A stretch of 64,000 bases of DNA from Alistipes sp. (GTDB lineage: Bacteria > Bacteroidota > Bacteroidia > Bacteroidales > Rikenellaceae). The translations under genes were made by a program, and so were the position numbers. Under the pieces are notes generated by a model that saw nothing but the letters and a program-made list of their open reading frames with translations, was not told the DNA's origin and searched no databases. Shown in pieces: positions 1-64,000 of the stretch (position 1 is its first letter; every line of letters starts with the position of its first letter). The stretch is taken from NCBI GenBank assembly GCA_017408825.1, contig JAFQTX010000025.1, positions 55,060 through 119,059 on the forward strand. Direction: 5' to 3'.

Positions 1-2
1 CG

Positions 3-1787
3 GTGGCAATGACTACCGATGCTCTATCGCCCGAGTTTCGAGGTTCGGCATCGCTATCCTATGGCTCGTATAACACCAATAAGCAGGCCCTGCATATATC
101 ATCGGGACTTATGGGAGGACATTGGGTGGTAGATGCTCGCCTTACGCATATCGGCTCGGATGGCTACATCGAGCGTGGTGCTACCAACCTAAAGAGCTAT
201 ATGGCTCAGTTGGGCTACTATGGTGGCGACACCAAGGTTAAGTTGCTGTCGTTTGGTGGCTCGGCACGAACCTATCTCACCTATAACGGTGTATCTCGTG
301 AGGATATGCGTCGCTATGGTCGTAGATACCACGACTCGGGACAGTATGTTACCTCCGACGGCCCATTTGTGTTGGAGGATGGTACACACGTGGATTACTA
401 CGACGATCAGACCGATAACTACCTCCAAATCAACAATCAGCTCGTTGTAACGCACGACATAGGACGCTGGATGCTCAACGCTACGCTCTTCTACAACTAT
501 GGCTATGGCTACTACAATCAGTATAAGGATGATGCCTGGTTGGCAGATTATACCAACCTTAAGACCGCCAAGGAGCAGGGCGACCTTATCCGTCATAAGC
601 TTATGCGCAACCACCTCGGCGGTGCTAACCTAACGGCTACGGCGCAGTTCTACAATTGGAATCTTACGTTTGGAGGCTCGTGGAGCTACTATACTTGCCC
701 ACATTGGGGTACACTCTCGTGGGTTGATGGCCTTGATAAGAGCGACGTTGGTGGCCGCTGGTACGATAACGACGTGACAAAGCAGGATGCCAACGCCTTT
801 GTGCGTGTTGAATACGATGTGCTTAATCCCCCATACATGCATCACGGTAGAAACCTATGGCTGTTTGCCGATGTGCAGTATCGCTACGTGCACTATAAGG
901 CGTGGGGCGTGAACGACAACGCTATTTGGGGCGATGATGGAGTCTATATGCAGCCCATTGATGTAAACGAGCGCTACAACTTTCTAAATCCTCGCTTCGG
1001 TATCACGTACATCGATAAGCATCACCGTGCTATCGCCTCGGTGGCCGTAGCACATCGTGAGCCTACACGCTCTGACTTTACCGACCGCTATATGTTCTCG
1101 GCAGATGATAGCTATCCAAAGACTGAGCGAATGGTCGATATCGAACTTGGATATACGTATAGATCACCTCGTGTAAGTGCGGGTATTAACCTCTACTATA
1201 TGCTCTACCACAACCAGCTCGTTGCCACAGGTATGGTCAACGATGGCGATGATGCGCTAAATACCAATGTTGATAAGAGCTTCCGTCGTGGTGTGGAGCT
1301 TACTGTGGCGTGGAATACAACAAAGTGGCTGACGCTATCGGCAAATGCTACACTGTCGCAGAATAAGATTAAGAACTATGTCGATGAGCTTAAGGATAGC
1401 CCAACTTTTGGTGAGAACCTCGGTACGATGACCATATCCTACTCGCCATCTGTCATAGGCTCGCTCATTGCCGACTTCCACGTCGGTGGCTTCAGTGCCC
1501 AGTGGCATACACAGTATGTTGGTAAGCAGTATTTTACCAACAACGAGATTGAGGCCTTGTCGCTCGATGCCTACTGCGTGACAAACCTTAACCTCGGCTA
1601 CTCGCTAAAGACTAAGGCCGAGCGTGAGGTGCGCTTTGGCTTAGCCGTAAACAACCTATTCTCGACACTCTACGAATCGAACGGCTATGGCTACTCATAT
1701 ATGTGGGAGGGTGAGCGCTACGATGAGGCCTTCTACTTCCCTCAAGCACCGATTAACTTCTTGGCTAACGTAACTGTAAACTTCTAA
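3..1787 (+). CDS. TonB-dependent receptor, C-terminal part
   Basis: This is the beta-barrel part of a TonB-dependent outer-membrane receptor; the signal peptide, TonB box and plug lie off the left edge, so the first visible Met is internal. The 594 visible residues are rich in Tyr, Trp, Asn and Gly with alternating hydrophobic strands, and the chain ends in VTVNF, the terminal aromatic expected for BAM-assembled barrels. It imports a scarce ligand using TonB energy. The PnuC-family gene starts 2 nt after the stop, so the two are almost certainly one transcript and the ligand is probably a vitamin (thiamine or a nicotinamide riboside-type compound). The ligand itself is an inference from context. 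Confidence 0.9.
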   Translation: MAMTTDALSPEFRGSASLSYGSYNTNKQALHISSGLMGGHWVVDARLTHIGSDGYIERGATNLKSYMAQLGYYGGDTKVKLLSFGGSARTYLTYNGVSREDMRRYGRRYHDSGQYVTSDGPFVLEDGTHVDYYDDQTDNYLQINNQLVVTHDIGRWMLNATLFYNYGYGYYNQYKDDAWLADYTNLKTAKEQGDLIRHKLMRNHLGGANLTATAQFYNWNLTFGGSWSYYTCPHWGTLSWVDGLDKSDVGGRWYDNDVTKQDANAFVRVEYDVLNPPYMHHGRNLWLFADVQYRYVHYKAWGVNDNAIWGDDGVYMQPIDVNERYNFLNPRFGITYIDKHHRAIASVAVAHREPTRSDFTDRYMFSADDSYPKTERMVDIELGYTYRSPRVSAGINLYYMLYHNQLVATGMVNDGDDALNTNVDKSFRRGVELTVAWNTTKWLTLSANATLSQNKIKNYVDELKDSPTFGENLGTMTISYSPSVIGSLIADFHVGGFSAQWHTQYVGKQYFTNNEIEALSLDAYCVTNLNLGYSLKTKAEREVRFGLAVNNLFSTLYESNGYGYSYMWEGERYDEAFYFPQAPINFLANVTVNF

Positions 1788-1789
1788 CA

Positions 1790-2386
1790 ATGGAACTAAA
1801 GCTCGTACTGCAAATCGTAGGCACGCTTCTCGGCCTTTTCTACCTATGGCTCGAGTATAAGGCGAATATATGGGTATGGATCATAGGAGCTATTATGCCC
1901 TTGGTGCACGGTATACTCTATCTCGAGAGTGGTATCTATGCCGATGCAGCTATGCAGCTATATTACGTGGCAGCAGGAGTCTACGGCTTGATAGTATGGA
2001 AGCGCAAGCCACGTAAGAGTGGCGATGGCGTAATTCGCCATACCCATCGAGGCTGGATCGTGCCCCTTGTGGCAGTCTATGCTCTGTTGCACGTTGCGCT
2101 CTACTACATCCTCACGGAGTTTACCGATAGCCGAGTACCGCTGTTCGACTCTATGTCTACGGCACTGAGCATCGTTGCTATGTGGATGCTATCACGCAAA
2201 CTCGTCGAGCAGTGGCTCGTATGGCTCGTGGTCGATATGATAAGCGTAGGCCTATATATTTATAAGGGTATTCCCATCACAGCGCTGCTCTATACGCTCT
2301 ACTGCGTGCTTGCTGTTCTGGGCTACCTGCGTTGGCGCAAGATGGCTAATCATCAGAGCCAAGCACACGGCTACGTCGCAGAGTAA
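1790..2386 (+). CDS. PnuC/PnuT-family vitamin transporter
   Basis: This is an inner-membrane protein of 198 residues with about seven predicted helices, the size expected for PnuC-type facilitators. Recognisable family features are LEYKANIWVW near residue 22 and the YADAAMQLYY segment near residue 50. PnuC proteins carry nicotinamide riboside; close relatives (PnuT, PnuX) carry thiamine or riboflavin. In Bacteroidota, a TonB receptor followed directly by a PnuT and a thiamine pyrophosphokinase is a known thiamine module, and the receptor coupling here fits that. However, no pyrophosphokinase follows and any upstream riboswitch is out of the window, so the substrate is open. The 3' end overlaps the convergent MFS gene by 41 bp. 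Confidence 0.8.
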   Translation: MELKLVLQIVGTLLGLFYLWLEYKANIWVWIIGAIMPLVHGILYLESGIYADAAMQLYYVAAGVYGLIVWKRKPRKSGDGVIRHTHRGWIVPLVAVYALLHVALYYILTEFTDSRVPLFDSMSTALSIVAMWMLSRKLVEQWLVWLVVDMISVGLYIYKGIPITALLYTLYCVLAVLGYLRWRKMANHQSQAHGYVAE

Positions 2387-3539
2387 AGAGTGCTATCGCT
2401 GCGATGCAGAGCGATATGATGCCATTTAGCAGATAGGCAAACCTCGGATCAGAGGTGTGCGCAAGCCTATCAGCAAAGTCGATGATAAATGGTGCAACGA
2501 GTATCGCAAGGTAATTTACGACCATAACAAGCGAGAGTGCCAATGTCGCAAGATGAGGCGGTGAGTTAGTCGCCGCCTTATCGTATATTATGGGCTGCAT
2601 AACACCATATCCAAAGCCAGCAAGGGTGGCTCCTATGGCCAGTAGCGTGAAACTTGAGTGGGGTAGCGCCATAATGATAAGTCCAAGGCCCATAACCACC
2701 AACGACCAGAAGTTTACCCACCGCCCACATAGACCTATTATCGAGTTGAGGATAAACCCCGGGGCCATTATCGCAAGGAAGAATAGCGAGATGATAACTC
2801 CCGAGTCGGAGCTGTGTAGCTTGGCATCGGAGACTACGTATGAGGTGTTGAACGTGACGATCAACGATAGGAACGTGATAGCAAAGTAGAAGCCCATAAG
2901 TGCGAGTATCATCCCGAGGTTGATGCTCTCTTGGCGGTGTTGAGCTCCATCTTTAGGCTCAGGCTCAGGACGTGTGTGGCTGAGCGCCGGAACAAGCAGT
3001 AGGGTTATTGCTGGGAGCAGATATACGCCAAAGGCGAAGTGCCACTCGATGTCGGCGAGATAGCCTACGGCTGAGGTGGCTAATACCAACGTAAGGTTGT
3101 TCACTGCCGAGCTAATGCCCAGCTGTCGTACACGCTCATCCCCCGTGAAATAGTCTACGATAAGGCCTGTTGATAGAGGTATTATCATACCTGCCCCCAC
3201 GCCAAGTATTGTGCTGGTGATTATTAGCTCGGTGAGTGTTCGTGATAGCATGCAACCGATACCACTGATTAGAAATATCGAGGTGCCAATGACCAACAAT
3301 CTGATCTTGTTGCCTCGTACCGACCACCGTCCTGCCAGTAGCATAAACGGAATGATCATAAGCGACGGTAGCGACTCGAGCATCGAGATCTCAAGATTAC
3401 TTGCCTTTGGAAAAATAGTGTTTATCTCGTCGAGTATTGGCGAGATGGCCAATCCCGGTAGCGATACAATCGCCGAAATCGACCATATAGCCACAAGTGC
3501 TATGAGAGGTATTGTCCCTTTTCCTGTCTTTATTGCCAT
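2346..3539 (-). CDS. MFS transporter
   Basis: Major facilitator superfamily transporter of 397 residues with about 12 hydrophobic segments and a short hydrophilic central loop (PEPEPKDGAQ) between the two six-helix halves. The loop between helices 2 and 3 contains GRWSVRGNKIR, close to the MFS motif A. I place the start at the ATG at 3539; an in-frame GTG 24 nt upstream would add eight residues. The substrate is not evident. The gene is convergent with the PnuC-family gene and overlaps its last 41 bp. It ends in RRSRVLGSDD. Its upstream neighbour, on the other strand, is the broken ADP-ribosylglycohydrolase gene. Confidence 0.85.
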   Translation of the reverse strand: MAIKTGKGTIPLIALVAIWSISAIVSLPGLAISPILDEINTIFPKASNLEISMLESLPSLMIIPFMLLAGRWSVRGNKIRLLVIGTSIFLISGIGCMLSRTLTELIITSTILGVGAGMIIPLSTGLIVDYFTGDERVRQLGISSAVNNLTLVLATSAVGYLADIEWHFAFGVYLLPAITLLLVPALSHTRPEPEPKDGAQHRQESINLGMILALMGFYFAITFLSLIVTFNTSYVVSDAKLHSSDSGVIISLFFLAIMAPGFILNSIIGLCGRWVNFWSLVVMGLGLIIMALPHSSFTLLAIGATLAGFGYGVMQPIIYDKAATNSPPHLATLALSLVMVVNYLAILVAPFIIDFADRLAHTSDPRFAYLLNGIISLCIAAIALFTLRRSRVLGSDD

Positions 3540-3631
3540 ATTTTTTATAAGTTTTTCTGTCACCTCACAACTCCCGTGCCGAATGAGAGGGATGATTTAA
3601 TGTGTAAAAAAACACATAAAATACTATAATT

Positions 3632-4212
3632 ATGGATCAGGTAACATATATTAAGGATATGATTCGTGGCTCACTGATGGCTGCGGCGGCAGGAGATGCA
3701 TTGGGTTATGCTGTTGAGTTTATCGACAAATCCACAATAGATAAGCTTTATGGTAGCGATGGTATTATGGCGTTTGAACTGAATGGAGGCAAGGCGCTCA
3801 TAAGCGATGATACGCAGATGTCGATACAATAGGCCTACTTGGCCAGGGCTGGACAGCAGATGAGGCGTGGGCCATAGCGCTCTACTGTGCAGTGCGCCAT
3901 ATTGATAGTGTTGAAAGGGCGATTATTGCAGCTGTAAATCACGATGGCGATAGCGACTCCACGGGCTCGATATGTGGCAATGTTATGGGTGCCATTTATG
4001 GCTATAACCATATTGCCGAGCGACGTATCTTCTGTCCCACTGGCCGTACACTCGAACAGACCCTCGAGCTCTCGGATGTCATTCTCGCTATTGCTGATGA
4101 CCTCTCTACAAGTTGCCTTATCAGCGAGTATGACGCTTTAGATACTCCCGAGAAGCAGCAGTGGTTCGAACACTATTGTGAGATGAAACCCTCGGGTATT
4201 CGTCAAATGTAG
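3632..4212 (+). pseudogene. ADP-ribosylglycohydrolase remnant, internal deletion
   Basis: Two pieces of a DraG-type ADP-ribosylglycohydrolase lie in different frames. The first (3632-3832) has the N-terminal signature GDALGYAVEF and the DDTQMS motif that helps bind the dinuclear Mg centre, then hits a stop. The second, readable from about 3832 and with a GTG at 3892, resumes at the C-terminal part: the helix GQGWTADEAWAIALYC and the NHDGDSDSTGSICGN metal-binding motif. Intact family members are about 260-300 residues; roughly 100 or more residues between the two motifs are absent and the join also shifts frame, so no functional enzyme can be made. The remains are clearly recognisable, suggesting a recent loss. 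Confidence 0.85.
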
Positions 4213-4266
4213 ACACTCTTACGATAGACGCTAATCAGCTCTAAAACGGGTAATTTAACACTAATT

Positions 4267-4313
4267 CACAACGAGGAAAAAGTCTGTTTTCTTCGTTGTG
4301 TTTGTTTATTTTT
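4267..4313 (+). terminator. Intrinsic terminator
   Basis: A 14-bp stem (CACAACGAGGAAAA at 4267-4280 with TTTTCTTCGTTGTG at 4287-4300, one G-T pair) with a 6-nt loop AGTCTG is followed by a T-rich tail. It closes the pseudogene transcript ahead of the HIRAN unit. Confidence 0.75.
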
Positions 4314-4343
4314 AGATTGACACAACTTGTCAAAATGCTTTGA

Positions 4344-4351
4344 TACCTTTG
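4344..4351 (+). promoter_or_regulatory. -7 element for HIRAN/EVE-HD unit
   Basis: TACCTTTG matches the Bacteroidota -7 consensus TAnnTTTG and lies 27 nt before the ATG at 4379. The upstream -33 element is not clear: the nearest good TTG is at 4317, a spacing of 24 nt. Confidence 0.5.
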
Positions 4352-4378
4352 CACTATGAAACTTTAATTATATATGTT

Positions 4379-4732
4379 ATGAATACTTCAAAGATTGAGC
4401 GACACATTGGCAATTTTAATATTGCTGGATTTACCTATTGGGATGGGTGTATTGCACTTGACAAACTGAGGATTGGTGCACGCCTACGTCTTGAGCGTGA
4501 GAGTGAAAATCGTTTCGACCCGTATGCCGTGGCCATCTACTTCGGAGAGTATAAGCTCGGCTACATCCCTGAGGGGAGCAATAGGGTAGTTAGTCAGCTT
4601 ATGGATTTGGGCTATGGCGAGATTTTCGATATGCGAGTTCAGCGACTGCAGCTCGATGCTCATCCCGAGAAGCAGGTGAGCGTTGTGCTCTTCGTGACCC
4701 CTGCGCATAAGGTCTTTAATAGGTGTAAATAA
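4379..4732 (+). CDS. HIRAN domain protein
   Basis: Small protein of 117 residues made of a single HIRAN domain: IAGFTYWDG, then LRLERESENRFDPYAVAIYFGEYK in two conserved blocks, then LGYIPEGSNRVV and a final strand. HIRAN domains bind single-stranded 3' DNA ends in HLTF-like remodellers, and stand-alone bacterial versions are thought to act at damaged DNA or stalled forks; that role is by analogy only. I chose the ATG at 4379 because the longer frame would start upstream inside the promoter region. The stop is 9 nt before the EVE-HD gene, so they are probably co-transcribed. Confidence 0.8.
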   Translation: MNTSKIERHIGNFNIAGFTYWDGCIALDKLRIGARLRLERESENRFDPYAVAIYFGEYKLGYIPEGSNRVVSQLMDLGYGEIFDMRVQRLQLDAHPEKQVSVVLFVTPAHKVFNRCK

Positions 4733-4741
4733 TTTAGTATT

Positions 4742-5716
4742 ATGGAGTTAGATATCAAACTTTCAATCAACAAGCGTCAAGGGTTTATGCGCAACACCTT
4801 TCTTCTGAGGTGGAACCCTGCTCTATCGTCCTACACAATGGAGCGTCTCGATGAGGATATGACTGACTGGGCTAATGGCGAGTGGTGCGACGACTTCGAC
4901 TGGAGTGTTCACGACTGGCAGAAGGCTCGCAAGGGCGACCGCTTCTTTATGCTTCGTGTGGGTGAGGGGAATACCGGAGTCTTTGCTGCGGGCCGCTTCA
5001 CCTCCGATCCATTCCTGGGCGATGATTGGTCTGGCAAGGGGCGTGAGGTGCACTATATGACTATGGAGTTCGAGACCGTATTCCACCCTGAGCGTGCTGA
5101 GATTATCACCACTGAGGAGCTGCGCGCTGAGCTGCCTGAGATAGATTGGAGTGGTGGCCATTCAGGTGTTATGCTCGATGAGGAGAGTGCTGAGCGTCTG
5201 GAACTTATGTGGCGTGACTATGTGGGACGTAATAAGTCGTTGTACCTGCCACGTGCCGTGAAGAACGACTACTTCGATGCGCGTTCCGATATTGATAAGG
5301 CCATTGAGCTCGCTTCTAAGGCTCACGCTGCCGATTATGATCTGGATGGCAATCCCACGATCCTGCACCCATTGGCCGTGGGTATGATGGGACGTAATGA
5401 TTTGGAGCGTGTTGTAGGCTTTCTGCACGATGTTGTAGAGGATACACGCTACGACTTTAGCGACCTTGAGGAGCTCGGCTTTTCAGAACTTGTTATCGAC
5501 ACTCTGCGCCTACTTACGCACGATAAGCAGACTCCCTATATGGAGTATATCAAGCGTATCTGCGAGTCGGGCAACGAGGTGGCCGTGAATGTGAAGATCA
5601 ACGACCTTAAGCACAATATGGCCCGTGGACGTGCTGGTGGCCATATGCGCTGTGTGGAGAGGCACACCATTGCCCTTGCCTATATCGAGTCATTCTTGGC
5701 CGAGCGGGTTAGGTAG
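4742..5716 (+). CDS. EVE-like domain fused to SpoT/MESH1-like HD hydrolase
   Basis: A two-domain protein of 324 residues. Residues about 15-160 resemble the EVE/PUA-like domain in front of some McrB and HNH nucleases: NTFLLRWNPA, then WQKARKGDRFFMLRVG, GVFAAGRFTSDP and a closing LEEMW-like helix; such domains read modified bases. Residues about 180-320 form an HD phosphohydrolase of the alarmone-hydrolase type: HPLAVG (His209), HDVVEDT (His229, Asp230, Glu233, Asp234) and NDLKHN near 287, so the metal-binding residues are present. No synthetase domain is present. The substrate may be a ppGpp-like or other nucleotide, an inference. It follows the HIRAN gene by 9 nt. The domain pairing is one I do not know as a described system. 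Confidence 0.75.
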   Translation: MELDIKLSINKRQGFMRNTFLLRWNPALSSYTMERLDEDMTDWANGEWCDDFDWSVHDWQKARKGDRFFMLRVGEGNTGVFAAGRFTSDPFLGDDWSGKGREVHYMTMEFETVFHPERAEIITTEELRAELPEIDWSGGHSGVMLDEESAERLELMWRDYVGRNKSLYLPRAVKNDYFDARSDIDKAIELASKAHAADYDLDGNPTILHPLAVGMMGRNDLERVVGFLHDVVEDTRYDFSDLEELGFSELVIDTLRLLTHDKQTPYMEYIKRICESGNEVAVNVKINDLKHNMARGRAGGHMRCVERHTIALAYIESFLAERVR

Positions 5717-5741
5717 GGTAGTTACCTATGTATATATAAAC

Positions 5742-5771
5742 ACTAAAGGCGGCCCGAAGGTCGCCTTTAGT
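5742..5771. terminator. Bidirectional terminator
   Basis: A 10-bp perfect stem (ACTAAAGGCG with CGCCTTTAGT) around a 10-nt loop lies between the convergent EVE-HD and DUF4295 genes and can serve both strands. Confidence 0.75.
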
Positions 5772-5800
5772 ATTAGTCCCGCTGAGGGTTCTAATCCAAA

Positions 5801-5959
5801 TTATTTCTGAGCGAAGAATGCCTTAATCTCATCCTCCTCAAGGATATTCTGAGTCTGGAATACGTAAGCACCAGTCTTCTCAGACTTAACCATCTTGATA
5901 CACTTAGTGTACTTCTTTGCTGTACCCGTCTTAAGGGTTGCAACTACTTTCTTTGCCAT
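5801..5959 (-). CDS. DUF4295 family protein
   Basis: A 52-residue basic protein beginning MAKKVVATLKTGTAKKYTKC and ending in FFAQK. DUF4295 is a short Bacteroidota-restricted family whose gene regularly follows rpmG and rpmB, as it does here (19 nt after rpmG), so a ribosome-associated role is likely but unproven. The high lysine content fits rRNA contact. The gene is short enough to be missed by length filters. It is the last gene of the rpmB-rpmG operon and ends at the bidirectional terminator. Confidence 0.85.
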   Translation of the reverse strand: MAKKVVATLKTGTAKKYTKCIKMVKSEKTGAYVFQTQNILEEDEIKAFFAQK

Positions 5960-5978
5960 ACTTTACCTCGTGTTAAAA

Positions 5979-6161
5979 TTACTTAATCTCACGGTGAAGT
6001 GTTACTCGCTTCAAGTAAGGATTGTACTTCTTACGCTCCAAACGGTCTGGAGTATTCTTCTTGTTCTTAGTGGTGATGTAGCGTGACATACCTGCAACGC
6101 CGCTCTCCTTCTGCTCGGTGCACTCGAGGATCACCTGCACTCTGTTACCTTTCTTTGCCAT
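5979..6161 (-). CDS. rpmG: 50S ribosomal protein L33
   Basis: A 60-residue L33 protein of the large ribosomal subunit, full length for the family. It starts [15 protein letters not shown], has the family core [15 protein letters not shown], and ends in a basic tail. This form lacks the two CxxC pairs of the zinc-binding L33 type, having a single Cys, so it is the zinc-independent form. It sits 16 nt after rpmB and 19 nt before the DUF4295 gene, all one transcript from the promoter at 6457-6487. Confidence 0.95.
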
Positions 6162-6177
6162 TTTCTGCTAGTTGTTT

Positions 6178-6411
6178 TTAGTAAACCTTCTTAGCGGCCT
6201 TAGCCTCACGAAGTGCAGCTGCAAGACCCTTCTTGTTGATTGTTTTGATGCCGGCAGCCGAAACCTTCAAAGTGATCCAGCGGCCCTCCTCCTCCGACCA
6301 GAAACGCTTAGTTCTCAAGTTAGGTGAGAATGTGCGCTTTGTGCGGATGTGCGAGTGAGAAACATTGTTACCCACCATCGCTACCTTACCAGTGATTTCA
6401 CAAACTTTCAT
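6178..6411 (-). CDS. rpmB: 50S ribosomal protein L28
   Basis: A 77-residue L28 protein, full length. It starts [20 protein letters not shown] and has the family segments [11 protein letters not shown] and [14 protein letters not shown]. It is the first gene of the rpmB-rpmG-DUF4295 operon, read from a consensus-quality promoter about 50 nt upstream. Confidence 0.95.
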
Positions 6412-6456
6412 TGTACTTTAATTTTAACTCTCCTGCCACCGTGACAGAAAAGCGCA

Positions 6457-6487
6457 CAAAGATAGTCATTATTTGACAATTTGCAAA
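6457..6487 (-). promoter_or_regulatory. Consensus Bacteroidota promoter for rpmB operon
   Basis: On the minus strand, TTTG (6484-6487) is followed after exactly 19 nt by TATCTTTG (6457-6464). This is the full -33/-7 consensus of the Bacteroidota housekeeping sigma factor and lies 46 nt upstream of the rpmB start. Confidence 0.8.
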
Positions 6488-6802
6488 CTTTATTGAAAAT
6501 AAATCTTTTATCCGACGCTATAATGTCGCTTTTTGGCTGCGACGTTAGTAGTTTCCGATGGGTTAATATGAAAAAAAACATCGAATCTCGTTGAAACTCA
6601 TACAACCTCTTCTATTCTCGCCGCCTCTAAAGCCACATTGTGGCACACACTATTTTGCTCCGCATTATCTAGTTCAGAATGGACGGAAATAGACTCAAAC
6701 ATAAAGAGACAAAGCAATGCCACAGTAGAATATCCTGATACCCGACATCGCCTTGTCCCCTCTTTCTATGATTCCGTTGTCGCTAAAATCTAATATCCAA
6801 AC
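6488..6802. other. Intergenic, no gene seen
   Basis: About 315 nt between the rpmB promoter and the pncB stop. I find no frame with a recognisable product, no convincing terminator hairpin and no repeat. Because pncB and rpmB are on the same strand, this stretch is the 3' end of the pyrD-cinA-pncB transcript plus the upstream flank of the ribosomal promoter. Confidence 0.5.
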
Positions 6803-7972
6803 TTAGTTCTTGCTCTGATTGCGCAGAAGGTAGCGGTATACCTTTACCTCCTCGGGGTCACCCATCTCCTTGCCCATAACATCGGAGAGCTTTACGCAGA
6901 GCTCCTTAGGCTTGCGGGCGTTGATCTGGCACGATGAGAGCTTCATCACGATGTTGCACGAGGCGTGGCCAGTGTCGCACGTGAGGTTTGTGCCGATACC
7001 GAACATACACTTGATACGTCCCTCGCAGGCCTTCTTGATCTCGACACACTTCTCAAAGTTGAGCGAGTCGCTGAAGACGATAGATTTGGTCATAGGGTCG
7101 ATACCCAGCTCCTTATATCGGTTGATGGCCATGTCGATAAAGGCGATAGGATCACCCGAGTCGTGACGCACACCGTCGAACAGGCAGGCGTGCTTCTTCG
7201 AGAAGTTGTTGAAGAATACCTCCGAGCCGAAGCTGTCGGTGAGTGCTGTGCCGAGGTAGCCATCATATACTTTCACCCAATCCTCCATCGTGAGGTAGTT
7301 GGCGTTACGTGGGCCGCCATTCACCGCTGCGATGAACATTGGTAGCTCGTGGGGATATGTGCCTATCATCCTCATATCCAGCTCCATAGCCAGGTGACAG
7401 TTTGACGTGCCGGTACATCCGCAAGGGTTGTTCTTCAGGTGCTTAACCACCATGCGCTGCACGTCGTACGAGAAGCGGCGGCGTGTGCCGAAGTCCGAGA
7501 ATATTATGTTGTTCTCACGTGCCATCTGCTCCTTGCGCTCTAAGCGGGCGATCATCTCCTCGGCGTCGTAGCTGTTGCGCAGGTGGAAGAGTTCCGATAC
7601 GGTGGCGAGGATAGGTATCTCGTAGAGCGTAACCTTATACATATAGTCGGTGACGTTGATCTGCAGGTGACGCTCCTCATCGAGCCATACGTTGATCTTC
7701 GATGCGTCGAACCTAAATCCTGTTAGCCACTCGAAGTAGTTCTGAGGTATATACTTGCAGTTCTCTATCATATACTTGAACTCGTCGTCCGAGAGAGCTA
7801 TTCGCTCTAGGGCCTTAAGCTCGGCCTTGAGATCTTCGAGAAAGTCATCGTCATACTCGGTCTTGGCTCTATCGTTAAACGTAAATGTGCCAATAGCTTG
7901 CGGGTAGAGCTTGAAGTAGGCGTACGAAGTGGTAAACTTGTACAAATCGGTGTCTAAGATTGAACGGATCAT
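6803..7972 (-). CDS. pncB: Nicotinate phosphoribosyltransferase
   Basis: NAPRTase of 389 residues, cytosolic, joining nicotinic acid to PRPP to give nicotinate mononucleotide in the Preiss-Handler NAD salvage route. The start ILDTDLYKFTTSYAYFKLYP is the family N-terminus; FSDFGTRRRFSYDVQ carries the conserved RR substrate site, and FDGVRHDSGDP holds the conserved His-Asp-Ser-Gly loop, followed by IVFSDSLNF. Length is typical. It lies 19 nt downstream of cinA, whose C-terminal domain is an NMN deamidase in characterised relatives, so both could feed the same NaMN pool. Confidence 0.95.
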   Translation of the reverse strand: MIRSILDTDLYKFTTSYAYFKLYPQAIGTFTFNDRAKTEYDDDFLEDLKAELKALERIALSDDEFKYMIENCKYIPQNYFEWLTGFRFDASKINVWLDEERHLQINVTDYMYKVTLYEIPILATVSELFHLRNSYDAEEMIARLERKEQMARENNIIFSDFGTRRRFSYDVQRMVVKHLKNNPCGCTGTSNCHLAMELDMRMIGTYPHELPMFIAAVNGGPRNANYLTMEDWVKVYDGYLGTALTDSFGSEVFFNNFSKKHACLFDGVRHDSGDPIAFIDMAINRYKELGIDPMTKSIVFSDSLNFEKCVEIKKACEGRIKCMFGIGTNLTCDTGHASCNIVMKLSSCQINARKPKELCVKLSDVMGKEMGDPEEVKVYRYLLRNQSKN

Positions 7973-7991
7973 ATCTATTTAGTTTTGCGGT

Positions 7992-9236
7992 TTATATGCG
8001 TTTTAGTTGGTCGTATAGTAGCTCTATGACGTAGGCCGATGCTCGGCTTATTATCTGCGAGCGATCTGAGCCACAGTTGCGCACGAGGGCTATTGTTGTA
8101 GTTGGCGTCGCTACGGCCATCCATACCGTGCCTACGGGCTTCTCTATGGAGCCTCCGCTGGGCCCTGCGATGCCCGTTGTGGCGATTGCGTAGTCGGTCT
8201 TGCCAACACGACGTGCACCCTCTGCCATCTGGCGAGCTACCTGCTCGCTCACCGCACCATAGCGTTTGATGTCGTCGGGATTTACACCGAGGATGTCGCT
8301 TTTGGCATCATTAGAGTAGCTAACAACGCCCGTCATAAAGTATGCTGATGCTCCCGCCATAGCTGTAAACTTTGATGCTATGCAGCCTCCCGTGCAGCTC
8401 TCTGCCACGGCGAGCTTAAGACCCTTACGAGTAAGTATGTCGTGGATAAGTTGTTCGACCGAGGCACCCTCAAAGCCGACGATGTTGTCGGGGATAATGG
8501 CTCTAAGCATCTCAAACTGACGCTCTATCTCTTCTGATGCACTCCTGCCATCAACATCGTAGGCCGATAGTCTTAGGCGCACGATGTTGGGCGCTGGTAG
8601 ATAGGCTAAGTGTAGGTAGTCGGGTAGCGACTCCTCCCACTCGGCAATGCGCTCGGCGAGTATCGACTCGGCTATGCCACGTGTTATCATCGTGCGATGG
8701 ATGATGTCGGGAAGTGTGAAGCGCTCTTTGAGGCGAGGTACAACCTCATCCTCCATTAGGTGCTCCATCTCGAAGGGTACGCCAGGTAGCGAGATGACTA
8801 CTCCTCCATCCTTCGTATCGAACCACATTCCTGGTGCTGTGCCATAGCTGTTGTGTAGCACCGTGCAACACTCGGGAAGCATTGCCTGACCACGGTTTAA
8901 CTCTATGAAGGCTACACCACGACGCTCAAGGAGTTGTCTTACGTGCTCTCCCTCTGTGGCGTTATACTTAAGCTCTGAGCCGAAATATTGAGCCAGCGTA
9001 TGTTTTGTAATATCGTCTTTGGTTGGGCCCAGGCCACCTGTTAGTATCACAACCTCGGATGTTTGCAGCGTACGATGTAGTGTTGCCACAATATCCTCCC
9101 GAGAGTCACCGATGGATAGCTTCTCGGCTATCGTAATTCCGATGCCATTGAGCCAGCGGGCGATAGATGCAGTGTTGGTATCAACGATTTGCCCGATGAG
9201 TATCTCGTCGCCGATGGTTATTACGGTTGCTTTCAT
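7992..9236 (-). CDS. cinA: CinA: nucleotide pyrophosphatase / NMN deamidase
   Basis: A 414-residue two-domain protein. Residues about 1-170 form the MoCF/COG1058 domain (TIGDEILIGQIVDTN, TGGLGPTKDD, LPGVPFEM), which in characterised relatives hydrolyses ADP-ribose. Residues about 255-410 form the PncC amidase domain with AESCTGGCIASKF, holding the catalytic Ser, then VVSYSNDAK and TTGIAGPSGG; this domain deamidates NMN to NaMN. Together they recycle pyridine nucleotide breakdown products. It starts 7 nt after the pyrD-like stop and is followed 19 nt later by pncB. The name reflects competence association elsewhere; a link to transformation here is not implied. Confidence 0.92.
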   Translation of the reverse strand: MKATVITIGDEILIGQIVDTNTASIARWLNGIGITIAEKLSIGDSREDIVATLHRTLQTSEVVILTGGLGPTKDDITKHTLAQYFGSELKYNATEGEHVRQLLERRGVAFIELNRGQAMLPECCTVLHNSYGTAPGMWFDTKDGGVVISLPGVPFEMEHLMEDEVVPRLKERFTLPDIIHRTMITRGIAESILAERIAEWEESLPDYLHLAYLPAPNIVRLRLSAYDVDGRSASEEIERQFEMLRAIIPDNIVGFEGASVEQLIHDILTRKGLKLAVAESCTGGCIASKFTAMAGASAYFMTGVVSYSNDAKSDILGVNPDDIKRYGAVSEQVARQMAEGARRVGKTDYAIATTGIAGPSGGSIEKPVGTVWMAVATPTTTIALVRNCGSDRSQIISRASAYVIELLYDQLKRI

Positions 9237-9243
9237 TGTGTCT

Positions 9244-10257
9244 CTATTTTTTAGTTGCCACCTTGGCGGCCCTGCGCAGTAGTTTTAGACCATTTTCACG
9301 AATGCCGCTATTTAGGGCTATGAGCGATGCTCCTGCCTCGAACATGCGGCGTACGTCCTCTTCGGTCATCATGCCGCCACAGCCGATGATGGGGTAGTTG
9401 TGCTCGCTGCGTTCGGCTACATAGCGTACCACCTCGATAGCTCGCTCTGTTAGCATCGCACCACATACGGCACCTCGCTCTCCGTTATTTAGAGCCGTAG
9501 AGCCAGCAACAGCCTCGATGCCGTCGAGAGGTGTCTCGATGAGTATATCTACGACCATATCAAGCTCCTCTTTGCTCATATCTGGCGACACCTTGACAAG
9601 TATAGGACGGTAGTCGAGCTGGCCTCGGCGGAACTCAAACATCGGCTCTACGAGCGATAGTATCTCCTCTCGTGTGCGTGGCACATACTGCTTTGCCGAG
9701 GTGTTGCACGCAAGGTTGATGACGAAGAAATCGACATACTGATACATGTTGCGGAATACACGCAGATACTCCTTTACGATGCGACTACGTGGGCTTGTTG
9801 TCAGCTTGCCTATGTTGCAACCTATCACCAGATCATAGGTGTGGCGGTTGCGCCTACGTATGTTGCGCATGGCCTGCTCGAGGCCTCTATTGGGTGCTCC
9901 CGAGTTGTTTATGAGCGATTGTTGTTTGCGTAGGCGGCGTAGTCGGGGGCGTGGTGTTCCAGGCTGAGGACGTGGTGTTACGGAGCCTATCTCCACAAAG
10001 CCAAATCCCGCTGCGCCAAGCTCAGTGAGGTAGTCGCCATTGGAGTCGAAGCCTGCGGCTATGCCAATGGGGTTGCGAAAGTGTATGCCCATCACCTCTC
10101 GCTCGAGCGAGGTGTCGCTTGGTGCCAGTGACTTGCGTAGCGCCCATTTGCCCAGAGGCAGGTATCCCACAAATCGAAGTAGCGCCATGCGAATGGCGTG
10201 TGTGGTCTCGGCAGGAAATAGTCTAATAATATGTTGAAATAGCGATCGTTTCATCAC
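9244..10257 (-). CDS. Dihydroorotate dehydrogenase-like flavoprotein, altered active site
   Basis: A 337-residue TIM-barrel flavoprotein of the class 2 dihydroorotate dehydrogenase family by layout: N-terminal helical region, then NPIGIAAGFDSNGDY, GFGFVEIGSVTPRPQPG and INNSGAPNRG. Several residues that handle flavin or orotate in E. coli PyrD differ. The Lys of the F-D-K-N type motif is Ser (about 72). The catalytic N-x-S-S-P-N-T motif reads NLACNT (181-186), shorter by one residue with Cys in place of the catalytic Ser. The A-T-N-T-T loop reads AVAGST. The FMN-binding Lys222 in VKVSPD and the C-terminal phosphate loop IIGCGGMMTEED are kept. It may be a divergent PyrD or a paralog with another substrate. 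First gene of the cinA-pncB operon. Confidence 0.7.
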   Translation of the reverse strand: MMKRSLFQHIIRLFPAETTHAIRMALLRFVGYLPLGKWALRKSLAPSDTSLEREVMGIHFRNPIGIAAGFDSNGDYLTELGAAGFGFVEIGSVTPRPQPGTPRPRLRRLRKQQSLINNSGAPNRGLEQAMRNIRRRNRHTYDLVIGCNIGKLTTSPRSRIVKEYLRVFRNMYQYVDFFVINLACNTSAKQYVPRTREEILSLVEPMFEFRRGQLDYRPILVKVSPDMSKEELDMVVDILIETPLDGIEAVAGSTALNNGERGAVCGAMLTERAIEVVRYVAERSEHNYPIIGCGGMMTEEDVRRMFEAGASLIALNSGIRENGLKLLRRAAKVATKK

Positions 10258-10278
10258 CGTAATGTCTGAATATTATGG

Positions 10279-10286
10279 CAAATATA
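10279..10286 (-). promoter_or_regulatory. -7 element for pyrD-cinA-pncB
   Basis: TATATTTG on the minus strand lies 21 nt upstream of the pyrD-like start and matches the -7 consensus. Just upstream, an inverted repeat (AAAGGTTA ... TAACC at about 10292-10315) may be the weak terminator of pdxB. Confidence 0.45.
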
Positions 10287-10346
10287 CAAAGAAAAGGTTA
10301 TGGTTGTAACCCTTTATGCTGAATTATTTTGTTTTTAACAAAATTT

Positions 10347-11342
10347 CTAAAAATATTCGTTGCGATAAGCGTACGTGTTACGTATTGCCTCAAACTCTTC
10401 GGGATGATGCTTTAGATAGTTGCTCTCTTCTGAAATAGGATAATAGTCGTCTATGGTTGCGCACATCTCTGCCCAGCTGATTAGTCGTGGTGTAGATGGT
10501 GCGATGTGGGGAGGATACCAGCTATCGAGTGGTAGACCGAAATATTTGGCTATTGCATTGATTGATAGTGCTGTGGCATTAGCTTTTCCTTGTATGGAGT
10601 AGCCCGCAACGTGGGGTGTGGCTATGTCGCTACGACGAAGTATGTCGGCGGGAATATAGGGCTCGTTCTCCCATACGTCAAACAGATAGCGATGCGAAGA
10701 ATTGGCCACTGCGCTATTATCCACAACACCTCCTCGTGAGGCATTTATTATTGTTGCCCCAGGGCGCATACCTTCAAGAAGCTCTTTGTCGAGCAGATGG
10801 TGTGTCGAGGAGTCTAATGGGGTGTGAAAGGTGAGTATGTCGCAATGCTCGGCAAGCTCCTCTATCGAGCGGAAATCACCCCCTTCACGCTCCTTGCGTG
10901 GAGGGTCGCACTCTAGAGTGTTAAATCCCCAGTGGCGGCCATACTCAGCTACGAGTGAGCCTACTGCACCTACGCCAACAACACCTAAGGTGTAGTCCTC
11001 GGGTTGTTTGCCGTCGCTATGTGTGATATGTCGTAGTGCGGCAGCCACCCATTGTAATACACCACGTGCGTTGCATCCTCTGGCGTTGTGCACCTCGATG
11101 CCTCGACTGCGGCAATAGTCGAGATCTATGTGGTCGGTGCCTATGGTAGCTGTGGCTATTATTTTCACTCGTGAGTTGCGTAGTAGCTCTTCGTTGCAAC
11201 GAGTGCGTGTTCGGACAATCAGTGCATCGGCATTTGCTACTCTCTGTGCGTCGATTTGACTCCCCTTTACATACTGCACTTGGGCGTATGGCTCTAATAC
11301 TCCGTGTAGGAATGGTATGTCGCAATCAATGATTATCAGCAT
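10347..11342 (-). CDS. pdxB: Erythronate-4-phosphate dehydrogenase
   Basis: A D-2-hydroxyacid dehydrogenase of 331 residues assigned to PdxB, which oxidises 4-phosphoerythronate in the DXP-dependent route to pyridoxal phosphate. Signs are the N-terminal IIIDCDIPFL, IATATIGTDHIDLDYC, the PdxB-like GCNARGVLQWV, the NAD-binding GVVGVGAVGSLVAEY, and the catalytic His within ATPHVAGYS; an Arg lies in NASRGGVVDN. It lacks the long C-terminal domain of E. coli PdxB, as usual in Bacteroidota. I start it at the ATG at 11342 rather than the in-frame TTG at 11360. It diverges from the ureohydrolase-like gene. Confidence 0.85.
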   Translation of the reverse strand: MLIIIDCDIPFLHGVLEPYAQVQYVKGSQIDAQRVANADALIVRTRTRCNEELLRNSRVKIIATATIGTDHIDLDYCRSRGIEVHNARGCNARGVLQWVAAALRHITHSDGKQPEDYTLGVVGVGAVGSLVAEYGRHWGFNTLECDPPRKEREGGDFRSIEELAEHCDILTFHTPLDSSTHHLLDKELLEGMRPGATIINASRGGVVDNSAVANSSHRYLFDVWENEPYIPADILRRSDIATPHVAGYSIQGKANATALSINAIAKYFGLPLDSWYPPHIAPSTPRLISWAEMCATIDDYYPISEESNYLKHHPEEFEAIRNTYAYRNEYF

Positions 11343-11382
11343 AATGACCTTGTGATGCAAGTTTTACTATGTAAAATTTTAA

Positions 11383-11420
11383 CAAAGATACTAAAATTTC
11401 TAAAATTAATAGTATATTTG
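11383..11420. promoter_or_regulatory. Divergent -7 elements, pdxB and ureohydrolase-like gene
   Basis: TATCTTTG on the minus strand (11383-11390) faces pdxB and TATATTTG on the plus strand (11413-11420) faces the gene at 11480. Both fit the -7 consensus; the AT-rich stretch between them shows no clear TTTG partner for either. Confidence 0.5.
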
Positions 11421-11479
11421 CACGATATTTTGAGTATGCAACAAAAGATGTTTTACTCGTAAATTAAAGTGTAGAATCT

Positions 11480-12544
11480 ATGTCAGTGCGTGATGTGAAG
11501 TTTGACCCCAATGCCATTGTTCCAGATAATGGTAACTATTTTGGTATTCCGCTCGACCCAGAGGAGGCAGCATTAGTGCTAATATCTGCCCCATGGGATA
11601 CGACAGTATCAACACGTGCGGGTAGCTCATATGCCCCCGATGCTATCATCGAGGCCTCGCGCTTTATCGACTTCTACGAGCCATCGGCTCCAAATAGCTG
11701 GCGCAAGGGTATCGCCACTGTGCCTATCGACTACTCGATTCAGGATCTTTCACATCGTCTGCGCTCAGATGCCGACAAGGTGATATCGCTATGCAACTCT
11801 GATGCCGAATATATCTTCGACAATATGATGCACGAGCGTCGTCTACGCCGAGTTAATGAGGCGTCGATGAGCGTCAATGATAAGATCTATACTCAGTCTA
11901 AACACTGGCTCGAGCGTGGTAAGATTGTTGGCTTGGTTGGTGGCGATCAGTCTACGGCCTATGGTAATATACGTGCAGTTGCAGAGCACCATAAGGAGGT
12001 GGGTATTCTCCATATAGATGCTCGTTGCAACCTCAAGGAGTATCACTATGGCTTCACGCACTCCCACGCATCTATTATGCACAACGTGCTTCGTGATGTC
12101 GAGGAGGTAAGACGACTTGTTTCGGTCGGCGTTCGTGAGTTTAGCCCCCAGGAGTGGGAGCGTGCCGAGAGCGACGAGCGTGTGCGCCTATTCACGGGCC
12201 AATATATCTGGTCGTCACACTTCGAGGGGGTGAATTGGTCCACTATCGCCGACGAGATTGTCGAGTCGTTGCCCCAGAAGGTATATATCTCGTTAGATAT
12301 TGATGGCCTCACCATCGAGTGCTCGCCACATACGGGCACAACAATTTCGGGTGGCCTGCGTTTCCCCGAGGTGGTCTATCTCTTCGGAAAGATAGTGGCT
12401 TCGGGTCGCCAGATTGTGGGCTTCGACCTCACGGAGGTAGTCCCCGATGTAGATGATAAGACCGACGCTATGATTGCTGCCCGTCTGCTGTTTAAGATGT
12501 GTAGCATAGCGCTTAAGTTTGTTGATGCAGAGAGTGTATTGTGA
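11480..12544 (+). CDS. Arginase/agmatinase-fold protein lacking metal ligands
   Basis: A 354-residue member of the ureohydrolase superfamily in a form common in Bacteroidota (SAPWDTTVSTRAGSSYAPDA near the N-terminus, THSHASIM and HTGTTISGGL later). Ureohydrolases bind two Mn ions through GGDHS, DAHxD and DxDGLD motifs. Here these read GGDQS (154-158), DARCN (180-184) and DIDGLT (273-278): His to Gln, His to Arg, Asp to Asn and Asp to Thr. Two aspartates of the third motif remain. Hydrolysis of arginine, agmatine or formiminoglutamate therefore looks unlikely; a binding or regulatory role, or different chemistry, is possible. nhaA follows after 66 nt. The fold assignment is firm and the loss of ligands is read directly. 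Confidence 0.85.
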   Translation: MSVRDVKFDPNAIVPDNGNYFGIPLDPEEAALVLISAPWDTTVSTRAGSSYAPDAIIEASRFIDFYEPSAPNSWRKGIATVPIDYSIQDLSHRLRSDADKVISLCNSDAEYIFDNMMHERRLRRVNEASMSVNDKIYTQSKHWLERGKIVGLVGGDQSTAYGNIRAVAEHHKEVGILHIDARCNLKEYHYGFTHSHASIMHNVLRDVEEVRRLVSVGVREFSPQEWERAESDERVRLFTGQYIWSSHFEGVNWSTIADEIVESLPQKVYISLDIDGLTIECSPHTGTTISGGLRFPEVVYLFGKIVASGRQIVGFDLTEVVPDVDDKTDAMIAARLLFKMCSIALKFVDAESVL

Positions 12545-12610
12545 TGTAGGACCTTGTTTGAAAATATTTTAGCGTTACAAAACGAAAAGTAAAACTAAAC
12601 TAAACTTATT

Positions 12611-13987
12611 ATGTCAATTTTTACGAAATTTGGTAGAGTAAAGCGTTTCCATGTTATGTCACAGCGTGGTCATAACTTTCTGCATGCGCCTTGGGCAGGT
12701 GGTATCGTTTTAGTTATCTGCGTAATTATTGCCATGTTGCTCGCAAATCTTCCTGCAACGGCAGAATTTTATCACAAGATGCTTCATATGGAGCTTGGCT
12801 TGTGGATTGATGGAGAGCTTTTCCCTGAGTCGATGACTGTAGAGAAGTTTGTCAATGATGCGCTGATGGTGATATTCTTCTTTACCGTAGGTCTTGAGAT
12901 TCGTCGTGAGATGTCGCACGGACAGCTTTCAACCCCTAAGAAGGCTATTCTCCCTATTATTGCAGCGTTGGGTGGTATGCTCTGTCCAGCGCTTATCTAC
13001 GCTTGCTTTAATCTTGGCACTGAGTCTATTAGTGGCTGGGGTATTCCAACGGCTACCGATATCGCATTTGCCATAGGTATAATGTCTCTCTTGGGCGACA
13101 GAGTGCCAATCTCACTTAAGGTGTTCCTTACGGCATTGGCCGTTGCTGATGACCTTGGTGCTATTTTGGTCATAGCCCTATTCTATGGCCAAACACCTAA
13201 CCTCTTGCTCTTGGGTATCGCAATACTCATCATGGTGGGTATCTACTTTATGCGTCGCTTGGGCGAGTATCGTGTTGCTGCCTATCTTATCCCTGCCTGC
13301 GTGGTGTGGATATTGTTCTACTACTCGGGTGTTCATGCAACAATCTCAGGTGTTGCGATGGCGATGCTTATCCCTACAACACCACGTTATAGCCGCTCGT
13401 ACTACCTTCATAAGGCTGATATCATCGAGCGAGGTATCAAGAATGCCGATTATATTGAGGATGAGAATAGGGCACAGGAGGAGCGTACCTACTATTTCAA
13501 CCGTATGAAGCAGATATCTAATGGTGCTGAGAGTATGAGCCACCGTGTGGAGCATCTGCTAATGCCTTATGTCAATTTCCTTATCATGCCTATCTTTGCG
13601 CTTGCAAATGCAGGTGTGCATATTGAGTCGGTAGAGTACTTTAATATATTTGAGTATAGCGCCGAGCTTGGCTCTATTGGTATGGGTATCTTCTTCGGTT
13701 TGGTACTTGGTAAGCCATTGGGTATCTCACTATTTAGCTTCTTGGCCATCAAGCTTGGTGTCGCTGAGTGTCCCGCAGGTGCAACGTGGAAGATGCTCTT
13801 TGCAGTAGCTTGCTTGGGTGGTATCGGCTTCACCATGTCGATATTTGTCGATAACCTCGCCTTTGATGCAGCTACACACCTTGACCTTATAAACAAGGGT
13901 AAGATATCAATCCTTTTGGCATCTACTGCCGCTGCAATACTTGGCTCGTTGCTAATCATTATCTTCAGCAAGAAACAGACAAAATAG
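12611..13987 (+). CDS. nhaA: Na+/H+ antiporter NhaA
   Basis: An NhaA-type sodium/proton antiporter of 458 residues in the inner membrane, exchanging external H+ for internal Na+ (or Li+). The family signatures are TVGLEIRREMSHGQLS, PTATDIAFAIGIM and, in helix 5, ALAVADDLGAI with the paired aspartates that bind ion and proton. A long hydrophilic insertion (about residues 260-310, rich in Glu, Arg and Tyr) between membrane halves exceeds the E. coli protein but is seen in Bacteroidota. It is followed 12 nt later by an FKBP-type lipoprotein gene, suggesting shared transcription. Confidence 0.95.
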   Translation: MSIFTKFGRVKRFHVMSQRGHNFLHAPWAGGIVLVICVIIAMLLANLPATAEFYHKMLHMELGLWIDGELFPESMTVEKFVNDALMVIFFFTVGLEIRREMSHGQLSTPKKAILPIIAALGGMLCPALIYACFNLGTESISGWGIPTATDIAFAIGIMSLLGDRVPISLKVFLTALAVADDLGAILVIALFYGQTPNLLLLGIAILIMVGIYFMRRLGEYRVAAYLIPACVVWILFYYSGVHATISGVAMAMLIPTTPRYSRSYYLHKADIIERGIKNADYIEDENRAQEERTYYFNRMKQISNGAESMSHRVEHLLMPYVNFLIMPIFALANAGVHIESVEYFNIFEYSAELGSIGMGIFFGLVLGKPLGISLFSFLAIKLGVAECPAGATWKMLFAVACLGGIGFTMSIFVDNLAFDAATHLDLINKGKISILLASTAAAILGSLLIIIFSKKQTK

Positions 13988-13999
13988 GGGGTTCACAAT

Positions 14000-14689
14000 A
14001 TGAAAAAAGCACTATCAGCACTCATCGTTGCCGCTATCATTGGTATGGTAGCTTGTAGTCGTGGTAGCTCAACGTCTCAGACCTACGAGATGCAGAGTGG
14101 TATCGACTCGGTGTCGTACGCCTTTGGTATGAATGTAGGCCTAAACCTCTTGGATAAGGATTCGTTGCTCAATGTAGATGTTGTCTGCCAGGCTATCCGT
14201 GATGTCTACACTGGAGAGCTTAAGCTCAACGATGATGAGGCTCGATATTCTATTTTGAAGTATATGAACTTCGATGTGTATGAGCGTACCAAGGCCCTTG
14301 AGAAGCAGTTCTTGGAGGATTTGCGTAAGTCAGATCGTAAGTATGTGGCTACAAATTCAGGCCTTACGTATAAACTTATCTCGTTGGGTGATGTCAAGAG
14401 CTCGCCACGTAACAGCCGTGATACGCTGGTGATGAACTTTAGCGTGCGCAATATTGCCGGCCAGATGCTCGACTCGACATACAACTCGAAGCGTGAGTTG
14501 CGTTATGCTCTTGGTAAGCTCCCTAAGGGATTTCAGGAGGCTATGCGTCTTATTGGTCCTGGTGGACATATTATGGTATGGATACCATCGGCCCTTGCGT
14601 ATAGCTCGGCAGGTCTCGACTCTATTGGGGTTAAGCCTAACCAGATGTTGTTCTACGAGGTGCGACTTAATAAAGTAATTCCGAGATAA
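14000..14689 (+). CDS. FKBP-type peptidyl-prolyl isomerase lipoprotein
   Basis: A 229-residue lipoprotein with a signal peptide ending in the lipobox GMVAC (Cys at about 19). Residues about 35-110 form the helical FKBP N-terminal dimerisation domain (SYAFGMNVGLNLL) and about 125-229 an FKBP domain with GKLPKGFQEAMRLIGPGGHIMVWIP in two blocks and a final strand MLFYEVRLNKVI. FKBPs catalyse cis-trans isomerisation at proline and assist folding in the periplasm or at the outer membrane. Some aromatic active-site residues are not obvious, so catalytic activity is uncertain. It sits between nhaA and a related, more divergent lipoprotein gene. Confidence 0.85.
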   Translation: MKKALSALIVAAIIGMVACSRGSSTSQTYEMQSGIDSVSYAFGMNVGLNLLDKDSLLNVDVVCQAIRDVYTGELKLNDDEARYSILKYMNFDVYERTKALEKQFLEDLRKSDRKYVATNSGLTYKLISLGDVKSSPRNSRDTLVMNFSVRNIAGQMLDSTYNSKRELRYALGKLPKGFQEAMRLIGPGGHIMVWIPSALAYSSAGLDSIGVKPNQMLFYEVRLNKVIPR

Positions 14690-14709
14690 TTTTTTATAAC
14701 TGTTAAACT

Positions 14710-16002
14710 ATGAAGAAAATCCTAATTGCTGTGGCTATGTGCGCCACACTCGTTTCGTGTGGTGGCGGCAATAGTCACTACTTTGCTGGGGTGGAGAATC
14801 GTACGTATAACGATTCGTCTGCTGAGTTCGATACCTTGGCTTATGCTATGGGTATGAACTATTCACTCAATCTTAAGCTCAGACTTAGCGAGCTTAATAT
14901 GGACTTTGATCTCTATGCTCAGACAATGGCTGAGACTATGGAGAAGGGCTTCACCTCTTTCGAGGATATGGAGGCTCAGCAGAAGGCCTTTATGGAGCTG
15001 CAGAGCGAGAGATTTGCCGATTTCAATATGGCAATGCGTAAGCGTCAGATGGGTATGGACACCGTGGCACTCCCTAATGTCTACGACGAGACCTTTACAA
15101 ATAAGGACTTCACTCGTATGATGGCTAAGCTCAACGCTCTTGATCTTCTTACTCATAGCGTGCCTATGAATATCCACTACACTGCAGAGGCTATTCGTGA
15201 TGTTAAGGGTGTTGAGGCAGATTCATTGATCGACAAGACATTGCGCATCTCACAGAAGACAGCTATGCAGACACTGCGTGGTTATGAGCTTCAGATAAAG
15301 AAGAATCTCGAGGCGCAGTCAATAGATTGGTTGAAAGAGATTGCCACAAAGCCAAATGTTGATACACTTAAGGTGGGTAATTCTCTTGTCTATTATCGCA
15401 TCAATTCGGTTGGTGGTGTAAAGCCAGAGCCTAAGGATAGCGTTCAGATCTATTACGATCTCTACAGCTTCCGTGGTCGCTTGCTGGGCTCATCAGATGC
15501 TCAGATCAAGGGTATGAAGGAGAATATCGAGCGCATTAGCAAGGATGAGAAGCTCTCTGACTCTATGCGTCAGGCACGCATCGATATGATGAATTCTCAC
15601 ATCGAGCGTATCCAGAAGCAGAAGACTACTTTGGACCGCATCTTCCTTCCTGTTTTCAAGGAGTGCTTGCCTTTGATTGGTGAGTATGGTAGCATTACCA
15701 TTTGGGCTCCTGCACATTTGGCTCCTCAGTCACGTACGATTCTTCCTGGTGAGGCTGTTGTTATCGACCTCCAGCTTACAAGCGTAACCAAGGGTGTTGA
15801 TCTTCCTCAGGTGAACAATCCTGCTGCCCCTCAGGGCAAGGGTCATCCTATCATGATCACGCCACAGAATGGTCCTAAGAAGGATAATGCTGCAAAGGTG
15901 AACCCAGGCAAGCCTGTGAACCCAAAGGTTGCTTCTCCCAAGAGCGTTCCTGCGGTAAAGAGCGTTAAGGTTGATCCTGCAAAGCCTGCGGCAAAGAAAT
16001 AG
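14710..16002 (+). CDS. Divergent FKBP-like lipoprotein with insertion and basic tail
   Basis: A 430-residue lipoprotein (lipobox ATLVSC) related to its upstream neighbour: the N-terminal motif LAYAMGMNYSLNL matches the FKBP helical domain, and a split FKBP fold surrounds a coiled-coil-like insertion at about 265-310, rich in Lys, Glu and Arg. The first FKBP strands lie at about 240-265 and the last at ITIWAPAHL to VVIDLQLTSV. The final 70 residues are a Pro/Lys/Ala-rich tail (VNPGKPVNPKVASPKS), perhaps spanning the peptidoglycan layer. The insertion and weak motif conservation argue for a scaffold or chaperone rather than an active isomerase. It ends at a strong terminator. Confidence 0.75.
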   Translation: MKKILIAVAMCATLVSCGGGNSHYFAGVENRTYNDSSAEFDTLAYAMGMNYSLNLKLRLSELNMDFDLYAQTMAETMEKGFTSFEDMEAQQKAFMELQSERFADFNMAMRKRQMGMDTVALPNVYDETFTNKDFTRMMAKLNALDLLTHSVPMNIHYTAEAIRDVKGVEADSLIDKTLRISQKTAMQTLRGYELQIKKNLEAQSIDWLKEIATKPNVDTLKVGNSLVYYRINSVGGVKPEPKDSVQIYYDLYSFRGRLLGSSDAQIKGMKENIERISKDEKLSDSMRQARIDMMNSHIERIQKQKTTLDRIFLPVFKECLPLIGEYGSITIWAPAHLAPQSRTILPGEAVVIDLQLTSVTKGVDLPQVNNPAAPQGKGHPIMITPQNGPKKDNAAKVNPGKPVNPKVASPKSVPAVKSVKVDPAKPAAKK

Positions 16003-16012
16003 TCGTGAAAGT

Positions 16013-16061
16013 GAGGCTGAATAAAAACGGAGGTGACCAAATTTACTTTTTGGTCACCTCC
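16013..16061. terminator. GGAGGTGAC-family terminator with repeat-element remnant
   Basis: GAGGCTGAATAAAAA (16013-16027) matches the first bases of the element at 60949 and 63800, and is followed at once by the hairpin GGAGGTGACCAAA (16029-16041) with TTTGGTCACCTCC. The hairpin serves the FKBP-like operon and the convergent mnmA gene. The juxtaposition looks like the terminator end of that element with its middle missing. Confidence 0.75.
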
Positions 16062-16115
16062 TTGCTTTACATCATTACCTATTTTGTTATATTACAATAC
16101 GGTAGTTATGGTACT

Positions 16116-17291
16116 CTATTGAGCTATCACTCCGCTGCCTACGAGTATGTCGTTGTGGTACCATGCCGCAAACTGACCTGCGGTGATGCCTCGCTGTGGG
16201 GTGTCGAAGAGGACGAAGAGTGCATCGCTCTCACGTATGAGCGTAGCGCCTTGCAGTGGCTGACGGTAGCGTATGCGCACCATATATCTTCGGCGCTCGC
16301 CATCCGCCATAGCATCAACATCGTCTACCCAATGGATCTCGTGCGCAGCTATCTTTAGTGCCTTGCGGTATAGTCCTGGATGGTTATCGCCCTCGCCAAC
16401 ATATATTACATTCTCTGCAACGTCAGTGCCTATGATAAATAGCGACTCCTTACGGCCTCCAATACCTAAACCCTTGCGCTGACCTATGGTGTAGAAGTGT
16501 GCTCCCTGATGTGTGCCTATCTTCTTGCCATCACGCACCGTAAGACGATAGGGCTCGGCGTGCGTACGGTAGTCATCGTCGGCCACATTGCGCACGAAGC
16601 GTGGCGAGTGGGGTAGTATCTCGTGTATATTGCCGGGCTTGGCGGCGAGTTTTTGTTGTAGAAATATAGGAAGATCAACCTTGCCTACGAAGCATATTCC
16701 CTGCGAGTCTTTACGCTTTGCTGTTGCCAGCTTCTGCTCCTCGGCGATACGTCGCACCTCGGGTTTGAGTAGTTCGCCAATGGGAAACATAGCATAGGAT
16801 AGCTGCTGCTGTGTCAGCTGGCAGAGAAAGTAGCTCTGATCCTTATTGGGGTCTGCGCCTGCGAGTAGGCGGTAGTGTGTTGTGCCGTTGTCGTCGGTAT
16901 ACTCCTCACGTCGGCAGTAGTGTCCCGTAGCCACACGCTCAGCGCCAAGCTTAAGTGCCTCCTTAAGAAAGGCATCGAACTTTATCTCTCTGTTACACAG
17001 CACGTCGGGGTTTGGCGTACGTCCCGCCTCATACTCCGAGAACATATAATCGACCACTCGTCGGCGATACTCCTCCGAGAGGTCTACGTAGTGAAACTCT
17101 ATGTCGAGACGTTTGGCTACGAGCTCGGCAAACACTTGGTCGTCGTACCATGGGCAATCACCCTCGAGTGTTCCCGTGGTGTCGTGCCAGTTGCGCATAA
17201 AAAGGCCGATGACCTCGTGCCCCTGCTGCTTTAGCAGGTACGCTGCCACCGACGAATCGACGCCTCCCGAAAGACCTACGACAACCCTCAT
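16116..17291 (-). CDS. mnmA: tRNA-specific 2-thiouridylase MnmA
   Basis: A 391-residue enzyme that places sulfur at C2 of U34 in tRNA-Lys, -Glu and -Gln. The PP-loop GLSGGVDSS binds ATP at the N-terminus; MRNWHD, PNPDVLCNREIKF and GHYCRREEY follow. The catalytic Cys pair is the Cys of the PDVLCN motif and the Cys in SQGICFVG. HQGAHFYTIGQRKGLGI and the C-terminal beta-barrel are family typical. It lies 8 nt downstream of folE and is convergent with the FKBP-like operon. Confidence 0.95.
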   Translation of the reverse strand: MRVVVGLSGGVDSSVAAYLLKQQGHEVIGLFMRNWHDTTGTLEGDCPWYDDQVFAELVAKRLDIEFHYVDLSEEYRRRVVDYMFSEYEAGRTPNPDVLCNREIKFDAFLKEALKLGAERVATGHYCRREEYTDDNGTTHYRLLAGADPNKDQSYFLCQLTQQQLSYAMFPIGELLKPEVRRIAEEQKLATAKRKDSQGICFVGKVDLPIFLQQKLAAKPGNIHEILPHSPRFVRNVADDDYRTHAEPYRLTVRDGKKIGTHQGAHFYTIGQRKGLGIGGRKESLFIIGTDVAENVIYVGEGDNHPGLYRKALKIAAHEIHWVDDVDAMADGERRRYMVRIRYRQPLQGATLIRESDALFVLFDTPQRGITAGQFAAWYHNDILVGSGVIAQ

Positions 17292-17299
17292 ATAGCGTG

Positions 17300-17902
17300 C
17301 TACCTGATAAGCTGCATAAACTCGTCACGAGTACGAGGGTCTGAGAGGAAGCAACCCGTAAATGCCGAAGTGGTGGTTACTGAGCGCTGCTTCTCCACGC
17401 CACGCATCTGCATACAGGTGTGGCTTGCCTCGATAACTACTGCCACGCCCAGAGGGTTTAGTGCTTGCTGGATGCTGTCGCGAATTTGTACCGTGAGGCG
17501 CTCCTGCACCTGAAGACGTCGTGCGAAACACTCTACAACACGTGCAATCTTCGACAGACCTGTGATATAACCATTAGGAATGTAGGCCACGTGAGCCTTG
17601 CCAATAAATGGTAACATATGGTGCTCGCATACCGAGAATAGCTCGATATCCTTTACGAGTACCATCTGCTGATACTCCTCCTTGAATATCGCCGAGCGGA
17701 GAATTTCGATGGGGTCTTGTGCGTATCCCTTTGTGATGAACGACATGGCCTTTGCCACACGCTCGGGTGTTTTGATAAGTCCCTCACGCTCGGGGTCTTC
17801 GCCGAGCAGACGAAGGATCTCACGGTAGTGTCCCATAAGCTCCTCGATGCGCTTAGGGTCGTATATATCTTGGCGCTGATAATTTACTGTTAGCTCTTCC
17901 AT
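17300..17902 (-). CDS. folE: GTP cyclohydrolase I
   Basis: A 200-residue FolE that converts GTP to 7,8-dihydroneopterin triphosphate, the first step towards folate and related pterins. Zinc ligands are visible in [10 protein letters not shown] (Cys and His) and in [11 protein letters not shown] (Cys). [10 protein letters not shown] and [19 protein letters not shown] in two blocks are typical, and the C-terminal RDEFMQLI is standard. Length is normal. mnmA follows after 8 nt; rimM lies 91 nt upstream. Confidence 0.95.
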
Positions 17903-17993
17903 AATTGATTAAAATGATAAAAGAAAAATTAGAAATGAGTAATTCGCAATACTAAATTTTCGACACTCTTTAATCTCTCTAAGTAGGGTTGTC

Positions 17994-18491
17994 CTACAAC
18001 TCCAGGAGTCCCTCGGGTAGAACAAACTTTATTGTTTGACGCTCAAAGTCGATGTGAGCAATAAACTCTTCGGCGGCGGGTATTAGGTGCTCCTCGCCAT
18101 CGAGTGTGATCTCGAATAGAGGGTTAGCCTCACTGTCGTAGTAGTCGCTAATCTCTCCACGTCTCTTGCCTACAACAGCTGTGAAACCGATGAGATCCTC
18201 CATGTAGAACTCATCGTCGTTGTCATCCTCCTCCTCCTCCTCAATAAAAATCTCATTGCCTACAAGGAAATCTTCGGCACGACGTGCTGTGTCTATATCG
18301 TCGAACGTAGCCACAGCTCCACTCTGTCCACGTCGCTCAAACGAAGAGCAAAAAATAGGAACCGCTAATCCGTCAATAGTGACAAATAGCGGTTCCTCGA
18401 TTTTGAAATCGTCGGGGAACGTTGTGTAGAGCGAGATCATCACTCCGCCATCGGTGCCGAAAAGTCGGCCTATGCGTCCCACGGCGATCAT
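17994..18491 (-). CDS. rimM: Ribosome maturation factor RimM
   Basis: A 165-residue RimM, which binds S19 in the 30S head and assists 16S rRNA maturation. The N-terminal beta-barrel starts AVGRIGRLFGTDGGV, and the PRC-barrel domain from about residue 85 includes YMEDLIGFTAVV and the final FVLPEGLLEL. An acidic run of Glu and Asp at about 81-92 joins the two domains and is longer than in E. coli. It starts 17 nt downstream of rpsP, the conserved rpsP-rimM pair. Confidence 0.9.
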   Translation of the reverse strand: MIAVGRIGRLFGTDGGVMISLYTTFPDDFKIEEPLFVTIDGLAVPIFCSSFERRGQSGAVATFDDIDTARRAEDFLVGNEIFIEEEEEDDNDDEFYMEDLIGFTAVVGKRRGEISDYYDSEANPLFEITLDGEEHLIPAAEEFIAHIDFERQTIKFVLPEGLLEL

Positions 18492-18508
18492 TGCACCTAA
18501 TGCAAAGA

Positions 18509-19042
18509 TTAAGCCTCAGCAGCCTCCTCAGCTGGAGCCTCCTCGGTTGCCTCAGCAGCAGCGGCAGCAGCCTCAGCGGCAGCAGCAGCCTTCTTCTCAG
18601 CGATAGCTGCAGCACGCTCCTCCTTAACCTTAACCTCGGCAGCAAGCTGAGCCTTCTTAGCAGCAGTAGCGTCAGATGCGAGCTTGTTGCTCTTAGCATC
18701 GATCTTGTTCTGCTTCTCAGTAGCCCACTTGTTGAACTTTGCCTCAGCCTCAGCCTCGGTGAATGCGCCCTTAGCTACACCACCCATAAGGTGCTTCTTA
18801 TACAATACGCCCTTGTACGAGAGGATTGCTCGACAAGTATCCGTAGGTTGTGCGCCCTTAAGTAACCAATCCAAAGCTCGGTCGAACTTCAAATCGATTG
18901 TAGCAGGATTCGTGTTAGGGTTGTAAGTACCCAACTTCTCGATGAACTTACCATCACGTGGCGCTCTGCTATCTGCGGCAACGATGTGGTAGAAAGCATA
19001 ACCCTTCTTACCGTGACGTGCCAAACGAATTTTAACAGCCAT
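18509..19042 (-). CDS. rpsP: 30S ribosomal protein S16 with Ala/Glu-rich tail
   Basis: S16 of the small subunit. The core occupies about 80 residues ([38 protein letters not shown] in blocks), after which a charged and Ala-rich extension of almost 100 residues runs to the end ([19 protein letters not shown]). Extended S16 tails are usual in Bacteroidota; the function is unknown and the tail is probably helical then disordered. It heads the rpsP-rimM operon and has a good promoter 64 nt upstream. Confidence 0.95.
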
Positions 19043-19105
19043 TTGCTATAAAAATTTATTGGTTAAAAATTAATTACGCATAACCCATTCGGGTTTTTTA
19101 GCGTG

Positions 19106-19137
19106 CAAATATACGTACAATTTTCCGAACAGCAAAA
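19106..19137 (-). promoter_or_regulatory. Consensus promoter and leader hairpin of rpsP
   Basis: On the minus strand TTTTG (19133-19137) is followed after 19 nt by TATATTTG (19106-19113), a full -33/-7 match. The transcript would then contain AACCCGAATGGGTT (about 19084-19097), a 5-bp hairpin in the 5' leader. Confidence 0.75.
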
Positions 19138-19181
19138 GTTTTTTGTAAAATTTACGCTTAATGATACCAATTTAATAAATA

Positions 19182-19209
19182 GGGGATTACCTCAGCTGAA
19201 GTAATCCCC
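19182..19209 (-). terminator. Terminator of BACON lipoprotein gene
   Basis: GGGGATTAC and GTAATCCCC pair around a TCAGCTGA core, making a nearly perfect 28-nt dyad 23 nt after the stop, with AT-rich sequence beyond. Confidence 0.7.
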
Positions 19210-19232
19210 GAAAAGATATATTGAAGTTTGGG

Positions 19233-20549
19233 TTAATCCTCCTCAATTACGCCTGTCCAGTTGCAGGTAATCTTGTTGCCGAGACAGTCTGATGCATTAA
19301 GCACGATTGTCGAGTTGCCATTGCCAGCGTCTGAGATTGTTAGCTCGCCATCGACAATCATTGCATAGCCGTTGTAGGCTGCACCGCCATTAAGATAGCC
19401 GAAGAGCCATGTGCCTACAGCCTGTGCGTAATTGTTTGTAAAGCCTGCTACAAGTACATTCTTGGCAGGGGTGTACGAACACTTATATGTGCCGTAGAAG
19501 TCGCCATCCTTCGATGTGTTGTCTGTAACGATATCGAGCTGTAGGGTATCTCCAAATACGTAGCCGTTAGCCTTGTTCATCATCATGATTGTGTAGTTGG
19601 AGTAGCCTGTCTGCCAATAGTCGCCCTCGTATATCCACTTTACACGGTGCTCGCCGTCGAATGTTACGTTGTAGTCGCCAGTAAGTGTACTCTGCGCCTC
19701 CTTGTCCTGACCACCCGTAGGGTCATTGTTGCCGCCACCGCCATTCTCCTCAGTAGCATCATCAAGCTCAAGACCGCCGTTGTATGTCACCTTGTGAGTA
19801 GTGCCGTCGATAACTACCTCAAGTACAATCTTGTTCTCCGATACCATCATCGTAGCATTATCGAAATACTTTATCTGAGTATCCTCCACGTTCTCTCCAG
19901 TGAGGAAAAGCTGACTGTTCTCGCTGTTGATGGTGTTTGGCGCACCAGTGTTCTTGCTGTCGAAGTGGTAGATGCCATTAGGTAGAATATTGCTGCCAGT
20001 TACAGGAGCAAAGGCATCGATGTAGTAGTATGTGCCGTTGGTATATGCCTGGCCTGCGTTGTTAAGACCCTGGTCTGAGAGGAAGAATGCATAGCGATCA
20101 GCGCCCTCACCATACTTCTGGCCGTAGTAGTAGCCATCAAGACACGATGCCTTGAATGTTACCTGCTCGCCATCGTTATTGCCTCCACCATTGCCTCCGT
20201 TGTATGCGGCCTGCTCGATGATTACCGATGTTGTCTCGTTGATGTAGCTAATCTCGACAATCGCCTCGCGCTTGTCGCCCTCGTTGGCCTTTACCTCGAT
20301 GCGGATGATGCCTACGGCTGGCTGTGTAATATTGCCAATCATCTGCTCGCCGCTTACAACCTTTGTCTTTACGGTCTCGCCCTCAACTGCTGAGGCGATG
20401 TTGTACGATACCGTAACAGTCTCGCCCTCGGCGTCTGCCTCAAGAACAGTCTCTGTGACAAATAGATGCTGTGCTACCTGCTGCTCATTCTCGCACGATG
20501 CAAATAGGGCTACAAGGCCAATGGCCAGAATAGAAAATAGTCTTCTCAT
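19233..20549 (-). CDS. BACON-domain lipoprotein with two related C-terminal domains
   Basis: A 438-residue surface or periplasmic lipoprotein (lipobox LFASC, Cys about 19). Residues about 28-115 are a BACON-like beta domain ending in TSVIIEQAAY. After a Gly/Asn-rich linker, residues about 128-275 and 290-435 are two related beta-rich domains; both carry Tyr/Gly-rich turns and a closing pattern of a small-residue strand followed by TYNGG or NWTGV, separated by a second Gly/Asn linker. BACON domains are common in Bacteroidota glycan-binding proteins, so carbohydrate or mucin binding is possible, but no enzyme or Sus genes adjoin. Function is not known. It stands alone with its own promoter and terminator. 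Confidence 0.75.
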   Translation of the reverse strand: MRRLFSILAIGLVALFASCENEQQVAQHLFVTETVLEADAEGETVTVSYNIASAVEGETVKTKVVSGEQMIGNITQPAVGIIRIEVKANEGDKREAIVEISYINETTSVIIEQAAYNGGNGGGNNDGEQVTFKASCLDGYYYGQKYGEGADRYAFFLSDQGLNNAGQAYTNGTYYYIDAFAPVTGSNILPNGIYHFDSKNTGAPNTINSENSQLFLTGENVEDTQIKYFDNATMMVSENKIVLEVVIDGTTHKVTYNGGLELDDATEENGGGGNNDPTGGQDKEAQSTLTGDYNVTFDGEHRVKWIYEGDYWQTGYSNYTIMMMNKANGYVFGDTLQLDIVTDNTSKDGDFYGTYKCSYTPAKNVLVAGFTNNYAQAVGTWLFGYLNGGAAYNGYAMIVDGELTISDAGNGNSTIVLNASDCLGNKITCNWTGVIEED

Positions 20550-20587
20550 TGTAGTATTTAAGTTGTATGATTTATCCTAACTCGCTG

Positions 20588-20618
20588 CAAAGATAAGTCA
20601 AAATTTCTATTGATACAA
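20588..20618 (-). promoter_or_regulatory. Promoter of BACON lipoprotein gene
   Basis: TTG (20616-20618, minus strand) then 20 nt then TATCTTTG (20588-20595), about 38 nt upstream of the start. Confidence 0.65.
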
Positions 20619-20640
20619 TACCCCTTGAGCAATATAACAG

Positions 20641-20678
20641 AAATACCGAGATTACCTGTTTCGATAACCTCGGTATTT
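20641..20678 (-). terminator. Terminator of rpiB
   Basis: AAATACCGAG (20641-20650) pairs with CTCGGTATTT (20669-20678), an 10-bp perfect stem 18 nt after the rpiB stop. Confidence 0.75.
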
Positions 20679-20695
20679 TGCACTAAAGGCGTATG

Positions 20696-21136
20696 TTACT
20701 TTGCGATAGGCATCTTGTCGAGACGACGCTGGTGACGGCCACCCTCGTACTCTGTCTTGAGCCATATGTTGAGCATCTCCAAAGCCTCATCGTTAGAGAT
20801 AAAGCGTGCTGGCATACACAATACGTTTGAGTTGTTGTGCTGACGCGATAGCTTAGCAATCTCAGGAATCCAGCATAGTGCTGCACGAATAGCCTGGTGC
20901 TTGTTGAGAGTCATTGAGATACCCTCACCCGAGCCACAAAGACCGATGCCACGCTCAAGTTCGCCACTCTCGATAGCCTCAGCTAAGGGGTGGGCAAAGT
21001 CGGGGTAGTCTACCGACTCCTCAGAGTAGCAGCCGAAGTCCTTAACTTCGAAGCCCTTAGATGCGAGATAGCCCACGAGAAACTCCTTAAGCTCATATGC
21101 TGCATGGTCGCACGCAATACCGATTTTCTTGTCCAT
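20696..21136 (-). CDS. rpiB: Ribose 5-phosphate isomerase B
   Basis: A 146-residue RpiB/LacAB-family isomerase interconverting ribulose 5-phosphate and ribose 5-phosphate. Diagnostic features: GIACDHAAYELKEFL at the N-terminus, DYPDFAHPLAEA, GLCGSGEGISM with the catalytic Cys, and HNNSNVLCMPARF. Length is normal. It follows typA by 37 nt. With rpe at 26.3 kb it gives the window two non-oxidative pentose phosphate enzymes, in separate transcripts. Confidence 0.95.
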   Translation of the reverse strand: MDKKIGIACDHAAYELKEFLVGYLASKGFEVKDFGCYSEESVDYPDFAHPLAEAIESGELERGIGLCGSGEGISMTLNKHQAIRAALCWIPEIAKLSRQHNNSNVLCMPARFISNDEALEMLNIWLKTEYEGGRHQRRLDKMPIAK

Positions 21137-21173
21137 AGTGTGAAGTGTTTTAGGTTATGATTATTTTAGGTTT

Positions 21174-22976
21174 TTACTCTTTTGATGCTCGCTTACGGTC
21201 TATCTCCGAGAGCAAAATCTTGCGCAGACGTATCGACTTTGGCGTCACCTCAACATACTCGTCCTCACGGATATACTCCAATGCCTCCTCCAGTGAGAAG
21301 ATTACTGGCGGCGCTATCGAGGTCTTCTCGTCCGAGCCCGAGGCACGCATATTGGTAAGCTGCTTAGCCTTTGTTACATTCACGGTGATGTCGTTCGAGC
21401 GTGTATGCTCACCAATCACCTGGCCACAGTATACCTGCTCCATGGGCGAGATAAAGAACTTGCCACGATCCTGAAGCTTGTCGATAGAGTAGGCATATGC
21501 CGTGCCTGTCTCCGAGGCGATGATAGCACCTACCGAGCGGTTATCAATATCACCCATCCAAGGCTCGAAGTCCTTAAGGCGGTGTGTCATGATTGCCTCG
21601 CCGGCTGTGGCGGTAATCATCGTTGAGCGTAGACCTATGATGCCTCGTGATGGGATGATAAACTCAAGACGTGTACGCTCGTTGGCCGACTCCATATTTA
21701 CAAGCTGACCCTTGCGACGTGTCGTAAGCTCGATGACAGTTCCCGAACACTCATCGGGGCAGTCTACGGTCATCTCCTCCACAGGCTCGCACTTAACGCC
21801 ATCAATTGTCTTGGTGATAACCTTTGGCTGGCCTACCTGAAGCTCGTAGCCCTCACGACGCATAGTCTCGATAAGCACCGAGAGGTGTAGTACGCCACGA
21901 CCATACACCACGAACGAGTCGGCATTCTGGCCTGGCTCTACACGTAGTGCGAGGTTCTTCTCAAGCTCTCGGTCGATACGCTCTTTGATATGTCGTGATG
22001 TCACATACTTGCCATCCTTGCCGAAGAATGGGGAGTTGTTGATGGTGAAGAGCATCGACATTGTAGGCTCGTCGATGGCAATAGGTGGTAGAGGCTCAGG
22101 ATCAGTGAAGTCGCAGATCGTATCGCCAATCTCGAAACCCTCGATGCCTACAAGAGCACAGATCTCGCCGCACTCAACCCTCTCGGCCTTAGCCTTGCCA
22201 AGACCCTCAAATACCATTAGATCCTTAATCTTTGTTTTGATGAGTGTGCCATCACGTTTTGCCAGTGTCACGTTCTGTCCTGCGGTGAGTGAGCCACGTG
22301 TAACCTTGCCTACGGCGATACGACCGACATATGGCGAGTACTCGAGCGATGTTACGAGCATCTGCACGCTGCCCTCTACAATCTCAGGCTCGGGTATCTC
22401 GTCAATGATTGTGTCGAGTAGTGGTGTGATCGAGTCGGTACGCTCCGAGAGCACGTGCGACATCCAACCCTGCTTTGCCGAGCCGTAGATTGTCTTGTAG
22501 TCGAGCTGCTCCTCGGTAGCTCCGAGTGTGAACATAAGGTCGAATACCTGCTCATTAACCACATCGGGACGGCAGTTCTCCTTGTCCACCTTGTTGATTA
22601 CCACGATAGGCTTCTTGCCCAGAGCCAACGCCTTCTGAAGCACGAAGCGTGTCTGGGGCATAGTGCCCTCAAAGGCATCGACGAGCAAGATCACGCCATC
22701 GCACATATTGAGCACACGCTCCACCTCACCACCAAAGTCGGCGTGACCTGGGGTGTCGATGATGTTGATTTTGTAGTCTTTGTATATTACCGATACGTTT
22801 TTCGAGAGGATGGTGATACCTCGCTCACGCTCAATATCGTTGTTGTCCATAATGAGGTCGCCCGATGTGTGTTCGTTGTCACGCAGGAGGTTACCCTGCA
22901 TAATCATCTTGTCTACGAGAGTTGTCTTACCGTGGTCTACGTGGGCGATAATTGCAATATTGCGTAGTTTTCGCAT
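21174..22976 (-). CDS. typA: Translational GTPase TypA/BipA
   Basis: A 600-residue ribosome-associated GTPase involved in 50S assembly and stress or cold adaptation. The G1 motif [10 protein letters not shown], switch region [10 protein letters not shown]3 [12 protein letters not shown] and G4 [11 protein letters not shown] are all present, followed by domains resembling EF-G and the BipA-specific C-terminal domain ending in [11 protein letters not shown]. Length is typical for BipA (about 600). A -7 element TATCTTTG lies at 23000-23007. Confidence 0.96.
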
Positions 22977-22999
22977 ACTTATATTTAATTAAGATGCGA

Positions 23000-23007
23000 C
23001 AAAGATA
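23000..23007 (-). promoter_or_regulatory. -7 element for typA
   Basis: TATCTTTG on the minus strand, 23 nt upstream of the typA start; no clear TTTG at the expected distance. Confidence 0.5.
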
Positions 23008-23053
23008 CTCAAAAAATCGTGATTCGTACTACGTACGCCCTAAAAGTTTGCGT

Positions 23054-23626
23054 TTATTTCTCCTCGATTCGAGGTATTGAGTAGCTGCGAAGCTCCTTGT
23101 TGAGCCTCTGTTCGTTGCCGTTGGTGAGTTTGTTGAGCAGCAAGTGAAATGCCGAGGAGTGGTTGTGATGGCGGGTGTGGCAGAGCTCGTGTAGGATGAT
23201 GAACTCTCTAAGGTGCTCGGGAAGAAGCATCACGAATAGCGAGATGCTTATGCCGTTATGAGCGCTGCACGATCCCCAGCGAGTATGTGCCGAGGAGATG
23301 CGTAACGAGCTGTAGACGAGCCCTGTGTCGAGCGATAGTCGCTCGATGGTTGCGGGGATGTATGCTCGAGCCTGGCGGCGTAGTGACTCAACCTCGGAGC
23401 GCTCTATTGTGGGGTGGTTTGCTCGACGCTCGGCCAGACGTCTACGTGTGCGCTCGATCCACCCTCGGCGGCTTTCGGCAAAGGCTATGGCCTTAAGGCG
23501 GTTGCATAACAATGGGTATGTTAGGCGCAGCGAGCCGTCGCTACGCACAACAAGACGCATAGAGCGTGCACGCAACGAACGTACACACTCTATGTCCCCA
23601 AGTGTTGGATGATGCACTGTGACCAT
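23054..23626 (-). CDS. YgjP/SprT-like zinc metallopeptidase (DUF45)
   Basis: A 190-residue M48-type family member. The zinc motif HELCHTRHHNHS (HExxH with a third His) is at about 141-152, preceded by RWGSCSAHNGISIS, a typical block of the YgjP/DUF45 family. The N-terminal half is rich in Arg. YgjP-like proteins are predicted cytosolic metalloproteases of unclear substrate. The start codon overlaps the rlmB stop by one base (TAATG), and the gene is last in the rpe operon. Confidence 0.85.
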   Translation of the reverse strand: MVTVHHPTLGDIECVRSLRARSMRLVVRSDGSLRLTYPLLCNRLKAIAFAESRRGWIERTRRRLAERRANHPTIERSEVESLRRQARAYIPATIERLSLDTGLVYSSLRISSAHTRWGSCSAHNGISISLFVMLLPEHLREFIILHELCHTRHHNHSSAFHLLLNKLTNGNEQRLNKELRSYSIPRIEEK

Positions 23627-24357
23627 TAGTCGCCGATACGCTGACGTACGACCTCGAAGAGCATAATGGCTGCGGCTGCCGATACGTTTAGTGACTCGGT
23701 ATGGCCGATAAGAGGTATGGCCAACTGCTCGTCGCAGAGCTTAAGCACCTCCTTAGATATGCCCTTATCCTCAGCGCCCATAACTATTACCGTTGGCTTG
23801 CGTAGGTCGGCATCATAGAGTAGCTTACGGCTCTTCTCGGTGGCTGCCACGACCTGAAAACCCTCTGCCTGTAAAGCCTTTAGCGTATTGCGTATAGAGC
23901 CTACACGACATACCGGAATATTTTGTAGCGCACCTGCTGATGAGCGTATAGCATCGCCATTTACGGGTGCAGAGTTCTTCAGTGGGGTGATAAGGCCGTG
24001 TGCTCCAGCGCACTCTGCCGAGCGGGCAATGCCTCCGAAGTTGCGAACGTCCGTCACGCCATCAAAGACTACGATAAGTGGTGTCTCGTCCTCGGGGACA
24101 CGCTCCAAAATGTCGTTTAGCTCTACGTACTCGATAGCGGCTATTTGTGCTACGACACCCTGATGGTTGCCACGTGTCAGACGGTTGAGTTTCTCGATAG
24201 GCACCTCCTGCCAGCGAATATGGTGGCGTGCCATAAGGTCCTTAAGGTCGTTCATTAGCTGACCCTCAGCACCCTTCTTTACGTATATGCGCTCAATCTG
24301 CTTGTGGGCCTCGATAGCCTCTGCAACGGGGCGTATGCCAAAGATGATATTCTCCAT
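23626..24357 (-). CDS. rlmB: 23S rRNA G2251 2'-O-methyltransferase
   Basis: A 243-residue SPOUT-class methyltransferase of the TrmH/RlmB group, modifying the ribose of a guanosine in the 23S P-loop (specificity from family). The N-terminal substrate-binding domain begins IIFGIRPVAEAIEA; the SPOUT domain has FDGVTDVRNFGGIARSAE with the conserved Asn and Arg, IVMGAEDKGIS and the knot motif ESLNVSAAAAIML. I start it at 24357 (MENIIFG), 4 nt after the ABC-F stop, rather than at an upstream in-frame codon that would overlap that gene. Confidence 0.9.
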   Translation of the reverse strand: MENIIFGIRPVAEAIEAHKQIERIYVKKGAEGQLMNDLKDLMARHHIRWQEVPIEKLNRLTRGNHQGVVAQIAAIEYVELNDILERVPEDETPLIVVFDGVTDVRNFGGIARSAECAGAHGLITPLKNSAPVNGDAIRSSAGALQNIPVCRVGSIRNTLKALQAEGFQVVAATEKSRKLLYDADLRKPTVIVMGAEDKGISKEVLKLCDEQLAIPLIGHTESLNVSAAAAIMLFEVVRQRIGD

Positions 24358-24361
24358 ATTA

Positions 24362-26302
24362 TTATTCTCTTGTGTTTTGCTCAGTAATCTCAAGTTCGTA
24401 CGACGACTTCTCCCACTCGTGCATCAGATGGTCGTACTGCTGTTTCAGTGCGTCGTACTTGGCGTAGTCCTCGGCGTTATACTCCGTCGCCACGGCAAAG
24501 CGTTTGTCGAAGTCGGCGATCTTGCTCTCCACCTCTGCCAGCTCTTGCTCGATGCTCTCTACTGCCTTACGTAGTTTGCGCAGTAGCTTCTCCTGCTCCT
24601 TACGTTGCTCGTAGGTGAGCTTGCCTACGTTAGGGGTATCTATGCTCTTTTCGGAAGTTGTGCGATCCTTGCGCTCGATCTCTTGTAGCGACTCTATCTT
24701 ACGCTTCTCGAGGAAGTACCATATGTCGCCAAGATACTCTCTTACGCCACCATCTCTAAACTCATAGATGCGATCTACAAGGCCGTCGAGAAACTCTCTG
24801 TCGTGAGATACTACTACTACGGTGCCGTCGTACTTTTGAAGTGCGTTTTTGAGGATATCCTTCGAGCGCATATCCATATGGTTTGTTGGCTCATCAAGGA
24901 TGAGTAGGTTGTAGGGCTCAAGCATCAGGCGTGCCATCGCCAGACGCGAACGTTCACCTCCCGAAAGCACCTTGACCTTTTTGTCGATATCCTCGCCTCG
25001 GAATAGAAATGCTCCGAGTATATCTCTGAGGCGTGTGCGTATATCACCCACAGCAACCTTGTCGAGGGTGTCGAACACGGTGAACTCGCCATCCATTAAG
25101 TCGTCTTGGTTCTGTGCGTAGTAGCCAATATTAACATTAGCTCCGAGCTTTATCTCTCCCTCCGTTGCCTCGAGCTCGCCGTTGAGCAGTCGTGCAAAGG
25201 TGGTCTTGCCCTCACCATTGCGCCCCACAAGAGCAATCTTCTGTCCTCGCTCTATGGTAAACTCAGCGCCCGAGAATATGCGCTTGGCGTCGAAGGCCTT
25301 GCCCACGCCCTTAATGTCGGCAACGATCTGTCCCGAGCGGGGTGCTGGTGGGAACTTGATGTTGAGGCGTGATAGATCCTCCTCATCTACCTCGATGCGC
25401 TCGATCTTCTCGAGCTGCTTGATACGTGATTGTACTTGGTTGCTCTTCGTGGGCTTGTAGCGGAACTTCTCGATAAACTCCTCAGTCTTTTCGATTAGTC
25501 GTTGCTGATTTTCGTAGGCAGCCATCTGCTGCTGGCGACGCTCGGTGCGTAGCTCCACAAACTTTGAGTAGGGTACTTTGTAGTCGTAAACCTTGCCTAA
25601 GGATAGCTCTATGGTGCGTGTTGTCACGTTGTCGAGAAATGCCCTATCGTGCGATATTAGTAGTACTGCACCGTTGTAGTTGCGCAGGTACTCCTCGAGC
25701 CACTGAATACTCTCGATGTCGAGGTGGTTGGTAGGCTCATCAAGGAGAAATATCGAGGGGCGACGCAAGAGCAACTTTGCCAGCTCGATACGCATACGCC
25801 AGCCTCCCGAAAACTCACGTGTGGGGCGCTCAAAATCGCTACGCTTAAATCCAAGTCCGAGCAGTGTACGCTCGATGTCGGCCTCGCGAGTATCGCCGCC
25901 GAGTATATGGTAGCGGTCGTTAGCCTCGTTGAGACGGTGTATAAGTTCGGCGTAGGATTCGCTCTCGTAGTCGGTACGTGAGGCTATCTCTACGGTAAGT
26001 CGCTCGATGTCGGCTTCGATGCATAGTACCTCGTCAAAGGCCTTGGCGGTCTCGGCAACAAGCGATGTGGTGTCGGCCACACGCATCTGCTGTGGAAGGT
26101 AGCCTATCGTGCACTCGCCATTTATGGTCACAGCACCCTCGGTGGGCTGCTGCTCGCCTGTGATTACACGTAGTAGGGTGGTCTTGCCTGCACCATTGCG
26201 CCCCACAAGGCCTATACGATCCTTGGGGTTGATCATAAACGAGATGCCGTCAAATAGTGTCCAGCCGCCGTAGCTTATAGTGAGGTTATCGAGCGAAATC
26301 AT
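24362..26302 (-). CDS. ABC-F family ATPase
   Basis: A 646-residue soluble protein with two ABC ATPase domains and no membrane part. Walker A motifs are GRNGAGKTTL (about 36) and GRNGEGKTTF (about 357); signature motifs are REFSGGWRM and LSGGERSRL; Walker B LLDEPTNHLD and ILDEPTNHMD. A charged linker lies between the domains and a coiled-coil C-terminal extension of about 100 residues ends the chain, as in Uup-like members. ABC-F proteins bind the ribosomal E site or aid recombination-related processes; which subgroup this is cannot be settled here. It starts 6 nt after rpe. Confidence 0.92.
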   Translation of the reverse strand: MISLDNLTISYGGWTLFDGISFMINPKDRIGLVGRNGAGKTTLLRVITGEQQPTEGAVTINGECTIGYLPQQMRVADTTSLVAETAKAFDEVLCIEADIERLTVEIASRTDYESESYAELIHRLNEANDRYHILGGDTREADIERTLLGLGFKRSDFERPTREFSGGWRMRIELAKLLLRRPSIFLLDEPTNHLDIESIQWLEEYLRNYNGAVLLISHDRAFLDNVTTRTIELSLGKVYDYKVPYSKFVELRTERRQQQMAAYENQQRLIEKTEEFIEKFRYKPTKSNQVQSRIKQLEKIERIEVDEEDLSRLNIKFPPAPRSGQIVADIKGVGKAFDAKRIFSGAEFTIERGQKIALVGRNGEGKTTFARLLNGELEATEGEIKLGANVNIGYYAQNQDDLMDGEFTVFDTLDKVAVGDIRTRLRDILGAFLFRGEDIDKKVKVLSGGERSRLAMARLMLEPYNLLILDEPTNHMDMRSKDILKNALQKYDGTVVVVSHDREFLDGLVDRIYEFRDGGVREYLGDIWYFLEKRKIESLQEIERKDRTTSEKSIDTPNVGKLTYEQRKEQEKLLRKLRKAVESIEQELAEVESKIADFDKRFAVATEYNAEDYAKYDALKQQYDHLMHEWEKSSYELEITEQNTRE

Positions 26303-26308
26303 ATCTTG

Positions 26309-26962
26309 TTACGAGTTAATCATATCAATGATGGCCTGCTCGGGGTTCTCAGCGCCAAATACCGAACTGCCAGCAACCAACGCCTCAGCGCCAGCATCGA
26401 AGAGTAGACGTGAGTTGGCTGCCGAGATGCCTCCATCCACCTCGATGATGAGCTCAGAGAGGCCAAGCTCCTGCTTCTTGGTGTTGAGATACTCGCACTT
26501 GGCAATCGACGATGGCATAAACTTCTGGCCACCGAAGCCAGGCTCTACGCTCATCACAAGGATAAGGTCGAGCTGGTCGAGCCACCTATCCAAAACCTCG
26601 GGCTCGGTACCAGGCTTAATCGAGATACCCACCTTAGCACCCGCCTTGCGGATAAGGTCGATGCACTCCTGGATACTCTCTGTTGCCTCGTAGTGGAACG
26701 TAACATAGTCCGCCCCAGCCTCCACGAAGCGAGTTACGTACTTCTCGGGAGCGGTAATCATAAGATGCACGTCGAGAACCTTGGTAGTGCCCTTGCGTAG
26801 TGGCTTCATAAGTGGAAAACCGAATGAGATGTTGGGGACAAATACGCCATCCATAACATCTACGTGTACCCACTCAGCCTCTGAACGCTGAAGCATCTCC
26901 ATATCGTGATTAAGGTTACCGAAGTCGGCAGAGAGCACCGACGGAGCAATGATTCGTCTCAT
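26309..26962 (-). CDS. rpe: Ribulose-phosphate 3-epimerase
   Basis: A 217-residue TIM-barrel enzyme interconverting ribulose 5-phosphate and xylulose 5-phosphate. Family blocks are APSVLSADFGNL, HVDVMDGVFVPNISFG with the metal-binding His and catalytic Asp, HLMITAPE, MSVEPGFGGQKF and IEVDGGIS. First gene of the operon rpe, ABC-F, rlmB and ygjP-like, all within 6 nt of each other or overlapping. Confidence 0.96.
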   Translation of the reverse strand: MRRIIAPSVLSADFGNLNHDMEMLQRSEAEWVHVDVMDGVFVPNISFGFPLMKPLRKGTTKVLDVHLMITAPEKYVTRFVEAGADYVTFHYEATESIQECIDLIRKAGAKVGISIKPGTEPEVLDRWLDQLDLILVMSVEPGFGGQKFMPSSIAKCEYLNTKKQELGLSELIIEVDGGISAANSRLLFDAGAEALVAGSSVFGAENPEQAIIDMINS

Positions 26963-27076
26963 TTTAAGTATAGTGTTTTTAAGGTTATTTGCTTATTGCC
27001 GTTAGGTCAGTTCATATCAAAGCACAAATTTAAGCAAAATGTTTTGATTTTGCGCACTATTCTTCGAATAGTTTTG

Positions 27077-27084
27077 TATCTTTG
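27077..27084 (+). promoter_or_regulatory. -7 element for rmuC
   Basis: TATCTTTG ends at 27084, 26 nt before the ATG at 27111. It overlaps the in-frame GTG at 27084, which rules that codon out as the start. Confidence 0.55.
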
Positions 27085-27110
27085 TGCATATAACAACCCA
27101 TATTTCGACT

Positions 27111-28406
27111 ATGACTACCATTTCGATTATACTCCTTGTGCTGATTGTGTTGCTCGTTGCTATACTTGTGGTACTTGCTATCGGGCAGCGTAACAATGGC
27201 TTAATGCATCGACGTGAACTTGAAGAGCGTGATGGCGAACTTGCCGCACTACGCACTCGACTCTCTGACTCGGAGCGGGAGCTCACCGAGGAGCGTATTC
27301 GCCACGTGCGCACAACGAGTGAGCGTGATGCCCTCAGTCAGAGCATCGAGGATATGCGTCGTGACCGTGAGCAGAGCGACAAGCAACTTAAGAGCGAGTT
27401 TCGAAATCTCGCTCAGGAGATCCTCACCGAGCACCAAAACAACCTGCGTCAGACAAATCGTGACTCGATAGACCTGCTGTTAAAGCCGTTTAAGGATAAT
27501 ATTACAGAGTTCAGAGAGCGTGTGGAGCGCATCTATGCTCACGAGAACGAGCAGCGTGGAGCGCTTAAGAACGAGCTCGATAACCTCATTAAGCTCAATC
27601 AGCAGATGACCTCGTCGGCGGCAAATCTTACAGATGCGCTTAAGGGTAACTCTAAGGTGCAGGGCGACTGGGGCGAAGCCTATCTCGAAACTATCCTTGA
27701 GAGCACCGGTCTGGTGCGTGGTGTGCACTACCACGTGCAGCAGAACCTCAAGGACGAGAGTGGTGCTAACCTCCGTCCCGATGTGGTGTTGTCGCTGCCC
27801 GAGGAGCGTCGCATAATCATCGACTCTAAGGTGTCGCTTACGGCCTATGTGCGCTTTACTGAGGCTGAGAGTGAGGCCGAGCGCCGTCAGGCTATGGCCG
27901 AGCACGTGCAATCTGTGCGCAAGCACGTGCAGGAACTCGCCTCGAAGGGATATGAACGCCTCGTTGCCTCACCCGATTTTGTGGTGATGTTCATCCCCAC
28001 GGAGCCCGCATTCCTTGAGGCTTTGAAGGCCGATAGCGATATTTGGGCTGATGCCTATGCACGTAAGGTTATAATCTCGTCACCAACAAACCTCTTTGCT
28101 CTGCTTAAGATGGTTGCCGATATGTGGCGTCGTGACGCTCAGAATAAGAATCAGGCTGAGATTATCGAGAAGGCGACAAAACTCTACGAGCAACTCGTTG
28201 TGTTTAGCGAACAACTTGAGGGTGTCGGCTCGGCACTTGATACGGCAAAGAGTCGCTATGATGAGGCCTACAAGCGTTTGCACACGGGTAATAATAATAT
28301 TGTGCGTCTGGGTGAGCGTCTTAAGAAATTGGGCCTTCCTACCAAGAAACAGCAGTCGGCACGCAGCCTTGCCGCCGCAGATGTGGCTTCGGAGGATGAG
28401 GAGTAA
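27111..28406 (+). CDS. rmuC: DNA recombination protein RmuC
   Basis: A 431-residue protein with one N-terminal membrane segment (IILLVLIVLLVAILVVLAI), a long coiled coil (about 30-190) rich in Glu and Arg, and the RmuC nuclease-like domain (about 210-380): QGDWGEAYLE, RPDVVLSLPEERRIIIDSK in blocks, and VVMFIPTEPAF. RmuC limits recombination between inverted repeats in E. coli; the nuclease fold resembles restriction enzymes with the Asp and Lys of the IDSK motif. In this window, notable for inverted repeats, that role is of interest, though RmuC is widespread. It ends at a strong terminator. Confidence 0.92.
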   Translation: MTTISIILLVLIVLLVAILVVLAIGQRNNGLMHRRELEERDGELAALRTRLSDSERELTEERIRHVRTTSERDALSQSIEDMRRDREQSDKQLKSEFRNLAQEILTEHQNNLRQTNRDSIDLLLKPFKDNITEFRERVERIYAHENEQRGALKNELDNLIKLNQQMTSSAANLTDALKGNSKVQGDWGEAYLETILESTGLVRGVHYHVQQNLKDESGANLRPDVVLSLPEERRIIIDSKVSLTAYVRFTEAESEAERRQAMAEHVQSVRKHVQELASKGYERLVASPDFVVMFIPTEPAFLEALKADSDIWADAYARKVIISSPTNLFALLKMVADMWRRDAQNKNQAEIIEKATKLYEQLVVFSEQLEGVGSALDTAKSRYDEAYKRLHTGNNNIVRLGERLKKLGLPTKKQQSARSLAAADVASEDEE

Positions 28407-28422
28407 CAAACAACCATAACAA

Positions 28423-28459
28423 AATGGGGATGACTAATTTGGGTTTAGTCATCCCCATT
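28423..28459. terminator. GGGGATGAC-family terminator
   Basis: AATGGGGATGACTAA (28423-28437) pairs with TTAGTCATCCCCATT, a 15-bp perfect stem with a 7-nt loop, followed by GCTTTTCTT. Placed between convergent rmuC and the DUF2461 gene. The stem is identical to that at 50087. Confidence 0.85.
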
Positions 28460-28502
28460 GCTTTTCTTAGATTTTTTCCGTTGCATTGTAGAGTATCTTC
28501 AC

Positions 28503-29234
28503 TTAGCGTTCGTCACGTGTCGAACGCTTTATAGGGCGCAGAGCGTGGCCTACGGGTAGTGGAACTTCGTTGCGATACCTATCGACAATGCTATTTATAA
28601 ACTCCACAAATGGCATACATCGCTGAAACTCAGCCGCAGTGGCCGCTATCCAGTTATCCTGCCTAAACCAGCTTGTGTCGAGGCGTTTTATCAGGATTAG
28701 ATCACGCTGACGCATATATGTGTGAAACCTATAATCGCTATCGACAAACTCCGAGGGTAGTCGCTTCATCACGTTTCGAGTGTAGAGCTCAAACTTGCTT
28801 TTGCGTATTAGGCTTACTATGTGTTCGCCACGTGTCGTAAACTCTCGACGTAAGTAATCCATAAGCTCCTTGTTGGGGTTGTAGATGCCCACAGCAAGAA
28901 ACGACCCGCCGCTTGATGATGGCTCGGGCGATATTTGGTAGTAGTAGCTGGCATAACCGCTATACTTACCCTCACGTGTGAAGCTGCCACTGAAGAAGTC
29001 GTTGTACCTACGCTCGCTGATCTTTAGCTTACGATCGTTAATAAGGCTAAAGCTGCAATCGTCGATCTGAAGCTCCTTGATCGAGGGGTCGAACTTACCT
29101 ATCTGCTCGATAAGTAGCTCGATATACTTAGCGTTGCGATTAAAGGCCTTTGAATACTCCTTGGTGTGAGCCAAATACCACTCGAGAGTGTCGTTGAGGT
29201 GTATGTCACGCAAAAATGGTAGGATTACATCCAT
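28503..29234 (-). CDS. DUF2461 family protein
   Basis: A 243-residue protein matching the layout of DUF2461 (TIGR02453): a start of the type FL..L..N...EW (FLRDIHLNDTLEWYLAHTKEY), then FDPSIKEL, a YYYQISPE segment followed by GGSFLAVGIYNP, and a C-terminal Arg-rich tail. The usual R-D-x-R-F-S-K-D-K block is replaced by LINDRKLKISERRY, so it is a divergent member. No biochemical role is established for the family. The gene is alone between rmuC and the glyA terminator. Confidence 0.65.
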   Translation of the reverse strand: MDVILPFLRDIHLNDTLEWYLAHTKEYSKAFNRNAKYIELLIEQIGKFDPSIKELQIDDCSFSLINDRKLKISERRYNDFFSGSFTREGKYSGYASYYYQISPEPSSSGGSFLAVGIYNPNKELMDYLRREFTTRGEHIVSLIRKSKFELYTRNVMKRLPSEFVDSDYRFHTYMRQRDLILIKRLDTSWFRQDNWIAATAAEFQRCMPFVEFINSIVDRYRNEVPLPVGHALRPIKRSTRDER

Positions 29235-29249
29235 CGGTGTAAAATTAAA

Positions 29250-29278
29250 GGGCTGCCTAAAAGCTACTTAGACAGCCC
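29250..29278 (-). terminator. Terminator of glyA
   Basis: GGGCTGCCTAA (29250-29260) pairs with TTAGACAGCCC (29268-29278) with one mismatch, 20 nt after the glyA stop and followed on the minus strand by TTTAATTTT. Confidence 0.75.
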
Positions 29279-29298
29279 AATGTTGTAATAGATATAGG

Positions 29299-30579
29299 CT
29301 ACCAAGCGAACAATGGATACTCGTTCATCATGGCATTTACATCCTTGCGTACTGCTGCGATATTCTCCTCATTCTCAGGGTCAGAGAGTACTCTGTCGAT
29401 GAGCTCAGCGATGTAATCCATCTTATCCTCCTTGACACCACGTGTGGTGATTGCTGGAGTACCAAAGCGTAAGCCCGAGGTGGTAAATGGAGTACGTGAG
29501 TCGAATGGTACCATATTCTTATTTGTGGTGATGTCGGCAGCCACCAAGCACTTCTCTGCGAGCTTACCAGTAAGCTCTGGGAACTTAGTGCGGAGGTCTA
29601 CGAGCATAAGGTGGTTATCAGTACCGCCCGACACAATCTTGTAGCCACGCTTGGTGAGTGCCTCGGCCAATGCCTGTGAGTTCTTAACCACCTGCTTCTG
29701 ATACTCCTTATACTCTGGTGTGAGTGCCTCGCCGAAGGCCACAGCCTTAGCAGCAATAACGTGCTCGAGTGGACCACCCTGGATGCCTGGGAACACTGCA
29801 GAGTTGAGTATCTGCGACATCTTCTTCACTACGCCCTTAGGAGTTGTGTAGCCCCAAGGATTGTCGAAGTCCTTGCCCATAAGGATGATACCACCACGAG
29901 GACCACGCAAGGTCTTGTGTGTTGTCGATGTCACGATGTGAGCATACTCCACTGGGTTGTTCAATAAACCTGCGGCGATAAGACCTGCTGTGTGAGCCAT
30001 ATCTACGAGCAACAAAGCGCCCACCTTATCGGCGATCTCACGCATACGCTTGTAGTCCCACTCACGTGAGAATGCCGAAGCACCACCCACGATAAGCTTT
30101 GGCTTGTGCTCCAAAGCAAGACGCTCCATCTCATCGTAGTCAATATTGCCTGTCTGCTCCGAGAGTTTGTAGCCTACGGCGTTGAAATACATACCCGACA
30201 TATTCACTGGCGAACCGTGTGAGAGGTGGCCACCGTGTGACAGGTCAAGTCCCATAAAGGTGTCACCTGGCTTTAGGCAAGCGAAGAATACTGCCATATT
30301 AGCCTGTGCACCAGAGTGAGGCTGCACGTTGGCATACTCTGCGCCATAGAGCTTGCAGATACGCTCGATAGCAAGGTTCTCGATCTTATCAACAACCTCG
30401 CAACCACCGTAGTAGCGTGCTGCAGGGTAACCCTCAGCATACTTGTTGGTACATACCGAGCCCATAGCTGCCATTACCTGGTCGCTAACGAAGTTCTCCG
30501 ATGCGATGAGCTCAATGCCCTTAGTCTGACGTGAACGCTCCTCGGCGATCAAATCAAAAATCTGTGTGTCTTTGTTCAT
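29299..30579 (-). CDS. glyA: Serine hydroxymethyltransferase
   Basis: A 426-residue PLP enzyme making glycine and 5,10-methylene-THF from serine, the main one-carbon source. N-terminal [50 protein letters not shown] and the PLP lysine in [15 protein letters not shown] are all standard. Length is normal. Single-gene transcript with its own promoter and terminator. Confidence 0.97.
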
Positions 30580-30621
30580 TTTAGTTATAGTATAGTTGTC
30601 AAATTATCTTTTTGCGACTAG

Positions 30622-30652
30622 CAAAGTTATAAAAATTATTTTTATAAAACAA
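30622..30652 (-). promoter_or_regulatory. Promoter of glyA
   Basis: TTG (30650-30652, minus strand), 20 nt spacer made only of A and T, then TAACTTTG (30622-30629), 42 nt upstream of the start. Confidence 0.65.
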
Positions 30653-30711
30653 CACTTAGGGACTTTTGCACTAAAAATCCTGAAGAGTAACGAAATCTCA
30701 ATTCTTTTTCG

Positions 30712-30806
30712 TATCTTTGCCACCCTATAATGGATCTTCCGTAATAGCCTTATTACAATAAAGAACCTATTGCGTGATGTTATCCTAACCCTTTTTTGTA
30801 CCTTTG
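30712..30806 (+). promoter_or_regulatory. Two -7 elements ahead of dnaG
   Basis: TATCTTTG at 30712-30719 and TACCTTTG at 30799-30806 both match the -7 consensus. The second ends only 6 nt before the dnaG ATG at 30813, so its transcript would begin at or within a few bases of the start codon. No convincing -33 partner for either. Confidence 0.45.
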
Positions 30807-30812
30807 TACAAT

Positions 30813-32810
30813 ATGATTGATAGAGAGACCATTGACCGAATATTTGCGGCAGTAAACATTGTCGATGTTGTTGGCGACTACGTCACGCTCAAGCGTCGTG
30901 GCGCAAACTACCAGGCGTGCTGTCCATTCCACCAGGAGAAGACCCCATCGTTTGTGGTCTCGCCTGCACGTGGTATATACAAGTGTTTCGGCTGTGGAAA
31001 GGCGGGAAATGCCGTAAACTTTATCATGGAGAGCGAGAGTGTATCATACCCCGAGGCACTGAAGATACTCGCCAAGCGCTATGGTATTGAGGTGCGTGAG
31101 GAGGCTATGACCGAGGAGGATATCGCTCGTAACAACAATCGTGAGAGTATGTTCGCACTCAACCAATGGGCTGCCGACTACTTTCAGCGATATATGTACT
31201 CCGAGGATGAGGGTCGCAGCGTGGCACTCACCTATTTCTCATCGCATAGAGGCTTCAGCGAGGCTACAATACGCAAGTTTGGTCTCGGCTTCTGCCCCTC
31301 GAGTGGTCATCGCTTCTCGGACGATGCTCGCTCGGCAGGCTACAAGGAGGAGTTTCTGCTCTCGACAGGCCTGAGCATTAAGCGTGAGTCGGATGGTACG
31401 CTGCGTGATAGGTTCTACGATCGTGTGATATTCCCAGTGCATAACGTGTCGGGACGTGTGGTGGCCTTTGGTGGTCGTACGCTGCGCACCGATAAGAAGG
31501 TTGCCAAATATCAAAACTCTCCCGAGAGCGAGATATACTCTAAGAGTCGTGAGCTCTATGGCCTCTTCTTTGCTAAGAAGGCTATTCAGCAGGAGGACCT
31601 TGTGATTATGGTTGAGGGCTATGCCGACGTTATCTCGATGCACCAGTCGGGTGTCGAGAATGTTGTAGCCTCGTCGGGTACGTCACTCACCGAGGAGCAG
31701 ATACGCCTCGTAGGTCGCTTCACACGCAATATCACGTTGATGTACGATGGCGATAAGGCGGGTGTTAAGGCGGCGTTGCGTGGTGTGGATCTCATCCTCA
31801 AGGAGGATATGAATGTGCGCATCGTGCTTCTTCCCGAGGAGCACGACCCCGATACCTTTGCTCGAGAGCATACTTCAGAGGAGTTACGTCGCTATATCGC
31901 CGAGGAGTCGCAGGACTTCCTTGCCTTCAAGGCACGACTGCTACTCGACGATGTGAAGGACCCAACGCAACGCTCAGAGGCCATACGTGCTATGGTTGAG
32001 AGCATTGCGCTTATCCCAGATAATATCCGTCGTCAGGAGTATGTTAAGTATTGCGCCGAGATTATGCAGGTGTCGGCCGATATGCTTAACAATGAGGTGG
32101 TGCGTACTCGTACTGGACGTAACAATCGTGAGGCTCAAGAGTTTATACGTCGCCAGCAGGCGCAGCAGTATCAGCAACAACAGGTTGAAACTATACCAGG
32201 CACACCCACGCCACGTGGTGATAAGCCAGCCAGTGGTGCTTCGATGGGTACAACGATGGAGACTCTCGAGCGTGAGATAGTGAAGTATCTCTTGAAGTAT
32301 GGTCACCTGAGCTTCACGCTTCTCGACGAAGAGACTAAGGAGTATTACGACTACAACGTGGCTGAGCATATCTTCTCGGAGCTCGATACCGACGACATAC
32401 GCTTGGTATACCCTGTGTATAGCACCATATACAACCTCTATCACTCGGAGTATGACCGCCTTGGCGAGGGTGTCGAGGTCGATGTGCACCAGTTTGTAAA
32501 CCACTTTGACCCTGCTGTGTCGCAACTTGCTGTCGATCTGCTTACCTCGGACGATAACTATGTTATCAGCCGTATATGGGAGCAGAAAGATGTGCACACC
32601 GAGAGTGTTCAGGAGCAGCTTGCTGATGGTGTGCCCTCGGTGGTGGCGCTATATAAGTGGCGCATTGTGGATGAGAAGGTTGCCGAGCTGCGTAAACGTC
32701 TTAAGTCGCCCGATCTTAGCGAGGAGGAGATGTCGAACATTATGGCTGCGCTGAGCAAGTATAACGCCGTGCGCACGGCCATTGCTAATGTGACAAACCG
32801 CCTGATTTAG
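30813..32810 (+). CDS. dnaG: DNA primase
   Basis: A 665-residue DnaG that makes RNA primers for replication. The N-terminal CHC2 zinc domain has CCPFHQEKTPSF and CFGCGKAGNAV; the TOPRIM catalytic core has VEGYADVISMHQ with the metal-binding Glu, and MYDGDKAGVKAA with the paired Asp. A Gln-rich linker (RRQQAQQYQQQQ, about 450) leads into the C-terminal helicase-interaction region. I reject an upstream in-frame TTG because it lies inside a promoter-like element. The chain is slightly longer than E. coli DnaG, as usual in Bacteroidota. Confidence 0.96.
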   Translation: MIDRETIDRIFAAVNIVDVVGDYVTLKRRGANYQACCPFHQEKTPSFVVSPARGIYKCFGCGKAGNAVNFIMESESVSYPEALKILAKRYGIEVREEAMTEEDIARNNNRESMFALNQWAADYFQRYMYSEDEGRSVALTYFSSHRGFSEATIRKFGLGFCPSSGHRFSDDARSAGYKEEFLLSTGLSIKRESDGTLRDRFYDRVIFPVHNVSGRVVAFGGRTLRTDKKVAKYQNSPESEIYSKSRELYGLFFAKKAIQQEDLVIMVEGYADVISMHQSGVENVVASSGTSLTEEQIRLVGRFTRNITLMYDGDKAGVKAALRGVDLILKEDMNVRIVLLPEEHDPDTFAREHTSEELRRYIAEESQDFLAFKARLLLDDVKDPTQRSEAIRAMVESIALIPDNIRRQEYVKYCAEIMQVSADMLNNEVVRTRTGRNNREAQEFIRRQQAQQYQQQQVETIPGTPTPRGDKPASGASMGTTMETLEREIVKYLLKYGHLSFTLLDEETKEYYDYNVAEHIFSELDTDDIRLVYPVYSTIYNLYHSEYDRLGEGVEVDVHQFVNHFDPAVSQLAVDLLTSDDNYVISRIWEQKDVHTESVQEQLADGVPSVVALYKWRIVDEKVAELRKRLKSPDLSEEEMSNIMAALSKYNAVRTAIANVTNRLI

Positions 32811-32913
32811 CAAAAAGAGGGTGTCCGGCTATCTACGTATCACTACGCAGATGGTGTGCAAACAGAAAATAAACTAAAGATGTGTAAAACATATCAAAGA
32901 TAAAAGAATTAGT

Positions 32914-32921
32914 TACCTTTG
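32914..32921 (+). promoter_or_regulatory. -7 element for smpB-tsaB
   Basis: TACCTTTG, 66 nt before the smpB start. The 177-nt gap after dnaG also has a small hairpin (ATCTACGTA ... TACGCAGAT near 32831) but no T-run, so a terminator is not certain. Confidence 0.45.
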
Positions 32922-32987
32922 CCGAACACCCACCTCGAGAGTGGCAAATCACGTGCCGAGACCTGGGTGTAACCAATAAATATAGCT

Positions 32988-33449
32988 ATGGCAGACTATA
33001 AAAATATAAATATACGTAACAAGCGTGCTACCTTCGACTACGAGATCTTGGAGGAGTATATTGCGGGTATCGTGCTCTATGGCACTGAGATTAAGTCTTT
33101 GCGTCTGGGCAAAGCCTCGCTCGTGGACTCGTACTGCTACTTCGAGCGTGGCGAGCTGTGGATACGTAACGTAAACATTGCCGAGTACACGTGGGGTACG
33201 TGCAACAACCACGTGCCTAAGCGTGATCGTAAGCTGCTGCTTAACCGTAAGGAGCTTGTAAAACTTCAGCGCTCGTTGCAGGATCGTGGACTCACTGTTG
33301 TGGGCCTGCGCCTGTTCATCAACGACCGTGGCTTGGCTAAGGTGGCAATAGGCCTTGCCCGTGGCCGTAAGGCTTACGACAAACGTGAGTACATCAAGGA
33401 GAACGATGCAAAGCGTGAGATGGATAAGGCGATGAAGAATAACCGTTGA
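32988..33449 (+). CDS. smpB: SsrA-binding protein SmpB
   Basis: A 153-residue SmpB, partner of tmRNA in rescue of stalled ribosomes. Family blocks: [39 protein letters not shown], and [18 protein letters not shown]. The basic C-terminal tail ([13 protein letters not shown]) that enters the mRNA channel is present. The ssrA gene is not in the window. tsaB follows after 13 nt. Confidence 0.96.
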
Positions 33450-33462
33450 TAACCAATCTATT

Positions 33463-34173
33463 ATGGCACTTATATTATCTATCGAGACAGGTACAGATGT
33501 ATGCTCCGTGGCTCTTGCCAACGATGGTGAGCTTTTGGCGCTTCGTGAGAGCGACGAGGGGCGTGACCACGCTAAGAAGGTGGCGATGTTTGTCGATGAA
33601 CTACTCCGTGAGACGGGTGTTCAACCCGCCGACCTTGATGCTATTGCTGTGGGTAAAGGCCCTGGCTCGTACACCGGTTTGCGCATAGGCGTATCGTTTG
33701 CTAAGGGTATGTGCTATGCCCTTGACATTCCGCTTATTGCCGTAGGATCGCTCGATGCTCTTACTGAGGTTGCTCGTGAGGATTTCGACGCAGGTATTCT
33801 CGATGTAGAGGACGATGAGTGGGGTAGTGCCCGTCTCTGTCCTATGGTCGATGCACGACGTATGGAGGTCTACACACAGATTTTTAACACTTCGGGTGAG
33901 GCGCTCTCAGATGTTGTTGCCGAGGTTGTCACCGAGGATAGCTTTGCCCAGTGGCGTTCGGAGGGTAAGTTTGTGATTTTTGGTAATGGATCTGCCAAGT
34001 GTGCCGAGACTCTTGGCGATGCTATTCAGGTTAGTGTTGCACCATCGGCACGTGGTCTTGTGCGTCTTGCCGAGGAGGCCTTCAATGCTGGTTGCTTTGA
34101 GGATATTGCCTACTTCGAACCATTTTATCTTAAGGAGTTTCTTGTTATTCCCTCAAAGAAAAAACTACTGTAA
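33463..34173 (+). CDS. tsaB: tRNA threonylcarbamoyladenosine protein TsaB
   Basis: A 236-residue ASKHA-fold protein, a non-catalytic partner of TsaD in making t6A37 in tRNAs that read ANN codons. It starts ILSIETGTDVCSVALA and has the family motif GKGPGSYTGLRIGVSFAKG, then ARRMEVYTQIF. Compared with E. coli TsaB there is a short acidic insertion (DVEDDEWG, about 111-118). It shares an operon with smpB and ends near the terminator at 34212. Confidence 0.93.
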   Translation: MALILSIETGTDVCSVALANDGELLALRESDEGRDHAKKVAMFVDELLRETGVQPADLDAIAVGKGPGSYTGLRIGVSFAKGMCYALDIPLIAVGSLDALTEVAREDFDAGILDVEDDEWGSARLCPMVDARRMEVYTQIFNTSGEALSDVVAEVVTEDSFAQWRSEGKFVIFGNGSAKCAETLGDAIQVSVAPSARGLVRLAEEAFNAGCFEDIAYFEPFYLKEFLVIPSKKKLL

Positions 34174-34211
34174 TTTGTTGTGATAAGGGGCAATTTATGA
34201 CCTCTCAATCT

Positions 34212-34256
34212 AAAGGACGAATGGGAAATACGCATAGTATGTCCCATCCGTCCTTT
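34212..34256. terminator. Bidirectional terminator, tsaB/recN
   Basis: AAAGGACG with CGTCCTTT closes a longer stem that also pairs ATGGG with CCCAT, between convergent tsaB and recN, with a T-rich tail on the plus strand. The following 34320-34406 is a strongly pyrimidine-rich strand with no gene. Confidence 0.75.
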
Positions 34257-34406
34257 CTCTTTATCGAGGCCATATCTCACCCCTTCTGACAACAAATTCA
34301 GTCTTGGCATTGGAGTGAGTTTAGCGTCTGCTCCTTAATATCCTAAGACTCCCTATCCTCCCTAATTTCCCTAAATTCTCTGTCCACTCTCTGCCCTCTC
34401 TGTTTT

Positions 34407-36047
34407 CTACCCGAGTAGTATGCGGGCTTGCTTGCGGGCGGCCTCGGTGATCTCGCTACCCGACAACATCTTGGCAATCTCGTCGGTGCGTTCACGCTCA
34501 CTCAGTCGTTGAATGTTGGTGCGCCCCTCGCTCTTATACACAACAAAGTGTGCTCCACGCTTCGAGGCGACCTGTGGAAGGTGTGTAATGTCGATAACCT
34601 GCATACCTTGGGCCATATTCGAGATAATATCACCCATGGCGTCGGCAATACGTCCTGACACGCCGGTGTCGATCTCGTCAAACACCACTGTGGGTAGCTT
34701 GATCTTCTCAACAAGCAATGATTTGAGTGCTAACATCATACGTGAAAGCTCGCCACCCGATGCTATGCGCTCGATGGGCGCTGGGCGTGTTGTGCGGTTT
34801 GCCGAGAATAGGTATGCTACGTTGTCACATCCCGAGGGCGTGAAACCTTCGGTTGGTGTAATATCGACCATAAACTGTGCATCCTCGATACCGAGTTGCT
34901 GGAGCGTAGATACGATATGTTGCTCGAATCCGCCGCATACTCTCTTGCGTGATGACGTAAGCTCGGCAGCGACCTTTTGGCACTCCGACTCGGCACTCTC
35001 GATGCGCTCACGCATCTGGCGTAGCTCGGTGTCGCTATTATCTATTGTTGCGAGGCGTGCCTCAAACTCCTGAGCTTTGGCCAGAAGGTCGTCGTACGAC
35101 TCGGCACGATGTTTCATCTCGAGCGAGTAAATAGTGTTGAGCCTGTCGCTGAGTTTCTGCAGGCGTTCAGGGTCGGCATCTATGCGCTCAGCCTCGTCGG
35201 CAGCTGTTGATGATATATCCTTGAGTTCGGCAACAACGCTCTTTAGGCGCTCTGCAAGTGACACTCCCTCGGGGTAGCGCTCGCCAATAGACTCAAACTC
35301 ACGCTCGGAGCGTGTGAGGGTCACAAGTGCGCCAAGCTCCTCATCATCAAGCGTATTGCGAAGCATCGTTAGAGCCTCGCCGATACGGTCGGCACTCTCG
35401 AGTGTTGCCAACTTCTGCTCGGTCTCGGCCTGCTCGCCCTCCTTAAGGTTTGCGGCACGTAGCTCCTCGACAATGTGTCGTAGCCACTCCTCATCACGGC
35501 GTGCTACGCTTAGAGCCTCCTCCATCTTACGGTACTCAGCACGCAGGGTGTTGAGCTCGGTAAGTAGGGTGGTGTAGCGCTCCTTAAGCTCTCCATTGGC
35601 GGCCAAGGTGTCGAGTGTCGTGGTGCGGAAATCCTCCGATGATAGGATAAGGTTTTGGTGCTGCGAGTGAATATCAATGAGGTGTGAGCCAAGCTCCTTG
35701 AGTGTGCTTAGCTGCACAGGCATATCTCCCACAAACGAACGACTCTTTCCCGCTGGGGTTATTATGCGTCGAATGGTTATCTCGCTCTCGTAGTCGAGGT
35801 CATTATCTTCGAAAATCTGCTCCAGACCGTATCCCTCTATTGCGAAGGTCGCCTCGATAACGCAGTTTTTCGTAATATCCTTAGTCGCCTGACCCTCGTT
35901 CTTAGCGCCGAGCAGCATACCGAGTGCGCCAAGTAGAATAGACTTGCCTGCGCCTGTCTCACCAGTTATGATGTTCAGATGCTCGTTCCACTCCACGTGT
36001 AGCGACTCGATGAGTGCATAGTTTTCGATGGTAAGGCTCTTTAGCAT
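34407..36047 (-). CDS. recN: DNA repair protein RecN
   Basis: A 546-residue SMC-like ATPase that gathers broken DNA ends in recombinational repair. N-terminal Walker A GETGAGKSILLGAL, a central coiled coil (about 155-370), and C-terminal signature ASGGELSRMMLAL with Walker B PTVVFDEIDTGVSG; the final LPQVA block is standard. It is last in the bamD-rpoZ-coaBC-recN operon, 6 nt after coaBC. Confidence 0.96.
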   Translation of the reverse strand: MLKSLTIENYALIESLHVEWNEHLNIITGETGAGKSILLGALGMLLGAKNEGQATKDITKNCVIEATFAIEGYGLEQIFEDNDLDYESEITIRRIITPAGKSRSFVGDMPVQLSTLKELGSHLIDIHSQHQNLILSSEDFRTTTLDTLAANGELKERYTTLLTELNTLRAEYRKMEEALSVARRDEEWLRHIVEELRAANLKEGEQAETEQKLATLESADRIGEALTMLRNTLDDEELGALVTLTRSEREFESIGERYPEGVSLAERLKSVVAELKDISSTAADEAERIDADPERLQKLSDRLNTIYSLEMKHRAESYDDLLAKAQEFEARLATIDNSDTELRQMRERIESAESECQKVAAELTSSRKRVCGGFEQHIVSTLQQLGIEDAQFMVDITPTEGFTPSGCDNVAYLFSANRTTRPAPIERIASGGELSRMMLALKSLLVEKIKLPTVVFDEIDTGVSGRIADAMGDIISNMAQGMQVIDITHLPQVASKRGAHFVVYKSEGRTNIQRLSERERTDEIAKMLSGSEITEAARKQARILLG

Positions 36048-36053
36048 AGTGCG

Positions 36054-37250
36054 TTAGCGTGTTATCTTCTCGATGTTATCCACGATGATGCTTGCCACCT
36101 CGTGTTTCGACATTAGTGGGTACTCCTCACGTGCTGTGCGGCTGATTATGGTTATCTTGTTAGTGTCGCCACCAAAGCCTGCACCCTTGTCACGTAGTGA
36201 GTTGAGCACCACGAAGTCGAGGTTTTTGCGCTCGAGCTTACCCTCGGCATTGGCCTCCTCGTTGTCGGTCTCGAGGGCGAAGCCTACAAGTGTACGATCA
36301 CCCTTGTTTGCGCCCAGCTCCTTGGCAATATCCTTTGTGCGACGCAGCTCTATGCGCATATCATCGTCCGACTTCTTGAGCTTGTGGTCGGCCACGCACA
36401 CTGGTGTGTAGTCGGCCACTGCGGCACACATCACTGCGCCATCGGCCTCATCCCACTCTTTTACCGTAGCGTTGTACATATCTTCTGCCGAGAGTGTGTC
36501 GATACGCTCTACGCCATATGGTGTAGGCAGCGCTGTGCGACCTGTGATGAGCTTCACCTCAGCGCCACGACGTGCCAGCTCCTCGGCTATTGCATAGCCC
36601 ATCTTTCCCGTAGAGTGGTTTGTGATGTATCGCACAGGGTCGATAGGCTCTATTGTGGCTCCTGCTGTTACTATGTAGCGCTTGCCGCATAGCGTTGTCT
36701 TGCTCTCGGCAGCAAATATCGCCTTTACCTGCTCGACAATCTCCTCGGGCTCGGCCATACGCCCCTTGCCTACAAGACCACTTGCCAGCTCACCAGCTTC
36801 TGGCTCGATGATTGCCACGCCACGCTCCGAGAGTGTGCGTAGGTTCTGCTGTGTGGTTATGTGGGCATACATATCGAGGTCCATTGCAGGAGCTACTGCC
36901 ACCTTCGAGCGTGCCGAGAGGTATGTTGTCAGCAGTAGATTATCTGCAATGCCCGTTGTCATCTTGGCAATGGTGTTTGCCGTTGCGGGAGCTATGAGCA
37001 GCATATCGGCCCACTCGCCGAGCGATACGTGAGAGTTCCACTCGCCGTTCTCAGGGTTGAAGAACTCTACAAGTATAGGGTGCTTCGAGAGTGTTGCCAT
37101 CGTCAGTGGCGTGATAAACTGCTTTGCCAGAGGAGTCATTATTACACGCACCTCTGCACCCTCCTTGACTAAAAGACGGCACAGCATAGCTGCCTTGTAA
37201 GCTGCTATGCTGCCTGTTATGCCGAGTATAATATGTTTTCCGTTGAGCAT
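36054..37250 (-). CDS. coaBC: Phosphopantothenoylcysteine synthetase/decarboxylase
   Basis: A 398-residue bifunctional coenzyme A enzyme. The CoaC half (about 1-180) is a flavodoxin-like decarboxylase: GITGSIAAYKA, and APAMDLDMY near the catalytic region, which matches the usual P-A-M-N/D-x-x-M block. The CoaB half (about 185-398) ligates cysteine to phosphopantothenate: VTAGATIEPIDPVRYITN, STGKMGYAIAEEL and the CTP-region KLKKSD. It follows rpoZ by 37 nt. Confidence 0.95.
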   Translation of the reverse strand: MLNGKHIILGITGSIAAYKAAMLCRLLVKEGAEVRVIMTPLAKQFITPLTMATLSKHPILVEFFNPENGEWNSHVSLGEWADMLLIAPATANTIAKMTTGIADNLLLTTYLSARSKVAVAPAMDLDMYAHITTQQNLRTLSERGVAIIEPEAGELASGLVGKGRMAEPEEIVEQVKAIFAAESKTTLCGKRYIVTAGATIEPIDPVRYITNHSTGKMGYAIAEELARRGAEVKLITGRTALPTPYGVERIDTLSAEDMYNATVKEWDEADGAVMCAAVADYTPVCVADHKLKKSDDDMRIELRRTKDIAKELGANKGDRTLVGFALETDNEEANAEGKLERKNLDFVVLNSLRDKGAGFGGDTNKITIISRTAREEYPLMSKHEVASIIVDNIEKITR

Positions 37251-37287
37251 ACTACTCTGGTTTTGCTATCCTCGGGATAGCGTGTGA

Positions 37288-37608
37288 CTATTTCTCGTTG
37301 CCGTGGCGGAAGCCTACCTCACCATCGAGGAACTCCTCGGTAGCGATGATTGCTGGCTTAGGTAGACGCTCGTAGTAGCGTGAGATCTCAATCTGCTCAC
37401 GGTTTTCGAAAGTCTCCTCTACAGAGTTGTCGTTAGGTGTTGAGAAGTCAGCAAGCTTTCGGTTGATCTCAGCCTTGAGCTCAGTAGCAATCTGGTTTGC
37501 ACGACGAGCGATGATGTTGATGCTCTCGTAGATGTTGCCAGTAGGCTCATCAAGATCCACGAGCTTACGTGTGATTGTGTTGCTGGGAATGTTCTTCTTA
37601 ATCTCCAT
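37288..37608 (-). CDS. rpoZ: RNA polymerase omega subunit, Bacteroidota type
   Basis: A 106-residue Rpb6/omega-like protein. The core TGNIYESINIIARRANQIA resembles the helix of omega that clamps beta-prime; downstream EQIEISRYYERLPKPAI is typical of the Bacteroidota form, which differs strongly from E. coli omega. Position between bamD and coaBC is conserved in the phylum and supports the call. It helps assemble and stabilise RNA polymerase. Confidence 0.85.
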   Translation of the reverse strand: MEIKKNIPSNTITRKLVDLDEPTGNIYESINIIARRANQIATELKAEINRKLADFSTPNDNSVEETFENREQIEISRYYERLPKPAIIATEEFLDGEVGFRHGNEK

Positions 37609-37635
37609 AGCTTATATATATTATTTATTACTCTT

Positions 37636-38451
37636 CTACTTTGTTGTCTCACGGTTTTTGTCGAGGAAGTCACGACAGTTGTCGGCGATGTTTCCGAGCT
37701 CCTTGCAGCGCTTCGACTCGGGATATTCGGCGATGAACGAGTAGTAGCTGTCGAGTGCTGCGAGGTATCTGTCTGTCTGTTTCGACTCTACCGAGTTTGC
37801 TGCGAGGCGATACGCTGCCACTGCCGTGTAGTACATTATATCCTCCTTGCGTGGGGTGTCGGGATACTTCTTCAGTGCGTTTTTGAATGCCACTATTGCC
37901 GACTTGTAGCGGCCAATCTTGAAGTATGTGTAGGCATTCTGGTAGCTCTTCTCCATCAGTCTTTTTGTGAGCGTGTCGAGCATCTCCTCGAACTCATCTA
38001 CCTTGTCGGAGTTTGGGTATCTCGATATAAACTCTGTGATGGCTATTATGGCCTGTGTTGTCACCGTCTGGTCACGCTGAGGCTCTGGCGACATATAGAA
38101 GTGACATAGGGCAAACATACCCTCGGCATCCTCGATAAATCCGCTACGGCCAAACTTGCGTCGGAAGTCGTCGAGCATTGTTGCGGCCTCATCCCAGCTA
38201 CGCTCTTTGAACTTGCATCGAGCGTTGTAGAACGATAGCGAGTCTTCGCGTGGCGATCCCTGGTATATATGGCGACACGCAGTGAATAGGTCAGATGCCT
38301 GCTTCCACTTACCCTCGCCGTAGAACTTAAGAGCCTGCTCGTAGGCATATTGTGGGTCGTTGGTCTTTAGGGCCTGCTGCACGCCGTCGCATGCCGCCGC
38401 CAATGTTGCCACAGCCACAATAACCACAAAGTATGTTAAAAGACGCTTCAT
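37636..38451 (-). CDS. bamD: Outer membrane assembly lipoprotein BamD
   Basis: A 271-residue lipoprotein with lipobox LAAAC and TPR-type helical repeats (YEQALKFYGEGKWKQASDLF near 35-55, FKIGRYKSAIVAFKNALKKYP near 185). BamD binds the C-terminal beta-signal of outer-membrane proteins and is an essential partner of BamA. I start it at 38451 (MKRLLTYF); an upstream in-frame start would extend through the palindrome in the promoter. First gene of the bamD-rpoZ-coaBC-recN operon. Confidence 0.92.
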   Translation of the reverse strand: MKRLLTYFVVIVAVATLAAACDGVQQALKTNDPQYAYEQALKFYGEGKWKQASDLFTACRHIYQGSPREDSLSFYNARCKFKERSWDEAATMLDDFRRKFGRSGFIEDAEGMFALCHFYMSPEPQRDQTVTTQAIIAITEFISRYPNSDKVDEFEEMLDTLTKRLMEKSYQNAYTYFKIGRYKSAIVAFKNALKKYPDTPRKEDIMYYTAVAAYRLAANSVESKQTDRYLAALDSYYSFIAEYPESKRCKELGNIADNCRDFLDKNRETTK

Positions 38452-38466
38452 TTCGTTTATTGTTGT

Positions 38467-38496
38467 TGCGCTTATGCGCATAAGCGCACAAAGTTA
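38467..38496 (-). promoter_or_regulatory. bamD -7 element abutting a 22-nt perfect palindrome
   Basis: TAACTTTG (minus strand, 38489-38496) is a -7 element. The next 22 nt downstream (38467-38488) are a perfect palindrome with half-site TGCGCTTATGC, covering the expected transcription start. It could be an operator or a 5'-end RNA hairpin. Confidence 0.65.
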
Positions 38497-38553
38497 CATA
38501 TAATTTTTGAATAAACGAACAATGTTGTGGAATTATTATGGATAAATTGTTTT

Positions 38554-38869
38554 AAGGGTATAGCGAGCCTACGGCTCTAAAGGGTTGTTCGTGCCTGTCG
38601 GCACTAAAGGGTAGTTGAAAGGGTAGTTCGCAAGCTTTCAGCTTGCTAAAGGGTAGTTAAAAGGGTTGTTCGCACCTAACGGTGCTAAAGGGTTATTTTT
38701 TCTAACTCTCCCTTTAGCTCGCCAGCGGCGAGCGCACTACTCTTTAGCTTGCTTCAGCAAGCGCTCTACCCTTTAGCCCGCTTCAGCGGGCGCCCAACCC
38801 TTCAGCTCGCTCCGCTTGCGCTCAACTCTTCAGCAGCTCCGCTGCGCTCTACTCTTTACCCCTCTTTTC
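38554..38869. repeat. Hairpin array A
   Basis: Nine short hairpins joined by the linker AAAGGGTAG (or TTG). Plus-orientation half: GAGCC/GGCTC (38565-38577), GTGCC/GGCAC (38591-38604), CAAGC/GCTTG (38631-38645), GCACC/GGTGC (38672-38685). Then a T-run near 38695-38700. Inverted half: GCTCGCC/GGCGAGC (38717-38733), GCTTGC/GCAAGC (38747-38762), GCCCGC/GCGGGC (38776-38791), a degenerate unit near 38804-38823, and GCAGC/GCTGC (38833-38845). The linkers read CTACCCTTTAG in the inverted half and could pair with those on the left. It lies between bamD and the four-helix-bundle gene, overlapping the last codons of the latter. Confidence 0.9.
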
Positions 38870-39400
38870 AACCCTTGCGTGATACATTCGCTCCTTAAAA
38901 CCACCCTCCGACGTGAACTTTTTTGTTAGCGCCTCAATAAGGTTGTATAATAGGTAGTCACACTGCTTTATTAGCACTATTACCATATTTGCCACAGTGA
39001 TGTCGCTACGAGATTGTGCTATGCCGATGAAGTGTTGCGAGTCGGAGTGTTGTCTTCCCATGCGCTGCATCGCTTTGAACTCCTCGGATGATACGCTCCA
39101 TACCTCTCCTCCCTTTACCCTGATATAGTCGTTGTAATCTTCGAGAAGCTCTCTAAGACTTCCTCTTGCTACGTTTAGTAGCATTAGTCCCGAGGCGGTT
39201 GATGTAGCCATGTCTATGCACCCCTCGACGATATTTTGCTTTCCTGAGCGTGCTGCCTGAACCATCTGGTCGTGCGTGCGATCTTTAGGGTCGATATACC
39301 TGCTACAAAATAGATATGTTAGGTCATATACGACCATAGATTTCTTGTAGCAGAGTAGGTCTTTGTAGTTTGTGTTTCTGGGGATTAGACGCTGATCCAT
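38849..39400 (-). CDS. Four-helix-bundle protein (S23/IVP family)
   Basis: A 183-residue protein of the four-helix-bundle family related to proteins coded in 23S rRNA intervening sequences and to the Avd proteins of diversity-generating retroelements. Features: YKDLLCYKKSMVVYDLTYLF, QMVQAARSGKQNIVEGC (a hallmark helix), ARGSLRELLEDYNDY, and a late helix SRSDITVANMVIVLIKQC. No reverse transcriptase or template repeat is nearby, so this is not a retroelement locus. I start it at 39400; a longer frame upstream would be translated out of array B. A -7 element TACTTTTG lies at 39418-39425. The gene is enclosed by arrays A and B. Function unknown, nucleic-acid binding likely. Confidence 0.8.
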   Translation of the reverse strand: MDQRLIPRNTNYKDLLCYKKSMVVYDLTYLFCSRYIDPKDRTHDQMVQAARSGKQNIVEGCIDMATSTASGLMLLNVARGSLRELLEDYNDYIRVKGGEVWSVSSEEFKAMQRMGRQHSDSQHFIGIAQSRSDITVANMVIVLIKQCDYLLYNLIEALTKKFTSEGGFKERMYHARVEKRGKE

Positions 39401-39475
39401 AGAGATTGTTGTTTTTACAAAAGTAGTGAAATAATCTATATGTTGCAAGTGGGGAGGGTAAATTGAGAAAATAAG

Positions 39476-39775
39476 AGGGGTTGTTCGCAAGCTTTCGCTT
39501 GCTAAAGGGTGGTAGAAAGGGTAGTTCGTGCCTGTCGGCACTAAAGGGTAGTTGAAGAGTAGTTCGCACCTAATGGTGCTAAAGTGCTTTTTTTGATTCT
39601 CCCTTTAGCTCGCCGCTGGCGAGCGCACTACTCTTTAGCTTGCTTCAGCAAGCGCTCTACCCTTTAGCCCGCTTCAGCGGGCGCACAACCCTTCAGCAGC
39701 TCCGCTGCGCACAACCCTTTAGAGAGCAGCGCTCTCGCCCAACTCTTTAGCCCGCTTCAGCGGGCGCACAACCCT
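39476..39775. repeat. Hairpin array B
   Basis: Nine hairpins of the same design as array A. Left half: GCAAGC/GCTTGC (39487-39502), GTGCC/GGCAC (39528-39541), GCACC/GGTGC (39566-39579). T7 centre at 39588-39594. Inverted half: GCTCGCC/GGCGAGC (39608-39624), GCTTGC/GCAAGC (39638-39653), GCCCGC/GCGGGC (39667-39682), GCAGC/GCTGC (39696-39708), GAGAGC/GCTCTC (39722-39736), GCCCGC/GCGGGC again (39750-39765). The three innermost right units and the innermost left unit are the same, in the same order, as in arrays A and C. It lies between the four-helix-bundle gene and the terminator of the large lipoprotein gene. Confidence 0.9.
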
Positions 39776-39791
39776 TAACCAACAACACAAT

Positions 39792-39826
39792 AAAAAAAAG
39801 ACACCCGGCCGAAGCCGAGTGCCTTT
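39792..39826 (-). terminator. Strong terminator of the large lipoprotein gene
   Basis: On the minus strand AGGCACTCGGC pairs with GCCGGGTGTCT (one G-T pair) around a tetraloop, followed by eight T. It begins 20 nt after the stop. Confidence 0.9.
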
Positions 39827-39845
39827 GAAAAGTGAAGATAATATA

Positions 39846-42800
39846 TTACTGCAAATAAGTTACAGTTACGCCATCCATACGTACCTGACCGCCAGTCAAA
39901 GAGCTAATTACATACTCATTTGATGAGCCATCAAGTATAACGGTTACCTTCTTAGATGAAACGCTAACAGTACCTGTCAAGCCAGAGTTTTGCAATGCTG
40001 TTGCGTAGCTTGCGCTGTTGCAATCGAAGACAATGGTTGTGATGTTACCAGGAGCGGTAACAGTAACCTTAGAGTTCTTGTAGAAACGTGCAGGAGCTAC
40101 ATAGTCAGCTACATTGCTTGTAGAAGAACCCTTATCATTGGTTACCTTAATATTGTTAGCCTCGAACACCTGCTGTGATGTAGAGAATGCTGTGCGGTTT
40201 TCTTCTGAGAATACAAGCTCTGCCTCGACAGCAGTCTGATCACCTGATGAAGCAGCAGCCTGCGATACTGCGATTGTCTGGTTCAAAGAACCGCAAGTAA
40301 CAGTGATAGTGCCCTCGATAGCCTCATCAGCAGTGTTCTCAAGAGCTGTGATGGTCAAAACGCCATCAGCATAAGCTGCAGAGAACTGAGCGTTGTCAGA
40401 TGTTGTAACAACCTCAGCAGTAGCATTGTAGATAGCCAAGTCAATCTCCTTGTCGCCACCAGCAGCTGTGAACGATGTTGCAGTTGCTTCAAATGACCAG
40501 AAAGCAAGTGTACCAGGAGAAGTAAGACCCAAGAAGCGAGCCGAACCAGCCTGTGCTGAACCATTATAGTCTGCACGTACAGCGCTGATTACGATATCAT
40601 CGCCAAGCTGAGCACCTGAAGCAGCCCAGTACTTGTTAGTAGCACCATCCTCGCTGTAAAGACCATAAACATAGATAGTACCAGTCTCGTCAGTAAGGTC
40701 GAAGTTACCATAATTAGTGTTAGCAACACGGGTGATTGTACCCTTCAAGGTGTAGAATGTGGTGTTATCAACATCAGCTGCCAAGAACTCAGCAACAGTA
40801 GTGTAAGTAGGCTCAACAGCAGGAGCAGCCTCGGTAGTAGCAGTTGCTACACCAGCCTCTGAAGCAGCGAACTTCTCCTCGTCAGCAGGAATAGCTACAA
40901 CATTGAATGTGTACTCTGTCTCGTACTCACCGGTGAATACGTATGAAGTCTCCTCAGTAACTACAGGCATCTCAGTGCCAACAGTGATAGAGTATGCAGC
41001 AGCATTCTCTACGGCCTCCCAAGTAAGAGTTACGGTGTTCTCCTTAGCAACAGCAGTTACAACAGGAGTTGCAAGAGCTGTAGGCTCCTCTGGCTCAACA
41101 ACAGTAGGTGCATAAACGCTCCATACGCCACCACCCTTATCCCAAGTATTCTCAGTTACGGTGTAGAGGTTAGTGCCATCGGTAGGAACCTCAAGGTCAG
41201 CAGTCTGATTCCACTTGTTATCCCAATTGTTGGCAGCAGCACCAGGATTCATACGGCAGAAGATTACGCTCTCAAAGCCATTAGGAACAGTAACAGCGTA
41301 GATGTTAGTCTCGCCCTCAACAAGAGTCATATCAACCCAAGTCTCGCCATTGCCGAAGAAGTAAGCAGCGAAACGAGCATTGGCTTGATTCCAATTAGCG
41401 TTAGGCTGCAAGTAGAGAACAACCTCTGATGGAGTAACTGGCTCAACGTAGTTGTCGAAGAAGAGGTTACCCTCAACTACACCTGCGAGATCCTTAGTCT
41501 GTGTGCCATTACCATCGTTGAATACAACGTTAAGAGTCTTACCAGTAGCTGTTGCTGGAAGCTGGAATACGTAGTAAGTATCGCCATCCAAAACCTCAGT
41601 CTCAGTGAGCTCGCGACCTGGCCAATCAACTGACTCAAGACCAAGATCCTCACCCTCGTTAGCCCAGATATGAGCATAAACCTTTGCCCAATCAGCAACA
41701 TTGTCGAAGTAGAGCTTGTAGGCCTCTGTAACAACAGGAGCAGCATCAGTCTTAACAGTTACATTGAATGGCTGTGAAGCGAGATTGTCGTTAACAGCAA
41801 CAACAGTGAATGTGTACTCAGTCTCGTACTCGCCAGTGAAAGTGTATGAAGTCTCCTCTGTAACTACTGGCATCTCAGTACCACCAATGATAGTATATGA
41901 TGTAGCATCTGCAACAGCATTCCATGTAAGAGTAATTACGTTACCCTCAACGGCTGCCTCTACCTTAGGAGTATCGAGAACCTTACCGAATGAGATAGGA
42001 CCCTCGTAAACGTAGATAGCGTGGCGAACGTCCTTATTCTCAGAGAACTCAAGAACGAGGTCAAGAGTGATCTTGTAGTTATTCTCGATTGACTCAACCT
42101 TCATTGTGCCGCCGATAACCTCAACAGCAGTCAAAGCACGTGTAGTCTCGTTAGCCTGAAGCTCCTCAACAGTGAATGTAAGCTCAGCACCCTCCTCAGC
42201 ATCCTCTGCCAATACATAGTCACCAGCAGTAAGCTTCTGATTCTTAACAGCAGCACCGTTTACAGTCACCTTGAAGTCATTCTCGCCATTAACAACGAAT
42301 GTGTAGTCGCCATCAGCGTTCAACTCACCAGCATTCCATACATTGATCGTAGTAGCGTTGTCATCGCCCCAGCCATATACGAACTCATCCTCAAAGTTAT
42401 CGTCGATCTTGATATCGATGTTAGCCTGAGTAGTAAGCAAGTCACCAATGATAGTGGTGAGGTGGTTACGCTGGATAGGAATCTGAGTGTTGAAATCGTG
42501 TGAGTGGATCTTACGTGTCTTAGAATCATCCTCGTAAACATCCATTGTGAAGTTTACAGTAGTCTGCTCGCCCTCAACTGCCAAGAGGTAGTCAGCGAAG
42601 AGAGTCTGGTTTGTAGTCGCCTTGTCGTAACCATCAGTGTAAGGGGCATCCTTCTGTACGTTGAATTTGAAAGTGCGCTCATCTTCTGTAAGCTCCTCAG
42701 CGTTAAGCTTGCCATTAACGGCGTTGAACGACTTGTAGACCTTCTCAGTGTGGTACTTAACCTCTACATAACCAGGCTTAGCGTAGCCAGCGATGTAGTC

Positions 42801-43433
42801 AAGGTCAGTAGCGATAACACGCAACTTAGCGAATGGACGAGTCAATGTAAGAGGCTCATTAAGACCAGTTGTACTAACCTTAACATTCTTGGTGATGAAG
42901 TAAGCATCACGAGCCTCGTTCATAGCGTCAAAGCCATTAGCATCGCAATTGATAGTGATGTTGCGAAGATCTGTAGTGTCGTAGTACCAGTCGGCGATTG
43001 CGAGCTTGTCAGCAGCCTCAACCTTTGTGTGGTTACCGTCGGCTACGAAGTCTGCAAATATTACGAACTTGTAGGTACGCTCAGGCACAAGACGCAATGC
43101 GAAAGTGGTTGGAGCATACTTGTCCAAGCAGTTCACCAAACGCTCACGGTAGATAGGCTCGCCTGTACCGTCCTCGTTCTCAGCGTACACCTCGAGGATG
43201 TAACGAACGTCATACTTTGCCCAATCGGCATCGTTGAAGAAGTCGATTGCACCAAGAGCACTGCTGCGGCCCACCTGCTGATCGCCATCAAGACCACGGG
43301 TGATACCCATCTCGGGAGCATCAACAGTGAGAACAACGTCTACAAGATCGCTGTTGCTCACACTCTCCACAGCATCATTCTGGCAGGCTACAAAACATAG
43401 CGCCAAAGCCAAAATAGATAAAAGCTTTTTCAT
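39846..43433 (-). CDS. Large multidomain surface lipoprotein with starch-binding-like modules
   Basis: A 1195-residue lipoprotein (lipobox CFVAC, Cys17). Order: a DUF6562-like N-terminal domain (about 25-345, with YAPTTFALRLVPERTYKFV), a linker beta region, an Fn3 domain (488-562), a CBM26-like starch-binding module (570-660: YFDNVADWAKVYAHIW, then WPGRE and VVFNDGNGTQT), a second carbohydrate-module-like domain (670-775), a second Fn3 (788-868), an OB-like domain (875-968), a BACON domain (982-1060) and a beta-rich C-terminal domain. The two Fn3 copies share an almost identical stretch (GTEMPVVTEETSY ... FTGEYETEY), showing recent duplication. Probably binds alpha-glucans at the surface; no SusC/D partners adjoin. 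Enclosed by arrays B and C. Confidence 0.75.
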   Translation of the reverse strand: MKKLLSILALALCFVACQNDAVESVSNSDLVDVVLTVDAPEMGITRGLDGDQQVGRSSALGAIDFFNDADWAKYDVRYILEVYAENEDGTGEPIYRERLVNCLDKYAPTTFALRLVPERTYKFVIFADFVADGNHTKVEAADKLAIADWYYDTTDLRNITINCDANGFDAMNEARDAYFITKNVKVSTTGLNEPLTLTRPFAKLRVIATDLDYIAGYAKPGYVEVKYHTEKVYKSFNAVNGKLNAEELTEDERTFKFNVQKDAPYTDGYDKATTNQTLFADYLLAVEGEQTTVNFTMDVYEDDSKTRKIHSHDFNTQIPIQRNHLTTIIGDLLTTQANIDIKIDDNFEDEFVYGWGDDNATTINVWNAGELNADGDYTFVVNGENDFKVTVNGAAVKNQKLTAGDYVLAEDAEEGAELTFTVEELQANETTRALTAVEVIGGTMKVESIENNYKITLDLVLEFSENKDVRHAIYVYEGPISFGKVLDTPKVEAAVEGNVITLTWNAVADATSYTIIGGTEMPVVTEETSYTFTGEYETEYTFTVVAVNDNLASQPFNVTVKTDAAPVVTEAYKLYFDNVADWAKVYAHIWANEGEDLGLESVDWPGRELTETEVLDGDTYYVFQLPATATGKTLNVVFNDGNGTQTKDLAGVVEGNLFFDNYVEPVTPSEVVLYLQPNANWNQANARFAAYFFGNGETWVDMTLVEGETNIYAVTVPNGFESVIFCRMNPGAAANNWDNKWNQTADLEVPTDGTNLYTVTENTWDKGGGVWSVYAPTVVEPEEPTALATPVVTAVAKENTVTLTWEAVENAAAYSITVGTEMPVVTEETSYVFTGEYETEYTFNVVAIPADEEKFAASEAGVATATTEAAPAVEPTYTTVAEFLAADVDNTTFYTLKGTITRVANTNYGNFDLTDETGTIYVYGLYSEDGATNKYWAASGAQLGDDIVISAVRADYNGSAQAGSARFLGLTSPGTLAFWSFEATATSFTAAGGDKEIDLAIYNATAEVVTTSDNAQFSAAYADGVLTITALENTADEAIEGTITVTCGSLNQTIAVSQAAASSGDQTAVEAELVFSEENRTAFSTSQQVFEANNIKVTNDKGSSTSNVADYVAPARFYKNSKVTVTAPGNITTIVFDCNSASYATALQNSGLTGTVSVSSKKVTVILDGSSNEYVISSLTGGQVRMDGVTVTYLQ

Positions 43434-43655
43434 TTGTGTGTTGTTTAATTAGTTAATAAAATTGTTTGTTTGTATATGTTTTGTTTGTGTTGTCAGCACC
43501 AATTCGCATACAAGCACAACGAGGGCCAAGACACTGCGTCTCTCCCAAGTTTAAGTCATTCACACGTAATGGTTTGATAGTTAGATGCTTATTCGTAAAA
43601 TATCAAGCCTCCTATTTTCATTGCAAAGATAGGAAATTATTCTTGATTTTCCAAA
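43434..43655 (-). promoter_or_regulatory. Promoter and long 5' leader of the large lipoprotein gene
   Basis: TTTG (43652-43655, minus strand), 20 nt, then TATCTTTG (43624-43631) form a good promoter. Transcription would start near 43617, leaving about 185 nt untranslated before 43433. This leader has a GC-rich centre with a small hairpin (AGAC-gcagt-GTCT near 43530) and an AT-rich 3' third. No known riboswitch is recognised. Confidence 0.65.
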
Positions 43656-43735
43656 TAATTTTACGATCATTATAACAAAGTTATAACGTTTGATCGTAAT
43701 ACCACAAAATGTTATAACGAATAGGCGGGGTGGGG

Positions 43736-44122
43736 AGTAGTTCGTGCCTGTCGGCACTAAAGGGTGGTTGAAGGGTTGTTCGCAAGCTTTCGCTTGCTAA
43801 AGGGTAGAGCGAGCCTACGGCTCTAAAGGGTAGTTCGTGCCTGTCGGCACTAAAGGGTAGTTTGTGCCTGTCGGCACTAAAGGGTGGTTGGAGGGTAGTT
43901 CGCACCTAACGGTGCTAAAGGGTTATTTTTTTTCTAAGTCTCCCTTTAGCTCGCTAACGGCGAGCGCACTACTCTTTAGCTTGCTTCAGCAAGCGCTCTA
44001 CCCTTTAGCCCGCTTCGGCGGGCGCTCTCCCCTTTAGAGAGCAAAGCTCTCGCACAACCCTTCAGCAGCTCCGCTGCGCTCTACCCTTCAGAGAGCAGCG
44101 CTCTCGCTCAACCCTTTAGAGC
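43736..44122. repeat. Hairpin array C
   Basis: The longest array, 12 hairpins. Left half: GTGCC/GGCAC (43744-43757), GCAAGC/GCTTGC (43782-43797), GAGCC/GGCTC (43811-43823), GTGCC/GGCAC twice (43837-43850, 43864-43877), GCACC/GGTGC (43902-43915). T8 centre at 43926-43933. Inverted half: GCTCGCT/GGCGAGC with a T-G pair (43949-43965), GCTTGC/GCAAGC (43979-43994), GCCCGC/GCGGGC (44008-44023), GAGAGC/GCTCTC (44037-44051), GCAGC/GCTGC (44065-44077), GAGAGC/GCTCTC (44091-44105). It breaks off in a C9 tract (44122-44130). Lies between the large lipoprotein promoter and the rplI terminator. Confidence 0.9.
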
Positions 44123-44133
44123 CCCCCCCCTCA

Positions 44134-44172
44134 AAAAAACAAATGGAAGATACTGTGCGTACCTTCCATTTG
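44134..44172 (-). terminator. Terminator of rpsF-rpsR-rplI
   Basis: CAAATGGAAG (44140-44149) pairs with CTTCCATTTG (44163-44172); on the minus strand it is followed by a T7 run, 29 nt after the rplI stop. Just beyond is the G9 tract bordering array C. Confidence 0.85.
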
Positions 44173-44201
44173 TGATCTTAAGTCGCCTGAGCGACAGATA
44201 T

Positions 44202-44639
44202 TTACTCAGCAACAACCGAGAACTTGATAGTAGCCTTAACCTCGCGGTGAAGCTTAGCTACAGCCTCGAACTCGCCAAGAGTCTTAACTGAATCAACAGT
44301 GATGTTCTTGCGATCAACCTCGATGCCCTTCTCTGTAAGAGCAGCAGCGATGTCGGCAGCAGTCACAGCACCGAAAATCTTCTCCTCCTCAGCCTTAGCT
44401 GTGATAGTGAGGTGAAGGTTAGCGATTGTCTCAGCCAATGCCTGAGCGTCAGCAAGGATCTTAGCGTCCTTGTGAGCACGCTGGCGAAGGTTCTCAGCAA
44501 GTACCTTCTTTGCAGAAGCGGTAGCTGCCTTAGCGAAACCCTGAGGAATCAAGTAGTTGTTGGCATAGCCAGGGCGAACGTTTACGATGTCGTTTGCGTA
44601 GCCCAAGTTCTCTACGTCTTTGATAAGAATTACTTCCAT
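44202..44639 (-). CDS. rplI: 50S ribosomal protein L9
   Basis: A 145-residue L9 with the N-terminal rRNA-binding domain (EVILIKDVENLGYANDIVNV, GYANNYLIPQGFA), the long connecting helix (about 40-75) and a C-terminal domain with KIFGAVTAADIAAAL. Third gene of rpsF-rpsR-rplI, 18 nt after rpsR. Confidence 0.96.
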   Translation of the reverse strand: MEVILIKDVENLGYANDIVNVRPGYANNYLIPQGFAKAATASAKKVLAENLRQRAHKDAKILADAQALAETIANLHLTITAKAEEEKIFGAVTAADIAAALTEKGIEVDRKNITVDSVKTLGEFEAVAKLHREVKATIKFSVVAE

Positions 44640-44657
44640 AGTCTTTCCTCCTCTTTA

Positions 44658-44939
44658 TTATTTCATACAATCGGTTACGAATGGAAGGATTGCGAGGTGA
44701 CGAGCACGCTTAACTGCCTGAGCAACCTTCTTCTGGAACTTCTGAGAAGTACCAGTGAGACGGCGTGGCAAAATCTTACCCTGCTCGTTAAGGAACTTCT
44801 TCAAGAACTCACCGTCCTTATAATCTACGTACTTGATACCGAGCTTCTTAAAGCGGCAGTACTTCTTCTTCTTTACGTCTACTGATACTGGGTTGAGATA
44901 GCGGATCTCTGATGCACCCTGCTGTGTATTCTCTGCCAT
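44658..44939 (-). CDS. rpsR: 30S ribosomal protein S18
   Basis: A 93-residue S18 with [15 protein letters not shown] and the conserved [19 protein letters not shown] followed by [11 protein letters not shown]. It pairs with S6 on the 30S platform. Separated from rpsF by only 2 nt. Confidence 0.96.
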
Positions 44940-44941
44940 GA

Positions 44942-45289
44942 TTACTCCTCCTGTGATTTGTTAGCAAGCTTAGCACGACGCTTCTGAGAGTACTCAACAG
45001 CGAACTTGTCCTGCTTGAATGTTAGGAAACGAATTACACGCTCATCACGACGATACTGTGTCTCAAGCGTGTTGATGATTGAGCCCTCACCGGTGAACTC
45101 TACGAGGAAGTAGAAACCGGTAGTCTTCTTCTGAATAGGATAAGCGAGCTTCTTGAGGCCCCAGTTCTCCACATTCACAATCTGACCGCCGTTCTCGGTG
45201 ATTACGCCCTGGAATTTGTCAGCAACCTCCTGCACCTGTGCATCAGAGAGCACGGGAGTGACAATGAAAACGGTTTCGTAATTGTTCAT
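44942..45289 (-). CDS. rpsF: 30S ribosomal protein S6
   Basis: A 115-residue S6: [18 protein letters not shown] at the start, [20 protein letters not shown] in blocks, and the strand [14 protein letters not shown]. First gene of the S6-S18-L9 operon, with a consensus promoter 38 nt upstream. Confidence 0.96.
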
Positions 45290-45327
45290 AATGTTTAATT
45301 AATTAAAGTTTTGTGCATAAAGCGTCG

Positions 45328-45357
45328 CAAAGGTAGTAATAATTTTTTATTTTGCAA
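45328..45357 (-). promoter_or_regulatory. Promoter of rpsF operon
   Basis: TTG (45355-45357, minus strand), 19 nt, then TACCTTTG (45328-45335). Confidence 0.7.
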
Positions 45358-45393
45358 TACCCCGATGCTAATTTTTTGATACTTAATAGACAA

Positions 45394-45424
45394 AGAGGTG
45401 TTCGTTTTATCGCAAACACCCCTA
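45394..45424 (-). terminator. Terminator of rubredoxin gene
   Basis: AGGGGTGTTTG and CGAACACCTCT (minus strand) form a stem with an 8-nt loop, followed by TTGTCTATT. Confidence 0.65.
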
Positions 45425-45431
45425 CGTAGGA

Positions 45432-45590
45432 TTACTCCTCCTCGAATACCTCCTTGCCTAAGCCGCAAAGAGGACACGCCCAATCCTCGGGCAGAGCCTC
45501 GAACGGTGTCCCCGCTGCGATACCATTCTCGGGATCGCCCTTCTCAGGATCGTAGACATAGCTACATGCCGTACATACATACTTTTTCAT
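45432..45590 (-). CDS. Rubredoxin
   Basis: A 52-residue rubredoxin, a one-iron electron carrier. Both iron-binding pairs are present: [16 protein letters not shown] at the N-terminus and [16 protein letters not shown] at the end, with the conserved [11 protein letters not shown] between. Full length for the family. In anaerobic Bacteroidales rubredoxins feed rubrerythrin-type peroxide reduction and related oxygen defence. It lies between secG and the rpsF promoter, and its size makes it easy to miss. Confidence 0.95.
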
Positions 45591-45654
45591 AGATTATTAT
45601 ATTATATAGGTGTGCATATATGGTAGCAACTATTGTGCCTATGATAAACAAGAA

Positions 45655-45681
45655 GGGTGCCGACTATTTAGTCCGACACCC
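45655..45681 (-). terminator. Terminator after secG
   Basis: GGGTG-C-CGACTA with TAGTC-CG-ACACCC forms a stem of about 10 bp, 24 nt after the secG stop, then TTCTTGTTT on the minus strand. Confidence 0.65.
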
Positions 45682-45705
45682 TCAGGTTGTTTGGTTGTTG
45701 ATTGC

Positions 45706-46116
45706 CTACTTCGCTGGCTCGCTCTTAGCTGCATCCTCAGCAGGAGTCTCGCTCTTAGCCTCGCCCTCAGCAGGAACAGTTACAGTAGTCTCAACGGCAG
45801 CACCCTCAGCAGGAACCTCAAGGTTGATAGAGGTAGTAGGCTGATCCTTAGATGCCTCGATAGGGTTGTAGCCCTCGGCCTCCTGTGCAGCCTCGCGCTC
45901 TGGCATAGCGGTTACCGAAAGGAGTGTAAACAATACGATGGCTGCAACCATCGCCCATGTGAACTTCTCAAGAAAGTCTGAGGTCTGGCGAACACCCATA
46001 GTCTGGTTAGCAGCACCAAAGTTAGCAGCCATGCCGCTCTTAGGAGCCTGAACCAACACTGCAAGTATCAATAGGACACTTGCGATAGCAATCATGATAA
46101 TGCAAAATGTATACAT
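45706..46116 (-). CDS. secG: Preprotein translocase subunit SecG
   Basis: A 136-residue SecG. Two membrane helices (IIMIAIASVLLILAVLVQ and FTWAMVAAIVLFTLLSV) flank the conserved loop PKSGMAANFGAANQTMG. The Pro/Ala/Glu-rich acidic tail of some 60 residues (EGAAVETTVTVPAEGEAKSE) is a lineage-specific extension on the far side of the membrane. SecG assists SecYE during protein export. Last gene of the operon HU-CCDC81, sigma-54 activator, lptE, TPR-like and secG. Confidence 0.93.
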   Translation of the reverse strand: MYTFCIIMIAIASVLLILAVLVQAPKSGMAANFGAANQTMGVRQTSDFLEKFTWAMVAAIVLFTLLSVTAMPEREAAQEAEGYNPIEASKDQPTTSINLEVPAEGAAVETTVTVPAEGEAKSETPAEDAAKSEPAK

Positions 46117-46141
46117 AGTTTATGAATTTAATTATTCTATG

Positions 46142-46627
46142 TTAAATATTCGTCTTTTTCTTTTCAATCTTTGCGATTAGTCCCGCAAAGTAAACACTTT
46201 TTTCTGAATTTAGCAAACTTAATTTGCGATAAGTGGCGATTGCCTCGTCATAAAGTCCCTGATTTAGGTATATTTCTGCCAATTCTTCACTCACCAACTC
46301 CTCATTCTCCTCCATTTCTACCTCCGATATATCCTCAGCATCACCCTCTTCAGCCACAATGCGGTAGTTGTCTCTGCTTAGGAATTTATCTATTCGGTCG
46401 TCGGGCGAGAGATAGGTGAGCCGTTCGATGTCGATACTCTTGCGGGCTATTGCGCCGAGAGGGTGTAGCGTTGCCATAAGGCGTGTTGCTGCATCGCTGC
46501 GCTCACCCTTGGTGCGGTAGAGGCGTAGACGTGCTGCGCTCCACCATGGATAGCGAGCTACGATCTGTTCGATATCGTTGCTGCTCGCCGTGGTCTCCTT
46601 GTATACTATGTCGAAAAGTGATGCCAT
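46142..46627 (-). CDS. Small TPR-like protein between lptE and secG
   Basis: A 161-residue protein without signal peptide. The N-terminal half has WWSAARLRLYRTKG and LAPLG-like segments; the C-terminal part is a single TPR-like helix pair (SEELAEIYLNQGLYDEAIATYRKL) ending KIEKKKTNI. A protein of this kind is often found at this position in Bacteroidota, but I know no assigned function. I choose the start at 46627, one base after the lptE stop; the longer frame would read back into lptE. Confidence 0.65.
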   Translation of the reverse strand: MASLFDIVYKETTASSNDIEQIVARYPWWSAARLRLYRTKGERSDAATRLMATLHPLGAIARKSIDIERLTYLSPDDRIDKFLSRDNYRIVAEEGDAEDISEVEMEENEELVSEELAEIYLNQGLYDEAIATYRKLSLLNSEKSVYFAGLIAKIEKKKTNI

Positions 46628-46628
46628 A

Positions 46629-47159
46629 CTACCAGTTGCCGGCTGCTGCCATATAAATGTCATTTACTAAGTCCTCTACAATATCCTCGATAAGCTGATC
46701 CTGCACGTCGATGAGCAGCTGTGATGAGTCGTAGTCGGCATATGCCGAGAATGTCTTGTTGTTGAACGAAAGAGTTTGATCAACGGCGTTCTGGAAGTTT
46801 ACCTTGACCGTGATCGTTAGTCGGTTTTGCAGCGCATAGTCGCCACTCGATACTGAGGCTGTCGTCGAGGAGTAGTTTGTAATCTCGCCCTCAAAGGCAA
46901 AGTCGCCACCCTCATCAACCTGCTGGAGACGTGTCTGGCGTGAGAACTTGTCACGCAGTCCCTCGGTGAGCACGTTGCTCAGTGTTGGCGCAACCATAGG
47001 CGCATTATTGGGGAAGTAGGCCACCGAGAAGGTCTTAGCCTCAGGTGGGATTGAGCCTCCCGAGAGGTTGTATGTCACCTTATAGCCACAGCCCGCACAG
47101 AGGAGTGCCACGGTGAGTATCGTCAGTAGCTTTGCTACGTTGGTGTATGCTCGTTTCAT
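46629..47159 (-). CDS. lptE: LPS-assembly lipoprotein LptE
   Basis: A 176-residue lipoprotein (lipobox LCAGC) starting GYKVTYNLSGGSIPPEAKTF, the Bacteroidota LptE form; the middle has FAFEGEITNYSSTTASV and the end is a helix (LIEDIVEDLVNDIY). LptE plugs LptD and helps place LPS in the outer leaflet. Located 6 nt after the sigma-54-type activator gene. Confidence 0.85.
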   Translation of the reverse strand: MKRAYTNVAKLLTILTVALLCAGCGYKVTYNLSGGSIPPEAKTFSVAYFPNNAPMVAPTLSNVLTEGLRDKFSRQTRLQQVDEGGDFAFEGEITNYSSTTASVSSGDYALQNRLTITVKVNFQNAVDQTLSFNNKTFSAYADYDSSQLLIDVQDQLIEDIVEDLVNDIYMAAAGNW

Positions 47160-47165
47160 ACTCTC

Positions 47166-48383
47166 TTATTTAGTGTTGTCATCAATGCCAAGGGCCTTCA
47201 TACGTCGATAGAGCGTGCGCTCCGAGATAAATAGCTCTCGGGCGGCATCTTTACGCCTGAAGCCATTGTTGTGTAGTGCCTTGAGTATCTGCTCACGCTG
47301 CACATCATCCTTGGTGAGCTGAGGTGTCGGCTCCTCTACCACCTCGATAACCTCGCCCTCGTCGTAGCGCTGGGTGTGGGTGTGCTGCGGCTTGGGCAGT
47401 AGGCCCATAACATCGTGGCGGATAGGTGCGCTCTCGTGGCGTTCTGCACCTCCACGCATCGCCTCGGTCATCATACGCTTGAGGTCGTTGATGTCGTTGC
47501 GCATATCGAACAGGATCTTATACAGTAGCTCACGCTCATCGAGGTCGTTGTAGCGGTTTGACGCTCCGCTGTTCATCGGGTGAACGCTATATCCCTCATC
47601 GGGGAGGTAGCGTCGAAGCACCTCGGTGGTAATATCTCTGCGCTGCTCTATTGCCGAGATCTGCTCGGCCACGTTTTTGAGCTGACGGATGTTTCCTCGC
47701 CAATGGTAGTTCTCGAGCGTAGCACGAGCGCCCTCGTCGAGGGTTATCGCTGGCATACGATATTGCACAGCTACGTCGCTGGCAAACTTGCGGAAGAGTA
47801 GGTAGATGTCGCCCTTGCGCTCACGTAGTGGGGGAACGCTGATAGGCACGGTGTTGAGACGATAGTATAGGTCCTCGCGGAAGTCTCCGTCGGCGATAGC
47901 CTGCAACAGATTGTTGTTTGTTGCGGCTACTACACGCACGTCGGTCTTCTGCACCTTTGCCGAGCCTACGCGCATAAACTCGCCAGTCTGCAACACACGC
48001 AACAAGCGCACCTGCGTAGATAGCGGAAGCTCGCCAACCTCGTCGAGGAATATGGTGCCTCCGTCGGCCTCCTCGAAGTATCCCTTACGGCTCTCGATAG
48101 CGCCGGTGAATGATCCCTTCTCATGGCCGAAGAGCTCCGAGTCGATAGTGCCCTCGGGGATAGCGCCGCAGTTTACGGCGATATATTTCTTATGCTTGCG
48201 TGCAGAGTAGGCGTGGATGACCTGAGGGAAAAACTCTTTACCCACACCGCTCTCGCCAGTAACCAATACCGATAGGTCGGTGGGGGCTACACGCATAGCT
48301 ACCTCCAAGGCGTTGTTTAGTGCTTCGGAGTTGCCGATGATGCCAAATCGTTGCTTGGCACTGAGTAATTCGTTTGATGTCAT
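47166..48383 (-). CDS. Sigma-54-type transcriptional activator without receiver domain
   Basis: A 405-residue AAA+ activator with Fis-type HTH. Walker A GESGVGKE (43-50), the sigma-54 contact loop GSFTGA (about 90-95, Ser instead of the common Ala), GGTIFLDEVGELP as Walker B, the RLNTVPI sensor region, and a C-terminal helix-turn-helix RKDAARELFISERTLYRRM (about 370-390). There is no N-terminal receiver or GAF domain, so activity may be constitutive or set by a partner. Family members open complexes at RpoN promoters. Placement ahead of lptE and secG is seen in related genomes, hinting at envelope control; that part is inference. Confidence 0.88.
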   Translation of the reverse strand: MTSNELLSAKQRFGIIGNSEALNNALEVAMRVAPTDLSVLVTGESGVGKEFFPQVIHAYSARKHKKYIAVNCGAIPEGTIDSELFGHEKGSFTGAIESRKGYFEEADGGTIFLDEVGELPLSTQVRLLRVLQTGEFMRVGSAKVQKTDVRVVAATNNNLLQAIADGDFREDLYYRLNTVPISVPPLRERKGDIYLLFRKFASDVAVQYRMPAITLDEGARATLENYHWRGNIRQLKNVAEQISAIEQRRDITTEVLRRYLPDEGYSVHPMNSGASNRYNDLDERELLYKILFDMRNDINDLKRMMTEAMRGGAERHESAPIRHDVMGLLPKPQHTHTQRYDEGEVIEVVEEPTPQLTKDDVQREQILKALHNNGFRRKDAARELFISERTLYRRMKALGIDDNTK

Positions 48384-48395
48384 ATGCCGTTTTAC

Positions 48396-49346
48396 TTAGC
48401 TTGCTTTTGGAGTATTTATTGCCGCAGTGTTGTTTGTTGTGGCTGCTGCTGGCGTAACAGTTGCCGAGGTGCTTGCCGCCTTTGTCACTGGTGTCGCCAG
48501 CGGTGTTGCGGGTAGCTGTGTGGGGGCTACTGCGGGGTTTGCCTTATGAGCATCGTCTGTCACCTCGATGGGTCGTGCGAGAGTGTCGGTAGGCTCTACA
48601 ACTGCGCCATCCGCAGGCTCATAGATGTTCACATCGCTATTGTTGCCTCTATCCAACCATCTCCACGTAAACCATCCGCCTACGCTGAGCACTACTGCTG
48701 CTATTACCATAACGACAATGCGCATACCCCTATTGTGTCGCTTGCGGTCACTGCCGTAGTGATCCTCATCGTCATTGCGGTTCTTGCGATTGCTATATGT
48801 TAGTCCACGCAGATACTTGTCTGGTTTGCCGAGGATGAGCTCCTCTTCCTCCTCAGCACGATTTCTGTTGGGGGTTATCGTCTGCGATGACTTTATCTTT
48901 CGATGGGTGCTGTGCCCCGTGATATTCTCACTTTGCTGCTGACGTATGCGCTGAATACGCTGCTGCTTGACCTTCTCAAGGTCGAAGTACTCCAGTGGTG
49001 GCTTGATGGTGCCAGCATAGATCTTAGGCTCACGTCGTTGCTTGAAACATATGGTATTGTTCTCGCCGGCATAGAACTCGCCAAGCTCGGGTACGAAGTA
49101 TCTCTCGCCCTGCGACACCTTATGACGTATCTGGAATGCAAATCTGTCGATCATACCATTTGCCGCAAGAGCATTGCATCCGTAGGCCACGAGTAATGAG
49201 ATAAGCACGCCATCGTCGTTGCGCATAAGCTCCGAGAAGATCATCTTGCCTTCGGGCTGCTTAACGATAAATGCACCAAAGCGTGGCACAACAAGGCGTT
49301 TGTTGTGCTTCAGATAGCCGGTGATTATGTTCGTAAGTAGCTCCAT
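48396..49346 (-). CDS. HU-CCDC81-type membrane protein
   Basis: A 316-residue protein. Residues about 1-60 and 65-125 are the two prokaryotic CCDC81-like HU domains (TGYLKHNKRLVVPRFGAFIV, then GERYFVPELGEFYAG). A basic and Gln-rich linker follows, then a membrane helix (MRIVVMVIAAVVLSVGGW, about 208-226) and a Thr/Ala/Pro-rich outer tail. Many relatives carry a SPOR domain at the end; here none is seen, so the tail may instead reach the cell wall. Role unproven, possibly linking nucleoid or peptidoglycan to envelope biogenesis. First gene of the five-gene operon. Confidence 0.78.
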   Translation of the reverse strand: MELLTNIITGYLKHNKRLVVPRFGAFIVKQPEGKMIFSELMRNDDGVLISLLVAYGCNALAANGMIDRFAFQIRHKVSQGERYFVPELGEFYAGENNTICFKQRREPKIYAGTIKPPLEYFDLEKVKQQRIQRIRQQQSENITGHSTHRKIKSSQTITPNRNRAEEEEELILGKPDKYLRGLTYSNRKNRNDDEDHYGSDRKRHNRGMRIVVMVIAAVVLSVGGWFTWRWLDRGNNSDVNIYEPADGAVVEPTDTLARPIEVTDDAHKANPAVAPTQLPATPLATPVTKAASTSATVTPAAATTNNTAAINTPKAS

Positions 49347-49357
49347 TCGTTGTAGGT

Positions 49358-49409
49358 ACGTTATATAGATATAACGTGCAAAGATACAAATATTATTTGC
49401 AATACAAAA
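49358..49409 (-). promoter_or_regulatory. HU-CCDC81 promoter with dyad at the start site
   Basis: TTTTG (49405-49409, minus strand), 18 nt, then TATCTTTG (49379-49386). One base further downstream is a 20-nt dyad (49358-49377), half-site ACGTTATAT with a 2-nt centre. Same arrangement as at bamD. Confidence 0.65.
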
Positions 49410-49478
49410 GCTATTGCCTATAATTATTTATTTTCTTCGTACGTTGCTTGGTGTGATAGCGCTGAATGCTAAAAATAG

Positions 49479-49522
49479 ACAAGACTCATATGGATTACTG
49501 ATGTATCCCATATGAGCCTTGT
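49479..49522 (-). terminator. Hairpin after the small HTH gene
   Basis: ACAAGACTCATATGG (49479-49493) pairs with CCATATGAGCCTTGT (49508-49522), 14 of 15 bases. A second, weaker GCGGC/GCCGC hairpin lies just before it near 49531-49550. Confidence 0.65.
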
Positions 49523-49566
49523 GATAGATGCGGCGGGGGTAATGCCGCTATCTAATTCCGGAATTG

Positions 49567-49812
49567 TTATTTCTGCTCGTTAAGAATGCGCATTGCTGCG
49601 TCGAAAATCGTAGTGTCATCCAATGTTACAACGCCGCCATCAGGGCCCTGCTCAATATGGATACCTGCACAAGCCTTAGCCTCAAGGTGCTTGCCGCCGA
49701 AGTAGTTACGTACGGTCTCAACATCGATTCCCAACTCATCTGCAATGCGCTGCGAGCTGCCACTGGGCAACTTATCCTTAATGCGGCGCAACTCGTTAAA
49801 TGTGATAATCAT
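49567..49812 (-). CDS. Small HTH DNA-binding protein
   Basis: An 81-residue protein with an N-terminal helix-turn-helix: IITFNELRRIKDKLPSGSSQ, then RIADELGIDVETVRNYFGG as recognition part, followed by a short acidic C-terminal segment (GGVVTLDDTTIFDAAMRIL). Conserved single-domain proteins of this form occur widely in Bacteroidales with no known target. It is monocistronic. Confidence 0.75.
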   Translation of the reverse strand: MIITFNELRRIKDKLPSGSSQRIADELGIDVETVRNYFGGKHLEAKACAGIHIEQGPDGGVVTLDDTTIFDAAMRILNEQK

Positions 49813-50244
49813 AATTTTTGTAGTATTAAGATTAAATAAATATAAATTTCGTTTTACGATACTAAATTAATGCTTTTTTTTGAAACGACCAAACTATTTT
49901 TAATATTATTTCAAAAATTGGCGAAATAATATACTTTTCAATAAGTTTTTCCTCCACTTGCAGGATTATCTCGGCAGGTGGTATTGTGGCTGTTTGTGCT
50001 CACGGCCGTGGCCATCTTAATTGTCTTAAAGGTCGCAAAGGTCTCAAAGGTCTTTATTTTTTAGGACCGTTAGGACAATCCAACAAAATGGGGATGACTA
50101 AAAAGAAATTAGTCATCCCCATCGTATCGTAGCTATGGGCGGTTGTCGGTTTGCGATATCAAGCCATACTCCTTGACATAAGATCTATCTCTTTCTTATC
50201 AGATCATGCTCTCCATCACACACTTACCCCCCCCCTCAAGCTAA
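49813..50244. other. 432-nt intergenic with AAAGGTC tandem and C9 tract
   Basis: No gene seen. The part nearest the HTH gene is AT-rich leader. At about 50028-50054 the 9-mer AAAGGTCNC or AAAGGTCTT occurs three times in tandem, then TTTATTTTTTAGGACCGTTAGGACA runs partly complementary to it. The terminator at 50087-50122 follows, and a C9 tract (50226-50234) borders the stop of the oxidoreductase gamma gene. Confidence 0.6.
50087..50122 (-). terminator. GGGGATGAC-family terminator
   Basis: AATGGGGATGACTAA and TTAGTCATCCCCAT form a 14-bp perfect stem with the same sequence, and the same AACAAA flank, as at 28423. It is the likely end of the oxidoreductase operon. Confidence 0.75.
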
Positions 50245-50790
50245 TTAGCGGATCTGGCGGATAATCTCACCACCGTGCTTGATAGCCTCCTCGTTCTGTG
50301 GAAGCATCTTCCAAGCACGCTCTGGGAGGGTCTTCTTAAGACCAGCCATAACGTTCTCCATCTTAACAACAGGACGAACCTTGAGGTAAGCACCGAGGAT
50401 CATGGTGTTGAACAACTTAGCCTGACCAAGACGTGCGCACTCTGCAGTAGCGTCGATCTGGTAAACGCTGATGTCAGTACGTGTTGGGTGGTGAGTGATA
50501 CCGTTTGTATCGTAGATCAGTACGCCACCTGGCTTCACCTGGCTCTCGAACTTATCCATAGACTGCTGGTTGAGCACAACTACGCAGTCGAACTCGTGAG
50601 CAATAGGTGATGAGATAGGCTTATCCGAGAGGATAACAGTTACGTTGGCAGTACCACCACGCATCTCAGGACCATAAGATGGCATCCAAGTCACCTCCAT
50701 GTCCTGCATAATTCCAGAGTAAGCCAAGATCTTACCCATAGTGAGGACACCCTGTCCTCCGAAACCTGCAATGATTATTGTCTCTTTCAT
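50245..50790 (-). CDS. 2-oxoacid:ferredoxin oxidoreductase, gamma subunit
   Basis: A 181-residue gamma domain subunit: IIIAGFGGQGVLTMGKILA at the start, MPSYGPEMRGGTANVTV, and CVVVLNQQSMDKF are the family blocks. Last of four genes (ferredoxin, alpha, beta, gamma) coding for a ferredoxin-dependent 2-oxoacid oxidoreductase. The gene order and separate small ferredoxin fit the 2-oxoglutarate (Kor) or branched-chain (Vor) type; sequence reading alone does not separate these. Confidence 0.9.
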   Translation of the reverse strand: MKETIIIAGFGGQGVLTMGKILAYSGIMQDMEVTWMPSYGPEMRGGTANVTVILSDKPISSPIAHEFDCVVVLNQQSMDKFESQVKPGGVLIYDTNGITHHPTRTDISVYQIDATAECARLGQAKLFNTMILGAYLKVRPVVKMENVMAGLKKTLPERAWKMLPQNEEAIKHGGEIIRQIR

Positions 50791-50795
50791 AATGC

Positions 50796-51563
50796 TTACT
50801 CTTTAGTTGTGTCCTTCAAATCACCGGGCTCGTAGAATGGCAACATATTCTGCTCGAGCCACTCGTTAGCTGCGACTGGTGAAAGTTTCCAACCGCTGTT
50901 ACAAGTTGCAACGATCTCTACAAGGCTGAAGCCCTTGCCTGCCATAGCATTCTCGAATGCGTGGCGGATAGCTTTCTTTGCCTTACGAACGTTAGCTGGT
51001 GTGTGAACAGTCTGACGAGTAACGTAGCATACGCCATCGAGGTGTGCCAACATCTGAGCGATCTTATAAGGATAGCCGTTGAGCTTTGGATCACGACCAT
51101 AAGGTGTGGTAGCGGTCTTCATACCCAAGAGGGTAGTAGGTGCCATCTGACCACCGGTCATACCGTAGATAGCGTTGTTGATATAGATTGCAACGATGTT
51201 CTCGCCACGTGCAGCAGCGTGAATAGTCTCACCTGTACCGATAGCTGACATATCACCATCACCCTGATAGGTGAATACCATCTTCTCAGGATTTACACGC
51301 TTGATAGCAGTAGCAACTGCGCAAGCACGACCGTGAGCAGCCTGTGCCCAGTCGATGTCGATATAGTTGTATGCGAATACTGAGCAACCCACTGGCGATA
51401 CGCCGATAGTGTCGTGCTCCAAACCCATCTCCTCGATAACCTCGGCAACGAGCTTGTGCACAGTACCGTGGCTACAGCCGGGGCAGTAGTGCATTACGTT
51501 AGGCAAGATAAGCTTAGACTTGCCAAATACCAAATTCTCTTTTTTGATTTCAACCTCTGCCAT
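50796..51563 (-). CDS. 2-oxoacid:ferredoxin oxidoreductase, beta (TPP) subunit
   Basis: A 255-residue thiamine-diphosphate-binding subunit: YCPGCSHGTVHKL, then GDGDMSAIGTGETIHAAARG (Mg and TPP-diphosphate motif), NNAIYGMTGGQMAPTT. Relatives with this beta subunit convert 2-oxoglutarate or branched 2-oxoacids to the acyl-CoA and reduced ferredoxin, or run the reverse reductive carboxylation. Four nt separate it from alpha. Confidence 0.92.
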   Translation of the reverse strand: MAEVEIKKENLVFGKSKLILPNVMHYCPGCSHGTVHKLVAEVIEEMGLEHDTIGVSPVGCSVFAYNYIDIDWAQAAHGRACAVATAIKRVNPEKMVFTYQGDGDMSAIGTGETIHAAARGENIVAIYINNAIYGMTGGQMAPTTLLGMKTATTPYGRDPKLNGYPYKIAQMLAHLDGVCYVTRQTVHTPANVRKAKKAIRHAFENAMAGKGFSLVEIVATCNSGWKLSPVAANEWLEQNMLPFYEPGDLKDTTKE

Positions 51564-51567
51564 AGTC

Positions 51568-52662
51568 TTATCGATTTATAAGTTTCTCTTTAACTGCTTT
51601 AAGTACCTCGTCTGGTGAGAACAACATACCACCCATACGACCGAAGTGCTCTACTGGAGCCTTGCCATTAACTGCGAGGCGTACGTCCTCGACCATCTGA
51701 CCTGCGTTAAGCTCAGCTGAGAGGAAGCCCTTCACGCCACGCTCAGCAAGATCGGCGATAGCCTTAGTTGGGAATGGGTAGAGGGTGATAGGACGCAACA
51801 GACCGAGCTTGATGCCCTCAGCACGTGCCATCTCAACAGTAGCAGAGCAGATACGTGATGATGAGCCGAAGGCTACGATAACATACTCTGCATCGTCGCA
51901 CTCGATAGCCTCGTAGCGTACCTCGTTCTCCTTGATGGCGTTGTACTTAGCCTGAAGGCGCTGGTTATTAACCTCCATAACCTCTGACTTAAGCTCGAGT
52001 GATGTGATCACGTTGCGCTCACGATCATCAGTCTTACCGATAAGAGCCCAGCTCTTGCACTCTGCAGCGATCTCCTCCTTGGTCTTGCGAGGACGCTGTG
52101 GAGCAAGAACAACCTTCTCCATCATCTGACCGATACAGCCGTCAGCGAGGATCATTGCTGGGTTACGATACTTGAATGAGAGCTCAAATGCATCAGCCAC
52201 GAAGTCGTGCATCTCCTGTACTGAGTTAGGAGCCAATACGATAAGGTGGAAGTCGCCGTGAGCACCACCCTTACAAGCCTGGAAGTAGTCAGACTGTGAA
52301 GGCTGGATAGTACCCAAACCTGGACCACCACGCTGGCAGTTTACGATAACGCAAGGAAGCTCGGCACCTGCAAGGTAGCTCAAGCCCTCTGACATAAGGC
52401 TGATACCAGGTGACGATGATGAGGTCATCACGCGCTTACCTGTTGATGCACCACCATAAAGCATATTGATTGAAGATACCTCAGACTCTGCCTGAAGAAC
52501 AACCATGCCGGTAGTCTCCCAAGGCTTGAGCTCCATGAGTGTCTCCATAACCTCCGACTGTGGAGTGATAGGGTAGCCAAAATAGCCGTCGCAACCGTAG
52601 CGAATTGCTGCATGAGCAATCACCTCGTTGCCCTTCATAAGTTTTACCTCTTTCTCTGCCAT
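51568..52662 (-). CDS. 2-oxoacid:ferredoxin oxidoreductase, alpha subunit
   Basis: A 364-residue pyrimidine-binding alpha subunit: KGNEVIAHAAIRYGCDGYFGYPITPQSE in blocks, SSSPGISLMSEGLSYLAGAELP, and a C-terminal transketolase-like domain (LLRPITLYPFPTKAI). It lacks the gamma domain fused in KorA of some species; here gamma is separate. Starts 3 nt after the ferredoxin stop. Confidence 0.92.
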   Translation of the reverse strand: MAEKEVKLMKGNEVIAHAAIRYGCDGYFGYPITPQSEVMETLMELKPWETTGMVVLQAESEVSSINMLYGGASTGKRVMTSSSSPGISLMSEGLSYLAGAELPCVIVNCQRGGPGLGTIQPSQSDYFQACKGGAHGDFHLIVLAPNSVQEMHDFVADAFELSFKYRNPAMILADGCIGQMMEKVVLAPQRPRKTKEEIAAECKSWALIGKTDDRERNVITSLELKSEVMEVNNQRLQAKYNAIKENEVRYEAIECDDAEYVIVAFGSSSRICSATVEMARAEGIKLGLLRPITLYPFPTKAIADLAERGVKGFLSAELNAGQMVEDVRLAVNGKAPVEHFGRMGGMLFSPDEVLKAVKEKLINR

Positions 52663-52665
52663 AGT

Positions 52666-52893
52666 TTACTCGAATTTTTGGCGATACACCGTTAGACAAC
52701 TATCCGGACACATGATAGCGCAAGATGCGCAACCAATACAATTTTCCGGCTCAACCATCATAGCGAAGGGATAACCCTTGCCGTTTACCTCTGCCGATAA
52801 GCCGAGCACCTTGGTAGGACATGATGCTACGCAAACACCACAACCCTTGCAATGCTCTGTATCGACGACAACTGTTCCTTTGATTTTTGCCAT
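52666..52893 (-). CDS. Ferredoxin subunit (2x 4Fe-4S) of the oxidoreductase
   Basis: A 75-residue ferredoxin with two CxxCxxCxxxCP clusters: CKGCGVCVASCP (about 15-26) and CIGCASCAIMCP (about 52-63). It is the delta subunit that takes electrons from the TPP-bound intermediate. First in the four-gene operon, with the -7 element TACATTTG at 52955-52962. Confidence 0.93.
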   Translation of the reverse strand: MAKIKGTVVVDTEHCKGCGVCVASCPTKVLGLSAEVNGKGYPFAMMVEPENCIGCASCAIMCPDSCLTVYRQKFE

Positions 52894-52954
52894 ACGACAG
52901 TAGTTTTATAGATTGTTAAAAGTTCGGTTTTCTCTTAATGCGGAATTAACCAAA

Positions 52955-52962
52955 CAAATGTA
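52955..52962 (-). promoter_or_regulatory. -7 element for 2-oxoacid oxidoreductase operon
   Basis: TACATTTG on the minus strand, 61 nt upstream of the ferredoxin gene; TTG-containing sequence lies about 16 nt further up. Confidence 0.5.
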
Positions 52963-53064
52963 CAAATAATTTCGCAAACAACCTACGTTTTTGTGAAATA
53001 TTTTTTGCTTGGTAATACTATTTGGCTGTAATATTGGTGATTTGCTCTCGATGGGCTTATGACG

Positions 53065-53685
53065 CTATTGTAGCTCGTCGTAAATTTTGTCGTACAACGA
53101 GCGCAGCTGCTCTGGGCGAGCTATGATTTGGCGAAGCTCCTCGAGGCGCTCACCATTTGCCGAATGTTCGATCCATAGACGCAGATACCCTCCGTAGTTA
53201 TACTTCTCGTTGAGGTGCTCGACAAGTCGTTCGTAGCCCTGCTCACGGTCGAGATAGGGATGGTGTGTGAGGGTAAATTGTATGGTGCGTCGAATGATGC
53301 TCTCGGGCTCGATAACACGGTCGGCCTCGGCAACAATACGGCCATAGATGGTGCGAGGCTCACCAGCCGATGAAGCACGGTGATCCTCAACAGCATCGGC
53401 CATTGTGGCTATCTGCTCCTCGCTAAACCAGCGTCGCAGCATAGTGTCGGCGAGGATGATATTTTTTGACTCTACGTGGTGTCGATCTCGCCCCTTGGCA
53501 AGCCCCGTGTCGTGGTATGCCGCAATGACGTAGACCATACTCGGATCAACATCGTAGTGCTCGGCTAAGGCCATACTCTCAGAGATGACTGTCTCGGCGT
53601 GGTCACGGCGGTGTGCGGCATCAAACCACTCGTAGCGTGGTAGTATCTCGCTCTCGATATAGTATTTTAGCTCGTTGTCAATCAT
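53065..53685 (-). CDS. HD domain hydrolase
   Basis: A 206-residue HD-superfamily protein: RRDHAETVISESMALAEHY (His-Asp start motif), AAYHDTGLA (the HD pair), HHVESKNIILAD, and AVEDHRAS with the last metal ligand. Substrate unknown; possibly a nucleotide or phosphate ester. It starts 3 nt after the second M16 gene, so it is the third gene of that operon. Confidence 0.85.
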   Translation of the reverse strand: MIDNELKYYIESEILPRYEWFDAAHRRDHAETVISESMALAEHYDVDPSMVYVIAAYHDTGLAKGRDRHHVESKNIILADTMLRRWFSEEQIATMADAVEDHRASSAGEPRTIYGRIVAEADRVIEPESIIRRTIQFTLTHHPYLDREQGYERLVEHLNEKYNYGGYLRLWIEHSANGERLEELRQIIARPEQLRSLYDKIYDELQ

Positions 53686-53688
53686 ATG

Positions 53689-54942
53689 TTATCCTGCTAC
53701 GACGGTTACCAGATCCTCACGACGCAGATAGTCGTGGGTAAGCTGCTTGACTCTCTCGGGCGTAATGGCAAATATCTCCTCGACGTTACGTTGTGTTGCG
53801 CTGTTGTCCATGCCGCACATAATATTCTCGATGGTCACATCAGCAATGCCGAATGGGCCATCCAGTATGCGTAGTATCTCGCCGATAAGCACATTCTTGA
53901 CCATTTGCAGCTCATCCTCATCCACGAGCTCGTGGCGTAGACGCTCTATCTCGAGGTATATCTCGTTGAGGGCATCTTCTCGCTTTTCACGTGCTACCTG
54001 TGTGGCTATGGCGAGGTATCCCTCCTTGTCAAAGTTTATCATCGCCGCCATCACGCCATAGGTGTAGCCGTGCTCCTCACGCAGGTTCTGCATAAGGCGT
54101 GAGCCGAAGTATCCGCCAAGTATCGCTGCTACAACCTGCATACCCACAAAGTCGGGGTGGGTGCGTGCAAATAGTAGACGTCCGATGCGTATCGATGACT
54201 GTACGGCTGTGGGTATGTTACGCTCGAGATAGTGCGTGGTCTGGGGCTTGGGGAGGGTTACGGTATGGTTGTGGCCATAGGGTAGGTCACTGGCGATATG
54301 CTCGATCTCGGTTAGCACCTCGGGCGTTATATTTCCGCTGCACACCACAAAGCAGTTGTCGGCCGTATATAGTTTGTCGTAAAGCTCACGAAGGTCTGCG
54401 GTGGAGAGCTCGTCGTAGAGATCTTCGGATACGGATATGCCGTATGGATGCTCGTTGCCAAAGAGTGCCTCGGCAAGCATCTCTCGTGATTGCATATCGA
54501 CCTTTTGGCGCTCAATGCGTAGGCTCTGCTTGCGCTTGGTGCGGTAGATCTCGAACTCACGCTTGGGGAATGCTGGGTGTAGAAGTATCTCACGTGCCAC
54601 CTCGATTGTCGGTGTAAAGAATTTGCTTAACGAGCAGAACGATATGTAGGTGTAGTCACGGTCGATGTTCACATCGAAATACGAGCCGTAGAAGTCGAGC
54701 TGCTCGGCTATCTGCTGTGCTGTGAGGCGTATGCTTCCCTCGCCGAGCATATTTGCAGTTGCCGATGCTGAGAATGGCTTTGTTTGCATAGATGTGCCGG
54801 CGTGGAACACAAACGTGAAGCGCACCACCTCGAACTCCTCTGTTGCAAGCCTATAAACCTTCACGCCATTTGCCGTGGTGCTTAGCTCGGTGCGTGGCAT
54901 ATCTACACTCTGGGGAATTATTATGTCGGGCTGTTGTCTCAT
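53689..54942 (-). CDS. M16 peptidase family, non-catalytic partner
   Basis: A 417-residue M16-fold protein in which the HxxEH zinc motif is missing. It keeps the RY-type substrate-binding motif LREEHGYTYG (about 287-296), which in two-subunit M16B enzymes is supplied by the inactive partner. The zinc-bearing partner is coded just upstream (3 nt gap), so the two very likely form a heterodimer. Neither has an evident signal peptide, so action is probably in the cytoplasm on small peptides. Confidence 0.9.
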   Translation of the reverse strand: MRQQPDIIIPQSVDMPRTELSTTANGVKVYRLATEEFEVVRFTFVFHAGTSMQTKPFSASATANMLGEGSIRLTAQQIAEQLDFYGSYFDVNIDRDYTYISFCSLSKFFTPTIEVAREILLHPAFPKREFEIYRTKRKQSLRIERQKVDMQSREMLAEALFGNEHPYGISVSEDLYDELSTADLRELYDKLYTADNCFVVCSGNITPEVLTEIEHIASDLPYGHNHTVTLPKPQTTHYLERNIPTAVQSSIRIGRLLFARTHPDFVGMQVVAAILGGYFGSRLMQNLREEHGYTYGVMAAMINFDKEGYLAIATQVAREKREDALNEIYLEIERLRHELVDEDELQMVKNVLIGEILRILDGPFGIADVTIENIMCGMDNSATQRNVEEIFAITPERVKQLTHDYLRREDLVTVVAG

Positions 54943-54945
54943 AGC

Positions 54946-56193
54946 TTACTCTGTTTTCTGTGTGGCACGATAGATTAGTGTTGAGGAGTTGTGCTCCGTG
55001 AAACGGCGTGCGGCAAAGGCCATCACCTGCTCACGTGTTAGCGAGCGGTAGATCTCGGCCTCACGATTTATCAGCGTTATGTCGCCCGAGAAGTCGTAGA
55101 AACCGAGGTTTAGGGCCTTGTTCATAATGTTTATCTCGCCCATAAGCATATTTGCCTCAAACTTATTCTTCACCTTCTCCATCTCATAGTCCGATATGTT
55201 GCCCTCTGCTATGTCACGTAGCTCGCCCAGCAGCGCTGCTTCGGCCTCGGCTTCCGATGTTGTGGGCATAAGTCTGCCCTTGATGACGAATAGTCCAGCA
55301 TCTATGCTGCCGGTGATGTAGGCATTGACGCTCGAGAATAGTCCACGCTCCTTGATAAGTCGGTTTACGAGGCGTGATGACTCGCCACCTGCCAGTAGGT
55401 CGGACGTAAGGTCGCCGAGGAAGAACTCTTCGGATAGGCGGTCGCCCATATGAAAGGCTATTACGATGTCGGTAGCTGGCACGTCACGCTCCACAACGAG
55501 ACGGCGTGGCTCGCTCTGCTCAGGCTCTGCGGGTATGGGTTGTAGCTCGCCACCAAGATCCTCAATGTCGCCAAAATACTCCTCGGCGAGAGCTATCATC
55601 TCATCCTCGTCAATGTCTGCCGACATCGAGAGTATCGCCTGCGAGGGGCGGTAGTGCAGGTTGTAGAAACAGCGCACGTCATCAAGCGTGGCACGCTCGA
55701 TATGCTCGGGCGATATGCCTATTGTCGCCCAACGATAGGGGTGTACCTTGTAGGCCAACTCACGCAGCAACATCAGCTCATCGCCATACGGCTGGTTGAG
55801 GTATCGCTGCTTGAACTCCTCGATAACCACCTGCTTTTCGGTAGAGTATGCCTCCTCCGAGATGTTGAGGTTGCGCATACGGTCACTCTCGAGCCATAGC
55901 GCAGTGCGTATGTTCTCCTTTGGGAGGGTTATATAGAAGTCGGTGTAGTCGTTGTTTGTAAAGGCGTTGTTCTCGCCACAGGCCATCTGTACGGGTATGT
56001 CGAACTCGGGTACGGCATACGTACCACGAAACATCAGATGCTCGAAGAGGTGCGCAAAGCCTGTCTTCGATGGCTCCTCGTTGCGTGCTCCTACCTTATA
56101 TAATATATTAACAGCTGCGAGCTTCGATGCTCGGTCACGATTGACCAGCACTCGTAGTCCGTTTCTTAGGGTCTTTTGCTTGTATCTTATCAT
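54946..56193 (-). CDS. M16 peptidase, zinc-binding subunit
   Basis: A 415-residue M16B metallopeptidase. The inverted zinc motif HLFEHLMFRG (about 47-56) supplies two His and the catalytic Glu; the downstream Glu is within EKQVVIEEFKQRY. GARNEEPSKTGFAH precedes it as usual. Paired with the non-catalytic gene 3 nt downstream. A -7 element lies at 56211-56218. Confidence 0.93.
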   Translation of the reverse strand: MIRYKQKTLRNGLRVLVNRDRASKLAAVNILYKVGARNEEPSKTGFAHLFEHLMFRGTYAVPEFDIPVQMACGENNAFTNNDYTDFYITLPKENIRTALWLESDRMRNLNISEEAYSTEKQVVIEEFKQRYLNQPYGDELMLLRELAYKVHPYRWATIGISPEHIERATLDDVRCFYNLHYRPSQAILSMSADIDEDEMIALAEEYFGDIEDLGGELQPIPAEPEQSEPRRLVVERDVPATDIVIAFHMGDRLSEEFFLGDLTSDLLAGGESSRLVNRLIKERGLFSSVNAYITGSIDAGLFVIKGRLMPTTSEAEAEAALLGELRDIAEGNISDYEMEKVKNKFEANMLMGEINIMNKALNLGFYDFSGDITLINREAEIYRSLTREQVMAFAARRFTEHNSSTLIYRATQKTE

Positions 56194-56210
56194 AGTCGGT
56201 ATACTTTCTA

Positions 56211-56218
56211 CAAAGATA
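56211..56218 (-). promoter_or_regulatory. -7 element for M16 operon
   Basis: TATCTTTG on the minus strand, 17 nt upstream of the zinc-subunit start codon; it lies in the 43-nt gap after the BspA-like gene. Confidence 0.5.
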
Positions 56219-56236
56219 GCAAAAATATGTTTGTCT

Positions 56237-58279
56237 TTACTCCTTTATGCGCTTAATCTGTTTCTTGTAAACCTCCCAGCCTTCAGCTTTCTTGTATAGA
56301 TTTATCGACTCCTTAGGCACGTAGATTACTATCTCTTCCCCTATGCCGAGCGTGCTTATCTGTGGCGGTGTTGTTGCTAAGCAGTTGATAACAAGCGACG
56401 ATGGACACTCCTTGAAGGCATCTTTACCAATGGTGGTAACATCCTGCGGGATGGTGATACGGGTGATGTTACACTCTACAAATGCGCCCTCGCCAATTGT
56501 TGTTAGCTTATCGCTTAACTTAATGTCCCTTAGGTTTGTGCAGCCCTCAAATGTGGAGGCTTTGATTGTTGTTACGCCATTGGGAATAGCTACCTCAGTT
56601 AATGAGCTGCAATCCTCAAAGGCCTTTGTACCTATGGTCGTTGTGCTATCGGGTATCGTAATACCTTGCAGCGAGCAACATTCCATAAATGCACTACTAT
56701 CAATCGTTGTTATCTTGTTACTTAGCTCAATGCTCTTGAGGTTTGTGCAGCCCTTGAATGTAGAGGCTTTGATTGTTGTTACGCCATTGGGGATAGCTAT
56801 CTGAGTTAATGCGCTACAGCCCATAAATGCACGACTACCAATCGTTGTTAGGCTTTGTGGCAGTGTCAATGTGACAAGTTCGGTGCAACCTCTAAATGTG
56901 TCATCGGGAATTGTAGTTACCCCATCGGGAATATCGTATGATAACAGCCCCTTAGTGATAACATCTATGAGCACTCCATCTTTGACTATGCAGCTGCCAT
57001 CTGCTGAAGCATATTGGCCATTGAATTTTCTCAGATTTGTGCATTTGTCAAATGCTCCTATCTCAATATTCTCAACATCATTGCCGATAGTTACCTCGCT
57101 GATATTAATTCCCTGGGTAATATCCTTTGTTATTCGCTTGCAATTTAGGGTTAGCCTGCCCGAGAAACCTGTCAATGCACCATAGGCCAACTTGCTCACT
57201 TTCTCGCCTATGGTTATCTCCTCTATGTTGCTTAGGTCAATCCAATTCGCCTGGAAATAGTTAGTATCTACTGTCAAGTGCTTGAGATTGAGTAGTTGAG
57301 ACATCTCTTTTGAATTAACACTGGTGATATTATTTGCCAACATCAATTTCGTAACCATTTCTGGAGATAAACCCTCAGGTAACCCATTTGACTGATTCAC
57401 ATATTCTAATGTAATCTCCTTAATATCACAGCCAATGAACACCCCATCATCAATATTAGTTATGCTATTGGTAATAGTATACGATGTAAGTCCTGCGGGT
57501 GCAAATGCGAACAATGCGCCATCCTGAATTAGACATCTACTATTCTCCGAGGCATACTTTCCGCTGAAAGATTCAAGATTTGTACAACCATCGAATGCAC
57601 TACCACTAATTTCAGTTACGCTATCGGGGATAGTGATATTTGTTAGGCTTGTGCAACCATAGAATGCATTACCTCCAATCTTAGTTACGCTATTGGGAAT
57701 AGTATACGATGTAAGGCCGGCTGGCGCAAATGCTATTAATTCACCATCCACTATTAGACATCTACCATCTGAAGATGCATACTTCCCTTTGAATGATTTC
57801 AGGATTGTGCAACCATGGAATGCCTCACGTCCAATCACAGTTACGCTATCGGGAATAGTGATATTTGTTAGGCTTATGCACTTACTGAATGCTCTATACC
57901 CAATCTCAGTTACGCTATCGGGGATAGTGATATTTGTCAGGCTTGTGCAACCCTCGAATGCACCCCATCTAATCTTAGTTAATCTATTAGGCAAAGTAAT
58001 TGTTTCGATATGATTGCCTATAATTTTAAAGCCAAATTCCACATACCACTCCCAAATGCCATAATCCTCTATTGCTCTATTAGCACGTACTACTCCCTTG
58101 CCATTGGCATATGTATGTGATATAATTTTGAAATTTACGTTATCATTTCCTTCATAAAGTTCTGCTTTCTTCCCATCCGTCGTAGTATACCAAATCTCGT
58201 TATCGGGTGGGGTTTGAGCCAGGGATGATAGTGTGGTAAAAATGGTGCAGATAACAAGTGCGAATATCTTACGTGTCAT
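56237..58279 (-). CDS. BspA-like leucine-rich repeat protein
   Basis: A 680-residue secreted protein with a signal peptide (MTRKIFALVICTIFTTLSSLAQ). After an N-terminal region it has about 20 Treponema-type LRR_5 repeats with the pattern ITIPDSVTEIGYRAFSKC and variants (LTTIGSRAFMGCSALTQ), broken by a divergent section at about 290-400. Such repeats bind host proteins or other bacteria in Tannerella and Treponema; here that is only analogy. No T9SS sorting domain or lipobox is evident, the C-terminus being a Lys-rich tail. The gene is noticeably more AT-rich than its neighbours, which can hint at transfer or repeat-driven drift. The M16 operon follows after 43 nt. Confidence 0.88.
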   Translation of the reverse strand: MTRKIFALVICTIFTTLSSLAQTPPDNEIWYTTTDGKKAELYEGNDNVNFKIISHTYANGKGVVRANRAIEDYGIWEWYVEFGFKIIGNHIETITLPNRLTKIRWGAFEGCTSLTNITIPDSVTEIGYRAFSKCISLTNITIPDSVTVIGREAFHGCTILKSFKGKYASSDGRCLIVDGELIAFAPAGLTSYTIPNSVTKIGGNAFYGCTSLTNITIPDSVTEISGSAFDGCTNLESFSGKYASENSRCLIQDGALFAFAPAGLTSYTITNSITNIDDGVFIGCDIKEITLEYVNQSNGLPEGLSPEMVTKLMLANNITSVNSKEMSQLLNLKHLTVDTNYFQANWIDLSNIEEITIGEKVSKLAYGALTGFSGRLTLNCKRITKDITQGINISEVTIGNDVENIEIGAFDKCTNLRKFNGQYASADGSCIVKDGVLIDVITKGLLSYDIPDGVTTIPDDTFRGCTELVTLTLPQSLTTIGSRAFMGCSALTQIAIPNGVTTIKASTFKGCTNLKSIELSNKITTIDSSAFMECCSLQGITIPDSTTTIGTKAFEDCSSLTEVAIPNGVTTIKASTFEGCTNLRDIKLSDKLTTIGEGAFVECNITRITIPQDVTTIGKDAFKECPSSLVINCLATTPPQISTLGIGEEIVIYVPKESINLYKKAEGWEVYKKQIKRIKE

Positions 58280-58321
58280 AGTGCTATGCATAGTTACAAT
58301 GTTTTAGCGAAATAGTAGACA

Positions 58322-58468
58322 CAAATATACACAAAAGTTATGACTTTTCATCACGCACGGCCTTCTTTTGTGTAGGAGGATGCTGTAATAGGAGCGTCAT
58401 TATGACGCTAAAGATACGCAAAAAATGGTGTTGCGAGGTATAGTATGCCGAAATTTTTTGTACATTTG
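58322..58468. promoter_or_regulatory. Divergent promoters and small dyad, BspA-like / PTS-IIC-like
   Basis: TATATTTG on the minus strand (58322-58329) faces the BspA-like gene; TACATTTG on the plus strand (58461-58468) faces the gene at 58499. Between them AGCGTCAT-T-ATGACGCT (58393-58409) is a perfect short dyad. Confidence 0.5.
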
Positions 58469-58498
58469 TCTTATGTAACAATCCTAAACGTAAGAACT

Positions 58499-59536
58499 AT
58501 GGCAAAAACAAAAGGTGCAAACTCTGCTGCGCCATCAGCTATTAAATCGTGGTTTAAGACCTATGTTGTCGATGCGCTGAGCTATATGGCTATGGGTCTC
58601 TTCTGCTCGCTGATACTTGGCCTTATCATCAAGCAGCTATCGCTGATACCCCATTTGGAGGTCCTCGCCGAGTTGGCTGCGGTGCTTCAGTCGCCTACGG
58701 TTGTCGGTGGCTCGATAGGCCTTGCCATAGGTCTTGGCCTTAAGCGTGACCCGCTGGTGACAATCTCAGCGGTGGCGGTAGGTGCGCTCGGCTACCAGTT
58801 TGGTGGTCCTGTGGGTGCTTACCTTTGCGCCATAATCGGCATCGAGCTTAGCTCGTTGGTGTCGAAGCGTACGCCGATTGATATTATCCTCACACCCCTT
58901 GTGGCTGTTGTCGCTGGTGGCCTGTTTGCCAAGTATTGCTGTGCGCCAATCAACGAGTGGATGATGTCGCTGGGCGAGGTTATAGAGCGTGCCACACAGC
59001 TCAACCCCTTTGTTATGGGCGTAGTTGTGTCGGTCATGGTGGGCTGTGTGCTGACACTCCCCATAAGCTCGGCAGCATTGTGTATCTCGATAGGTATCAG
59101 TGGCTTGGCGGCGGGTGCTGCTACGGCGGGCTGCTGTGCTCAGATGATTGGCTTTGCCGTAATCAGCTATAAGGATAATGGCTTCGGAGGACTCCTCTCG
59201 CAGGGTCTTGGCACCTCGATGCTTCAGGTGGGTAACATTGCCCGCAAGCCGATAATATGGCTCGCCCCAACGCTCACTGCCGCCATCCTCGGCCCTGTAT
59301 CTACAGTGTGGCTTAAGATGACAAACAACGCCGCTGGCGCAGGTATGGGTACTTCGGGACTTGTTGGCCCTATCGGCTGCTGGGATACTATGCAGGCAAC
59401 AACCGACCACCTAACGCTTATTGTCGAGATTGTCGGCCTATACTTTATTGCTCCCGCCCTGCTTAGCCTACTGTTCCACTATGCGATGAAGCGTCTTGGC
59501 TGGGTTAAGGATGGCGATATGGCACTTCAGAGATAA
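58499..59536 (+). CDS. PTS_IIC-like membrane protein
   Basis: A 345-residue polytopic membrane protein of the PTS EIIC-like type (PF13303): ALSYMAMGLFCSLILGLIIKQ at the first helix, GALGYQFGGPVGAYLCAIIGIE, and NNAAGAGMGTSGLVGPI near the C-terminal end. These proteins lack fused EIIA or EIIB domains, none of which are near, so classical sugar phosphorylation is not shown; the transported compound is unknown. I chose the ATG at 58499 since an upstream frame would overlap the promoter element. The next gene starts 19 nt later. Confidence 0.78.
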   Translation: MAKTKGANSAAPSAIKSWFKTYVVDALSYMAMGLFCSLILGLIIKQLSLIPHLEVLAELAAVLQSPTVVGGSIGLAIGLGLKRDPLVTISAVAVGALGYQFGGPVGAYLCAIIGIELSSLVSKRTPIDIILTPLVAVVAGGLFAKYCCAPINEWMMSLGEVIERATQLNPFVMGVVVSVMVGCVLTLPISSAALCISIGISGLAAGAATAGCCAQMIGFAVISYKDNGFGGLLSQGLGTSMLQVGNIARKPIIWLAPTLTAAILGPVSTVWLKMTNNAAGAGMGTSGLVGPIGCWDTMQATTDHLTLIVEIVGLYFIAPALLSLLFHYAMKRLGWVKDGDMALQR

Positions 59537-59555
59537 CCATTAACCTTGCACATAT

Positions 59556-60947
59556 ATGAGACGACTACTTCTGCTTTTGACAATACTTAGCCTTGCGATC
59601 GTGGGCTGTGAGCCCGAAAAACCAGCACCTCTGCCTGATAATGGTGGCGAGGAGCCTCAGCCAACACCCGACCCAGAACGCCCACAAAACTATGTGGAGT
59701 ATAATGGTGTTGTAACTGAGCTTAAGTCAATGTGTTATATCATTAACGATGCTGAAGATCTTGGTTATCAATATGCTATGGCAATGACACCACGTGAAGG
59801 TGTTGCTAAGTTCGATGATATCATCGAGGGCGAGGAGTATCTTTTCCTATCGTTTGAGGAGGGTATGCTTTTCCGTGCTATCGAGAGCAACGAAGGGCGT
59901 ATCGATGTGATGACCATCGACAAGGAGGATGTGGTCTATATGTTTGTTGCCAAGCTCGGCGAACTCGATATTATAGATAGCAATACAAATCGCTTGATGG
60001 TAGTTGCTGGTGAGGTTGTCGTCGCCTATGACGAGGATAACTTCTCGATATCTGTCGATGCTCACTACGAAAGTGTCAATGGCGATAAGATTGATGTCGT
60101 CGCCACACTGCCGTTCGAAGAGCCTGAAGAGCCAGTATCGAGCGACTCTTACTATCGCTATACGTGGGGTGATGTTAATGTAGACGCCTCAGTAGGCTCG
60201 GCATATATCGAGGATACTCCCGAGGGTGTTACATATGTCATCTGCAAGGATGCCATCAAAACATATGTTTACTACGAGGATACACCATTCCTAAAGGTTG
60301 ATGTTGCGGGCAAGAGCTCCGAGGACGACTTTGTGATTGACGTAGCTACCTACGATGGCGAGTTCTCTATCTGGGCGTGCGACCCTATCAAGGGTATGGA
60401 TCTGCGTGTGTCGAACGATAACCGTGCGGGGCGCTCGGGTGTCGTTAGTGTTAAGGATGGCGTGCTAAAGTGCGAGGGCCTTTCATTCAACGACGTACGT
60501 GTCGATGTCTGCTTCACGGGTGAGTGTCGCACAGTCGATGAGTGCGTTAATATCTCCTACGATGAGCGTTCTGAGCTCTTTACTCCTCGCTCCGTAGTGT
60601 TGGATAATAGTGGTGACAGTGAGTATAAGATCTATGTGTCGAGCAGGGCTGGTATCACCAGCGTGGAGGATATGGTTGCTCCCGATATTGTTATAACTTA
60701 TCCTAAGGAGGGATGGGAGAAGTGGCTGATGAAGGGTAACTTTATCTCGGGAAGCTCATACCCTGAAATGACCTTCAAGTACAGGAAATCGACCTATAAA
60801 AAGGGTGAGGGCGACTGCCTCGGTATGAACGCTCAAATCCCTGAGTACGACGCTGAGAATGGCCGTCTTCGCCTTAACCTAAACCTCTATACCGAGGAGG
60901 GTGGCATTGCCCTCTATTATAGTGGTGAGTTCACGCTTGTGGAGTAG
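59556..60947 (+). CDS. Hypothetical lipoprotein
   Basis: A 463-residue lipoprotein: signal peptide MRRLLLLLTILSLAIVGC with lipobox AIVGC, a Pro/Glu linker (about 20-45), then a beta-rich acidic body divided near residue 190 by a second Pro/Glu linker. Two related halves may exist (each with short Tyr- and Asp-rich strands), but I do not recognise a family. It follows the PTS-IIC-like gene by 19 nt and may be co-transcribed. The repeat element begins 2 nt after the stop. Confidence 0.7.
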   Translation: MRRLLLLLTILSLAIVGCEPEKPAPLPDNGGEEPQPTPDPERPQNYVEYNGVVTELKSMCYIINDAEDLGYQYAMAMTPREGVAKFDDIIEGEEYLFLSFEEGMLFRAIESNEGRIDVMTIDKEDVVYMFVAKLGELDIIDSNTNRLMVVAGEVVVAYDEDNFSISVDAHYESVNGDKIDVVATLPFEEPEEPVSSDSYYRYTWGDVNVDASVGSAYIEDTPEGVTYVICKDAIKTYVYYEDTPFLKVDVAGKSSEDDFVIDVATYDGEFSIWACDPIKGMDLRVSNDNRAGRSGVVSVKDGVLKCEGLSFNDVRVDVCFTGECRTVDECVNISYDERSELFTPRSVVLDNSGDSEYKIYVSSRAGITSVEDMVAPDIVITYPKEGWEKWLMKGNFISGSSYPEMTFKYRKSTYKKGEGDCLGMNAQIPEYDAENGRLRLNLNLYTEEGGIALYYSGEFTLVE

Positions 60948-60948
60948 C

Positions 60949-61065
60949 GGCTGAATAAAAAGTGTATTTTGTCGTTATGCTTGCCCTCAAAATGCTCATT
61001 TACGCTTAGTAAACTCCGCTTTTTCGGGCTTCGCAGGCCTAAAACTACATCTTTTTATTCAACCT
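60949..61065. repeat. Terminal-inverted-repeat element, copy 1
   Basis: A 117-nt element starting GGCTGAATAAAAAG and ending CTTTTTATTCAACC, so its ends are inverted repeats. The middle holds GTTATGCTTGCCC, TTTACGCTTAGTAAA (a hairpin) and TTTTTCGGGCTTCGC; CGGGC can pair with GCCC so most of the element can fold on itself. It has no coding capacity. Copy 2 at 63800 differs at only a few bases. The GGAGGTGAC terminator follows 12 nt later in both. Confidence 0.85.
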
Positions 61066-61076
61066 CATAACAAAAC

Positions 61077-61108
61077 GGAGGTGACTAATTAACTTTTTAG
61101 TCACCTCC
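61077..61108. terminator. GGAGGTGAC-family terminator
   Basis: GGAGGTGACTAA (61077-61088) pairs perfectly with TTAGTCACCTCC (61097-61108); serves the lipoprotein operon and probably the convergent beta-galactosidase gene. Confidence 0.85.
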
Positions 61109-61258
61109 TCGTTGTTACTACTGAAGTCGAAAGAGCTCGGATACAAGAGCGTATATACCGTACCCTCCTCAGTCCGAGCTACCACCTATCGGCACGATAC
61201 CGTGGTGGAGAGCCGAGCGCACGATGCGGGTAGAGGCTGTTTGTGCAGCGGCGATCTC
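61109..61258. other. Short intergenic with hairpins
   Basis: 150 nt after the beta-galactosidase stop. AGCTCGGA (61134-61141) and TCCGAGCT (61173-61180) form an 8-bp perfect stem with a wide loop, and CCACC ... GGTGG pairs near 61182-61210. No gene seen; it may be a structured 3' UTR. Confidence 0.4.
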
Positions 61259-63775
61259 CTACTTGCTCGTGAGCACTAAGGTGGCATCCTTGAGACCATC
61301 GCCACGAACCTTAAGGCGGATGTCGCCCTGGATGTCGCGTAGCGTGCGGATGATAGCTAAGGCCTTGCCGTTGAAGAGCTTCATCGTTGAGCCCTTGAGC
61401 GACTCCGAGCCTGCGGCATTACCATTATCAACACCCATAAGCTCGCCAGCGCCCTCTACGTCGAAGTATAGCTGGTTCATAGCCGTAGGTACTGGGTTGC
61501 CCTCCTTGTCGTAGCAATCTACAGTTACGTATGCGAGGTCGTAGCCATTAGCCGTGAGCATGTCACGATCTACCGTAAGTCGAATTTCGTAGGGCTCACC
61601 CGCCGTCTTGCGTGTATGGCGCATAACCTCCTTGCCATCCTTATATGCCACGGCGGTGATCTCGCCCGCTTCGAACTCTACACCCTCCCAGAGTGCGTGT
61701 AGGCGCTCCTCGGTCTTGGCGCTACGGCCCAACGAACGGTCATTGACGAAGAGCTCCACCTCATCGGCATTATTGTAGTATGCCCAGAGGTCGATTTTCT
61801 CTCCCTCGCTCCAGTTCCAGTGTGGGAAGAGGTGTAGCGTAGGCTCATCTGTCCACTCCGCACGATACATATAGTAGCAATCCTTGGGGAAGCCACATAG
61901 GTCTACGATGCCGCAATATGATGAGCGAGATGGCCACGAGTAGGGCGTTGGCTCACCTATATAGTCGAAGCCTGTCCATACGAATGTGCCTGCACAGAAA
62001 TCTCGGTCACGCACGGCTATCCACGCAGCCTCGTGGAGCGTAGCCCAGGGTGCACGTGAGTTGTCGTAGGCCGAACACTGGTGGTGCTTGGTGTTGTAGG
62101 ATAGATCCTTGCGTGTGGGGATGATATGCTCCTTGCTCGAGGGGTGGAGGTAGAATCCACGGCTATTGAGTGCCGAGGCGGTCTCCGTGCTGATAAATGG
62201 CATATCTGGATACCACACACGCACCGAGTCGTAGTCCTGCTCGTGGTAGTTGAAGCCTACGATGTCGAGAGCTCCCGAACGTAAGAGGTTGTTATGTGGG
62301 CGTGTCTCGTTGCAGCCCGCCGTAACAGGACGTGTAGAGTCGTACTTCTTGAGCGTTGCTACAATGTGACGTGTAAGGAGAACGTTGGGGTTGCGCTCGA
62401 TGTCTGCATTATTACCCGTAGCACCCTCCACGATATAGTTCTTGAGAAGGTTGCGCTGCTCGGCGGGTAGCTTGTCGAGGCTGCTATATCCCTGTGAGTC
62501 CCACTGCTCGAGAACTTCGTTGCCCACCGACCATATAACTATTGATGGGTGGTTGCGGTCACGCTTCACAAAGTCTACGAGGTCACGCTCGTGCCACTTG
62601 TCGAACAAGCGGGCGTAGTCATACTTGGTCTTGGCTCTGCGCCACATATCGAAGGCCTCGTTCATAACCAAAATGCCTCGCTCGTCGCATAGGTCGAGAA
62701 GCTCGGGGGCTGGTGGGTTATGTGCTGTGCGAATGGCATTTACGCCGTAGGATTGAAGTATGTCGAGCTGACGCTCCAACGCTCTGCGGTGTACTGCCGA
62801 GCCGAGTGCTCCGAGGTCGTGGTGCATACATACACCCTTGAGCTTAAGCTGTCGGCCATTGAGCCAGAAACCACTATCGGCCTTAAACTCGATGCTACGT
62901 AGGCCAAACCTTGTGTCATACTCGTCGATAACCACACCATCAAGCTCGATGACACTGCGCATAGTGTAGAGATAGGGGTTGTCCACATCCCACCTCCTGG
63001 GCGATGATAGCTCTATCTTTGTTGTGAGTTCGACACTCTCGCCAGACTCGATTGTATGCTCCTTGCTTGCCTCGGCCTGCTTAGCTCCACTGGCATCGAG
63101 GATGATATTGCGGAGGATGATGCTCTTTGCTGTGTCGCCGTCGTTGTTTATTGCCACAGCAACATCTACCGTTGCCTGCTTGTCGCTAAGCTCTGGGGTG
63201 GTAATGTATGTGCCTGAGTAATCGACATATACCTGCGATGTGGTCACCAGACGTACGTTGCGGTAGATGCCGCAACCTGAATACCAACGTGAGTTGGGTT
63301 GCTCACGGTTATCGCAGCGTACGGCAATGACATTCTCTTCGCCCTCAGGCTTAAGATACTGAGTGATGTCGTACGATAGCGATGAGTAGCCATAGGGGCG
63401 GAAGCCTACCTCTTCGCCATTTACGTAGAGGGTGCTATTCATAAATATGCCGTCGAACTCGATATGCAAAACCTTGCCTTCGAGTTTTGGCGATGTGAAT
63501 GTCTTACGATACCAGCCGATGCCGCCAGGTAGTGCGCCGCCCGCAGGTGTCGAGGGGTTTGCTCGGTTGAACTCACCCTCAATACTCCAGTCGTGGGGGA
63601 GGTGGAGTTGTCGCCAGTTGCTGTCGTTATACTCCGCAGTGGCGTATTGAGGCTTGTCGCCAAGCATAAAACACCAGTCGAAGTTGAAATCCTCGACAAG
63701 GCGTGAATTAGATGTCTGCTCGTGGCAACCCATCACGATGATGATCGCAACAAGAAGTGTCAATAGTCGTTTCAT
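61259..63775 (-). CDS. Beta-galactosidase, GH2, lipoprotein
   Basis: An 838-residue glycoside hydrolase of family 2 with a lipoprotein signal (VMGC), so anchored to a membrane. Order: sugar-binding jelly roll (about 25-180; LPHDWSIEGEF, PGGIGWYRKTF), immunoglobulin-like domain (about 185-295), TIM barrel (about 300-590) and two C-terminal beta domains. The acid/base Glu is in SVGNEV (about 420), the nucleophile Glu in STETAS (about 531); NAIRTAHNPPAPELLDLCD is a GH2 hallmark. Cleaves terminal beta-galactosides from host or dietary glycans. It stands alone between the two repeat-element copies. I use the ATG at 63775 (MKRLL). Confidence 0.93.
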   Translation of the reverse strand: MKRLLTLLVAIIIVMGCHEQTSNSRLVEDFNFDWCFMLGDKPQYATAEYNDSNWRQLHLPHDWSIEGEFNRANPSTPAGGALPGGIGWYRKTFTSPKLEGKVLHIEFDGIFMNSTLYVNGEEVGFRPYGYSSLSYDITQYLKPEGEENVIAVRCDNREQPNSRWYSGCGIYRNVRLVTTSQVYVDYSGTYITTPELSDKQATVDVAVAINNDGDTAKSIILRNIILDASGAKQAEASKEHTIESGESVELTTKIELSSPRRWDVDNPYLYTMRSVIELDGVVIDEYDTRFGLRSIEFKADSGFWLNGRQLKLKGVCMHHDLGALGSAVHRRALERQLDILQSYGVNAIRTAHNPPAPELLDLCDERGILVMNEAFDMWRRAKTKYDYARLFDKWHERDLVDFVKRDRNHPSIVIWSVGNEVLEQWDSQGYSSLDKLPAEQRNLLKNYIVEGATGNNADIERNPNVLLTRHIVATLKKYDSTRPVTAGCNETRPHNNLLRSGALDIVGFNYHEQDYDSVRVWYPDMPFISTETASALNSRGFYLHPSSKEHIIPTRKDLSYNTKHHQCSAYDNSRAPWATLHEAAWIAVRDRDFCAGTFVWTGFDYIGEPTPYSWPSRSSYCGIVDLCGFPKDCYYMYRAEWTDEPTLHLFPHWNWSEGEKIDLWAYYNNADEVELFVNDRSLGRSAKTEERLHALWEGVEFEAGEITAVAYKDGKEVMRHTRKTAGEPYEIRLTVDRDMLTANGYDLAYVTVDCYDKEGNPVPTAMNQLYFDVEGAGELMGVDNGNAAGSESLKGSTMKLFNGKALAIIRTLRDIQGDIRLKVRGDGLKDATLVLTSK

Positions 63776-63799
63776 AGTCACTGATGTGTATCTGAAAAG

Positions 63800-63917
63800 A
63801 GGCTGAATAAAAAGTGTATTTTGTCGTTATGCTCGCCCTCAAAATTCTCATTTACGCTAAGTAAACTCCGCTTTTTCGGGCTTCGCAGGCCTAAAACTAC
63901 ATCTTTTTATTCAACCT
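63800..63917. repeat. Terminal-inverted-repeat element, copy 2
   Basis: A second copy of the element at 60949, same orientation, about 95 percent identical by eye (differences at TTG/TCG, ATG/ATT, CTT/CTA and CTC/CTT). It begins 25 nt upstream of the beta-galactosidase start and lies between that gene and the end of the next gene. Confidence 0.85.
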
Positions 63918-63930
63918 TATAACAAATGAA

Positions 63931-63962
63931 GGAGGTGGCTAATTAACTTTTTAGTCACCTCC
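63931..63962 (-). terminator. GGAGGTGAC-family terminator
   Basis: GGAGGTGGCTAA (63931-63942) pairs with TTAGTCACCTCC (63951-63962) with one G-T pair, 7 nt after the stop of the partial gene at the edge. Confidence 0.8.
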
Positions 63963-63969
63963 TTTATTA

Positions 63970-64000
63970 TTATCTGGGTCTACCGCCACCACCAGGGCCA
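63970..64000 (-). CDS. 3' end of a gene, Gly-rich C-terminus
   Basis: Only the last nine codons are visible, reading GPGGGGRPR then TAA. The terminator 7 nt downstream supports it as a real gene end. Product cannot be named. Confidence 0.45.
   Translation of the reverse strand, partial: GPGGGGRPR

What the first reader, a model, noticed from the sequence alone, without database searches (positions are those of the whole stretch)
38554..44122. Three inverted arrays of hairpins with changing but always paired stems
Arrays A (38554-38869), B (39476-39775) and C (43736-44122) contain about 30 hairpins of 13-17 nt, joined by a near-constant linker, AAAGGGTAG. At least nine stem types occur (GTGCC, GCACC, GAGCC, GCAAGC, GCTCGCC, GCTTGC, GCCCGC, GCAGC, GAGAGC), and in all but one unit both arms change together, so pairing is kept while sequence is not: strong covariation. 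Each array reverses orientation at a T-run, so linkers on the two sides can pair with each other while each hairpin folds locally. The units around the centre (GCACC, T-run, GCTCGCC, GCTTGC, GCCCGC) are identical in order in all three; only the outer units differ. Distinct stems would stop neighbouring units from mispairing. I know no described repeat family with this design; it may be a mobile or recombining structural element, an insulator/terminator, or a non-coding RNA.
Basis: partly seen in the sequence, partly recalled or inferred. Interest (0 to 1): 0.88.

Follow-up and report, generated by a model that had tools for sequence, protein, structure and literature searches.

The report
Self-folding repeat arrays paired with protein
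The three hairpin arrays are copies of a scattered, self-folding DNA repeat that goes with a small neighbouring gene of the ribosomal-RNA "intervening sequence" protein family; many related genes carry their own, differently spelled arrays, which suggests a widespread two-part mobile element whose mechanism is still unproven.

Summary
Arrays A, B and C hold 30 hairpins (29 perfect, 1 imperfect). Of 81 distinct inserts from five genomes, 74 pair fully over the outer 5 bp, against a mean of 24 and at most 37 when 3' arms are dealt out anew. A and B bracket a four-helix-bundle gene (38849-39400, minus strand) with the 4helix_suffix domain TIGR04258. Its predicted fold clearly matches the 23S-rRNA intervening-sequence (IVS/S23) proteins 2gsc and 2rld and, less clearly, DGR Avd. 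The window's genome has about 27 places with this array type; at two, the der leader and site C, relatives lack it. Relatives of the protein sit between arrays of the same palindromic design but other words. The two flanks of one gene match each other better than those of other genes (0 of 10,000 permutations), and array word follows protein identity. Most plain IVS-family genes tested (14 of 17) are likewise bracketed by inverted repeat arms. Best reading: a REP-like, IVS-related selfish element with a non-enzymatic cognate protein. Binding by the protein and the way of moving are inferred; some genomes do not fit.

The parts
38554..38869 (.). Array A: 4 hairpins on the plus arm (38565-38685), centre about 38686-38716, 5 hairpins on the minus arm (38717-38845, one imperfect); lies at the 3' end of the four-helix gene
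38849..39400 (-). Four-helix-bundle suffix-domain protein, 183 aa; last codons overlap the outer edge of array A; dN/dS about 0.1 against three orthologues
   Evidence: (TIGR04258 69.1 bits, cut-off 40; TIGR02436 25.6 bits, cut-off 24; PF05635 26.3 bits, below its cut-off of 33.8)
39476..39775 (.). Array B: 3 hairpins plus arm (39487-39579), 6 hairpins minus arm (39608-39765); lies upstream of the four-helix gene
43736..44122 (.). Array C: 6 hairpins plus arm (43744-43915), 6 hairpins minus arm (43949-44105); gene-less copy, absent from the orthologous interval of relative G235

Best explanation
The arrays are the non-coding part of a dispersed two-part genetic element. Part one is a palindromic array: short repeats on one arm, their reverse complements on the other, here with an extra hairpin in most repeats. 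Part two is a gene for an IVS/S23-type four-helix-bundle protein that lies between two such arrays. SHOWN: gene and arrays occur together, their words go together, gene-less arrays are dispersed in the genome, and two sites lack the array in relatives. INFERRED: the protein, probably a pentamer as in its solved relative, binds the folded array (as RNA or single-stranded DNA) many times over. INFERRED: the complex, with host enzymes, lets arrays be copied into intergenic sites, much as RAYT proteins are thought to do for REPs, but without a catalytic domain of its own. Selection or copying keeps the two arms, and the two flanks of a gene, matched while the words drift. The 23S rRNA intervening sequence would be the special case that landed in rRNA.
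Against: No binding, transcription or movement was seen; no precise insertion boundary or clear target duplication. Over all 65 loci 41 have an array-like flank on at least one side and 23 on both; of 22 loci from other families of the order only 6 pass. Co-inheritance of gene and flanks would by itself give a correlation of word and protein, and the loci are related to each other. G232 has 21 strong matches to AAAGGGTAG-type arrays, but the only relative found there (61% identical, in two frames) is flanked by another word. Six of 18 genomes with at least three TTAGGGA hits have no suffix-type protein; five of these have a plain four-helix gene, but with other words in the arms seen, and G201 has none. 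Absence from relatives could in principle be loss. Only 16 of 41 genus genomes are at least 90% complete with at most 5% contamination.
Confidence: 0.62

Rival explanations
1. Host-serving binding sites: the four-helix protein is a nucleoid or RNA-chaperone protein and the arrays are its sites in DNA or in untranslated RNA regions; spread is slow and tolerated because useful.
For: Purifying selection on the protein; the 13 own arrays examined are intergenic, some in leaders or at 3' ends.
Against: Patchy presence: protein relatives in 15 of 41 genomes of the genus; two sites not conserved between relatives; several unrelated array words in one genome.
Confidence: 0.17
2. The arrays are MITE-like repeats moved by an unrelated transposase (such as an IS), and the four-helix gene is a passenger between two copies.
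For: BrickBuilt of Porphyromonas gingivalis is such a repeat-bearing MITE with IS5-like ends (PMC4596501, passages read). The best fold matches are no enzymes.
Against: Many different array words flank members of one protein family, and words follow protein identity. No Y1 transposase: 0 of 41 genomes. Other transposase families and constant terminal repeats were not searched for.
Confidence: 0.12
3. Bidirectional terminators or insulators.
For: At least 4 T at 17 of 19 array centres; strong hairpins; several arrays follow gene ends closely.
Against: The array in the leader of der lies between the start codon and the promoter-like motif TAnCTTTG, which is at most 110 nt from the start in 26 of the 29 loci that have it (30 examined) and 409 nt away here. 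Arrays occur between tandem, convergent and divergent genes.
Confidence: 0.06
4. Minisatellites made by slippage and fold-back copying, with no functional tie to the gene.
For: Period-9 repeats dominate (25 of 59 repeat-rich flanks), as slippage could give.
Against: Array-like flanks are commoner beside these genes than in controls, and flank words match across the gene.
Confidence: 0.03

Closest known systems
REP sequences with RAYT (REPtrons)
   Same: Gene bracketed by palindromic repeats; dispersed gene-less copies; several repeat families in one genome with repeat-specific genes (PMC3733652, passages read).
   Different: No Y1/HUH transposase: 0 of 41 genomes of the genus. The protein is a four-helix bundle. 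The repeat is a long two-armed array, not a 20-40 bp palindrome. Some linkers end in GTAG but vary.
23S rRNA intervening sequences (IVS) with S23 protein
   Same: A protein of the same fold (2gsc) encoded between inverted repeats that form a stem; the Coxiella case is called selfish (PMC4990558, start of abstract and passages).
   Different: Here the elements are intergenic, use tandem repeat words, differ in word from gene to gene, and have many gene-less copies.
Avd of diversity-generating retroelements
   Different: Reverse transcriptase shows no tie: 5 of 15 protein-bearing genomes vs 11 of 26 others.
BrickBuilt MITE of Porphyromonas gingivalis
   Same: Dispersed Bacteroidales element holding tandem repeats (PMC4596501, passages).
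   Different: 23-nt direct repeats and IS5-like terminal repeats; 'four helix' does not occur in its main text.

Membership tests
REP/RAYT (REPtron) | Y1 (HUH) tyrosine transposase gene | tested here: not met
   PF01797: 0 of 41 genus genomes; rings in 5 of 14 control genomes
REP/RAYT (REPtron) | Gene flanked by the repeat that is dispersed in the genome | tested here: met
   with a four-helix gene in place of RAYT
REP/RAYT (REPtron) | GTAG tag next to the palindrome | tested here: inconclusive
   Linkers GTAG, GTTG or GTGG in this class; several other classes lack it by eye
23S rRNA IVS | Protein of the IVS/S23 family | tested here: met
23S rRNA IVS | Inserted in a 23S rRNA gene | tested here: not met
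   Window arrays and gene lie between protein genes; no Rfam match in 36000-46000
23S rRNA IVS | Inverted repeats bracketing the gene | tested here: met
   Plain genes: 14 of 17 loci share at least 5 8-mers between up flank and reverse-complement down flank; in the window each flank is itself a palindromic array
Diversity-generating retroelement | Reverse transcriptase with the Avd-like gene | tested here: not met
   PF00078 in only 5 of 15 protein-bearing genomes, and in 11 of 26 others; nearness to the four-helix gene was not examined
MITE | Target site duplication | tested here: inconclusive
   Leaders at the empty der site do not align closely enough; a possible 7-nt repeat GCTGCAA seen by eye at L187/L188
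MITE | Terminal repeats matching a resident IS | not tested
   No IS survey was made
Known structured RNA | Match to an Rfam family | tested here: not met
   Window 36000-46000: 0 at gathering score; 38400-39850: one sub-threshold sX6 hit (39777-39850, E 0.22) outside the arrays

The most novel reading that the evidence does not exclude
The whole IVS/S23 four-helix family outside rRNA is the protein half of a large class of selfish palindromic-array elements in Bacteroidota and beyond. Each protein has its own array word, the arrays spread in trans without any encoded enzyme, and known 23S rRNA intervening sequences are the rRNA-resident branch of this class.
Probability: 0.45. Interest if true: 0.92.

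Novelty: new variant of a known kind. Interest (0 to 1): 0.8.

Why it matters
What S23/IVS proteins do and where rRNA intervening sequences come from is stated to be unclear more than 25 years after their discovery (PMC4990558 passages). A protein family tied to its own dispersed array offers matched pairs that can be tested directly for binding and spread. It could also account for many of the short-word repeats scattered between genes of gut Bacteroidota, and give a mobile system that lacks an enzyme of its own.

Tried and rejected
CRISPR was set aside from the anatomy alone; Rfam RNAs and Y1-driven REPs by search. Reverse-transcriptase dependence: no association. A PDB search with the single protein found nothing up to E 0.1; the profile found 2gsc at E 0.0023. 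hhalign between suffix and plain alignments was not significant, so homology rests on TIGR02436, the profile hit and the fold. Phages: no relative; plasmid records: one, a Prevotella nigrescens replicon with a palindromic array seen only on the 3' side. My first array test (inverted 7-mers only) called 21 of 65 loci; direct repeats were then added, giving 41 of 65. My first unit parser failed on a regular expression and was corrected. The query reaches about 60 bases into the gene. Precise insertion boundaries could not be read. In one search (der leaders against flanks of four-helix genes of the same genome) 20 of 30 genomes could be used: matched 9.15 vs 3.54 shared 9-mers, 1 of 10,000 permutations reached it, driven mostly by G000, G204 and G226; for most of the 20 the best match was another genome's flanks. 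Rows dropped: 2 of 77 loci without a tblastn hit and 10 duplicates before the 65; 5 proteins by length or stops before the tree; 11 of 60 for lack of repeated words before the correlation; 2 of 65 without long enough flanks; 2 overlapping repeats of L022 before the 19 centres. No centre from G232 entered. Nothing like this was found in print (open-licence PMC papers only; listings, with passages of eight papers opened).

Full report
1. Observation. The three arrays are at the stated places. A parser that takes the hairpin ending at each linker, read by eye, gives 9, 9 and 12 hairpins in A, B and C, 29 with perfect stems and 1 imperfect. To test pairing without selecting for it, inserts were picked by their linkers from arrays of the window's genome and four related genomes: 81 distinct inserts, 74 fully paired over the outer 5 bp; shuffled 3' arms give mean 23.9, maximum 37 of 1,000. 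Pair position 3 shows all four Watson-Crick types in numbers, position 4 too (one of them once). DNA and RNA folds bring linkers of the two arms together with hairpins standing off. At least 4 T stand at the centre in 17 of 19 distinct arrays aligned.

3. Dispersal and gain. The window's genome has 76 matches to array A, which I merged by eye into about 27 places. The 13 sites examined lie between genes (site limits set by eye): three overlap the end of a reading frame by 10-21 nt, and B overlaps only the upstream extension of the four-helix frame; settings are tandem, convergent and divergent. At der the array lies between the TAnCTTTG motif and the start codon. That motif is at most 110 nt from the start in 26 of the 29 loci that have it (30 examined) and 409 nt away in the window's genome. 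G235, G219 and G214 lack the array there. In the central alignment, A is nearest to a gene-less copy on contig C16 (90%). The two gene-flanking arrays of one genome are 85% (window), 88% (G235) and 87% (L035) alike, against at most 82% to arrays of the other genomes.

4. A family-wide rule. Relatives of the protein in the genus (15 of 41 genomes) and elsewhere are often bracketed by arrays with other words but the same plan: TTAGGGAGA, AAGACCATT, CCCATTTAT, ATGGGTTTCG, CTTAAGGTTA and others, some with hairpins between the repeats. The commonest period is 9 (25 of 59 repeat-rich flanks; 10 in 6). By a fixed test, at least one flank is array-like in 22 of 24 own-plus-genus loci, 13 of 19 genome-contig loci and 6 of 22 loci of other families in the order; single-stretch controls give 2 of 17, 5 of 30 (der leaders, some holding real arrays) and 5 of 90. 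Counted by flank it is 64 of 128 against 2 of 17 (Fisher p 0.003). The two flanks of a gene share words: 34.7 vs 5.2. Array words track protein identity and clades, as they would if gene and flanks travel together. A TTAGGGA pattern occurs at least three times in 18 of 41 genomes; 12 of those 18 have a suffix-type protein against 3 of the other 23. Of the six exceptions five have a plain four-helix gene, against 7 of the 20 genomes with neither; but the arms of those plain genes show other words, so they do not explain the TTAGGGA arrays.

5. Plain four-helix genes. Seventeen loci of TIGR02436 genes without the suffix, some of them orthologues, mostly show the simplest form: repeat words upstream and their reverse complement downstream, with the gene in the loop. 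Up and reverse-complement down flanks share 13.9 8-mers against 1.8 for mismatched pairs, 0 of 10,000 permutations; 14 of 17 share at least 5, and L184, L185 and L187 share 0-2. Four loci upstream of a gene that I read as lpxB from its first residues (L190, L191, L193, L207) hold three different words with matching arms; their proteins are 45-79% identical. So both arms change together while complementarity stays, which is the window's hairpin finding on a larger scale.

6. Mechanism. The parallel to REP-RAYT is in anatomy (PMC3733652, passages); the parallel to IVS is in protein and inverted repeats (PMC4990558, passages, which also reports the older proposal that the ORF serves mobility and the pentameric structure of a relative). 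No Y1 transposase and no tie to reverse transcriptase were found. Two distant members end in a topoisomerase-type DNA-binding zinc ribbon, which favours nucleic-acid binding. I infer that the protein binds the folded array and that copying uses host functions.

7. Limits. Only 16 of 41 genus genomes are at least 90% complete with at most 5% contamination. G232, G201 and the five genomes above do not fit a strict one-protein-one-array rule. Outside the family most loci fail the array test, though some show short palindromes by eye. Nothing here shows movement, transcription or binding.

Noticed in passing
window 57451-57981: Tandem repeats of about 225 and 69 bp, possibly within a repeat-rich protein gene.
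   Followed up: no
window 39846-43433: A 1195-aa protein with DUF6562, CBM26, fn3 and BACON matches between arrays B and C.
   Followed up: partly
L009 and L026, near 1600-1800 and 1250-1500: Another repeat (GGATGGGACATA... / ...TATGTCCCATCCAGCCC) beside short AAAGGGTAG-type stretches.
   Followed up: no
L048, L049, L069, L074: Distant suffix-type proteins (Paceibacterota and others) with a C-terminal CxxC-rich tail; PF01396 zinc ribbon scanned and found for L048 and L049 only.
   Followed up: partly
L115 and L116: A frame-broken TTAGGGA-class gene region is 98.8% identical over 1371 nt in G208 and G235, while their der regions are 86% identical: recent transfer or contamination.
   Followed up: partly
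L187 and L188, both ends of the element: A 7-nt repeat GCTGCAA, seen by eye, on both sides of the plain four-helix element, possibly a target duplication.
   Followed up: no
G232 contigs C6 and C42: Two der genes with equal scores in one genome, which hints at a mixed assembly.
   Followed up: no
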